This document shows positions 1 through 33,393 of a DNA stretch of 33,393 bases, in pieces. The translations under genes and the position numbers were made by a program. The notes below the pieces were generated by a model, which was not told the DNA's origin, did not search any database, and saw only the letters and a list, made by a program, of their open reading frames with translations. Source of the stretch: Myxococcota bacterium (lineage in GTDB: Bacteria; Myxococcota_A; Polyangia; HGW-17); contig JAHJMN010000123.1 in the NCBI GenBank assembly GCA_018821305.1, positions 1 through 33,393 on the forward strand, in the 5' to 3' direction. The first letter of the stretch is position 1. Every line of letters begins with the position of its first letter.

Positions 1-53
1 CAGGGACAGCAGCAGGGCGTTTACTTTGAAGGTAAGTGTTTTTGTGGCATAAA

Positions 54-165
54 GACCGCTTTCAATTCAGTACTTGTGATGCCCCTTCAGGCACAAGACC
101 CTGATTATCCTGATTCTGATACTGTTTCTGACTTCCTGAATGTTCTTGCTTTTATTAAAGTATGT
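54..165 (-). repeat. Truncated copy of MITE-like palindromic element (family A)
   Basis: A partial, diverged copy of the element seen in full at 1474-1720 and 7526-7773. It begins with ACCGCTTTC, like the terminal repeats of those copies, and continues with the same run of CCTG words (CCCTGATTATCCTG and onward). It lies in the same orientation as the 7526 copy, and the other half is lost. Bases 1-33 are a fragment of a related tail: CAGGGCGTTTACTTTGAAGG recurs almost unchanged near 402-422. No gene is visible in this stretch. Confidence 0.5.
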
Positions 166-216
166 TATTTTTGTTTACAATATCAACTAATACGACTTAA
201 CCGATCAGCATTGCTT

Positions 217-423
217 CTAGACCGCTTCATGAGTAAAAGAATCGAGAGTAGAACAGTGAATATATTCTTCCAGCCTTTGTAATTTTACATTGATATTGGA
301 TGTTTATGACCTGAGCCTGTCCCTGTTTTCCTGACTTCCTGAGTCCCTGTTAAAATATTTCAGGTAACCAGGAAATCAGTAGCAGGAACAGGCAAACAGG
401 GGCAGGGAGTTTACTTTGAAGGT
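217..423 (+). repeat. MITE-like palindromic element, copy lacking its right terminus
   Basis: It starts CTAGACCGCTTCATGAG, the left terminal sequence of family A. It continues through the CCTG-rich arm (about 310-355) and the complementary CAGG-rich arm (about 360-410). After GTTTACTTTGAAGG the right terminal inverted repeat found in other copies is missing, so the copy is truncated or rearranged. Between 424 and 546 nothing coding is evident. Confidence 0.6.
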
Positions 424-546
424 TGGCTTAATTTGTTTATTGATTGGGTCGCCATTAAATGGCTGATGCATTGGCGCATTTTGACCCGCCGCAGGGGGCG
501 CAATGAACGGGGAAAGGATGTCGCACGCTTTATTTTGTAAGTGAAT

Positions 547-1235
547 GGTCGCAAACGCTGATCGGACTCTGGTATTTTTTTTGAGGGTGGTCGCAAACGC
601 TGATCGGCTTATGCAGTTTTGTATGAGAGTGATCGCAAACGCTGACCGGCTTATGCAGATTTATTTGAGGGCGATTGCAATCGCTAATCGCATTCGCACC
701 ATTTTGAATAAGTATGAGCGGTGATTTGAATCAGTGTTTTTCAATGTCGATTTTTTCCAGGATGCGAATTCAATCGGACTCCCCGGAATTTTTTGGGCCT
801 GATCGATGATTCTGCTCGGACTCCCCGGAATTTTTTGGGCCTGATCGATAATTCTGCTCGGACTCCCCGGAATTTTTTGGGCCTGATCGATGATTCTGCT
901 CGGACCCATGCAACATTTTTGGGCCTGATTCGAATCGCGAATCCACTTTATCCGGATTGTTTGAGCCCGGACTGAATTCCGGCTCGGGTCCATGCAGAAT
1001 TTTGAGCCCGATCGGCAAAACTGACTGGTCATTTGAAAGTTGGATGAGTCCGATTCAGAACTCAACAACACTGAAAAGAATCCCGGCAACAAAAATCATG
1101 CCATCGATCGGACCCTGCGGATTTTTTTGGGTTCGATCCAGATCCCCGATTGGACACTTTCAGACTGTAAGAGCCCGATTCACGCCGCAGCTCGGATTCC
1201 CGCAATTTTGTTTGAACCCGATTCAGAACTCTAGA
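547..1235. repeat. Degenerate 42-bp tandem repeat tract (minisatellite)
   Basis: About sixteen head-to-tail units of 42 bp with small phase slips. Three central units starting at 775, 817 and 859 are almost identical (consensus begins CGGACTCCCCGGAATTTTTT). Units on both sides are progressively diverged: 547, 589 and 631 begin GGTCGCAAACGCTGATCGG or similar, and later units begin CGGACCC near 901 and 1109 and CGGATTCCC near 1193. Because 42 is a multiple of 3, several frames stay open through the tract on both strands. Those frames look like by-products: none has a good ribosome site and the repeat decays without respect to any frame. The tract ends at the left edge of the element at 1231. 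Confidence 0.8.
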
Positions 1236-1477
1236 CCGTTTCATGAAAAAAGGATCGAAACGGGAAAAGTGAATGTTTTCATCCTGCCATTTGTAATTAT
1301 GCTTTTATGTTGAATGTTTATGACCTGATCCTGAACCTGTTTTCCTGACTACCTGAATCCCTGTTAAAAATATTCAGGCAACAGGAAATCAGTAGCAGGA
1401 ACAGGACAATCAGGGTCTTTTTCCTGAAGTCTTTCTTTGAATTAAGTTGCTATCGTAATACCCCGCAAGCGATCTAG
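1231..1477 (+). repeat. MITE-like palindromic element, full-length copy (247 bp)
   Basis: Bounded by CTAGACCGTTTCATG on the left and CGCAAGCGATCTAG on the right. The inner part is a long imperfect palindrome of CCTG words followed by CAGG words, so either strand could fold into one extended hairpin. It contains no ORF of note, so any movement would depend on an enzyme encoded elsewhere. Its right CTAG is also the left CTAG of the next copy. Confidence 0.75.
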
Positions 1478-1720
1478 ACCGCTTCATGAGTAAAAGGATC
1501 GAAATCTAAAGAGTGAATACTTGCTTTCGGTCTTTGTAATTATGCTTTTATGTTGAATGTTTATGACCTGATCCTGAACCTGTTTTCCTGACTACCTGAG
1601 TCCCTGTTTAAAATTTCAGGGATACAGGTAGGCAGTAGCAGGAACAGGAAATCAGGGGGCTCATTCCTGAAGCATTTCTTTAAACCGAGTCACAATCGTA
1701 TTACTCAGGAAGCGGTATAG
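1474..1720 (+). repeat. MITE-like palindromic element, full-length copy (247 bp)
   Basis: The clearest copy. The left end CTAGACCGCTTCATGAGTAA is mirrored by the right end, whose reverse complement reads CTATACCGCTTCCTGAGTAA, and similarity continues for about 30 bp. The interior (about 1563-1657) has CCTG-rich and CAGG-rich arms. After the right end, TAAAAGGATCGAG (1721-1733) resembles the internal part of a left terminus and may be a remnant of another copy. Bases 1734-1776 hold nothing recognisable. Confidence 0.8.
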
Positions 1721-1776
1721 TAAAAGGATCGAGATATGGAAAGTGAGGTATGGTGCCGGGTGGTGTGGCGTGGGGG

Positions 1777-3912
1777 TTATTCTTTGGATTTGGAGGCGGC
1801 TTCGTTTTCAGCTTTGCGCTGAAGTTCCCATTTTGCTCCGAGGCGAGCGAGGAAATAGGCAGCAAAACCAAGGGCGATAAACATTATGAGACCGGTGTAC
1901 TGGCCCGTTTTACCATCGAACCATTTGTGTGCTTCGGGAATCCATTTTCCGCCAACATTGGTAAATTTTTCACCCACAGATATAAATCTCACGGGTTTAC
2001 CAAGTTGCGAGAGTTGAAGCACCGCTGCGACAATTCCGATGAGAGCAGCACCTGCCATGAGACCAGAAGCAATGAGGGTTCCCTGAGAACCGATAGCGTT
2101 TTTCTCATCTGGTGTTTTTCCAGCTTTACCGATGAGGAAGGCTGTGAAGCCGCCGGCGAGAACGCCGAGGTTGATGGAAATGGGCAGGTACATCCCAAGT
2201 GCGAAGGCCAGAGCCGGGACTTTTGCCATTTCGAGAATGATTGCAATGATGGCCCCGAGGCCATAAAGAAGGTAGGGCATATCGGCGTTACTCATCATGG
2301 AACTGATGATGGTGGCCATGAGTTTGCCCTGAGGCGCTGCAAGAGGACTGGGGGTTTCCGGTGTTTTTACGAAACCATAGGAAGTGGCGAGAAGCCACAT
2401 GGCGACGCCGACGGAAAGGGATGCTACTAAAATTCCGAGGAATTTAAACGTCTGCTGGGTTTTAGGAGTTACGCCGACCCAGTAGCCGATTTTGAGATCT
2501 GTGATAAAGCCACCAGCAGTGGAAAGGGCCGTGCAGACTGCGCAACCGATTATGAGAGCTGTGTACTGGCCGCTGGTGCCTTTCATTCCTGCAGCAATCA
2601 AGATAAGGGAAGAAATGATTAAAGTCATGAGAGTCATGCCGGACACGGGGTTCGTTCCGACGATGGCGATGGCCCGGGCGGCAACAGCAGTAAACAGGAA
2701 TGAAAATACAAAGGTAACGCCCATTGCTACAAGGGCTCCCGTGACGGATTTTGTGAGGAAAAAGTAAAACACGCCAAGGATTATAACTATTGCAAGTTGT
2801 CCAAGTAAAACGAATTTGGGATCAATATCGGTGTCTGTTCGTTCCGTTGCAACCTGACCAGCTTTTCCGGCCTGAAAGGCTTTGATTCCCAGGGAAAAAG
2901 AACCGAAAATAATGCGGCTCATCTTAATGATTCCAAGGAACCCGGCCATGGCCAGAGCGCCAATACCGATGGGCTGAACGTAGGCTTTGAAGATTGTTCC
3001 GACACTCATGTCCCGGATGAGCATGTTTTTAATGGGTTCCCCATCGGGACCAAGCATGGGAGCGTGGGGAATTACCACATCAAGGTGCTGCCCGAAGTAG
3101 TAAACGAGGGGAATTAAAACGAGGAAGGAAAGAAGAGAACCTGCAGCAATTACAGCAGCATAGCGAAGACCGACGATGTAGCCGATACCCATGAAAGCCG
3201 CAAGACCATGAATGCCGAAGGTTATCTTGTGTTTGGCCATGGCAATGCCCTTTTGGCCAAGGATTACTGTTGAATGAAGTCCGGAGTTCCATAGTTTCGC
3301 CGTTTCCGCTAAGAAATCGAACATGGCTCCAATGCCTGTGGCGAGGAGAAGGATAATACCTGACCGATCACGGCCTTTTGCTTCTCCGGAGGCTATGATC
3401 TCCGCCGTAGCTGTAGCTTCCGGGAAGGGAAGTTGTCCATGCATCTCACTTACAAAGTAGCGGCGCAGAGGGATGAGGAGCAGGATTCCCAGGAACCCGC
3501 CAAGGGAAGAGGAAACAATAATATGAAGCATATTTGGATTAAGTTTATTGATGTACAGGGCTGGAAGAGTAAAAACTACCCCTGCTACAACGACTCCGCT
3601 GCCAGCTCCAATGGACTGAATCATGACGTTTTCTGAAATTGTGTTCTGAGGTCTGTGGATCTTTCCCAGGAAAACCGCAAGAATTGCAATGGGAATAGCT
3701 GCTTCGATGACGTTACCCGTGAGTAGGCCGAGGTAGGCGGCAGCAAATGTAAAAATGATGTTGAATAATATCCCGTAGACGAAAACCCTTGGGGAAATCT
3801 CGGTGATTTTCTTATCTGCAGGAATGTAGGGTATGAATTTTTCCCCTTCATTGAGCGGCCGGTAAGCGCTTTCAGGAAGTACTTTTACATCGGTGTTTGA
3901 ATTGTGCTCCAT
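1777..3912 (-). CDS. OPT family oligopeptide transporter
   Basis: A 711-residue, highly hydrophobic inner-membrane protein of the oligopeptide transporter (OPT) superfamily, bacterial branch, which imports peptides or metal-chelate-like substrates by proton coupling. Visible family features are the first membrane segment ending AYLGLLTGNVIEAAIP, the segment ENVMIQSIGAGSGVV, and the conserved loop LPFPEATATAEI followed by a small-residue-rich helix. More than a dozen hydrophobic stretches span the length, and the C-terminus is a charged tail (KAENEAASKSKE). The ATG has GGAG 7-8 bases upstream and a promoter-like sequence 34 bases further up. It appears to be transcribed alone. The substrate cannot be read from sequence; the family call is secure. 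Confidence 0.92.
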   Translation of the reverse strand: MEHNSNTDVKVLPESAYRPLNEGEKFIPYIPADKKITEISPRVFVYGILFNIIFTFAAAYLGLLTGNVIEAAIPIAILAVFLGKIHRPQNTISENVMIQSIGAGSGVVVAGVVFTLPALYINKLNPNMLHIIVSSSLGGFLGILLLIPLRRYFVSEMHGQLPFPEATATAEIIASGEAKGRDRSGIILLLATGIGAMFDFLAETAKLWNSGLHSTVILGQKGIAMAKHKITFGIHGLAAFMGIGYIVGLRYAAVIAAGSLLSFLVLIPLVYYFGQHLDVVIPHAPMLGPDGEPIKNMLIRDMSVGTIFKAYVQPIGIGALAMAGFLGIIKMSRIIFGSFSLGIKAFQAGKAGQVATERTDTDIDPKFVLLGQLAIVIILGVFYFFLTKSVTGALVAMGVTFVFSFLFTAVAARAIAIVGTNPVSGMTLMTLIISSLILIAAGMKGTSGQYTALIIGCAVCTALSTAGGFITDLKIGYWVGVTPKTQQTFKFLGILVASLSVGVAMWLLATSYGFVKTPETPSPLAAPQGKLMATIISSMMSNADMPYLLYGLGAIIAIILEMAKVPALAFALGMYLPISINLGVLAGGFTAFLIGKAGKTPDEKNAIGSQGTLIASGLMAGAALIGIVAAVLQLSQLGKPVRFISVGEKFTNVGGKWIPEAHKWFDGKTGQYTGLIMFIALGFAAYFLARLGAKWELQRKAENEAASKSKE

Positions 3913-3945
3913 GAGTAATCTCCGAAAAAGGTTAGAGTTGAGCTG

Positions 3946-3973
3946 ATACTACGCTAGAAAAACCGATTTTCAA
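3946..3973 (-). promoter_or_regulatory. Putative sigma-70 promoter of the OPT transporter gene
   Basis: On the minus strand, TTGAAA (3973-3968) and TAGTAT (3951-3946) are separated by 16 bases and placed just upstream of the transporter start. Assigned by eye. Confidence 0.45.
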
Positions 3974-4039
3974 AAGGGTAATTTAATTTTTTATTTTAAA
4001 AGTCTGCAGAATGACATGGAGGGGCTGGGGCGGGAGTTT

Positions 4040-4519
4040 TTAGTTTTTGACCTGAAGGCCGTGTTTTTTGGCGTATTTTCTTACGAGGGCTTTTTCGTCT
4101 TTAATAGCTTTGTTGAGCTTCTTTGAAAATTCCATATCTTTTTTCGTGATATTCTTGGCTTTTGCAGGATCATTGATGGCTTCTTCGTAATCTTTATAAA
4201 GGCCAACAATAAGACCAACGGTCGTGATGTGGAGATCTTTGATTGCCTTCATTTCAGAGTTGGGGAGTTTAAGACCGTCAAGTTTTGCCTTGATGGCATC
4301 CATTTCCTTGATTTTGTCTTTGATGCCAGCTTTGTATTTGTCGACGTTCTTGGCATTGAAAGCCCGGAGCCATGACTGTGTTTTCTGATAATGAGAGAAA
4401 GCATCCGTAAGAATCGGGGTGGCTTTTCCCATGTAGGCGTTCCATTCGTCAGCTTTCTTTTTACAGCTTCCGAAGGCAAAAAGGGATACGATTAAAAGTG
4501 CGGGTAAAAATCTTTTCAT
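4040..4519 (-). CDS. Small lipoprotein, paralogue 1 of a tandem pair
   Basis: A 159-residue predicted lipoprotein of unknown function. Residues 1-19 are a signal peptide (MKRFLPALLIVSLFAFGSC) with the likely lipidated Cys19. The rest is Lys-rich and apparently helical, and ends KKHGLQVKN. It is a paralogue of the gene at 5264-5740: the signal peptides are nearly identical, the middles diverged but alignable, and the C-terminal KYAKKHGLQ motif is conserved. The ribosome site AAAGGAAC precedes the ATG. It has its own promoter-like sequence, so the pair is probably not one operon. The periodic helical pattern suggests a soluble periplasmic domain, but no known family was recognised. Confidence 0.8.
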   Translation of the reverse strand: MKRFLPALLIVSLFAFGSCKKKADEWNAYMGKATPILTDAFSHYQKTQSWLRAFNAKNVDKYKAGIKDKIKEMDAIKAKLDGLKLPNSEMKAIKDLHITTVGLIVGLYKDYEEAINDPAKAKNITKKDMEFSKKLNKAIKDEKALVRKYAKKHGLQVKN

Positions 4520-4559
4520 TGTCTGTTCCTTTCTTTCTGTTGCTCATTCACGGTTTGGG

Positions 4560-4588
4560 AAGGTATAAAAAAAAGGATTTTTTGTCAA
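4560..4588 (-). promoter_or_regulatory. Putative sigma-70 promoter of lipoprotein paralogue 1
   Basis: On the minus strand, a perfect TTGACA (4588-4583), a 17-base spacer and TACCTT (4565-4560), about 40 bases upstream of the start codon. Confidence 0.55.
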
Positions 4589-4620
4589 GATGAATAAGAA
4601 TAATTTGAGGTTTACAGCGA

Positions 4621-4795
4621 TGCTCACTACGTTTCGCTCTATGTGTAAATTTGTCGCTCACTTCGTTACGCTCTATGAGTAAATTTGTCGCTCACTTCGT
4701 TTCGCTGAAATTTACTTGGGGATTGCCGCTCACTACGTTTCGCTGGGGTCTTTTTCAATAATTCAGCGGCCAGGATAACGCTCACTTCGTTTCGC
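4621..4795. repeat. Cluster of GCTCACTTCGTTTCGCT repeats, first block
   Basis: Five copies of a 17-bp word (GCTCACTWCGTTTCGCT with small variations) begin near 4621, 4655, 4689, 4728 and 4779. The first three are 34 bp apart and joined by CTATGWGTAAATTTGTC. Around 4678-4716, AGTAAATTT and AAATTTACT flank one word, giving a stem whose loop is the repeat itself. No ORF or gene signal is present in this gap. Confidence 0.7.
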
Positions 4796-4830
4796 TCATC
4801 TCGGCAAGTGTTTACTTTGAAAGACATTTT

Positions 4831-4982
4831 AAGTTACAAAAGTAACTTTCTCATAAATTGATCAAGGAGAGCGCAGCTCTCCTTAAACCTCTCAGTTGGG
4901 GGGATTCCGACGCGCCCCCCAATCCCCCTTGAACCGGCACAGAGGGGTCAAGCCCCCTCTGGACTCCCCACGCCTGCGGCGT
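4831..4982. repeat. Run of five consecutive perfect hairpins
   Basis: Five inverted repeats follow each other: 4831-4848 (AAGTTAC/GTAACTT), 4864-4884 (AAGGAGAGC/GCTCTCCTT, 3-base loop), 4896-4922 (TTGGGGGG/CCCCCCAA), 4941-4960 (AGAGGGG/CCCCTCT) and 4970-4982 (ACGCC/GGCGT). None is followed by a clear T-run, so they do not look like ordinary terminators. They sit between the two blocks of GCTCAC repeats and resemble a mosaic of intergenic palindromic repeats. Confidence 0.65.
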
Positions 4983-4993
4983 CGAAAACATTC

Positions 4994-5145
4994 CGCTCAC
5001 TTCGTTTCGCTCTATGTGTGAATTTGTCGCTCACTACGTTTCGCTGAAATTTACGTTGAGTTTGTCGCTCACTTCGTTTCGCTCTATGAGTAAATTTGTC
5101 GCTCACTTCGTTTCGCTGAAATTTACGTTGAGTTTGTCGCTCATA
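4994..5145. repeat. Cluster of GCTCACTTCGTTTCGCT repeats, second block
   Basis: Four full copies of the same 17-bp word begin near 4994, 5028, 5066 and 5100, and a fifth broken copy near 5138. The spacing alternates 34 and 38 bp because two linkers alternate (CTATGWGTRAATTTGTC and GAAATTTACGTTGAGTTTGTC). Bases 5146-5228 contain nothing recognisable. Confidence 0.7.
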
Positions 5146-5228
5146 TTCTTTTGATCATCTACTATAGTTGCTTAGTTATCTTGTGCTTTGCTTTATTGTC
5201 AGGGGAAATTTGAAGAGTCAGAATTTTT

Positions 5229-5266
5229 GATAAAATCAATGAAGAAGCGATTCAGGACACGATCTA
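5229..5266 (-). repeat. Stop-codon-anchored repeat (family B), partial copy at the 3' end of a lipoprotein gene
   Basis: On the minus strand it begins with the TAG stop codon of the lipoprotein gene and continues ATCGTGTCCTGAATCGCTTC, matching the 5' part of the copies at 7771-7831 and 33248-33317. A small TTGAT/ATCAA hairpin follows. A convincing closing arm is not seen, so this copy is degenerate or partial. Confidence 0.5.
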
Positions 5267-5740
5267 TTTAGCCTGGAGGCCGTGTTTCTTGGCATATTTC
5301 TGACGGAGGTCTTCTTCTTCTTTTGCAAGTTTACCGAGTTTTTTCTGATAATCCTGCATTTTCTTCATTGAGGATTGTGCTTTGGAGAAGTCAGCGATCA
5401 TTTCGCCATAAACCTGATACATACCTACGAAAATCCCCATCATTTCTACGTGAATATTCTGAAATTTTTTGATTTCAGCATTGGGGGTTGACAGAGCTGC
5501 CATTTTGGCTTTCAGGCCTTCCATTTCTTTAATTTTCTTGGCCATTTCATCTTTGAATTTGTCGCCGTTTTTACCATTGTAACCACGGAACCAGGAAGCG
5601 GTTTTTGTAGCATGCTGATTAGCTTCCATAACTACGGCACGGGCTTTGTCCATGTACTTGTTAAAGGCTTCAGCTTTCTGTTTTCCACAGCCGATAGCGA
5701 AGAGGGATACGATTAAAAGTGCGGGTAAAAATCTTTTCAT
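5264..5740 (-). CDS. Small lipoprotein, paralogue 2 of a tandem pair
   Basis: A 158-residue predicted lipoprotein, paralogous to the gene at 4040-4519. The signal peptide MKRFLPALLIVSLFAIGC ends at probable lipidated Cys18. The mature part is rich in Lys, Met and Ala, probably helical, and ends RQKYAKKHGLQAK. Sixty bases spanning the start codon (5703-5762) are identical to 4482-4541 of the other copy, while the mature parts are well diverged. This suggests gene conversion or selection on the leader. The TAG stop is also the first triplet of a family B repeat. Function unknown; a periplasmic, outer-membrane-anchored helical protein is an inference. Confidence 0.8.
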   Translation of the reverse strand: MKRFLPALLIVSLFAIGCGKQKAEAFNKYMDKARAVVMEANQHATKTASWFRGYNGKNGDKFKDEMAKKIKEMEGLKAKMAALSTPNAEIKKFQNIHVEMMGIFVGMYQVYGEMIADFSKAQSSMKKMQDYQKKLGKLAKEEEDLRQKYAKKHGLQAK

Positions 5741-5778
5741 TGTCTGTTCCTTTCTTTCTGTTACTCCGTAACGGGAAA

Positions 5779-5807
5779 AAAATAATAAAATTGAAATTAA
5801 ATGTCAA
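5779..5807 (-). promoter_or_regulatory. Putative sigma-70 promoter of lipoprotein paralogue 2
   Basis: On the minus strand, TTGACA (5807-5802), a 17-base spacer and TATTTT (5784-5779), again about 40 bases upstream of the start. The placement matches the promoter of the paralogue at 4560-4588. Confidence 0.55.
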
Positions 5808-5827
5808 CTGTAATGTGGGCGTGTATT

Positions 5828-7330
5828 TTATTGATTGCAGTTGGATTCGCGGAATTGATTGGGGTAGTAGTCGGTGTAGTTAACCACAAAATATGGATTG
5901 CCATCATTTCCGGTGGTGTGGATCTGACCGTTGAAGGAGAAGAAAAACTCCATCATTGCCTGTTCCTGCTGCTCGCCGGAGGGGAGTGTTTCCACGCGAG
6001 TTTCGAAATCCGGGCAACGGTAGATACCCAGGGGGTCAATGGACGCAAGGTTGAAAGCGTATCGGGCGTTGTTTCCCGTGTAGTCAACAAAGTCGATGTA
6101 TTTGGAACGGAAATCTTCCCCTTCAAAACGATAATAAACGCGAGCGTCAATCTGCTGCCACAGTTGTGGATTGTTGAAATCGGTAACACCTTCCTGCCAT
6201 ACTTCGAGGCAGAAGTTACCCACAACGGCGCGGGTGCGTTCCCAGGAACCGAAATAGATTGTGCTTCCGGACCAGGGGGTTCCATTGTTACAAGCTGAAG
6301 AATCGCCACGGGAGATTTTAACAATATTGTTTCCTGTCCAGCCGGGGGTAGAGGAAACGTTGAATTTATAGTTATTTCCGTTGTTGGAATCCCACTCGAT
6401 ACAGGATGAACCACCAAGGGTTGAGTTCGCAAACCATATTTCAACACTGGTCGTACCTTCTGGAACTGCAAATTCCGCGGGGATGGCATGAGCTACGTTT
6501 GTAGGGTATCCGTAATTGGTTTCAAAAACCCGAACGGATGTCTCGGCGATTGTGTTGGAAGGCAGGAATTTTGCGTAGGCGATGAGATCCCAAGCGGGAT
6601 AGCCATTATGGGTACCACGGCAATTGGGAAGCCTGTTAATATCGTAATTGATGTTGAGAATTCCGTTGCCGATGAGGACGCCGGATGCATTTACGTTGCC
6701 GTCCGCAGTAAAATCAACGGTAAACTCCGGAGGAATAATTTCAAATTCGTCAGGCTGCCCATTGTCCACGCAAACGGCTGGATCATCGACAATTTGAAAA
6801 CCGTTGTCGATTGTAAGGCGATAGTTGTCGAAAATCCCGGGAATGCGGTTGTGATCAAACATGCGCTCCCCATTGCGTTCAAGGAGGGGGATAAGTTGAA
6901 TAACACTGCGTGTTATGGATGTACCACTCATTCCGGGGCCCGGCAGGTTTTCGGACATGGTGAAACTGTATGTGGAGAAGACTGCGCCCTGGGTGACCAG
7001 AGTCGTTTCTGCCGCGCGCCATGCATCCTGTGATGGGGGCATGTAGGCAATGCGTGGAACCCAGCCTTCACTTACGGCGGAATTGAGAACCCGAATCTGA
7101 CCAGCCCAGATCCAGTTGTGACCGTCATCAATATAACCGCCAGTACCATTTGATTGTCTGGAAACGTTTGTAAGAATAATTTTACAATCGAAATCCGGAC
7201 GATCTTCACCGGGAGTTGCTTCCAGCATGGGGGCGGCGATAATCGACGTATTCGTATCTGATGACTTCTCAGAAGTACAAGCGATTAAATTTACTAAAAT
7301 TATTGCTAAAATAAATGAAAACCTCTTCAT
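5828..7330 (-). CDS. Secreted lipoprotein with beta-rich domains, DUF6209-like region
   Basis: A 500-residue predicted lipoprotein. Residues 1-18 are a signal peptide with lipobox LIAC (Cys18), followed by a short Ser/Thr-rich linker. The mature part is rich in aromatic residues, Asn, Gly and scattered Cys, typical of an extracytoplasmic beta-sandwich protein. The middle section (about residues 205-330, with LPNCRGTHNGYPAWD and later EGTTSVEIWFAN) resembles, from memory, the DUF6209 family of myxobacterial secreted proteins. That assignment is tentative. No catalytic motif was recognised. The start is supported by GAGG 8 bases upstream of the ATG. A short family A element (7344-7450) lies 13 bp upstream of the start codon, so it must contribute to the leader or promoter. 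Confidence 0.8.
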   Translation of the reverse strand: MKRFSFILAIILVNLIACTSEKSSDTNTSIIAAPMLEATPGEDRPDFDCKIILTNVSRQSNGTGGYIDDGHNWIWAGQIRVLNSAVSEGWVPRIAYMPPSQDAWRAAETTLVTQGAVFSTYSFTMSENLPGPGMSGTSITRSVIQLIPLLERNGERMFDHNRIPGIFDNYRLTIDNGFQIVDDPAVCVDNGQPDEFEIIPPEFTVDFTADGNVNASGVLIGNGILNINYDINRLPNCRGTHNGYPAWDLIAYAKFLPSNTIAETSVRVFETNYGYPTNVAHAIPAEFAVPEGTTSVEIWFANSTLGGSSCIEWDSNNGNNYKFNVSSTPGWTGNNIVKISRGDSSACNNGTPWSGSTIYFGSWERTRAVVGNFCLEVWQEGVTDFNNPQLWQQIDARVYYRFEGEDFRSKYIDFVDYTGNNARYAFNLASIDPLGIYRCPDFETRVETLPSGEQQEQAMMEFFFSFNGQIHTTGNDGNPYFVVNYTDYYPNQFRESNCNQ

Positions 7331-7343
7331 GATATTACCTCAA

Positions 7344-7450
7344 CTAAACCGCTTTCGGAATAAAAGGATCGAAACTAAATTATGGTGAGTGTCAAATTGA
7401 CCTATATTTCAGAAATTCAACACAATCGCATAACTCCGAAAGCGGTCTTG
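7344..7450. repeat. Short (107 bp) deletion derivative of the MITE-like element
   Basis: The ends CTAAACCGCTTTCGGA and TCCGAAAGCGGTCTTG form a 12-bp perfect inverted repeat (ACCGCTTTCGGA and its complement). The following TAAAAGGATCGAAAC and CACAATCG match the inner termini of the full copies. The CCTG/CAGG arms are absent. It lies immediately upstream of the 500-residue lipoprotein gene. Confidence 0.7.
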
Positions 7451-7490
7451 GGCAGATATATACACGGGAATTACAAAAATTCAAGTGGCA

Positions 7491-7528
7491 AAGTATATTG
7501 ATAGTGAAATTTGTTAAAAGAGGAACTA
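7491..7528. repeat. 38-bp direct repeat, copy 1
   Basis: Begins AAGTATATTGATAGTGAAAT and ends GGAACTA. It is repeated with two mismatches at 7831-7868. The two copies bracket a full MITE-like element and a family B repeat. Confidence 0.85.
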
Positions 7529-7773
7529 TACCGCTTCTTTAATAATAAGATTGTGACTCGTTTTAAAGAAACACTTCAGGAAAGAGACCCTGATTTCCTG
7601 TTGCTGCTACTGATTACCTGTTTATCTGAAATTTTTTAACAGGGATTCAGGTAGTCAGGCAAACAGGTAACAGGGTCAGGTCATAAATATCTAATATCAA
7701 TGTAAAATTACAAAAACTTGAAGCAAATATTCACTTTTTAGTTTTCGATCCTTTTACTAATGAAGCGGTCTAG
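7526..7773 (-). repeat. MITE-like palindromic element, full-length copy in inverse orientation (248 bp)
   Basis: Begins CTATACCGCTTC and ends GAAGCGGTCTAG, the reverse of the 1474-1720 copy. The inner termini AAGATTGTGACTC and CGATCCTTTTACTAATG and the CCTG/CAGG arms (about 7588-7682) are all present. It contains no ORF. Its terminal TAG is shared with the start of the family B repeat at 7771. Confidence 0.8.
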
Positions 7774-7831
7774 TGGCCTGTTAGGATTTTTAATAAAATC
7801 CTTCGCGAAGCGAATTACAGGACACGAACTA
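7771..7831 (-). repeat. Stop-codon-anchored structured repeat (family B), complete copy downstream of mscS
   Basis: On the minus strand it reads TAGTTCGTGTCCTGTAA, then a TTCGC/GCGAA hairpin, then a GGATTTT/AAAATCC hairpin with loop ATTA, then TAACAGGCCAC closing against GTGTCCTGT. This gives an outer stem with two inner hairpins. It lies 38 bp past the mscS stop codon, separated from it by direct-repeat copy 2. Confidence 0.75.
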
Positions 7832-7868
7832 AGTATATTGATAGTGAAATTTGTTAAGAGAAGAACTA
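7831..7868. repeat. 38-bp direct repeat, copy 2, overlapping the mscS stop codon
   Basis: Second copy of the repeat at 7491-7528. Its last three bases are the TAG stop codon of the mscS-like gene when read on the minus strand. Confidence 0.85.
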
Positions 7869-9029
7869 AGTTGGGGAATCATGGCTCTGGAGAGCTTCGT
7901 CCGGGGCGTTTTTCTTGAGAGTTTTCACATATTCAGTGAATTTAAAGGGTTTCTGAGGAGGCGGGAGTTCATCTACGGGTTTTACTTCAGTCCATGCAGT
8001 ATCCGCAAACCTGATGTTGTGTTCGAAAAAGCGTCTCTGTATTTCTACCCGGATTTCCGAACGAGCTTTGTGCCGCTCGGCGAAAGTATGCACGTGAAAA
8101 TAGGCCCGGAGGACAAAAGCCCCACTGGAATAATCTTCAAATCTCAGATCCATGAGAGTTACACGCTCATTGCCTGTAACTGTTTCACCGATAATTTCAA
8201 ATCCTTTTTGAAGTTCCTGAGGTGACGATGTTATGCTGATTCTGGTATCAAGAAAGAACAAAAACCCAGCGCTTTTCTGAATATTAATCACCGGGTTGGT
8301 TAAAAACCATGAGTTGGGAACGCTTATTATATAGCCAAAATCAGGATGTTGAAGTTTTGTACTTCTGAGGCTTATTTCAAGTACTTCGGCCCAGTAATCC
8401 TGAAACTTGATACGCTCGCCAGCTTTAAAGGGGCGGGATGTGAGGACGATTATTCCTCCGAAAATATTGGCAATAGTATCCTTTGCGGCAAGGGCAACCG
8501 CAAGACCACCGATACCGAAACTGGTCAGAATAGCAGAAACATTGTATCCAGCTTTTGACAGAGCGACGATTGTTGCAATCGTGAATAATATGGACTTCTG
8601 GCTGTTTTTCAGGAGGGGAAGCAGGATATCATCAAGATCCGATTCGGTCTTCATTGCAAGAGGTATCAGATAATGTTCAAGGATTTTGTCTAAAAGGCGA
8701 CTTACAAGCCAGGCTGTATTGAATATTATAATTATTGAGATAAGAAAGTTGAGTTTTGATGCGGTTGAACCGGAAAAGACCAAGAAATAATTAATAATTT
8801 TACGGAAAGCAAAAAGATTGGCATAAATGATAACAGGATACTGACAGGCTTTTACAATGTGATCATCCAGGTCGGTTTTAGTGTTTTTTGTGATGCGGTG
8901 AATAATGTTCTGGACAATCCAGTAAAATAGAAAGCTTGCTCCAAGCACAAGAAACAGTGAAAACAAAGTCCATCCCCAGTTTTTCACTGTGTTATCCAGT
9001 ATTTTAAAACTGAAAATTGCATCAAACAT
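7866..9029 (-). CDS. MscS family small-conductance mechanosensitive channel
   Basis: An inner-membrane channel expected to open under membrane tension and release solutes on osmotic downshock. Several N-terminal hydrophobic helices lead into the signature pore helix and beta domain: GIGGLAVALAAKDTIANIFGG, then RPFKAGERI and VLEISLRSTKLQ, and a C-terminal cytoplasmic domain. The ORF opens at 9044, but the better start is the ATG at 9029 (protein beginning MFDAIFSFK, 387 residues), because GAGGAG lies 7 bases before it. It overlaps the hflX stop as ATGTTTGA, so the two are translationally coupled. Its TAG stop is part of a 38-bp direct repeat. The family call is secure; the gating behaviour is inferred. 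Confidence 0.9.
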   Translation of the reverse strand: MFDAIFSFKILDNTVKNWGWTLFSLFLVLGASFLFYWIVQNIIHRITKNTKTDLDDHIVKACQYPVIIYANLFAFRKIINYFLVFSGSTASKLNFLISIIIIFNTAWLVSRLLDKILEHYLIPLAMKTESDLDDILLPLLKNSQKSILFTIATIVALSKAGYNVSAILTSFGIGGLAVALAAKDTIANIFGGIIVLTSRPFKAGERIKFQDYWAEVLEISLRSTKLQHPDFGYIISVPNSWFLTNPVINIQKSAGFLFFLDTRISITSSPQELQKGFEIIGETVTGNERVTLMDLRFEDYSSGAFVLRAYFHVHTFAERHKARSEIRVEIQRRFFEHNIRFADTAWTEVKPVDELPPPQKPFKFTEYVKTLKKNAPDEALQSHDSPT

Positions 9030-10674
9030 CTGTAATCTCCTCATAACTTTCAGCAGATTCAGTTGCAGATTTGGGTATTACTGATTTTACCTGGAAAAAA
9101 TCTGCAATAAACCGGATGAGGGGCTCCATTGTCCGTCTTTCTTTTGCACTTATGAAAAAATAATCCGGTGATGGAGGGGGAATTGCTGAAACGGCATCAA
9201 TTTTATTAAAAACAGTTATTGAAGGTTTACCTGAAAGATTCATTTCTTCAAGTATTGCTGCTACTTCACGGAGTTTAAAGTCATGCTCAGGGTCTGATAA
9301 ATCCACAAGGTGAATGAGCAGGGATGAATTATGAATTTCTTCGAGGGTTGCCCGGAAAGCCTTGCGTAACTCAAGAGGAAGATCTTCAATAAAACCAACC
9401 GTATCGGTAAAGATAAGCTCCAGATTCTCGGGAAAACGGACCCGTCGTGTGCGGGGATCTAAAGTGGCAAAAAGGCGGTCTTCAACAAGAACATCAGCTC
9501 CAGTAATGGTTTTAAGGAGGGTTGACTTTCCGGCGTTGGTATAACCCACGATAGCTACAACGGGGATTCCGCTGTCTGTGCGCTTCAATCGCCGGAGGGA
9601 ACGCTGGGCAGAAATGGTTTCAATCTGTTTTTCAAGGCGATCAATGCGTTCTTTTGCACGGCGGCGATCGATTTCAAGTTTGGTTTCTCCAGGCCCGCGT
9701 CCTCCGATTCCGCCACCCATAAGGCGACTGAGCATGGTATTTTTCCCCACGAGGCGCGGCAGGGTATACTTCAACTGAGCAAGCTCCACCTGAAGTTTTC
9801 CTTCACGACTTCGAGCACGGGTGGCGAATATATCGAGGATTAGAAGTGTTCGATCAATAATTTTAAGATCAGTGATTTCGGAAATATTTTTCGCTTGAAC
9901 CGGTGTCAATTCCGGATCGAAAACCAGCATATCAACGTCGAGGCGTCGGGCCTGAGTGAATATTTCCTGAAGTTTTCCGCTACCAATGAGGGTTTGGGGG
10001 TCAGATTTGGGTCTGATTTGAACAAACACTTCTTCAATGAGGAGGCCTGCGGTGGATGCAAGATCTTTCAATTCCGATGCGCGACGATCCGCTCGATCTC
10101 TTGTTTTTGAAACAACTATGCAGATTGCCTGGTTTTTTCCATAAATGCGGCGGACTTTTTCGGATGACCCGAGTCTCGTTTCGAGGGACTCAATTAGAGC
10201 AGGAAAATCAAGAGTAAATCCGTGGAGATTTGTGATCTCACTTATTTTCGCCCGTTCATATGTATCAATTACAGCATACTGAAGGCGAACGGGAGCATGT
10301 TTGTGCTCACGGGCAAAAACCACAGCACTGTCAAAACGATTTATGAGGAGATTTGTAATATCATCATCCCGCAGGAAATCGCATGAGGGATGTGCGTGGA
10401 CAAGTCGAAGTCCGGATAGACGACCTCGCTCGGCCCAGTCTATTTCGGGAATATCGAGTTTGAGGTTTGTTCCAACAATTGTTTGGACCACACGTCCCTT
10501 GCGATCCAGTAGTATGCCGATTTCACGACCTGTGTCTTCGGCGGCGGTTAATATGGCCTGAGCTAAAGCGACAGTAAACATTTCAAAAGGAGGTAGTCTT
10601 CTTCGAGATAGATTTTCTATTGCTTTGAGTTGGCTTGGTTTAAGTCCTGAAGTATTGCCTGTAATTTGTGTCAT
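9022..10674 (-). CDS. hflX: Ribosome-associated GTPase HflX, long form
   Basis: HflX is a translational GTPase that binds 50S subunits and splits stalled or hibernating 70S ribosomes. The G motifs are complete: G1 GYTNAGKST (377-385), the G2 threonine near 404, G3 DTVGF (424-428) and G4 NKID (490-493). The HflX-specific segment LMGGGIGGRGPGETKLE (318-334) is present. At 550 residues it is about 120 longer than the E. coli protein because of an N-terminal extension (about 1-170) starting GLKPSQLKAIENL and containing HAHPSCDFLRDDD (93-105). Such an extension is known in long HflX proteins of Deltaproteobacteria and Clostridia. The ribosome site is weak. It is coupled to the downstream channel gene. 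Confidence 0.95.
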   Translation of the reverse strand: MTQITGNTSGLKPSQLKAIENLSRRRLPPFEMFTVALAQAILTAAEDTGREIGILLDRKGRVVQTIVGTNLKLDIPEIDWAERGRLSGLRLVHAHPSCDFLRDDDITNLLINRFDSAVVFAREHKHAPVRLQYAVIDTYERAKISEITNLHGFTLDFPALIESLETRLGSSEKVRRIYGKNQAICIVVSKTRDRADRRASELKDLASTAGLLIEEVFVQIRPKSDPQTLIGSGKLQEIFTQARRLDVDMLVFDPELTPVQAKNISEITDLKIIDRTLLILDIFATRARSREGKLQVELAQLKYTLPRLVGKNTMLSRLMGGGIGGRGPGETKLEIDRRRAKERIDRLEKQIETISAQRSLRRLKRTDSGIPVVAIVGYTNAGKSTLLKTITGADVLVEDRLFATLDPRTRRVRFPENLELIFTDTVGFIEDLPLELRKAFRATLEEIHNSSLLIHLVDLSDPEHDFKLREVAAILEEMNLSGKPSITVFNKIDAVSAIPPPSPDYFFISAKERRTMEPLIRFIADFFQVKSVIPKSATESAESYEEITDV

Positions 10675-10823
10675 ATATTAATGAAATTCCAGTGATAGTA
10701 GTGTAGTACTGAAAAACTCCAGTAGCCTTTCAAGTAAAAAGAAAAAGTAAAAGAGGAGAATTAGTAATATTGCGGGAAATAATTACGTCAAGCTGATACT
10801 TGCGGAAATCAGATTAAAAGTAG

Positions 10824-10871
10824 AGAAATTTTAAAACTTCTTGAAAAGATCGTATGCCAGGACAGTAACTA
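10824..10871 (-). repeat. Stop-codon-anchored repeat (family B) at the 3' end of the chemotaxis operon
   Basis: On the minus strand the cheX stop codon TAG is followed directly by TTACTGTCCTG, then CATACGATCTTTTCAAG and a GAAGTTTTAAAATTTC hairpin. ATACGATCTTTTCAAG is also found, in the same orientation, at the right edge of the window. A closing arm complementary to the TGTCCTG word is not evident. The rest of the 10675-10868 gap has no gene. Confidence 0.6.
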
Positions 10872-11333
10872 TTTATCGCTGCACATCTCGATTCGAAGGG
10901 CGATTGTTCCTGAATCACAAGCTACGGCATACTCACCGGATTCAGCTCCGTGGAATACATTGATCCTGTGCCCTTTACCGTGAATAATTGATGGAATACT
11001 TATATCCAGACTTTCCAGTTCCCGGGAGAAATCAACTTTCAACTGACCGCAGACAATATTTGTCATTTCTCCGACGCCGTCAAACATGGTTTCATCATCG
11101 ACTTCATCAGCTTCCATGCCAAGCATCATACTTACTAATGCAACAGCTGTATCCCTTGCAAATCGAAGGCTTACAAGTCCTGAAACCGTCGAACTGCGGA
11201 AACTGACAATGCCGGAAACATAGATTTCCTCCGGGGGAAGGGCAGTCTCTGATATACTGCCTTCCATTCCCATCATCATGGAAAGCATGTCAATTGTTCC
11301 TCTTAAAGAAGTGTCACGAAATTGGTCGAGCAT
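10869..11333 (-). CDS. cheX: CheX-like CheY-P phosphatase
   Basis: A 154-residue protein of the CheC/CheX/FliY family, which dephosphorylates CheY-P and resets the chemosensory signal. The conserved helix reads DGVGEMTNIVCGQLK, with the E-x-x-N pair that acts in CheX. The single such motif and the length fit CheX better than two-motif CheC. The ORF could open at a TTG at 11339, but GAGG stands 7 bases before the ATG at 11333, so the start is taken there (MLDQFRDTS). It is the last gene of the operon, 9 bases past the HDOD gene stop. Its stop codon begins a family B repeat. Confidence 0.8.
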   Translation of the reverse strand: MLDQFRDTSLRGTIDMLSMMMGMEGSISETALPPEEIYVSGIVSFRSSTVSGLVSLRFARDTAVALVSMMLGMEADEVDDETMFDGVGEMTNIVCGQLKVDFSRELESLDISIPSIIHGKGHRINVFHGAESGEYAVACDSGTIALRIEMCSDK

Positions 11334-11342
11334 ATTCAAACC

Positions 11343-12209
11343 TCATTGTTTTATAAGAGAAGAAAAATATTCACTTTTTTCGCCGTCCTGAGCTACAAGT
11401 TCAAGGATTTTCGGCACATCATCTTCCGTAAGACCAAAAGTGTCCCAAGCCCCGGCATCAAATTCCTGAGGCATATTGTTTATCCGGGAGTAACCCCTTG
11501 AATTACAGATAAAATCTGCAAGGTGAACTGCCTTTACAACGGTCTCATAGAGTTCAGGGGTTTCCCATGGTTCATGGTGATATCGCTGAACCATTCGGTA
11601 CACTTCCGGTAGTTTCCACCTTCGTGACAGAAAATCGCCAATCTCTGCATGGCTTATGCCCCAGTTTTCAACTTCGAGATTGAAAAGTGTCGTTTCTGTT
11701 TCCGATGTGATTTTCAGCAGTTCTTCAAAATCCGGTGTAAATACCTGCATGAAAACAAGGGAGCCGAGATCGTGAAGAAGTCCGGCACTGTATGCAACGA
11801 TTTTTTCGGATTTTGTCACCGGTTTTTTTGAGAGGTTCAATATGGCTCTGGCTGTGTATCCGCAGGCCATGGAATGCATCCAGAACCTTGCGAGCCTATC
11901 CGAATCAATTTCGGTAAATGAACCTGCCAGAACACTGGCCAGCAGGAGATTCCGCAGTTCGTTAAGACCCAGGCGGACACAGGCGGCAACTAAATCGGTT
12001 ATTTCCGATGTTCCCCGGAAGAAAGGACTGTTCGCAATGGAAACTATCTTTGCTCCTAAAGCCGCATCTGATGAAATTACCTGAGCAATTTCTTCGATAG
12101 ATGCATCGTCTTTCTCAACCATTCCAAGGGCATCATTCAGAAGCCTTGGAGATGAAGGGAGGTTTTCTACCCGGGCAAGTTTCAGAAGTATGTCTTTTCT
12201 GTTAATCAT
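11343..12209 (-). CDS. HDOD domain protein of the chemosensory operon
   Basis: A 288-residue cytoplasmic protein made almost entirely of one HDOD domain (PF08668 type), a relative of HD phosphohydrolases that usually lacks full metal-site chemistry and acts as a signalling scaffold. The start matches the family pattern (LPSSPRLLNDALGMVEKDD, then EEIAQVISSDAALGAKIV). The HD-like pair is in AYSAGLLHDLGSLVF (residues 139-153), so more of the motif is kept than in many HDOD proteins. It lies 2 bases after cheY and just before cheX, clearly inside the operon. HDOD proteins near chemosensory genes often serve as outputs of CheY-type regulators; that role here is inferred. Confidence 0.88.
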   Translation of the reverse strand: MINRKDILLKLARVENLPSSPRLLNDALGMVEKDDASIEEIAQVISSDAALGAKIVSIANSPFFRGTSEITDLVAACVRLGLNELRNLLLASVLAGSFTEIDSDRLARFWMHSMACGYTARAILNLSKKPVTKSEKIVAYSAGLLHDLGSLVFMQVFTPDFEELLKITSETETTLFNLEVENWGISHAEIGDFLSRRWKLPEVYRMVQRYHHEPWETPELYETVVKAVHLADFICNSRGYSRINNMPQEFDAGAWDTFGLTEDDVPKILELVAQDGEKSEYFSSLIKQ

Positions 12210-12211
12210 GT

Positions 12212-12586
12212 CTAAATTCCCATTCCAAGGGTTTCCATAATTTTAACAGCCAGATCCTGCTGATTGAACGGTTTGGTCAGGTATCCGTCAGCTCCGGCTT
12301 TTAAAGCCTTGATTACGTTGCTTTGTTCGCCCTCTGTTGTAACCATCATTACAGGAATATGAGAAAGTGCCGGATCTTCTTTTATTGCTAGAAGTGTTTC
12401 ATATCCGTTCATTACCGGCATATTCCAATCCATGAGTATGATGGAAAACTCATCGGGCTGCTTTTTCAGGAGATCAATTGCGTCCTGACCATTGTGTACT
12501 TTTTCTACATCCATACCCAGCATTTCCACTGTGTTGGAAATAATTCTAACCATAACTTTCGAATCATCAACAATTAACGCTTTCAA
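12212..12586 (-). CDS. cheY: Single-domain response regulator CheY
   Basis: A 124-residue receiver domain with all catalytic residues: the acidic pair Asp7-Asp8 (VDDS), phospho-acceptor Asp53 (ILMDWNMP), the Thr83-Thr84 region and Lys105 followed by Pro (LTKPF). It should accept phosphate from the CheA of the same operon. The start is TTG: the strong ribosome site AAGGAGG lies 4 bases upstream, and no ATG fits. The TTG overlaps the cheR stop as TTGA, so translation is coupled. The partner may be a flagellar motor or another output, since no motility gene is in view. Confidence 0.93.
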   Translation of the reverse strand: MKALIVDDSKVMVRIISNTVEMLGMDVEKVHNGQDAIDLLKKQPDEFSIILMDWNMPVMNGYETLLAIKEDPALSHIPVMMVTTEGEQSNVIKALKAGADGYLTKPFNQQDLAVKIMETLGMGI

Positions 12587-13437
12587 GGGGCCTCCTTCAG
12601 GTATACCGTAGTACGGTTATGCATAGAAGGTTTAAAACCGGGGATTTCCGGCAGCAGTGTCTCACTTGAGCCAAGCATTAGCATTCCGCCGGTATTGAGA
12701 CTCTTATTAATTTTCGAAAACAGTTCGATTTTAAACTCTTTTGAAAAATAAATTGCTACATTTCGCAAAAGAACAAAATCAAAGGTACCAAGCTCAAAGA
12801 AGGGATCCAGAAGGTTGAATCTTTTAAATTTAATGATCTTCTTTAATTCAGGGTTAATTTCAGTAAATCGCTCATTATCCTTGAAGTACCTTGTTCGATA
12901 TTCCAACCACTCGTCCACAAAACCACGCTTCATGGAAATATTGTCATATCGCCCACTCATTGCCAGAAACAGTGCGCTGGGACTGATATCCGTAGCAATT
13001 ATTTCAAATCTTTCCGGTGCAGCTTTCAGGATTCCTCTACGATGCTGCTCTTTAATAAGCATTGAAATGGTGTAGGGTTCCTGTCCGGTACTGCAGGCTG
13101 CACTCCATATACGGATTTTTCTGGTTTGAGGTACTTCGGTAACCATCCGCGGGAGAATAATATCCCGGAAGACTATCCAGGGGTGAGAATCCCGGAACCA
13201 CAGAGTTTCATTCGTGGTCATGGCATCAACGATTTTCGTAACAAGTTCTTTGGGTGGCGCAAACTTTAACTTATTAACCAATTCCGTGAAACTGGTCATT
13301 TTAAGATCAAAAAGTATTCTCGATAGCCTTGTTTCAATCAGATACTTTTTGTTCTCACCAACCTGGATGCCGCATTCCTTTTCGATGAAATACTGTAACT
13401 CCTTAAATTCATTCAATGAAACAGTAATAATTGTCAT
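12583..13437 (-). CDS. cheR: CheR receptor methyltransferase
   Basis: Uses S-adenosylmethionine to methylate glutamates on chemoreceptors, giving adaptation together with CheB. The 284-residue length is typical. The N-terminal helical domain ends with the family motif MTTNETLWFRD (73-83). The SAM-binding loop is IWSAACSTGQEPYTIS (110-125), followed by IIATDIS and the segment FDFVLLRNVAIYF. There is no TPR extension. It overlaps cheB by 4 bases (ATGA) and cheY by 4 bases. No receptor substrate is encoded in the window. Confidence 0.95.
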   Translation of the reverse strand: MTIITVSLNEFKELQYFIEKECGIQVGENKKYLIETRLSRILFDLKMTSFTELVNKLKFAPPKELVTKIVDAMTTNETLWFRDSHPWIVFRDIILPRMVTEVPQTRKIRIWSAACSTGQEPYTISMLIKEQHRRGILKAAPERFEIIATDISPSALFLAMSGRYDNISMKRGFVDEWLEYRTRYFKDNERFTEINPELKKIIKFKRFNLLDPFFELGTFDFVLLRNVAIYFSKEFKIELFSKINKSLNTGGMLMLGSSETLLPEIPGFKPSMHNRTTVYLKEAP

Positions 13438-14528
13438 TGTTTTATACCAAGTTTCCTTGTTAATGCATCTGCAATGAGTTCCATACTTATTATTTCGTCA
13501 GCTCCCCCTCGATCAATTAGAACTTTCGGCATGCCAAACACAGTACAGGATTTTTCATCCTGAGCTATATTCCAGGAAATGCCGGAATTTTTAAGATTTA
13601 TTGCCTCGGCGACGCCGTCCTCACCCATTCCAGTCATTATGACAACAATAACACTGGATTTGGCCATGCGATCAAGGGATTTGAGCATGAAGTCAACGGA
13701 GGGCCTGCAGGAATTGACGGGGTCCGACATTACCGTACGCAGGACCATGTGATCGCCGATAAATAAAATTTTCGAATGTATTCCACCGGGAACTATGTAG
13801 CAATATCCTGGGAGAATATGTTCGCCGTTTTTTCCTTCCCTGACGTTGATGGCGCATTTTCGGTCCAGTCCCCGGGCCATCTGGTCTGTAAAACCATGCG
13901 GTATGTGCTGGACAATAATCACCGGGACATTCATATCCGCGGGAAGTTTGGGCAGAACTTGATTCAGGGCCGCCGGTCCTCCTGTAGAAATGCCTATCAC
14001 TACAAGTTTAAAAGGCGTATTTTTCAGTATTGGCAGTACTGAGACAGGAACCGTCAAAGCTCGAAATTTCCCTGTTCTTCGGTTTCGGTAGTTTTCTCGA
14101 AGAATAGAAGCTTTGGATTCTCCAGCGGTATGTCTCATCCTCGTGAGTCCTAAAAGCGGTCTGATCACTCGTCTTAAAATTGTTCCCCATGAAGAGCTAT
14201 CTGAGGGAAGTTGTGCACAGTCCATGGCCCCTGCGGCGAGCATTTTTTCAAGAAAATCCGTAAAGTCATCCCTCAGGTCCGTAAAAATAAATACTTCATA
14301 CCAGGGATATACAGCATGGGTTTCTCTTACAATATTAACCGCACTGCGCAAATCTGAGGATTTGTCGGTTATAAGAAGAGCAGGGGAGTCAGCAGTGAGA
14401 TCTTTTTCCAGAAAACTTCTGTACAGGGTAATTATCTGTACTTCACTGTCCAGTTCCTGGATCACTTCAGTGATCTTTTTCTCAAGAAACGGACTTTCCA
14501 TTAAAAGGACTACTCTCAGCACTGCCAT
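13434..14528 (-). CDS. cheB: CheB methylesterase with degenerate receiver domain
   Basis: Removes methyl groups from, or deamidates, chemoreceptor side chains. The C-terminal catalytic domain (about 172-362) is intact: Ser181 in GISTGGPAAL, His208 in VQHIPHGFT and Asp304 in MTGMGEDGV. The N-terminal part (about 1-128) keeps the length and pattern of a receiver but has lost key residues. The usual Asp-Asp pair is Met10-Glu11 (LLMESPF), and the Lys-Pro site reads LPSD around 108-110. Asp55 (LLITDKS) may stand at the phospho-acceptor position. Phosphorylation control is therefore doubtful. The gene starts 2 bases after cheW and overlaps cheR by 4. Confidence 0.93.
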   Translation of the reverse strand: MAVLRVVLLMESPFLEKKITEVIQELDSEVQIITLYRSFLEKDLTADSPALLITDKSSDLRSAVNIVRETHAVYPWYEVFIFTDLRDDFTDFLEKMLAAGAMDCAQLPSDSSSWGTILRRVIRPLLGLTRMRHTAGESKASILRENYRNRRTGKFRALTVPVSVLPILKNTPFKLVVIGISTGGPAALNQVLPKLPADMNVPVIIVQHIPHGFTDQMARGLDRKCAINVREGKNGEHILPGYCYIVPGGIHSKILFIGDHMVLRTVMSDPVNSCRPSVDFMLKSLDRMAKSSVIVVIMTGMGEDGVAEAINLKNSGISWNIAQDEKSCTVFGMPKVLIDRGGADEIISMELIADALTRKLGIKQ

Positions 14529-14530
14529 CT

Positions 14531-15022
14531 TTATTGACCAAAACTTTCAAGGAGTTCTTTAAGATCTAAAAGCATGAGAAGTTCTTTTTCCAGTCTCACA
14601 ACTCCGTAAATAAGGCGCTCGTTCACTTTTTCACTTTGAGCTGGAGAATCCATTATTTTTTCAATATCAACGGGAATGACATCTTCAAGTTTATCGACGG
14701 TTATTCCGAGACTGTCTTTGCCAATATTTACAATAGGGAAATCAGTTGTCGAAATTGACCCCGTTTTGTTTAATTCGTAATCATTTTTTAAGATAATACA
14801 GAAGGATTCACCCCCTGTCGGTTGTGAATTTACTTCCATGAGCCATGCAAGGTCGATTACTGTAACTATCTGTCCACGTAAATTTATTAACCCTGATACA
14901 TACTCCGGGGTCAATGGAACATGCGTTGGCAATACATTTCTAATGTTTTCTCGAATCTGAAGTATATTTATTCCCCACAGCAGGTCTCTAACCCGGAAGG
15001 TTGCAATTTCAACTGTTGGCAT
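14531..15022 (-). CDS. cheW: CheW coupling protein
   Basis: The adaptor that links chemoreceptors to CheA. Conserved CheW features are LLWGINILQIREN, the block PEYVSGLINLRGQIVTVIDL and the C-terminal LLMLLDLKELL. A longer ORF opens at 15052, but AAAGGAG stands 6 bases before the ATG at 15022, so the protein is 163 residues starting MPTVEIATF. A 246-bp gap holding two family B repeats separates it from cheA, and a promoter-like sequence lies in the gap. The downstream genes may therefore be transcribed partly independently of cheA. Confidence 0.93.
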   Translation of the reverse strand: MPTVEIATFRVRDLLWGINILQIRENIRNVLPTHVPLTPEYVSGLINLRGQIVTVIDLAWLMEVNSQPTGGESFCIILKNDYELNKTGSISTTDFPIVNIGKDSLGITVDKLEDVIPVDIEKIMDSPAQSEKVNERLIYGVVRLEKELLMLLDLKELLESFGQ

Positions 15023-15065
15023 TTCAGCTCCTTTCAGAGGTCCAGCCGTCACATTTCATTTCGAA

Positions 15066-15095
15066 ATCATAGGCAGGACTTAATTTTCTGCACAA
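15066..15095 (-). promoter_or_regulatory. Possible internal promoter upstream of cheW
   Basis: On the minus strand, TTGTGC (15095-15090), an 18-base spacer and TATGAT (15071-15066), 44 bases before the cheW start. Weak -35, good -10; assigned by eye. Confidence 0.35.
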
Positions 15096-15122
15096 AAACT
15101 CAAAATATGAGATCGTTAAATC

Positions 15123-15183
15123 GTTCGTGTCCTGTAATTCGCTTCGCGAAGAAATTTATTAAAATTTCTAACAGGCCACTACT
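15123..15183 (+). repeat. Structured repeat (family B), complete copy inside the che operon
   Basis: On the plus strand: GTTCGTGTCCTGTAA, a TTCGC/GCGAA hairpin, a GAAATTT/AAATTTC hairpin with loop ATTA, then TAACAGGCCACTACTAG. It has the same architecture as 7771-7831. Two base pairs of the second hairpin stem are changed on both sides, keeping the pairing. It points away from the neighbouring family B copy and follows no plus-strand gene. Confidence 0.75.
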
Positions 15184-15203
15184 AGTAAATTCAACACCTT
15201 GCG

Positions 15204-15268
15204 GTTACTGTCCTGAGAAAAAAATCGGCGAAAAATTTGATTTCCGGTATTACAGGACAGTAACTAAA
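15204..15268 (-). repeat. Structured repeat (family B) just past the cheA stop codon
   Basis: On the minus strand the cheA TGA is followed by TT and then TAGTTACTGTCCTG. The arm GTTACTGTCCTG is matched perfectly over 12 bp by CAGGACAGTAAC at the other end (plus-strand arms 15204-15215 and 15253-15264, 37-base loop). The loop is AT-rich with no clear second-level hairpin. It could act as a 3' barrier or attenuator between cheA and cheW. Confidence 0.75.
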
Positions 15269-18200
15269 TCAGGATACTTTTCTTTGAAGCAGGCGGTATA
15301 CTGATTTGAGCAGTTTCTCCCGATCCAGTTTCAGTTCGTAAGCATCGAATCCAGCTTCAATGCCCTTTTGAACACTTTTATCGTCATCCAGACTTGTGAC
15401 TGCCATTACTGGAAGATTATTATATTTTCCCGATCTTCGAACTCTATCGAGAAGCCCAATTCCATCCAAGTGGGGCATTACAATGTCGGTGACAATAATA
15501 TCAAAAGGCCCATTATCTTCCAGAATGTCAATTGCTTCCAATCCGTTTGTTGCCGTAATTACCTCAAAACCTTCGTTTACAAGATAATCATTTTCAATCA
15601 TTCGGAAAAATGGAGTATCTTCCACCAGTAAAATTCTATATTCCGCAGGATCGATAGTTTCTCTGTATTCGCGAGTTGTAGCAAAACTATCGGGATCAAA
15701 CAATTCAAAAAGTCTGTAAATATTAAGGAGGAGTACAATTTCATTGTCAATCAATGAACTACCGACGATTCCATCCATCTGAATTGTTTTGCGATCCAGT
15801 TGAACACGAACTTCGCTTATATCCAGAATCGTTCTTGCAACAATACACACAGGTTTTCTGACAAGTTTGGGATGAATAACATAGAACTGACCATTAGCGG
15901 AATCTCCTGCCCCAACATCAAGCAGATTTTCGAGCCTCAGGACAGGAACGAACTTGTTGCCCGTTGTGGTAATGTATTCCTTGTTTCCAACAATTTTTAA
16001 ATTTGTCTGGTCAACTTTTTCGATTCTCTTAATCAGGTTAAGAGGAATTGCAAATTTTTCACGAGATCCATTGTCGAAAAAGAAGAGGCTCTGAACTTCG
16101 CCTGTTTCGATACTCTCTTCTTCTTTATGTGCATCAAGTTTCTCGAGTTCATGGAATTTGATGCGTGATTGCTGAATAATTCCTATTGCATCGAGGATTA
16201 TTGCAATTGTTCCATCTCCAAGAATTGTTGCTCCGGAAAATGCCGGGGATGTTTTAACAAGGGAGGAGAGTGGCTTAATAACAATTTCTTCATTGTCAAG
16301 AATACGATCGACTATCAGACCATACTTAAACCTGCCGGCACGGAGAACTAAAACCCTATGATATCTGTAAGTCTGCCTTCGTTCACTATCACTGCTTTCC
16401 CGTAAATCACCAATATTGCTGCGGCGATCAATCATTTCCTTGCCGGTTTCAGGATGGACGAAGGTTTTCCTGATTTTAAGCACGTCTGCAAGATTTATTA
16501 GTGGAAGAAGTGAATCCCTGTGTCTGAGGACCATGTTCTGATTGATTTTTTCAATTTTAACATCTGGATCTCCCTCACGGATGCGGAGTGCTTCCTCAAG
16601 GGCAACCTGATGAATTGCATATGTATGATTTTCCACTTCAAAAATCAGGGATGGTATAATCGCCAGAGTCAATGGCAGCTTGAGATTCATAAGCGTGCCT
16701 TTGCCAAAAGTTGTGTTTATTTCAGCATTTCCCCCCAACTTTTCAATATTGGTTTTTACAACATCCATACCGACGCCACGACCAGAGACATCACTGACTT
16801 GCTCTGCTGTTGAGAAACCCGGAGCAAAAAGCAGATTAACGATTTCCCTATCGGACCCATTTTCTGCTTCTTCTTTAGTAATAAGTCCTCTCTCTATTGC
16901 TTTTTTAGCAACTCGATGTCTATCAATCCCCCGTCCATCATCTTCAACGTCGATGTTTACCATTCCACCTTCATAATAAGCGGATAAGATTATTGTTCCT
17001 TTACGGACTTTGCCCGCTGTTTCCCTGTAGTCCGGGTCTTCTATGCCATGATCCATAGAGTTGCGGATTATATGAGTAAGAATATCAGAGAGATTTTCAA
17101 TAATTGTTTTGTCGAGTTCGACTTCTTTGCCCTTAATAATGAGGTTTACTTCTTTATTAAGTTTGAGTTCGAGTTCTCTGATAACCCGCGGAAACTTTTT
17201 GAAAAGGTTCCCGATAGGCTGAAGTCTTGTCTTCATAATTTGGCTCTGGATGCTGGAGGTTACCCCGTCTATCTGGTGCAGTACGGTGGATAGACCATCA
17301 ACTTCTTCTTCGTTGTTTTTCATTATTCGAAGAAGCCGGTTTCGAGCTAAAACCAGTTCGCCGGCGGTTTGCATGAGGGAATCAAGCAGGGAAGTCTTAA
17401 CACGTACGGTTTCCTCACTTACACCCCGATTTCCATCCGTGGATAAAACCTCGGTTTTCCTTCCATCCTTCATAGCTTCAGATATAACCTGAGTGAGACC
17501 ATCATTTGTCGGGGATTCGGGCTTTTTAGTTTTGACAACGGGTTTTTCCTGCTTCAGGGCTGGCTTCTCTTTTTCTACAACTGGTACTGTGGTTTTAGCC
17601 GGTTTTCCCGTATCCATCGGTTCAATATATTCTTCAGGAATTTCAAGACCTTCAGAGATAAGGTTATTCTTCAATACTGTAGAAATATAGCCTGTTATCT
17701 CAATGGAAACTCCTTTAAGTTTTTCTTCGGATTCTACATTCGGGGATGGAATATGGAGCTCATATACTTTTCCAAGTTTTTCCCATTCTTCAATTGTTTT
17801 CAAAATTTTAGAAGAATTTCCAAAGAAACTCCAGGGAATGCTGAATCGATAGAGTGAATGACCGAAGCGATTCAATTCGTCCAGATTGATAGATTTGGGT
17901 ATTTGTAGTTTTACAGGGGCCCTGATTACCATTATGTCTGGCACAGGTTCAACAACCTTTGGTGGTAACGGTTCATCTAATTCTTCATCTGAACCTTCAT
18001 AATCCGAATCTCCGTCAGAACTAATACCGAGTCTTTGAAGAAAATCCCCAAAATTTTCATCGCTGGAGTAGGCATTTTCCAGAATTGTCCCCAGCATTTT
18101 CAATTGGTCATCTATTACAAAATCCTCACTTGTTTCTATATTTTCAAGCAAATTAACAAGTTTGTCATTACATTTGACCAGAACGTCTATTGTCAGCGGA

Positions 18201-18451
18201 TCAGTTTGCCTCTCCCCATCTCGTATTTTCATGAGGAGCGTTTCCATCTGGTGGCTGAGTTTGTTTATTTTGGTAAGACCGAAAAATCCGGCAGCACCTT
18301 TCACACTGTGGACGGCTCTGAAAATCCGATTCAGGAGGTCCGGACTTGAATCACCATCCGCTAGAAGAGCAAGATCATTTTCGACATTTGATAGATGATC
18401 TGTACTTTCGACAACAAATTCCTGAAGTAGTTCGAGATCGTTATTATCCAT
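15269..18451 (-). CDS. cheA: CheA hybrid histidine kinase with two CheW-like domains and a C-terminal receiver
   Basis: The central kinase of the chemosensory pathway, 1060 residues. Domains in order: HPt with phospho-accepting His48 (AVHSVKGAAGF); a P2-like region about 180-275; a Lys/Pro/Glu-rich linker 282-315; dimerisation about 348-415; an ATPase domain with N box RNSMDHG (463-469), G1 DDGRGID (504-510), F box LFAPGFST (541-548) and G2 GRGVGM (557-562); a CheW-like domain about 595-765; a second CheW-like region about 785-925; and a receiver about 937-1055 with Glu944-Asp945, phospho-acceptor Asp989 and Lys1041. The layout recalls CheA-CheY fusions such as FrzE of Myxococcus. GGGAG lies before the ATG and overlaps the end of the STAS gene. 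The receiver may act as a phosphate sink or self-regulator (inference). Confidence 0.95.
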   Translation of the reverse strand: MDNNDLELLQEFVVESTDHLSNVENDLALLADGDSSPDLLNRIFRAVHSVKGAAGFFGLTKINKLSHQMETLLMKIRDGERQTDPLTIDVLVKCNDKLVNLLENIETSEDFVIDDQLKMLGTILENAYSSDENFGDFLQRLGISSDGDSDYEGSDEELDEPLPPKVVEPVPDIMVIRAPVKLQIPKSINLDELNRFGHSLYRFSIPWSFFGNSSKILKTIEEWEKLGKVYELHIPSPNVESEEKLKGVSIEITGYISTVLKNNLISEGLEIPEEYIEPMDTGKPAKTTVPVVEKEKPALKQEKPVVKTKKPESPTNDGLTQVISEAMKDGRKTEVLSTDGNRGVSEETVRVKTSLLDSLMQTAGELVLARNRLLRIMKNNEEEVDGLSTVLHQIDGVTSSIQSQIMKTRLQPIGNLFKKFPRVIRELELKLNKEVNLIIKGKEVELDKTIIENLSDILTHIIRNSMDHGIEDPDYRETAGKVRKGTIILSAYYEGGMVNIDVEDDGRGIDRHRVAKKAIERGLITKEEAENGSDREIVNLLFAPGFSTAEQVSDVSGRGVGMDVVKTNIEKLGGNAEINTTFGKGTLMNLKLPLTLAIIPSLIFEVENHTYAIHQVALEEALRIREGDPDVKIEKINQNMVLRHRDSLLPLINLADVLKIRKTFVHPETGKEMIDRRSNIGDLRESSDSERRQTYRYHRVLVLRAGRFKYGLIVDRILDNEEIVIKPLSSLVKTSPAFSGATILGDGTIAIILDAIGIIQQSRIKFHELEKLDAHKEEESIETGEVQSLFFFDNGSREKFAIPLNLIKRIEKVDQTNLKIVGNKEYITTTGNKFVPVLRLENLLDVGAGDSANGQFYVIHPKLVRKPVCIVARTILDISEVRVQLDRKTIQMDGIVGSSLIDNEIVLLLNIYRLFELFDPDSFATTREYRETIDPAEYRILLVEDTPFFRMIENDYLVNEGFEVITATNGLEAIDILEDNGPFDIIVTDIVMPHLDGIGLLDRVRRSGKYNNLPVMAVTSLDDDKSVQKGIEAGFDAYELKLDREKLLKSVYRLLQRKVS

Positions 18452-18457
18452 TTTTAT

Positions 18458-19000
18458 TTACTCCCGATCAAAATTAATATCGGTCAAATCAAGTATAGAA
18501 TTAATTCCTTCAGAATTCCTGAAAATGAGGTTCCCAGAGATTTTTGAAAGTTTTTCCCAGATGTAGAATAATAGTTTAATGTCAGACTCACTAATATTTT
18601 CAATGCCTTGAGCGTCAACAATAAACGATTTTAAATCAGAATTAGACTTGAGTAGTTCATCTATTTTTCCATATGAAAGTTCCGGAAATCTAAATATAAA
18701 TTCATTATTTTCTAATTTGGGACCAGGGGCAACTTCATATACTGTAGTTGGCCTGTTGTTTTCATCAGGTGGTTTGCGCAAGTTGATGGTTTCTTTTTCT
18801 ACTTTAACAAGAGTGTCTGAATTGGAGTTTACTACATCCCTTGATTTATCTTCATTGGGCTCTGAAATTGAAGGATCCTCAGTTAGATTATCTTCATTGT
18901 TTTTATCAATATGCTCAACTTCCTCCGATGATAGATCATCAACAATTTCTCTGGATTTGTCTTCCGGAATCTTAACAGGTTCAATTTTTTTACGTGGCAT
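18458..19000 (-). CDS. STAS-like protein opening the chemosensory operon
   Basis: A 180-residue acidic protein. Residues 1 to about 90 are low-complexity and charged (Glu, Asp, Lys, Ser), probably disordered. The C-terminal part (about 95-180) has the pattern of a STAS / anti-sigma-factor-antagonist domain: FIVDAQGIENISESDIKLLF followed by an alternating helix and NLIFRNSEGINSILDL. A serine lies near the usual regulatory position (NISESD). The ATG at 19000 is chosen because AGGAG stands 7 bases upstream; the ORF also extends to a TTG at 19006. It ends 6 bases before cheA. STAS proteins beside CheA are seen in some chemosensory clusters; a role as kinase input or output is inferred. Confidence 0.7.
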   Translation of the reverse strand: MPRKKIEPVKIPEDKSREIVDDLSSEEVEHIDKNNEDNLTEDPSISEPNEDKSRDVVNSNSDTLVKVEKETINLRKPPDENNRPTTVYEVAPGPKLENNEFIFRFPELSYGKIDELLKSNSDLKSFIVDAQGIENISESDIKLLFYIWEKLSKISGNLIFRNSEGINSILDLTDINFDRE

Positions 19001-19216
19001 TTTCAACTCCTGAAATCCAATTTCATGTATTTATATCGGGATGAAGAAGGTGAAGTATTAGGAAAAAACGTATTTTTTCATAAAAAAAAGAAGTTTGCGA
19101 ACCGGGATACATTTCTAAAAAGCAATTTGAAAATATTTATAAACGATTGAACGCCGGCTATGGCTTTTTACAGTTTGTTGAAATGTTTATGTATTATTTC
19201 AGGAACAAAAATAAAA

Positions 19217-19244
19217 TTGCATGATTGCACAACAGTTTTAATAT
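19217..19244 (+). promoter_or_regulatory. Putative promoter of rph
   Basis: TTGCAT (19217-19222), a 16-base spacer and TAATAT (19239-19244), about 57 bases before the rph start. The rest of the divergent gap (19001-19216) shows no gene. It must also hold the promoter of the chemosensory operon, which I could not place. Confidence 0.45.
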
Positions 19245-19247
19245 AAC

Positions 19248-19274
19248 GAGTCAGTAACGAACGGACTCTGACTC
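19248..19274. promoter_or_regulatory. Inverted repeat GAGTCAG/CTGACTC at the expected rph transcription start
   Basis: Perfect 7-bp arms at 19248-19254 and 19268-19274 with a 13-base loop, directly after the -10 box. It could be an operator or a hairpin in the 5' leader. There is no independent support. Confidence 0.35.
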
Positions 19275-19301
19275 AGACTAACGCCATGAAGGAAGGTATT
19301 T

Positions 19302-20009
19302 ATGGAACGAAAAAATTCACGTAGAAATAACGAGCTCAGGCCAGTGCAGATTCAAACCGGAATCCAGAAAGATCCTGATGGCAGTGTATTGATAAGTTAC
19401 GGAGAAACTAAAATAATCTGCTGTGCAACTATTGAAAACAAGACGCCTTCATGGTCATCGGACTCGTCAAAAGGTTGGATTACTGCGGAATACAATATGC
19501 TTCCTGGTTCTACAGGTAGCCGGAGCCCAAGAGTCAGGAAGGGTAGAAACGAGGAAATACAAAGACTTATTGGACGAAGTCTCCGTGCTTCCATTGATTT
19601 AACCGCCTTGGGACCAAGAACGATAACAATTGACTGTGATGTCCTTGTGGCAGATGCGGGAACCAGGACGGCCTCCATTACCGGTGGATTTGTTGCATTG
19701 TGTCTCGCAATTCAAAAATTGATTTTTACAGGCAAACTTGAATTGAATCCTGTTATCCATAATGTTGTTTCTGTAAGTTGTGCTCTTTGTGATGGTGAAA
19801 TTATAGTTGATCCTGACTATTCGGAGGATTCAAAAGCTCAGGTAGATATGAACTTTGTCATAGCTGGAAATGGTGAATTTATTGAGATACAGGGTACTGG
19901 CGAGAAATCCACATTTAATGATTCACAACTGCTTGAAATGATAAGTTATGCAAAAGAGGCAGGCAGGCAACTTATGGAAATACAGGATCAGGTTATTAAA
20001 TTACTCTGA
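19302..20009 (+). CDS. rph: Ribonuclease PH
   Basis: A phosphate-dependent 3'-to-5' exoribonuclease that trims tRNA 3' ends (EC 2.7.7.56). At 235 residues it is the usual length. Family signatures are the N-terminal NNELRPVQIQTG, SVLISYGETKIICCAT, ITAEYNMLPGST, then RKGRNEEIQRLIGRSLRA, TIDCDVLVADAGTRTASITGG and the C-terminal LLEMISYAKEAGRQL. The usual Asp-Gly-Gly-Thr reads Asp-Ala-Gly-Thr here, a mild change in a conserved loop. GAAGGAAGG precedes the ATG by 5 bases. The last 9 bases overlap the end of the convergent peptidase gene. Confidence 0.95.
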   Translation: MERKNSRRNNELRPVQIQTGIQKDPDGSVLISYGETKIICCATIENKTPSWSSDSSKGWITAEYNMLPGSTGSRSPRVRKGRNEEIQRLIGRSLRASIDLTALGPRTITIDCDVLVADAGTRTASITGGFVALCLAIQKLIFTGKLELNPVIHNVVSVSCALCDGEIIVDPDYSEDSKAQVDMNFVIAGNGEFIEIQGTGEKSTFNDSQLLEMISYAKEAGRQLMEIQDQVIKLL

Positions 20010-22244
20010 TTCAACAACAAATTTTTTATTCAGAGCCTTTATCTCACTCTTTGACATCCCCAGCATATACATAAGAAAAGCGTATTCTTCGGCTTGAGAT
20101 TCAACTCTTTTCTTTACCATATCTCCACCGGAGTGCCCTGAATTTTTGTTAATTCTAAGTAGCACCGGAAGTCCAGACAGGGATGAGTACTGCAGGGCAG
20201 CAGTAAACTTTCTGGCATGCATTGGATCAACACGATCATCGCTGTCTGCGCTCGTCATGAGGAGTGACGGGTATTTGACACCATATTTTACATGATGATA
20301 TGGACTGTAGGAGAACAGGTTGGTGAAATGCTCCTGCTTTCGCGGGTCGCCATATTCGCTGATCCATGTCTCACCGGAACCGAAAAGGTGATATCTAACC
20401 ATGTCAAGCAGTGGCACATGGCAGGAAACAGCGCGGAAAAGTTCCGGACGTTGTACCATCGCTGCACCCACTAAAAGCCCACCGTTAGAACCACCACGAA
20501 TGGAAAGTTTTGCCGGTTTGGTATATTTGTTTCTTATAAGATATTCTGCTGCTCCAATAAAGTCATCAAAAACATTCTGTTTTTTAAGAAGCATTCCATC
20601 CCTGTGCCATTGTTCCCCATATTCGCCACCACCGCGAAGATTTGGAATTGCTATAGAACCGCCATTTTCAAGCCAGGGTATGTTTCCCGCGGAAAAATGT
20701 GGAGTAATGCTTACATTGAAACCGCCATAACCATATAAAATAAAGGGATTTTCTCCATTTTTAACCATGTCACTTCTGCGGATTATAAACATGGTAATAA
20801 CTGTGCCATCCTTGGACTTATACTCAACTTGCTCAGTGGTATACGGAGAAGGATCAAACGGAACTTTAACCTTAAAAAATTCTTTTGAAGCATTTGCAGT
20901 GAAGTCATACTCGAAAATTGACTTAGGGGAGGTGAATGATGAAAAAGAATAAAATCCGGTTTTATCATCGGGATTACCACTTATTCCCCCTGAAGTACCA
21001 ATGCCTGGAAGAACTACAGTTTTCAGATTTTTTCCGTCAAGATCGGCAACTTCAAGAGTCGTCGACGCCTTTTTGAGCCAGGTCAGTGAAAGTTTGCCAC
21101 CCACGATGGAGAAATTGTCCAAAACCGCATCAGAACGCTCTGGAATTACATCTTTCCAATATTTCTGATTGACTCTATTGGGTGTTGTCCACATCAGTCT
21201 GTAATGAGGAGCTTTATGGTTAGTGTGAATATAAAATTTACCCTTCCACCACATCACACTGTAATTGGCGTATTCTTTGTCTGTGTTCACAACAAGTGGG
21301 TTCCATCGTCCACCATAGGGGGTTTTATAGTAAACATCCGTTCGGCTCCATCCAAAGCTTAAAAACGCTAAAAGATAGCGTCCATCACGGCTTACATTTA
21401 CATGAAGGAATTTTTTAGGATCTTTGGTTGCGGGATGTATGAGTTTGTCTTTTTTCCACTTTGTTCCAATGCGATGATAATATACTTCTGCATGTCCGGG
21501 CAGTTGATTTACTTCGATTTTCGGGTCAAGGGGCAATCTGGTATAATAAAAACCTTTACCATTAGGGTCCCAGGAGGGTGAGGCATATTTACAGCCTGGA
21601 ATTTCCTCATCAGGTAGTTTCTTCCCTGTCGCAACATCCATTACAAAAAGCGTTGCGGCATCTGAATTGTTTTTGCTTACCTTGTAAGCAGCCAGTTTTC
21701 CATCGTAACTTACATAAATGCCTTTAACACTTATGCTTCCGTCTTCACTCATTTTATTAGGATCAAGAAGAACTTTGACTTCTCCGGTTTCGCCTTCCTT
21801 CCAGTAATAAACAAATTTTTCCTTATCCGCATGCTGCCTGTAGAAGAAGTAACGCTTACCTCTTCGCATGGGGGCTCCGGTCTGGTCAATATAGTTAAGT
21901 TCATTAAGGCGTTTATAAAGATTCTTTATCCCGGGAAGGGAATTAAGGTGCTTTCGGGCATGTTTATTCTGCTCTTCCATCCAATGGCTCGTCTCACTCG
22001 ATTTGGCATCTTCAAGCCAACGGTAAGGATCTTTTACTTTAATCCCGTGGATGGTGTCCTCGATGCCCTGCCGCTTGGTTTCGATACTTACAATAAACTG
22101 TTTATATGAGTCAGTTTCCCCCTTCTTTTTAACAGGGGTAAGATCTTTTTCTTCATTTTTTACGCTTGGAATTCCGCCCGGATTACAAGCTGCGGACAAT
22201 AATAGTAATGAGAAAATTGATGAAAATATTTGGTTTTTACTCAT
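20001..22244 (-). CDS. Prolyl oligopeptidase family serine peptidase (S9A), lipoprotein
   Basis: A 747-residue serine peptidase expected to cleave short peptides after proline. Residues 1-20 are a lipoprotein signal peptide (LLLLSAAC, Cys20), so it should be membrane-anchored outside the cytoplasm. The beta-propeller spans roughly 75-470. The alpha/beta-hydrolase domain carries nucleophile Ser586 in GGSNGG, the acid in SDDRVDP (about 669-670) and His704 in NSGHSGG. LRGGGEYGEQWHRDG (537-550) and the N-terminal DPYRWLED are also typical. Possible functional partners are the OPT transporter, 16 kb away, and the nearby secreted metalloprotease, but no operon link is visible. Confidence 0.95.
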   Translation of the reverse strand: MSKNQIFSSIFSLLLLSAACNPGGIPSVKNEEKDLTPVKKKGETDSYKQFIVSIETKRQGIEDTIHGIKVKDPYRWLEDAKSSETSHWMEEQNKHARKHLNSLPGIKNLYKRLNELNYIDQTGAPMRRGKRYFFYRQHADKEKFVYYWKEGETGEVKVLLDPNKMSEDGSISVKGIYVSYDGKLAAYKVSKNNSDAATLFVMDVATGKKLPDEEIPGCKYASPSWDPNGKGFYYTRLPLDPKIEVNQLPGHAEVYYHRIGTKWKKDKLIHPATKDPKKFLHVNVSRDGRYLLAFLSFGWSRTDVYYKTPYGGRWNPLVVNTDKEYANYSVMWWKGKFYIHTNHKAPHYRLMWTTPNRVNQKYWKDVIPERSDAVLDNFSIVGGKLSLTWLKKASTTLEVADLDGKNLKTVVLPGIGTSGGISGNPDDKTGFYSFSSFTSPKSIFEYDFTANASKEFFKVKVPFDPSPYTTEQVEYKSKDGTVITMFIIRRSDMVKNGENPFILYGYGGFNVSITPHFSAGNIPWLENGGSIAIPNLRGGGEYGEQWHRDGMLLKKQNVFDDFIGAAEYLIRNKYTKPAKLSIRGGSNGGLLVGAAMVQRPELFRAVSCHVPLLDMVRYHLFGSGETWISEYGDPRKQEHFTNLFSYSPYHHVKYGVKYPSLLMTSADSDDRVDPMHARKFTAALQYSSLSGLPVLLRINKNSGHSGGDMVKKRVESQAEEYAFLMYMLGMSKSEIKALNKKFVVESE

Positions 22245-22373
22245 ATAGGGCTACCTTTCCTGATAAGGTTAGTTCCCGAATTACCCCAGAAGAATTTTAT
22301 TAAATTCCAGCCGGTTACTACAACGGCAAAGTGAATTTCCTGAAAAGGATTCCATTGTCGGAATGTCGGGAAA

Positions 22374-22397
22374 CTTAAAAATCCTGTATTTCAGGAT
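22374..22397 (-). terminator. Intrinsic terminator after the radical SAM gene
   Basis: On the minus strand, ATCCTG-AAATA-CAGGAT is followed by a run of five T (22380-22376 and the stem end), about 70 bases past the radical SAM stop. The stem is short. No gene is present in the 22245-22469 gap. Confidence 0.55.
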
Positions 22398-22469
22398 AAT
22401 GAAGAAATAGTTAAATAAGGTTGTCAACTTGTCAATGGATAATTTTAAGTCATTGTCCCGGATTTGAAA

Positions 22470-23603
22470 CTACTGGTAAAACGTCCGGATAAACACTTGA
22501 TTCTGTTCCTTAAAAAGAATTTCACCAGCTTTGTCAGCTAATTCGATGCAAAGCTTTTCCCAGAAACAAACAATACCGTCGGTAACATTAATATTACCTG
22601 TGAGAGTGAAATTTACGCAGTGGCACCAATTTGCACATCGTGTTGATACACCACATTCAGAGCAATCTTCGTTGACAACGTAACCATGAGTGTTCTGGAG
22701 CCATAAAAGTTTTTCCGGGGCAATCCCCGTGTCAAGAGACCCAATCTTCATTTCTTCAGGGTCTCCACCTGCCAATCGTTCACATGGATAAATATTTCCA
22801 GATGGGGTTACCGCCAGTTCTTCCAGACCGAATCGACATTTATCACAACTCCGATATCCACCATTTAAATGGGTCCTGATTTTGGATGTAATGAAACTTA
22901 ACTCAACAGGCTTTTCTTTCCTCATTTGTGAAATATACAGGTCAGTAATAAGTTCCATCTGATGGGTTAGTACATCCAGGGAGGAACTTCCCCAATCGCT
23001 TGAATAATCAAAATTTAATGAAATATTAGTAAAATTGTTTTCAACCAGCCAGTAAATTCCCTCGTAAAGATATTCAGAATTATTTTTAGATATTACGAAA
23101 ATAACTTCAACATCAGGGATGAATTTGCGAAGAATATTAATACCTTTATAGCAATCAGTATGCGAAGGACCACCACCGGGTAGGGTGCGACATGAATTGT
23201 GAGAATCCGGAGAACCATCAAGGCTGACTGCCATGAAAAACTGGTTATCAGTGAGATATCGGGCAATCTCTTCAGTAAGAGCAAGGCCATTTGTAGTTAA
23301 TTTAAAAAATACATTCTTCCCTGTTTCTTTTCTTTTAAACTCCGAATACTCCACAAGTGATTTGATTAACTCAAATTCCAATAATGGCTCTCCGCCGAAA
23401 AACCCTAATTGCAATTCACTTTTCGTATGGTCGAACGCAAAATCAATAGCTTTTACTGCAGTTTTGTAATCCATGGAAATAGATGAATGAGGTTTTGCAT
23501 AGCAATAACTGCAATCGAGTTGACAGCGGCTTGTAATTATGAGGGTGAAGTCCATGCGGAGATAAAACTTAGATGAACTTCCTGCGGAATGCAACCATTC
23601 CAA
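22470..23603 (-). CDS. Radical SAM protein with SPASM-type C-terminus
   Basis: A 377-residue radical SAM enzyme. The cluster-binding motif is CQLDCSYC (Cys27, Cys31, Cys34), with GFFGGEPLLE and later VSLDGSPDSH typical of the SPASM branch (anaerobic sulfatase maturase-like and peptide-modifying enzymes). The C-terminal third is Cys-rich: CDKCRFG, NIYPCERL, CSECGVSTRCANWCHC and IVCFWEKL, which would bind auxiliary Fe-S clusters. The start at 23603 overlaps the metalloprotease gene by 35 bases; an alternative ATG at 23555 begins MDFTLIITSRC but has no ribosome site. Substrates of this branch are usually peptides or proteins encoded nearby. No sulfatase is in view, so the target is unknown. Confidence 0.9.
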   Translation of the reverse strand: MEWLHSAGSSSKFYLRMDFTLIITSRCQLDCSYCYAKPHSSISMDYKTAVKAIDFAFDHTKSELQLGFFGGEPLLEFELIKSLVEYSEFKRKETGKNVFFKLTTNGLALTEEIARYLTDNQFFMAVSLDGSPDSHNSCRTLPGGGPSHTDCYKGINILRKFIPDVEVIFVISKNNSEYLYEGIYWLVENNFTNISLNFDYSSDWGSSSLDVLTHQMELITDLYISQMRKEKPVELSFITSKIRTHLNGGYRSCDKCRFGLEELAVTPSGNIYPCERLAGGDPEEMKIGSLDTGIAPEKLLWLQNTHGYVVNEDCSECGVSTRCANWCHCVNFTLTGNINVTDGIVCFWEKLCIELADKAGEILFKEQNQVFIRTFYQ

Positions 23604-25767
23604 TTATTCCGAAGATAAACCAGTAGGGAAGAGTTGAAGAACTGGATGTACCGGCACTGCACTTACAGCCGTCTTTATCTTTCGGGTCATCAGTGCCGCC
23701 GTCGGTCCCAGTGTCAGCATCATCACCACCATCAACACCAGCATCGGGATCGGTAATAGGATCATCAGATACAGTGAGTCCGATTTGAAGTGTTGTAGAT
23801 GGGCAGTTCATACTGGCAACAGCAAAGTAAACTGTTGAACCTGAAGGAAGTGGAGGATCATCCTGAATTGTCCATGTGAATTCCGTTGTCATGGTTTCAA
23901 ATGAACCTTCCGCTGGCCAGGACATATCATAGACATCTGGTCTTGGCAGTTCAATGTAACCCATGAAATTAACCATTTCATATTCAACCATTTCACCGGT
24001 ACGCGCATAGATTCTATATTCAAGATCCTGTCCGCCTTGAACTATTTCATAAGATGGATTTAGTGTGATTGATGTAGTTCCTTCAGGAATATCAAGGCGA
24101 TACTGGAATAAAGCCGGAATTTCGATTCCCTGAGGACCAAGGTACTGCCTCACGGTAGCGCAGTCTGCTCCCATCATTTGTCCAAGCATGTCAAGACCGA
24201 AGTTGTTAACTGTGTGATCTGCTTCTAGCGGAATGCTGCGTCCACAAATATCAAGACCCTTTGTCTGTCCAACAGAAAGAATGTCATTTCGCTGAATATC
24301 AGTAACATCTCCTGCAGTTACCCACTCGCCAAGAGTTTCATCTACTGCATCGTAAAAATCTTTAAGAGTAGGGCCGAATGGCAGTCTGGTCATTGATTCA
24401 AAAATAATATTGTCAGCATCTTCAGCACCGAGGACTTCTCTTACCTGCCATGCAAATGCTCCAAGTATTTCACCATCCATGTGTTCTTCACCCCACATAT
24501 CGGTTGGGCATACTTTTGAATTGTTTGAAAGATCACGGCTTGCGCCCCCAAGTTCTTCCAACGCCCAGGCTCCCATTACCGGGGAGTCATTCAATGAAGA
24601 TGGGAAATAATCCGCAAGACCTTCATGTATGGCCAGTGGCATACGAGCAATGCCGTATTCATCAAATTGAGGTGTTTCCAATGGAATTGATATATGAGCA
24701 ATTACGCTGTGGGTAAATTCATGCATAATAACGTCGCCGCCATAAGCAAGATCAATATCTGTACCTTGACCAGCAGTGATCATATCAGAACCGTCAGTGA
24801 GCGGAGTATAGAATGCATTGTCATAGGGGGCTTTCACGCCGGATGTATTTTCCGAGTGAACGTTTGCAACAATTTTAAGTGCGGTATCCGCAGTGTAACC
24901 CAATTGGGTAAATCGGGTGGCCATGCGGTCTACATGGTAGTAGAGGTTGACTGCTCCTGCCCACTCTGTATAGTCCACTACATCAATAAGCGGTTCGTAA
25001 AGATAGTTGCCTTCACCATCACTGGGAAGAACATCTTCTAACTCCATATTTTCAATATTGGGCCCCATTCCACTATCGGGAGCAGAAACGCAATTGTGAA
25101 CAGTGAAGAGACCGCCGTGCCCCTGAAGTGATGTGGCGTCAGTGGTGATGTTCAGCAGGGTTGCATCAATGGTTGCAGGTGTTCTAGCCGGATCAATTTC
25201 ATAAACACGACCCAATGCAGGGGATTGAGTGCTTAAACGCCTGACAATTTCCCCGGTTTGAGCGTTGACGTAAAAATGATAACGGGACAGTCCGTTCCAT
25301 GCTGCTACACGGTAAACAAGCACAGGAGACTTGAAGGGCAGGATAAAGAGTTTTGCTTCTGAGCCTGTGGGCAATATTGTATCAAGTGCGTCCTCAACAG
25401 CCATTATGGCCTTAAGAGGATTAATAACGGATTTCAAAGCTTGAGGGCGGGTTTTCAGGACAGAGCCCCATGACCTTGTCACTCTACCATCTTTTGAAAC
25501 TTCAACAGCAATTGATTTTCCAATAACTTCAACATCATCAATAAACTGTTTCATGCGAACTACATATGAATTACGCAAGCGAATCGTGCGATGAAGCCTG
25601 AACGATTGAGACTTGAGATCCGATTGAGTGGCCTCGTTCCGGATGAAATACTCTACTCTTTTTTCCGGCGATAACTGCATGGCGGGAGTCTTATGTCTGA
25701 AGTAGGTTGTTGCATTGACGGGAACAGCAAAAAGCATTAATAAAAACATTGTAAAAATTGATTTCAT
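23569..25767 (-). CDS. Secreted gluzincin metalloprotease with MYXO-CTERM-like anchor
   Basis: A 732-residue zinc endopeptidase of the thermolysin/fungalysin-like (M4/M36) kind. It has a signal peptide (about 1-19), an FTP-like inhibitory propeptide (about 30-180), then a catalytic domain with HEFTH (349-353) and the third ligand Glu382 in HEGLADYF. A beta-rich region follows (about 560-660) and then an Asp/Gly/Thr-rich linker. The C-terminus is GCKCSAGTSSSS, the hydrophobic helix PYWFIFGIIGMVAF and RRKFI. This matches the MYXO-CTERM sorting-signal plan (Cys-x-Cys, helix, basic end). AGGAGG lies 9 bases before the ATG. It is probably cotranscribed with the radical SAM gene, which starts inside its 3' end. 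Confidence 0.9.
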   Translation of the reverse strand: MKSIFTMFLLMLFAVPVNATTYFRHKTPAMQLSPEKRVEYFIRNEATQSDLKSQSFRLHRTIRLRNSYVVRMKQFIDDVEVIGKSIAVEVSKDGRVTRSWGSVLKTRPQALKSVINPLKAIMAVEDALDTILPTGSEAKLFILPFKSPVLVYRVAAWNGLSRYHFYVNAQTGEIVRRLSTQSPALGRVYEIDPARTPATIDATLLNITTDATSLQGHGGLFTVHNCVSAPDSGMGPNIENMELEDVLPSDGEGNYLYEPLIDVVDYTEWAGAVNLYYHVDRMATRFTQLGYTADTALKIVANVHSENTSGVKAPYDNAFYTPLTDGSDMITAGQGTDIDLAYGGDVIMHEFTHSVIAHISIPLETPQFDEYGIARMPLAIHEGLADYFPSSLNDSPVMGAWALEELGGASRDLSNNSKVCPTDMWGEEHMDGEILGAFAWQVREVLGAEDADNIIFESMTRLPFGPTLKDFYDAVDETLGEWVTAGDVTDIQRNDILSVGQTKGLDICGRSIPLEADHTVNNFGLDMLGQMMGADCATVRQYLGPQGIEIPALFQYRLDIPEGTTSITLNPSYEIVQGGQDLEYRIYARTGEMVEYEMVNFMGYIELPRPDVYDMSWPAEGSFETMTTEFTWTIQDDPPLPSGSTVYFAVASMNCPSTTLQIGLTVSDDPITDPDAGVDGGDDADTGTDGGTDDPKDKDGCKCSAGTSSSSTLPYWFIFGIIGMVAFRRKFI

Positions 25768-25873
25768 GGCATTTTCCTCCGGATTTTAACATCGCATAAA
25801 AAGACACTTTGTCCAGACAATATTTGTTGTAATGTATCTTATATTTTTTTCCAATTCTTTTTGAAAAAATAAT

Positions 25874-26047
25874 ATGAAAAAACATAGAGAAATTGGCAAT
25901 ACTAAAATTCCTCATGAAACAGACAGCAGGTTTTTTTCGCCTTTTTTATACAAAAAGATAAAATTACTTGAAAAACCTGACCCTGAAAATCCATTCAAGC
26001 GTATTAATAATACAAATTTTATGTACATTCTTGCGGACTGTGGATAA
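25874..26047 (+). CDS. Possible small protein of 57 residues
   Basis: ATG at 25874 to TAA at 26045-26047. It begins MKKHREIGNTK, is rich in Lys, Phe, Pro and Asn, and ends FMYILADCG. The composition reads like a real protein. It fills most of the otherwise empty 312-bp gap between two divergent genes. Against it, there is no convincing ribosome site and no family was recognised. It is not obviously a secreted or membrane peptide. Confidence 0.3.
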   Translation: MKKHREIGNTKIPHETDSRFFSPFLYKKIKLLEKPDPENPFKRINNTNFMYILADCG

Positions 26048-26079
26048 TCTGTGTATGCATTTTTTATGAGGAGTATATT

Positions 26080-27135
26080 ATGAAATCCAATGTCTCGTTA
26101 ATAATATTTCTAATATTAACAATTAGTTGTCAGGGTAGCGATAAAAAAGAGAGTGCGGGAGATCAGAAGGTTAAAAAGACTGACTCTTCCGATAAAATCA
26201 GTAAAAAATCGGATGCCTCAAAAAAGGTTGATAGTATTCCCGTTGTTGATAACAAAAAAACAACAGTCAAAGACCATGGGATACCCAAACTTGCAAAACG
26301 TAAGACCACAATAAAAAATAAGGGTAAAGCTCCATTTCAAAAGCTCAGGTACAAGTTTACCAAAGATTACGAATCCGATTTTGGGATGACAATTTCTTCA
26401 AAAACAAAAATTCAGGCCGGAGGGCAGGAAATAAACCATGGCTCAGTGCCTGATATGAAAATAAGTATGCACCTCAGGGCAAAAGAGATTAAGCCAGGGC
26501 CAATTCTTTCTGTGGAGTACACGACAACTTCTTTTGTAATGCTGCCCTCCCCCGGAATTACTGCCGCACAGCTGGAATCGGGAAATAACGCACTGAATAT
26601 ACTGAAGAATGTTAAACTTTATAGTGAGATTGATAACATTGGACAAACTCTGAGTTTAAAACTGGATATTCCAGCCACAATACCACCTCATCAGAGGAAT
26701 ATTATGGAAAACATGCAGGCTCAATTTGAAAACTTTCAGGTTCCCTTTCCCTCTGAAGCAGTGGGTGAAGGGGCTGAGTGGGTATCCACAATGCAGACCT
26801 TCTCCAGTCACATTCTGGTAGATAATACCCTTTATTTCAAACTTGTAAAATTAGACAAGGATGGCGTTACTCTCGAAGTTAAATATGAGCAGCGAGCTGC
26901 TTCCCAGGAATATCCCTCAAATATGCTTCCGCCAGGCACGACTATGACACTGAATAAACTCGAAGGCAGCGGAAAAGGGACAATTAAAATCAAATTCAAT
27001 GATATCGCTGCCGATTCAAAGGTGCATATTACGGTAAAAACTGAAAATACTGTCAGCAACAAATCAGGTAAATCAGAGAAAATGAATATGAATAATGAGA
27101 TTCTAGTCGTAACTCACGGGAAAAAATTGAAATAG
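26080..27135 (+). CDS. Lipoprotein of unknown function
   Basis: A 351-residue predicted lipoprotein. The signal peptide ends in LTISC (Cys17), followed by a long Lys/Ser/Asp-rich linker (about 20-85) that would hold the domain off the membrane. The folded part (about 90-345) has alternating hydrophobic strands. It includes the segment FQVPFPSEAVGEGAEW, a pattern I associate with DUF6263-like lipoproteins, but this is from memory and uncertain. GAGGAG stands 8 bases before the ATG. A weak TTGCGG-17-TATGCA promoter-like sequence lies just upstream (about 26033-26061). The symporter gene follows 66 bp later. Confidence 0.75.
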   Translation: MKSNVSLIIFLILTISCQGSDKKESAGDQKVKKTDSSDKISKKSDASKKVDSIPVVDNKKTTVKDHGIPKLAKRKTTIKNKGKAPFQKLRYKFTKDYESDFGMTISSKTKIQAGGQEINHGSVPDMKISMHLRAKEIKPGPILSVEYTTTSFVMLPSPGITAAQLESGNNALNILKNVKLYSEIDNIGQTLSLKLDIPATIPPHQRNIMENMQAQFENFQVPFPSEAVGEGAEWVSTMQTFSSHILVDNTLYFKLVKLDKDGVTLEVKYEQRAASQEYPSNMLPPGTTMTLNKLEGSGKGTIKIKFNDIAADSKVHITVKTENTVSNKSGKSEKMNMNNEILVVTHGKKLK

Positions 27136-27201
27136 TATATTCTGGAAATAGCCCTTTTATAACTTTTGTCCTGAAACTCGCATTTAATTTCGGTATTAAA
27201 A

Positions 27202-28503
27202 ATGTCGGTTAATAAAAAAAATCATACATATATTCTTCCACTACTTTTCCTTGGTGCTGCCATTTCAGGCTTTGTTGCTGGTGGTTTTCTGGGGTCTTTG
27301 TGGCAGAACTCGTCTTTCCTTCCTGTGGCAGGATTTATTAAACTCCTTGGCAGTCTTTTTATGAACATGCTCAAGGTTATTGTTGTTCCTTTTATCGTTA
27401 CTTCAATGATTCTGGGAGTTTCCTCGGTTAAAAACAAAGAAAATATTGGATTAACTTTCAAATATTCTTTTGTTTATTATATGGCCACAACTATCATCGC
27501 TGTGATAATTGGCCTCCTTGTTGTTCATATTCTTCAGCCAGGTGCGGTGAGTGGTACTGAAAAATTTTCTGCCGCCGGAAATCAGGTTACAGCAATTCGA
27601 TGGTATGACGCTCTTTACACAACAATTTTAAGTCTCGTACCTTCAAATATTGTCATGGCTGCAGCAAAAGGTGAAATTCTTGGACTGATATCTTTCTCCC
27701 TTGTTTTGGGGTTTATTTTAAAAATAATAGGAGAAAAAGGAAGACCTGTTCTTGATTTTACTGAATCTTTAAATGAAGCACTGATGGTGCTTATAAGATG
27801 GATTGTTCTTATTGCCCCCATTGGTATTTTTGCGATTATCTGCGAAAATGCTGCCATGAGTGGCGGTTGGGGAAAGATATTTTCTCAACTACACGCCCTT
27901 GGGAAATACTTCGTAACAGTATCTGTGGGGCTGATTATACACGGTTTTATTATTCTGCCGGTTTTGCTTGCCGTTATCGCCAGAAAAAATCCAATCCGGC
28001 ATTTAAAGCAATTTTCGGAGTCGCTTCTTATGGCGTTCTCCACAGCATCAAGTGCAGCTGCGCTTCCTTTAACTATTAGTAACTCAATTAAGAATGCTGA
28101 ATATTCCGAGTCGACATCACGTTTTGTTCTTCCCCTTGGGGCGACGATAAACATGGACGGTACAGCTCTTTATGAAGCAGTTGCAGTTGTGTTTGTAGCT
28201 CAGAGTTTTGGGATTGATCTCTCATTTGCCCAGATAGCGGTTATTGCATTAACTTCAACACTTGCAGCAATAGGAGCTGCTGCAATACCGCATGCTGGAC
28301 TTGTTACAATGGTTATGGTCTTTTCAGCTGCAGATATACCGCCGGAAATTGCTTCAAGAGGAATTGCGGCCATTCTGGCTGTCGATTGGTTATTAGATCG
28401 TTTCAGAACAACAGTAAATGTATGGGGGGATACCATCGGCTGCGCCATAGTGGACCGATTTGTGAATAAAAATGAAAAACCTGTTTCAACAGAGCAAGTA
28501 TAG
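27202..28503 (+). CDS. Dicarboxylate/amino acid:cation symporter (DAACS), probably for glutamate or aspartate
   Basis: An inner-membrane elevator-type symporter of 433 residues. Landmarks are the HP1 serine loop SSAAALP (283-289), NMDGT in TM7 (317-321) and the TM8 signature DWLLDRFRTTVNVWGD (395-410). The spacing of Asp395, Asp399, Arg402, Asn406 and Asp410 matches the Asp390/394, Arg397, Asn401 and Asp405 set of GltPh. Arginine at the 397-equivalent position is the hallmark of acidic amino-acid transport, as opposed to Cys in neutral carriers. The ribosome site is weak. Cation choice (sodium or proton) cannot be decided. Confidence 0.93.
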   Translation: MSVNKKNHTYILPLLFLGAAISGFVAGGFLGSLWQNSSFLPVAGFIKLLGSLFMNMLKVIVVPFIVTSMILGVSSVKNKENIGLTFKYSFVYYMATTIIAVIIGLLVVHILQPGAVSGTEKFSAAGNQVTAIRWYDALYTTILSLVPSNIVMAAAKGEILGLISFSLVLGFILKIIGEKGRPVLDFTESLNEALMVLIRWIVLIAPIGIFAIICENAAMSGGWGKIFSQLHALGKYFVTVSVGLIIHGFIILPVLLAVIARKNPIRHLKQFSESLLMAFSTASSAAALPLTISNSIKNAEYSESTSRFVLPLGATINMDGTALYEAVAVVFVAQSFGIDLSFAQIAVIALTSTLAAIGAAAIPHAGLVTMVMVFSAADIPPEIASRGIAAILAVDWLLDRFRTTVNVWGDTIGCAIVDRFVNKNEKPVSTEQV

Positions 28504-28557
28504 TTTTATCAGAATCATACTGAATTTAATAGCAGGTCATGGTAGGGGATATTTTCC

Positions 28558-28586
28558 TTGCCCTAAGTAGTGAGCCGTTGTAAATT
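28558..28586 (+). promoter_or_regulatory. Putative promoter of the kinase-crcB unit
   Basis: TTGCCC (28558-28563), a 17-base spacer and TAAATT (28581-28586), 46 bases before the kinase start. Confidence 0.4.
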
Positions 28587-28632
28587 CGCAGCACGGTATA
28601 GAACTTCTCAAGTTTTTTAAGGATTGAGGCGA

Positions 28633-30678
28633 ATGTCTGAAGATAGGTCCGGGGAAATTATTGAAAAGTATCAGTTGATACGCCTTCTCGGAGAAGGTGG
28701 AATGGGGCAAGTTTATCTGGCGGAACATCGATTCACGAAAAGACGTGTTGCTGTTAAAGTCCTGTTCAGCAGATTAGCTGGGAATGAAACCCTCTTATCT
28801 CGTTTTCAAAAAGAAGCCCAAGCTGCAAGTCTTGTAAATCATTCAAACATTGTTGAAATAATTGATTATGGTCTTGATCCTGGCGGATGTCCTTATATTT
28901 CCATGGAACTTCTCAATGGAGAAGACCTCAGGCATTTTCTCCAGAGGGTAGGGCGCATTTCAATTCCTCTGGCCTGTCATATTATTTCTGAAGTTCTTGA
29001 CACAATGGCTACTGCCCATGCCAACGGTGTAATCCATCGTGATTTGAAGCCTGAAAATGTTTTTGTACATTTCAGACAATCTCCTCCATGGCCACAAATA
29101 AAAATTCTTGATTTCGGAATTGGCAAATTCACATCTGCAGAGTTTGAAGATCAAAGTCTCACGAAAACCGGCGCTGTCCTTGGTACTCCATATTATATGA
29201 GTTACGAACAGGCTAACGGTCAGAAAATCGATTATCGAGCTGATATTTACAGCATTGCTGTCATTTTATATCAAGTCCTTACCGGGACACTTCCCTTCAA
29301 AGGCACGACGGTTGGTGCAACTTTTATGGCAATTGCAAGTGGCGATTTCCAACCGCCGCAAGCACACAGGCCTGAAATCCCAGCAGTTTTGAGCGAGGCG
29401 ATCCTTAAAGGGATGTCCCGGGATAAAAATGCTCGCTTTCAATCCTGTAGTGAATTCAGGAACATTTTATTACCATTTTTTCATAATATGAGCCTTCAAC
29501 AATTGTTTGCGTACCCAGCAGATGGGAGTGCACCATCTCCGCAAATGATTACAGGTGTTACCGAAAATCCAAATGCCGTTGCTTTTGGAAACATGTCTGA
29601 AAGTCAAGTTCGACCTGTTTCGCCAGTTCCTCCTCCTCCCCCCGACGAGAGCCCATCAATAGACAACAGGCAAGTTCAGGTCTTGCAGAAAAAAGAAGAT
29701 ACCGAGTATGAGGATGATCTGGGTGATGAAGATGATGGTGGTCTTCCTGTAGGCAAAGTGGTTCTGATACTGGTAATTGTTGCTTTAGTTACGTTTGCTG
29801 TTATTGCTGGAGGTTTCAAAATATTTGGTCCATCAGGAAAGAAAAGGACAACTGATACCTCGGCAAAAACCCAAACTGGAGAAAAGAAAAACACCGTTGA
29901 AACAGCGGATGATAACAAGTCAAATAATAAAAAAAGCAACTCCTCTGATGAACAACCCAAACCTGATTCTAAAAAGGTTGACCTTGCCATTGACTGGGCA
30001 GCGTATAAATCAGAATCACTTCTCGCTGATGCTGCTTCTAAATACATTGAAGCTATTTTAACTATGAAAGATGTGGATGGTGCTATTGCCAACTATGGCC
30101 AACTTTTTAAACTGTGCGGTGAAGGGTCAGCGGCAAGTTGCATTGCAGCCGGAGTTTCTTCTTATGTAATTGACCGTGATCTTGCTAAAGCTTCAAAACT
30201 TATTCAAGAAGGTCAGTCAAAGAATTATATTCTTGCTTCGGCGGCCCTTGTTGCTATTGGCAATGACTATAAAAAGTCTGCCTATAATACCTTAAAAAAA
30301 TTGAATCCTGGGATAAAACTGCCGGAAGCTGAGAAAACACTTTCATATTATATTCAGGAACGAGTGAAAAAGGTGGTGGATTGTAACCAAAAAAGGATCG
30401 CAGAAGCTTGTCATGATGCAGGTCAGATCTATGCTGCGGGCCATGCGGGACCCGATGTTACATTTCAGGCGCCTTTATATCTTGGAAAAGCATGCGATTT
30501 GAAATTGAGAAAAGCATGTCCAGCCGCTGCCGGTGTTTATATGGCCTACTATGGTGTTAATAAAGATCCATTGTATAAAGATGGCTTCTATAAATATGCC
30601 AAGTTGGCATGCAATTACGGGTTTTCCCAATACTGCAATATGAAACTTCCTGCTTACTCAACTTCTGGAACCCCATGA
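28633..30678 (+). CDS. Membrane-anchored Ser/Thr protein kinase with Sel1-like extracytoplasmic region
   Basis: A Hanks-type kinase of 681 residues. The cytoplasmic kinase domain (13 to about 285) has the glycine loop GEGGMGQVY (20-28), ATP-binding Lys42, catalytic loop HRDLKPEN (135-142) and DFG (160-162), so it should be active. The usual SPEQ of the activation segment is SYEQ (190-193). A Pro-rich and acidic linker leads to one membrane helix (about 373-395), then a Lys/Ser-rich stalk and a C-terminal domain with paired cysteines like Sel1/TPR-type repeats (CNQKRIAEACHDAG, ACDLKLRKACPAAAG). The ATG at 28633 (GAGG 4 bases before) is preferred to an in-frame TTG at 28624. The outer domain is the probable sensor. 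The gene overlaps crcB. Confidence 0.92.
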   Translation: MSEDRSGEIIEKYQLIRLLGEGGMGQVYLAEHRFTKRRVAVKVLFSRLAGNETLLSRFQKEAQAASLVNHSNIVEIIDYGLDPGGCPYISMELLNGEDLRHFLQRVGRISIPLACHIISEVLDTMATAHANGVIHRDLKPENVFVHFRQSPPWPQIKILDFGIGKFTSAEFEDQSLTKTGAVLGTPYYMSYEQANGQKIDYRADIYSIAVILYQVLTGTLPFKGTTVGATFMAIASGDFQPPQAHRPEIPAVLSEAILKGMSRDKNARFQSCSEFRNILLPFFHNMSLQQLFAYPADGSAPSPQMITGVTENPNAVAFGNMSESQVRPVSPVPPPPPDESPSIDNRQVQVLQKKEDTEYEDDLGDEDDGGLPVGKVVLILVIVALVTFAVIAGGFKIFGPSGKKRTTDTSAKTQTGEKKNTVETADDNKSNNKKSNSSDEQPKPDSKKVDLAIDWAAYKSESLLADAASKYIEAILTMKDVDGAIANYGQLFKLCGEGSAASCIAAGVSSYVIDRDLAKASKLIQEGQSKNYILASAALVAIGNDYKKSAYNTLKKLNPGIKLPEAEKTLSYYIQERVKKVVDCNQKRIAEACHDAGQIYAAGHAGPDVTFQAPLYLGKACDLKLRKACPAAAGVYMAYYGVNKDPLYKDGFYKYAKLACNYGFSQYCNMKLPAYSTSGTP

Positions 30679-31049
30679 TTAAACTTTTAATTTTGTTTCT
30701 TGCCGGTGGGGCAGGCACCCTCGGACGATACGGTACATCAAATGCTGTGAAAGCTTTCTGGGATACATCTTTTCCTGCTGCAGTTCTAATTGTTAATCTT
30801 GTTGGTTGTTTTCTTTTTGGTCTGTTATGGGCTATGTTTGAAGGAAAATATCACTTTTCATCTGAGTTTCGTCTATACATACTTACAGGGTTTTTAGGTG
30901 GATATACTACATTTTCTGCTTTTATTTTTGATAATTACATGCTTTCCACAAAATCTTTCTGGTGGATGATTCTGAATATTGGAGTTCAGAATGTCGGTGG
31001 ATTGCTGCTGTTTGCCGCTGCAGTCTACATTGTTAAAACTGTTTTTTGA
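30675..31049 (+). CDS. crcB: Fluoride ion channel CrcB/Fluc
   Basis: A 124-residue, four-helix fluoride exporter that works as a dual-topology dimer. Signatures are AGGAGTLGRY near the N-terminus, NLVGCFLFG (41-49) and the pore motif FLGGYTTFSAF (73-83). An ORF extends upstream to 30609, but the conserved protein starts at the ATG at 30675, which overlaps the kinase stop as ATGA. Coupling to a Ser/Thr kinase gene rather than to a fluoride riboswitch is unusual. No riboswitch-like leader was noticed. Confidence 0.93.
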   Translation: MIKLLILFLAGGAGTLGRYGTSNAVKAFWDTSFPAAVLIVNLVGCFLFGLLWAMFEGKYHFSSEFRLYILTGFLGGYTTFSAFIFDNYMLSTKSFWWMILNIGVQNVGGLLLFAAAVYIVKTVF

Positions 31050-31091
31050 AAAATAGTTTTCACAATTGTCAATGGTGGGACTACTTTGCTT

Positions 31092-31120
31092 TTGAGTTAA
31101 AACTGTTTTTCTATTACACT
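31092..31120 (+). promoter_or_regulatory. Putative promoter of the DUF4139 lipoprotein gene
   Basis: TTGAGT (31092-31097), a 17-base spacer and TACACT (31115-31120), 30 bases before the start codon. Confidence 0.45.
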
Positions 31121-31150
31121 GATTTAAAATCAAGAGAGGAGTTTGATGTA

Positions 31151-33250
31151 ATGAAGATAAGACTGTTAATATTATTGTCCATTTTAACTTTTAGTGCGTG
31201 TAACGGTAAGGATGACTATGAATCCACACCATCCCGCACAGTACAGAGTGAACTTCCAATTAAGAGGGTAGTTCTTTACCAGAACGGAGTTGCTTATATC
31301 GAAAGAAGCGGAAAGTTTACGGGGAAAGTTTTAAGCCTGAGAATTCGCCACGATCAGGTGCAGGATATCTTAAAAACCCTTACAGTTATTGATAAATCCG
31401 GTGGACATGCCGTGGCTATTTCTTTACCTGTTGAGAAAAATCAACTTGCAAAAATGGCGGAACTACCACCGCAGGTGCGGAGAAATGGTGGCCTTCTGGC
31501 TATTGCCATGGCCTTTCGTGGGGCAATGGCAAAGGTTGAAACCAGTGATGATACCTACCGTGGACGGATTGTAGGTGTCGAAAATTTTGGAAATGATAAG
31601 GAAAATAAATACAGGCTGACCCTTCTCAGAAACGGAAAACTGCTTGTTATTTCAATGGATAAAATCAATTCTTTGAAGGTTCTTGATAAAACATTAACAA
31701 TCGGGCTTGAAAAAAGTCTTGATATTTCATTGAACAAGGGAACCTGGAAACCTATTAATCTGGCGATAAATCTTTCCCATGCGGGAAGTCACAACTTAAT
31801 TGTAAGTTATGTTGTTGAAATGCCTATCTGGAAGCCCGCATATCGTCTTGTAGTCGGTGATAACGGTAAAGAAATCCTTCTGCAGGGTTGGTCTGTTGTG
31901 GATAATCTTTCCGGTGATGATTGGCGGAATGTTTATCTGTCTTTAACAGCGGGTACTCCTCTGGCATTCCGGTATGATCTTTACACTCCTCATTCCGTTC
32001 AGCGACCGGACCTTACACCCGCGGTAAATCGGGTTTCGGAAGCACCTCCTGCTCCTGTGGATGCTACTGCCGACGATAGTGAAATGGATGCCGCTCCTGC
32101 TCCCGCCTCGAAAAGTTTATCCATGGATGATAGTAAAAAAGACTACAGTCGTAGGCCCAAAAGGTCCCGCGGCAAATACTATAGCAGGCCAATAATTAAG
32201 AATGAACTGTCTGAAGCTCCCAGGATGGAGATCAGTGATATGAGGAGAAGTTTCAAAACCCTTGTTTCCGGCGCATCAGTGGGTAGTCTTTTCCGTTATG
32301 ATATTAAAAGTCCTGTAACAGTTCCGGATCGTTCTTCTGCTCTTGTTACTCTGATCAATAAAGATGTAGAGGGTGAAGATGTCCTTTATTTTATTTCTGA
32401 ATCCAGTGACCGTGTACCTTATAGAGCGATTCGCTTCAAAAATAAAAGTGGATATGTTCTCGAAAAGGGCCCCATTGCTATTTATCGAAAAGGCCAATTT
32501 GTGGGTGAAGCTTTAGGTGGTGTTATTGAAAAGAACGCCACTGCCTTTGTTCCTTATGCACGTGAAGGAAAGATTCACATCCATGTTGCTCAACAATGGC
32601 TGAATGAAGGGGAACGCCTCCTCAAGATTTCAAATGGAAACGTTGTGATTGAAGAGCGTAATATATATAAATATGTTTATGAAATTGAAAATCGCACAGG
32701 AGAAGAATTTACACTTTATATCAGACGCAATCGAAGAAGCGGCTGGAATCCTGCAAACAGTAAGTCGTTTATTTTTGAAAAAGATATTTATTATGTACCA
32801 GTTAAGTTAAAAACTGGGAAAAATAAAACGGAAATACGAGAGGAAACTCCTGTCCGAAGAACATATGGACTTTATTATTATAAAACTCACACATATCTTA
32901 AACTTTTCATTAAGAGCCCGGATCTTCCAGGTGCTCTTAAAGATAAACTTAAAGAAGTTTTAGATATTTATGAGGAAATAACTCAAGTCAAACTTAAGAT
33001 GGAAGAAATCAGTCGCTCTCGAAGTGTGCTTAATGATCAGCAGTATGAAGATCGTCGGAACCTGGAAGTACTCGGAAAGACTGGAAATAATGATCTACGA
33101 AGGAAGTTGCTGAAAAGAATTGAGAAAATCGCTGATGACCTGAGTAAACTCAATAGAGAATGGGTTGAACTCAATATGAAAAAAGGCGAGAAAGAACGTC
33201 GCATGTATGCTCTCTTTAAAATGATATCCTTCACTGCTCCTTCCAAATAG
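31151..33250 (+). CDS. DUF4139-type lipoprotein
   Basis: A 699-residue predicted lipoprotein (signal peptide with FSAC, Cys17). The N-terminal part, with RVVLYQNGVAYIERSG and then DQVQDILKTLTVID, and the later block beginning MPIWKPAYRLVV are typical of proteins with an N-terminal DUF4140-like and a C-terminal DUF4139 domain, a family of unknown biochemical role. A low-complexity Ala/Pro/Asp then Lys/Arg/Tyr insert lies at about 295-380, and the C-terminal 80-90 residues look like a coiled coil (charged heptads around KLKMEEISRSRS). The ORF extends to 31046, but the ATG at 31151 is preferred because it follows GAGAGGAG and starts a proper signal peptide. The TAG stop begins a family B repeat. 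Confidence 0.82.
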   Translation: MKIRLLILLSILTFSACNGKDDYESTPSRTVQSELPIKRVVLYQNGVAYIERSGKFTGKVLSLRIRHDQVQDILKTLTVIDKSGGHAVAISLPVEKNQLAKMAELPPQVRRNGGLLAIAMAFRGAMAKVETSDDTYRGRIVGVENFGNDKENKYRLTLLRNGKLLVISMDKINSLKVLDKTLTIGLEKSLDISLNKGTWKPINLAINLSHAGSHNLIVSYVVEMPIWKPAYRLVVGDNGKEILLQGWSVVDNLSGDDWRNVYLSLTAGTPLAFRYDLYTPHSVQRPDLTPAVNRVSEAPPAPVDATADDSEMDAAPAPASKSLSMDDSKKDYSRRPKRSRGKYYSRPIIKNELSEAPRMEISDMRRSFKTLVSGASVGSLFRYDIKSPVTVPDRSSALVTLINKDVEGEDVLYFISESSDRVPYRAIRFKNKSGYVLEKGPIAIYRKGQFVGEALGGVIEKNATAFVPYAREGKIHIHVAQQWLNEGERLLKISNGNVVIEERNIYKYVYEIENRTGEEFTLYIRRNRRSGWNPANSKSFIFEKDIYYVPVKLKTGKNKTEIREETPVRRTYGLYYYKTHTYLKLFIKSPDLPGALKDKLKEVLDIYEEITQVKLKMEEISRSRSVLNDQQYEDRRNLEVLGKTGNNDLRRKLLKRIEKIADDLSKLNREWVELNMKKGEKERRMYALFKMISFTAPSK

Positions 33251-33317
33251 TTCGTGTCCTGAAATTCAATTTTTGTCAAAATTGAGCATGTTTACGAAAA
33301 CATGCTATTCAGAACAC
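33248..33317 (+). repeat. Stop-codon-anchored structured repeat (family B) after the DUF4139 gene
   Basis: Begins with the gene's own TAG, then TTCGTGTCCTGAAAT. The outer arm GTGTCCTGAAAT (33254-33265) pairs with ATTCAGAACAC (33307-33317). Between them lie two perfect 8-bp hairpins: TCAATTTT/AAAATTGA (33266-33285) and GCATGTTT/AAACATGC (33286-33305). The inner hairpins share no sequence with other copies, but the three-stem layout is the same. Confidence 0.8.
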
Positions 33318-33346
33318 TACAATAATTTCAAGGTCTTCATTCTTAA

Positions 33347-33393
33347 TGTCCTGTGATAAAAATAGTCGTTACCTTGAAAAGATCGTATTACAG
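33347..33393 (-). repeat. Family B repeat cut by the window edge
   Basis: Plus-strand TGTCCTGT (33347-33354) is answered by ATTACAG at the edge. The intervening CTTGAAAAGATCGTAT matches the copy at the cheX 3' end. The orientation predicts a minus-strand gene ending just beyond the window. Confidence 0.6.

Follow-up and report, generated by a model that had tools for sequence, protein, structure and literature searches.

Correia, ERIC, RUP and BOX are bacterial MITEs (reviewed in PMC10969869), and in the REPINs compensatory changes in the stems are common (PMC3116915). In template switching, paired multi-base changes in a hairpin arise in a single event (PMC8794818). Among insertion sequences, members of the IS1202 family end in TGT...ACA, encode a TnsB-like transposase and make target duplications of 3-5, 16-28 or 0 bp (PMC10132070).

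The DNA analysed here, which we call the window, is a stretch of 33,393 bp from a Myxococcota bacterium. It had been predicted from the sequence to hold copies of a structured repeat whose fold is maintained as RNA or as single-stranded DNA. We found that this repeat does not stand alone as an RNA motif: it is the left-hand half of a transposable element, a MITE of 142-153 bp, which the original prediction had missed. It is very probable that the MITE is a non-autonomous DNA transposon with the predicted copies as its left half, that it is moved in trans by an ISNCY-like DDE transposase, and that pairing is kept in its source copies at the level of the DNA.

The element and its copies

The relevant features of the window are these:

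15117-15122, no strand: left 6-bp target duplication TAAATC, identical to 15265-15270
15123-15264, + strand: the complete MITE of 142 bp, with GTTCGTGTCCTG as its left end and CAGGACAGTAAC as its right end
15123-15181, + strand: half A1 of the MITE, the unit first described, an outer stem around two hairpins, 59 nt
15138-15150, + strand: first inner hairpin, TTCGC-TTC-GCGAA
15151-15168, + strand: second inner hairpin, GAAATTT-ATTA-AAATTTC, subfamily Ib
15182-15203, + strand: spacer of the MITE, CTAGTAAATTCAACACCTTGCG
15204-15264, + strand: half B, a palindrome of 61 bp with the terminal repeat as its right arm
15265-15270, no strand: right 6-bp target duplication TAAATC, overlapping the stop codon (15269-15271) of a cheA-like gene at 15269-18451 on the - strand
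7771-7829, - strand: A1 half alone, subfamily Ia, 59 nt, with GGATTTT-ATTA-AAAATCC at 7784-7801
33250-33393, + strand: A2-type MITE, truncated where the contig ends, expected length 153 bp
5206-5264, - strand: decayed A1-like copy, far boundary approximate
10810-10869, - strand: decayed right-end fragment of the MITE with the end GTTACTGTCCTG, far boundary approximate

The unit had been taken to end at 15183, but the whole element runs from 15123 to 15264 with TAAATC on either side. The copies at 7771 and 15123 match as described, although they do not lie on the same strand: 7771-7829 is on the - strand and 15123-15181 on the + strand, so that the two are mutually inverted. When both are read on one strand, they differ at just two base pairs, both within the second hairpin, and in each pair both partners have changed. 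As claimed, the second pair is A-T at 15123 and G-C at 7771, and the fourth is A-T and T-A, respectively. The third copy, which begins at 33250 rather than at 33248, does share the layout but has different stems (CAATTTT/AAAATTG and GCATGTTT/AAACATGC). The open reading frame 31046-33250 ends in a TAG stop whose TA belongs to the flanking hexamer and whose G is the first base of this element (window 33244-33250), a case in which the end of an insertion supplies a stop codon.

Full elements numbered 191 in the approximately 2.0 Mb that we read of the 5.22-Mb genome; they measure 138-154 bp, most of them 141-142 or 153 bp. Because this portion was chosen partly around known copies, the densities are not to be extrapolated. 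In each full element a spacer joins a left half A, which is either A1 (59 nt) or A2 (70 nt), to a palindromic right half of 61 bp; the 142-bp version combines A1 with B and the 153-bp version A2 with C. At 142-153 bp the element is short and carries no transposase gene, and its ends are 12-bp inverted repeats, GTTCGTGTCCTG on the left and CAGGACAGTAAC or CAGGACATTAAC on the right. A search of the 5.22-Mb genome for the exact left end GTTCGTGTCCTG gave 314 occurrences, against 2 for the reversed control, so the repeat is not due to chance. The same sequence was found at background level (0-5 occurrences) in 58 relatives, and a genome of the same genus had no occurrence of it. A pattern scan of genome contigs that did not include this genome gave scattered single matches, uninformative about distribution.

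The flanks of the element point to duplication of a 6-bp target. An exact 6-bp match between the two flanks was present in 99 of 188 full copies; shuffling the right flanks gave 12.5 on average and never more than 24. Matches of 3, 4 or 5 bases were almost absent among full elements. The preferred target is TANNTA, and tandem copies have one hexamer in common. The element at L191:12819-12960 is inserted in another repeat family, of which a paralogue without the insertion is found at L190 (approximately 3680-3750). No full element lies inside a gene, with genes called by a simple longest-ORF scheme. The MITE is a new family of a known kind, and a single active-looking transposon family explains many of the contig breaks in this genome, along with hundreds of its repeats.

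Other repeats were seen in the same genome. The CACTA end of the half element at 7771-7829 adjoins another repeat family (CTAGACCGCTTC...) instead of the usual spacer and B half; this second family was probably inserted there. A second high-copy family, with ACCGCTTCATGAGTAAAAGGATCGA and its inverse as ends, occupies window positions 217-320, 1231-1576, 7343-7374 and 7525-7774. Its usual flanks are CTAG or TTAG, with some 271 ends in the 2.0 Mb and a 4-bp flank match in 7 of 47 paired copies, and it is probably another MITE-like family. A 38-bp direct repeat (7491-7528 and 7831-7868, 95% identical) brackets the second-family repeat together with the half element at 7771. Positions 533-1138 are taken up by 42-bp tandem repeats (TCGGACTCCCCGGAATTTTTTGGGCCTGAT...) together with a related array, and a cluster of CGCTCACTTCGTTTCGCTCTATGAGTAAATTTGT repeats lies at 4621-5155. 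At L031 2133-2574, next to an IS200-like gene, short repeats separated by unrelated spacers look like a CRISPR array.

An insertion sequence that shares its ends with the MITE

The same genome contains an insertion sequence of about 1.7 kb with an intact ISNCY-like DDE transposase and ends identical to those of the MITE. The transposase, 473 aa and intact on contig C216, carries a DDE_Tnp_1 domain (PF01609, E 6e-13). Its best model by far is NF033593 (ISNCY; E 1.8e-87), matched over nearly the full length (54-469 of 473 aa), but the score of 293.9 bits stays below the equivalog cut-off of 325 bits, and hence we call it only ISNCY-like. It is 28-29% identical to rhizobial and Marinobacter ISNCY transposases, and its nearest ISNCY group is probably ISDol1. 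Only weak homologues of the transposase were found in the relatives.

The insertion sequence is assembled in pieces, with the gene and right end on C216 and the left ends on other, overlapping contigs. On C216 the transposase gene is followed by TATTTCAGGACAGTAAC and then TATTTA, which marks the right end; right ends are present on four contigs in all (C216, C123, C154 and C193). The left ends begin with GTTCGTGTCCTGAAATTAAG after TANNTA hexamers, as in TATTTA followed directly by GTTCGTGTCCTGAAATT, on C170, C182, C33, C175 and others, and most of them run into contig ends that overlap C216. The ends are common to the MITE and to pieces of an autonomous element on C216, C123, C170, C182, C33 and further contigs. 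On C123 a right end of the insertion sequence and a MITE lie side by side with one TATTTA common to both. Likewise, both the left (CG) and the right (AC) end variants occur in the insertion sequence and in the MITE, the likeness between the two being limited to about 17 bp at each end of the insertion sequence. Because the ends and the target duplication are common to both, we infer that the ISNCY-like insertion sequence is the likely mobiliser of the MITE in trans.

It is extremely improbable that the repeat is instead a REPIN-type element moved through single-stranded hairpins by one of the Y1 (IS200-like) transposases of this genome. Three Y1_Tnp genes are present, two of them with such elements nearby, and compensatory changes are also seen in REPINs (PMC3116915). 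The exact 6-bp target duplication and the identical ends on a DDE insertion sequence speak against this origin, and they led us to set aside the IS200-like Y1 genes as movers. Y1 elements (IS200/IS605 family) are not known to produce a target duplication.

Covariation and decay of the palindromic halves

We compared 123 A1 modules and found that 96.5% of the cells were standard pairs, compared with 39-52% for structures slid along the sequence. Three haplotypes make up 99 of the 123 copies. The consensus sequences of the three subfamilies differ at eight positions, which form exactly four base pairs, all of them compensated: T-A/G-C and T-A/A-T in the outer stem, and G-C/A-T and T-A/A-T in the second hairpin. 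The B half adds one further compensated pair (C-G in 64 copies, A-T in 31 and approximately 14 mixed), while in the A2 half the stems are nearly invariant and the variation is in the loops. A separate count of covariation over 54 distinct A1 copies gave a score of 0.146, compared with 0.058 for shuffled data (reached in 0 of 500 shuffles). In the same copies 61 cells had changed on both sides, against 22.8 when shuffled; the number of pairs changed on both sides and the number of pair types were not above the shuffles.

Private changes behave differently. Deviations from the subfamily seen in a single copy were one-sided in 88 cases and both-sided in 3, and the contrast with the subfamily differences, 4:0 in favour of both sides, gives a Fisher p of 1.1e-5 for amplified against decaying states, with the 4:0 count resting on four pair changes. 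Some one-sided states, such as that at position 12, are common to several copies. Since the subfamily differences are compensated, the private changes almost all one-sided and the orientation random, we read the pairing as kept in the source, or amplifying, lineages and lost after insertion. The claim that the fold is maintained stands between amplified lineages, where four of four subfamily pair differences are two-sided and a fifth lies in the other half, but its maintenance as RNA is not supported.

A role in transcripts, as a terminator or as a processing or stability element, would also explain why the fold is kept. The predicted folds are stable on both strands (z of -3.4 and -3.5 for the 142-mer and -4.6 for the 7771 half), copies occupy the gaps between genes, the cheA-like operon being one example, and 50 of 147 copies are within 30 bp of a stop compared with 26 near a start. 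Orientation relative to co-directional neighbours is random (41 same, 51 opposite), and the share of convergent neighbours, like the genomic context as a whole, equals the background. One-sided private mismatches show no preference for G-U (10, against 24 A-C), and a search of the window with Rfam covariance models gave no match. A directional RNA function is not supported, and we consider it improbable that the element works as RNA. Perfect compensatory changes between repeats are in themselves no proof of RNA function, and this family is a clear example.

The fold is probably kept at the level of the DNA, or else by template switching together with conversion from copy to copy. It is quite possible that the compensated stems arose without any selection on the fold, through template switching or quasipalindrome correction during replication combined with gene conversion from copy to copy. 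Such switching is a known one-event origin of paired changes (PMC8794818), and the hairpins here are near-perfect palindromes with short loops. The haplotypes also shift as blocks between spacer types: each hairpin haplotype is found with all three of these, and mosaic copies are present, so recombination or recurrence blurs the independence of the pair changes. Against this origin, all subfamily differences are both-sided although private changes are one-sided by 88 to 3, a ratio which indicates that correction is rare in individual copies, and the inverted loop TAAT in place of ATTA was not seen among the A1 copies.

If selection acts instead, amplification of a MITE by a DDE transposase might need the internal palindromes, as a fold of single-stranded DNA or as paired arms bound by the transposase, and only copies with intact pairing would become sources, which would give both compensated subfamilies and one-sided decay. 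We hold this stricter requirement only tentatively and think it rather unlikely. For the transposon reading as a whole, we propose that the transposase of the 1.7-kb insertion sequence would act in trans on the ends of the MITE, with TANNTA duplicated at the target. Pairing would be preserved in the copies that found new copies, most likely in that the palindromic halves matter to the DNA during amplification, as paired transposase-binding arms or as single-strand hairpins. Conversion between copies may help to preserve it, as may the transfer of sequence from one arm to the other by copying. After insertion, copies would decay, with changes mostly on one side. Because the subfamily differences are compensated whereas private decay is one-sided, the role of folding in MITEs becomes testable.

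Comparison with known mobile elements

Two other origins were considered and rejected. TA flanks and remnants of DDE_3 hinted at an IS630 origin with a TA duplication; the duplication is 6 bp, not the 2-bp TA of IS630 and Correia-type elements, and the DDE_3 remnants were not seen together with the ends of the MITE. The IS1202 family was, like the insertion sequence described here, associated with ISNCY, under which it was once filed, but the 6-bp duplication and GTT ends found here exclude membership (PMC10132070). Integron attC was a further candidate that we set aside.

Like the palindromic REP and REPIN sequences (PMC3116915), the MITE is intergenic, present in high copy number and marked by compensatory stem changes; what sets it apart is a 6-bp duplication with DDE-type ends, where those sequences have a Y1/RAYT partner. 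It resembles Correia, ERIC, RUP and BOX in being short, non-coding and AT-rich, with inverted ends, a target duplication, hundreds of intergenic copies, a foldable transcript and ends common to an insertion sequence. It differs from these in its 6-bp TANNTA duplication, in its ISNCY-like transposase, and in its construction from two palindromic halves (A and B), each of which comes in interchangeable versions (A1/A2 and B/C).

Follow-up and report, generated by a model that had tools for sequence, protein, structure and literature searches.

Stop-codon repeats in a Myxococcota genome are ends of a MITE family very probably mobilised by an ISNCY-like insertion sequence

A repeat word at the stop codons of five unrelated genes

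In the window, which is an entire contig of a Myxococcota bacterium (C144, 33,393 bp), one short repeat word lies at or just downstream of the stop codons of five unrelated genes, and an earlier note on this DNA took it for either a mobile element that inserts at TAG or an element of mRNA 3′ ends. All five words listed in the note were recovered in place: the window holds nine matches with up to three mismatches, compared with 1.8 expected, and no shuffled sequence reached nine. If the offset is counted from the start of the stop codon to the T of the word, it is 0 for the DUF4139 gene, lipoprotein 2 and cheX, and in these three genes the TAG of the repeat is the stop codon itself. At cheA the word begins 2 bases past the TGA stop (offset 5), and at mscS it has an offset of 37, within the 40 bp claimed. 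The repeat is also structured, as proposed: positions 33246-33319 fold as a Y (a stem with two hairpins) at −21 kcal/mol (z −5.2), and a search of Rfam gave zero matches at the repeat positions in the window. However, the segment 33248-33317, taken in the note for the whole repeat, covers about half of an element that measures 153 bp in other copies and inside which the contig ends.

The words share one orientation relative to the upstream gene at all five genes, as had been noted; this apparent rule is a consequence of the inverted ends. The opposite end of the cheA-side element had been overlooked: TCGTTCGTGTCCTG stands on the + strand at 15121-15134, and its presence shows the word to be a terminal inverted repeat.

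A modular MITE family with a TANNTA target

The word TAGTTNNTGTCCTG occurs 609 times in the 5.22-Mb genome, compared with 2 occurrences of the reversed control. It was absent from the one same-genus genome searched and occurred 0-2 times in each of the other 57 relatives, where scattered single words were no more frequent than the control; the expansion is private with respect to the relatives searched. The family is modular, with inverted ends GTTNNTGTCCTG ... CAGGACANNAAC. Across 69 copies read with their flanks, the inverted pairs follow 5′-GTT(CG/AC/AA)TGTCCTG ... CAGGACA(NN)AAC-3′, and elements with both ends flanked by TA most often measure 141-142 bp or 153 bp; a few measure 60-62 bp. 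Each element half is a palindrome or Y in its own right, and chimaeras of the two long types occur (for example, L058 5252 and L059 17543). A 6-bp target duplication is exact in 40 of 88 complete elements, compared with a mean of 7.5 and a maximum of 18 when partners were shuffled 10,000 times. The duplicated word is TANNTA (consensus TAWWTA), chiefly TAATTA, TAAATA or TATTTA.

These elements are short, non-coding and numerous, have terminal inverted repeats and a target site duplication, and share their ends with an autonomous transposon. The repeat is thus the end of a miniature inverted-repeat transposable element (MITE) family that is new but of a known kind. No close relatives of the MITE DNA were found in plasmids. 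In several copies (L051 6004, L144 3468, L152 14059), another hairpin (TAAAACGTATTTCC ... CGAAAACAGTGAGAG) is inserted in the palindromic half of the MITE.

Table 1. Copies of the element in the window and the target read at the DUF4139 gene
Feature	Position	Strand	Remarks
Target copy CAAATA (NNNNTA)	33244..33249	+	last TA (33248-33249) plus element G (33250) form the TAG stop of the DUF4139 gene, 33248-33250
MITE, 153-bp type, cut by contig end	33250..33393	+	starts GTTCGTGTCCTG (CG-type end); Y-shaped module ~33250-33319
Complete 142-bp MITE	15123..15264	-	between cheA and next chemotaxis gene; ends GTTACTGTCCTG (cheA side) and GTTCGTGTCCTG
Half element	7772..7829	-	CG-type module GTTCGTGTCCTG ... 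GGCCACTA; downstream of mscS; adjoins other repeat family
Decayed element	10810..10869	-	first G completes cheX TAG stop; inner boundary approximate
Decayed element (GATCGTGTCCTG)	5205..5264	-	first G completes TAG stop of lipoprotein 2; inner boundary approximate

The copies in the window range from complete to heavily decayed (Table 1). The complete 142-bp MITE is flanked by a 6-bp duplication, TAAATC on the + strand (15117-15122 and 15265-15270). For the truncated copy at the DUF4139 gene, the far end lies beyond the contig and is ATTACAGGACATTAAC in full-length copies (L049, L058, L062); the second target copy also lies beyond the contig, so the target here is read from one side, and the consensus TANNTA comes from 98 ends with exact duplications. 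The half element near mscS is an inverted repeat with 93% identity to the copy at 15123-15181, and the cheX-side element resembles full copies in its first 30-40 bp only.

Other repeats share the window. A second family, unrelated to the MITE ends, has arms like CTAGACCGCTTCATGAGTAAAAGGATCGAAA in both orientations (217-463, 1231-1746 and 7343-7774), and the mscS-side half element abuts it. Tandem-like CGCTCACTTCGTTTCGCT units lie at 4621-5155 between the two lipoprotein paralogues, and 42-bp tandem units of the TCGGACTCCCCGGAATTTTTTGGGCCTGA and GGTCGCAAACGCTGATCG types lie at 533-929.

An ISNCY-like insertion sequence with the same ends

A single DDE_Tnp_1 gene was found in the genome; it lies at the edge of contig C216 (L127, 84-1436) and encodes a transposase of 451 amino acids. 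This protein matches Pfam DDE_Tnp_1 and, best by far, NCBIfam ISNCY_1 (E 1e-87), with a score of 294 bits that lies below the curated cut-off of 325; judged by sequence, the insertion sequence (IS) is an ISNCY-like DDE element of the same genome. Downstream of the gene its right end reads ATTTCAGGACAGTAAC followed directly by TATTTA. The stretch just upstream of the gene recurs at six further contig edges, each time running into GTTCGTGTCCTGAAAT after NNNNTA, which makes six left-end sites at the least. The ends of this IS, AC and CG, are those of the 142-bp MITE. The assembly breaks at the IS, which is found at contig edges; the IS length of about 1.68 kb is a sum over contigs, none of which spans it from end to end, and a complete autonomous copy was not found in the first contigs sampled. 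One copy lies at the stop of a flagellar gene (named from a reading of its C-terminus; L131), where the TAA is the first half of a TAACTA target. Searches for close relatives of the transposase in viral contigs and for a sequence match to solved structures found none. An IS630/Tc1-mariner parent was also considered and rejected, as the genome yielded only broken DDE_3 fragments without the MITE ends.

Copy number, inverted ends and target duplications, together with an IS that has the same ends, make it very probable that a non-autonomous MITE family, mobilised in trans by this ISNCY-like element, has the repeat as its terminal inverted repeat. The action of the parent transposase on the MITE is an inference.

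Target geometry and the stop codon

In this mechanism, the transposase would cut at TANNTA (mostly TAATTA, TAAATA and TATTTA) and duplicate those 6 bp. With TA as the last bases of the target and G as the first base of the element, a TAG is written at each junction, reading in from either side. The puzzle of orientation is thereby removed, since whichever gene ends at the element will read a TAG in its own sense. The suggestion of a mobile element that inserts at TAG was right about mobility; its target, though, is TANNTA, and the G in the TAG comes from the element, as its first base. At offset 0, a TAA or TAG stop shares its TA with the last TA of the target, and translation still ends at the same codon; at offset 4, the first TA of the target belongs to the stop, which stays intact within the duplication.

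To place the ends relative to genes, 366 ends were measured in 2.05 Mb of stretches from the genome, with genes called by a simple codon-usage caller. The offsets from the nearest sense stop have maxima at 0 (n = 39) and 4 (n = 14), the positions of the two TAs in TANNTA, and any other offset up to 60 occurs at most five times. The enrichment at stops anticipated in the earlier note therefore holds across this sample: 53 of 366 ends lie at stops, compared with 70 of 3,126 empty intergenic TANNTA sites (odds ratio 7.4, p 1e-21), and the odds ratio is 4.9 (p 1e-9) against TANNTA sites 5-60 bp downstream of stops, where both p-values assume independent ends, although the two ends of an element are not strictly so. 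The enrichment is significant in each half of the sample, and the odds ratio is 8.6 when the control is limited to TAWWTA. In terms of occupancy, about 43% of TANNTA sites at stops are filled (53:70), compared with 13.5% of those 5-60 bp downstream (32:205).

Only 5 of the 39 offset-0 ends have an exact duplication, from which we conclude that most copies at stop codons are decayed or half elements; many are eroded internally with the TAG kept. In the five exact cases, joining the flanks restores TAA or TAG at the insertion codon, and in two of them another end-like sequence follows.

A comparison with a related genome, as the earlier note had advised, shows native stops to be the sites hit. 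The metagenome-assembled genome ZodW_Metabat.263 (L034) has the same gene order and zero repeats. Its cheX ends one residue later, with TAA; its lipoprotein homologue ends KKHGLKG-TAG at the equivalent place; and its cheA overlaps the next gene, whereas 216 bp holding the 142-bp element separate the two in the window. In this repeat-free relative the ends of cheX, the lipoprotein and cheA thus differ from those in the window by no more than a few residues, which means that the insertions struck native stops.

Alternative explanations

A different origin for the TAG would be truncation, in which insertions into genes create a new, earlier stop; any insertion with the TA in frame would yield one. 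Yet cheX and the lipoprotein match the lengths in L034, only 11 of the 366 ends lie inside predicted genes, and in-frame truncations should be few. With just 5 ends having an open reading frame that runs into the element, truncation is a minor source, and as the general explanation it is highly improbable. Selection could instead keep the Y hairpin after stops as a functional RNA element that protects or ends mRNAs. The strong fold (z −5.2) and the excess at stops speak for this, as do compensated stem changes that distinguish sub-families (for example, T-A/G-C in 25/14 copies and G-C/A-T in 19/18; pairs were counted on the consensus fold of the modules that passed the filter, which kept none of the 153-bp type). 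These compensated changes are nevertheless few sub-family differences and represent few independent events, no terminator-like site was found at 33000-33393, and the internal erosion of stop-codon copies that retain the TAG does not fit a selected hairpin. Moreover, of the two features whose absence was to refute the note's reading, enrichment at stops is present and strand bias relative to genes is hardly visible, a split answer: for 248 ends the nearest outward gene end is a 3′ end in 137 and a 5′ end in 111 (control, 765 and 855), so ends face gene starts nearly as often as gene ends. We consider a functional RNA element very unlikely; the repeat is not a dedicated stop-codon or 3′-mRNA element.

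For a MITE moved by the ISNCY-like element, the simplest reading of the excess at stops is neutrality, in which translation still ends at the same codon position, and the over-representation would then stem from near-neutral insertion, not from a preference of the enzyme. A counterpoint is that stops are hit about five times more than target sites 5-60 bp on, for which neutrality alone offers no obvious account. The difference in occupancy could suggest that the transposase or the insertion process is drawn, over and above the TANNTA rule, to stop codons or the 3′ ends of genes, for instance through ribosome release or transcript ends, and stop codons would then be safe harbours by targeting and not by survival. 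Such targeting is unlikely, given that 313 of 366 ends are not at stops, that the neighbouring gene boundary is a start almost as often as an end, and that retention bias together with tight operons, in which targets are hidden in the next gene, could produce the same excess. The mobile element might also be of another class, namely REP/BIME palindromes moved by a RAYT (a Y1 tyrosine transposase): three Y1_Tnp genes are present in the genome, and the palindromic units are often paired head to head. Y1 transposition makes no target duplications, however, and the elements have 6-bp duplications as well as terminal inverted repeats; two of the three Y1 genes (L031, L032) lie between different, GC-rich palindromes, and the genome has a DDE IS with the ends of the MITE. 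Together, the parent IS and the duplications effectively exclude this reading.

Integron attC sites, raised because the word follows stops, were set aside given the inverted ends and target duplications. Separately, L031 holds at 850-2627 a CRISPR-like array in which ATTTCCGCTTCTGAAAAGAAGCGGCTCCATTGAAGC units alternate with spacers of about 36 bp; an IS200-like Y1 transposase gene, which has GC-rich palindromes of its own, seems to interrupt it.

Relation to known elements

The MITE recalls RUP of Streptococcus pneumoniae, the MITE of IS630-Spn1, by description: RUP is a highly folded, intergenic, non-coding element of about 100 bp with TA at its target, and an IS in its own genome carries the same ends, but its parent is an IS630, its target is TA and it has 108 copies (PMC2229807). 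Correia/NEMIS and ERIC likewise have TA at their termini, a target duplication, hairpin transcripts and a high copy number (PMC2229807), with 711 copies of ERIC reported in Photorhabdus (PMC10969869); they differ in their hosts, and an ISNCY parent is not reported for them in these two sources. For QMITE2 of Coxiella burnetii, the review gives no TA-plus-G stop-codon rule (PMC10969869), and our literature search found no description of such a rule or of ISNCY MITEs.

The transposase has 27-31% identity, over nearly its whole length, to ISNCY relatives annotated as ISRm17-like on Sinorhizobium, Microvirga and Marinobacter plasmids (L208-L214). These relatives probably belong to the ISDol1 subgroup. 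On the Sinorhizobium and Microvirga plasmids, most copies read start with G after a TAGNCTA duplication, and the one Marinobacter element starts with G after TAGCTA. Like the elements described here, they combine a first G with a palindromic duplication that has TA at both ends, giving TAG at both junctions, and in the examples seen this combination of a TA...TA target and a terminal G is common to the ISNCY group. They differ from our family in the target, which here is the 6-bp TANNTA, and in the end, which is GTTNNTGTCCTG here and GTGCCCGTCC or GTTTCCGTCC there. A simple geometry explains why a repeat can seem to carry its host's stop, since a G-first element in a TA...TA target always writes TAG. 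Given that ISNCY elements from unrelated bacteria show the same geometry, further apparent 'stop-codon elements' are to be expected, and through the excess at stops one can put to the test a class of transposon for which dense operons hold a built-in, nearly neutral landing site.
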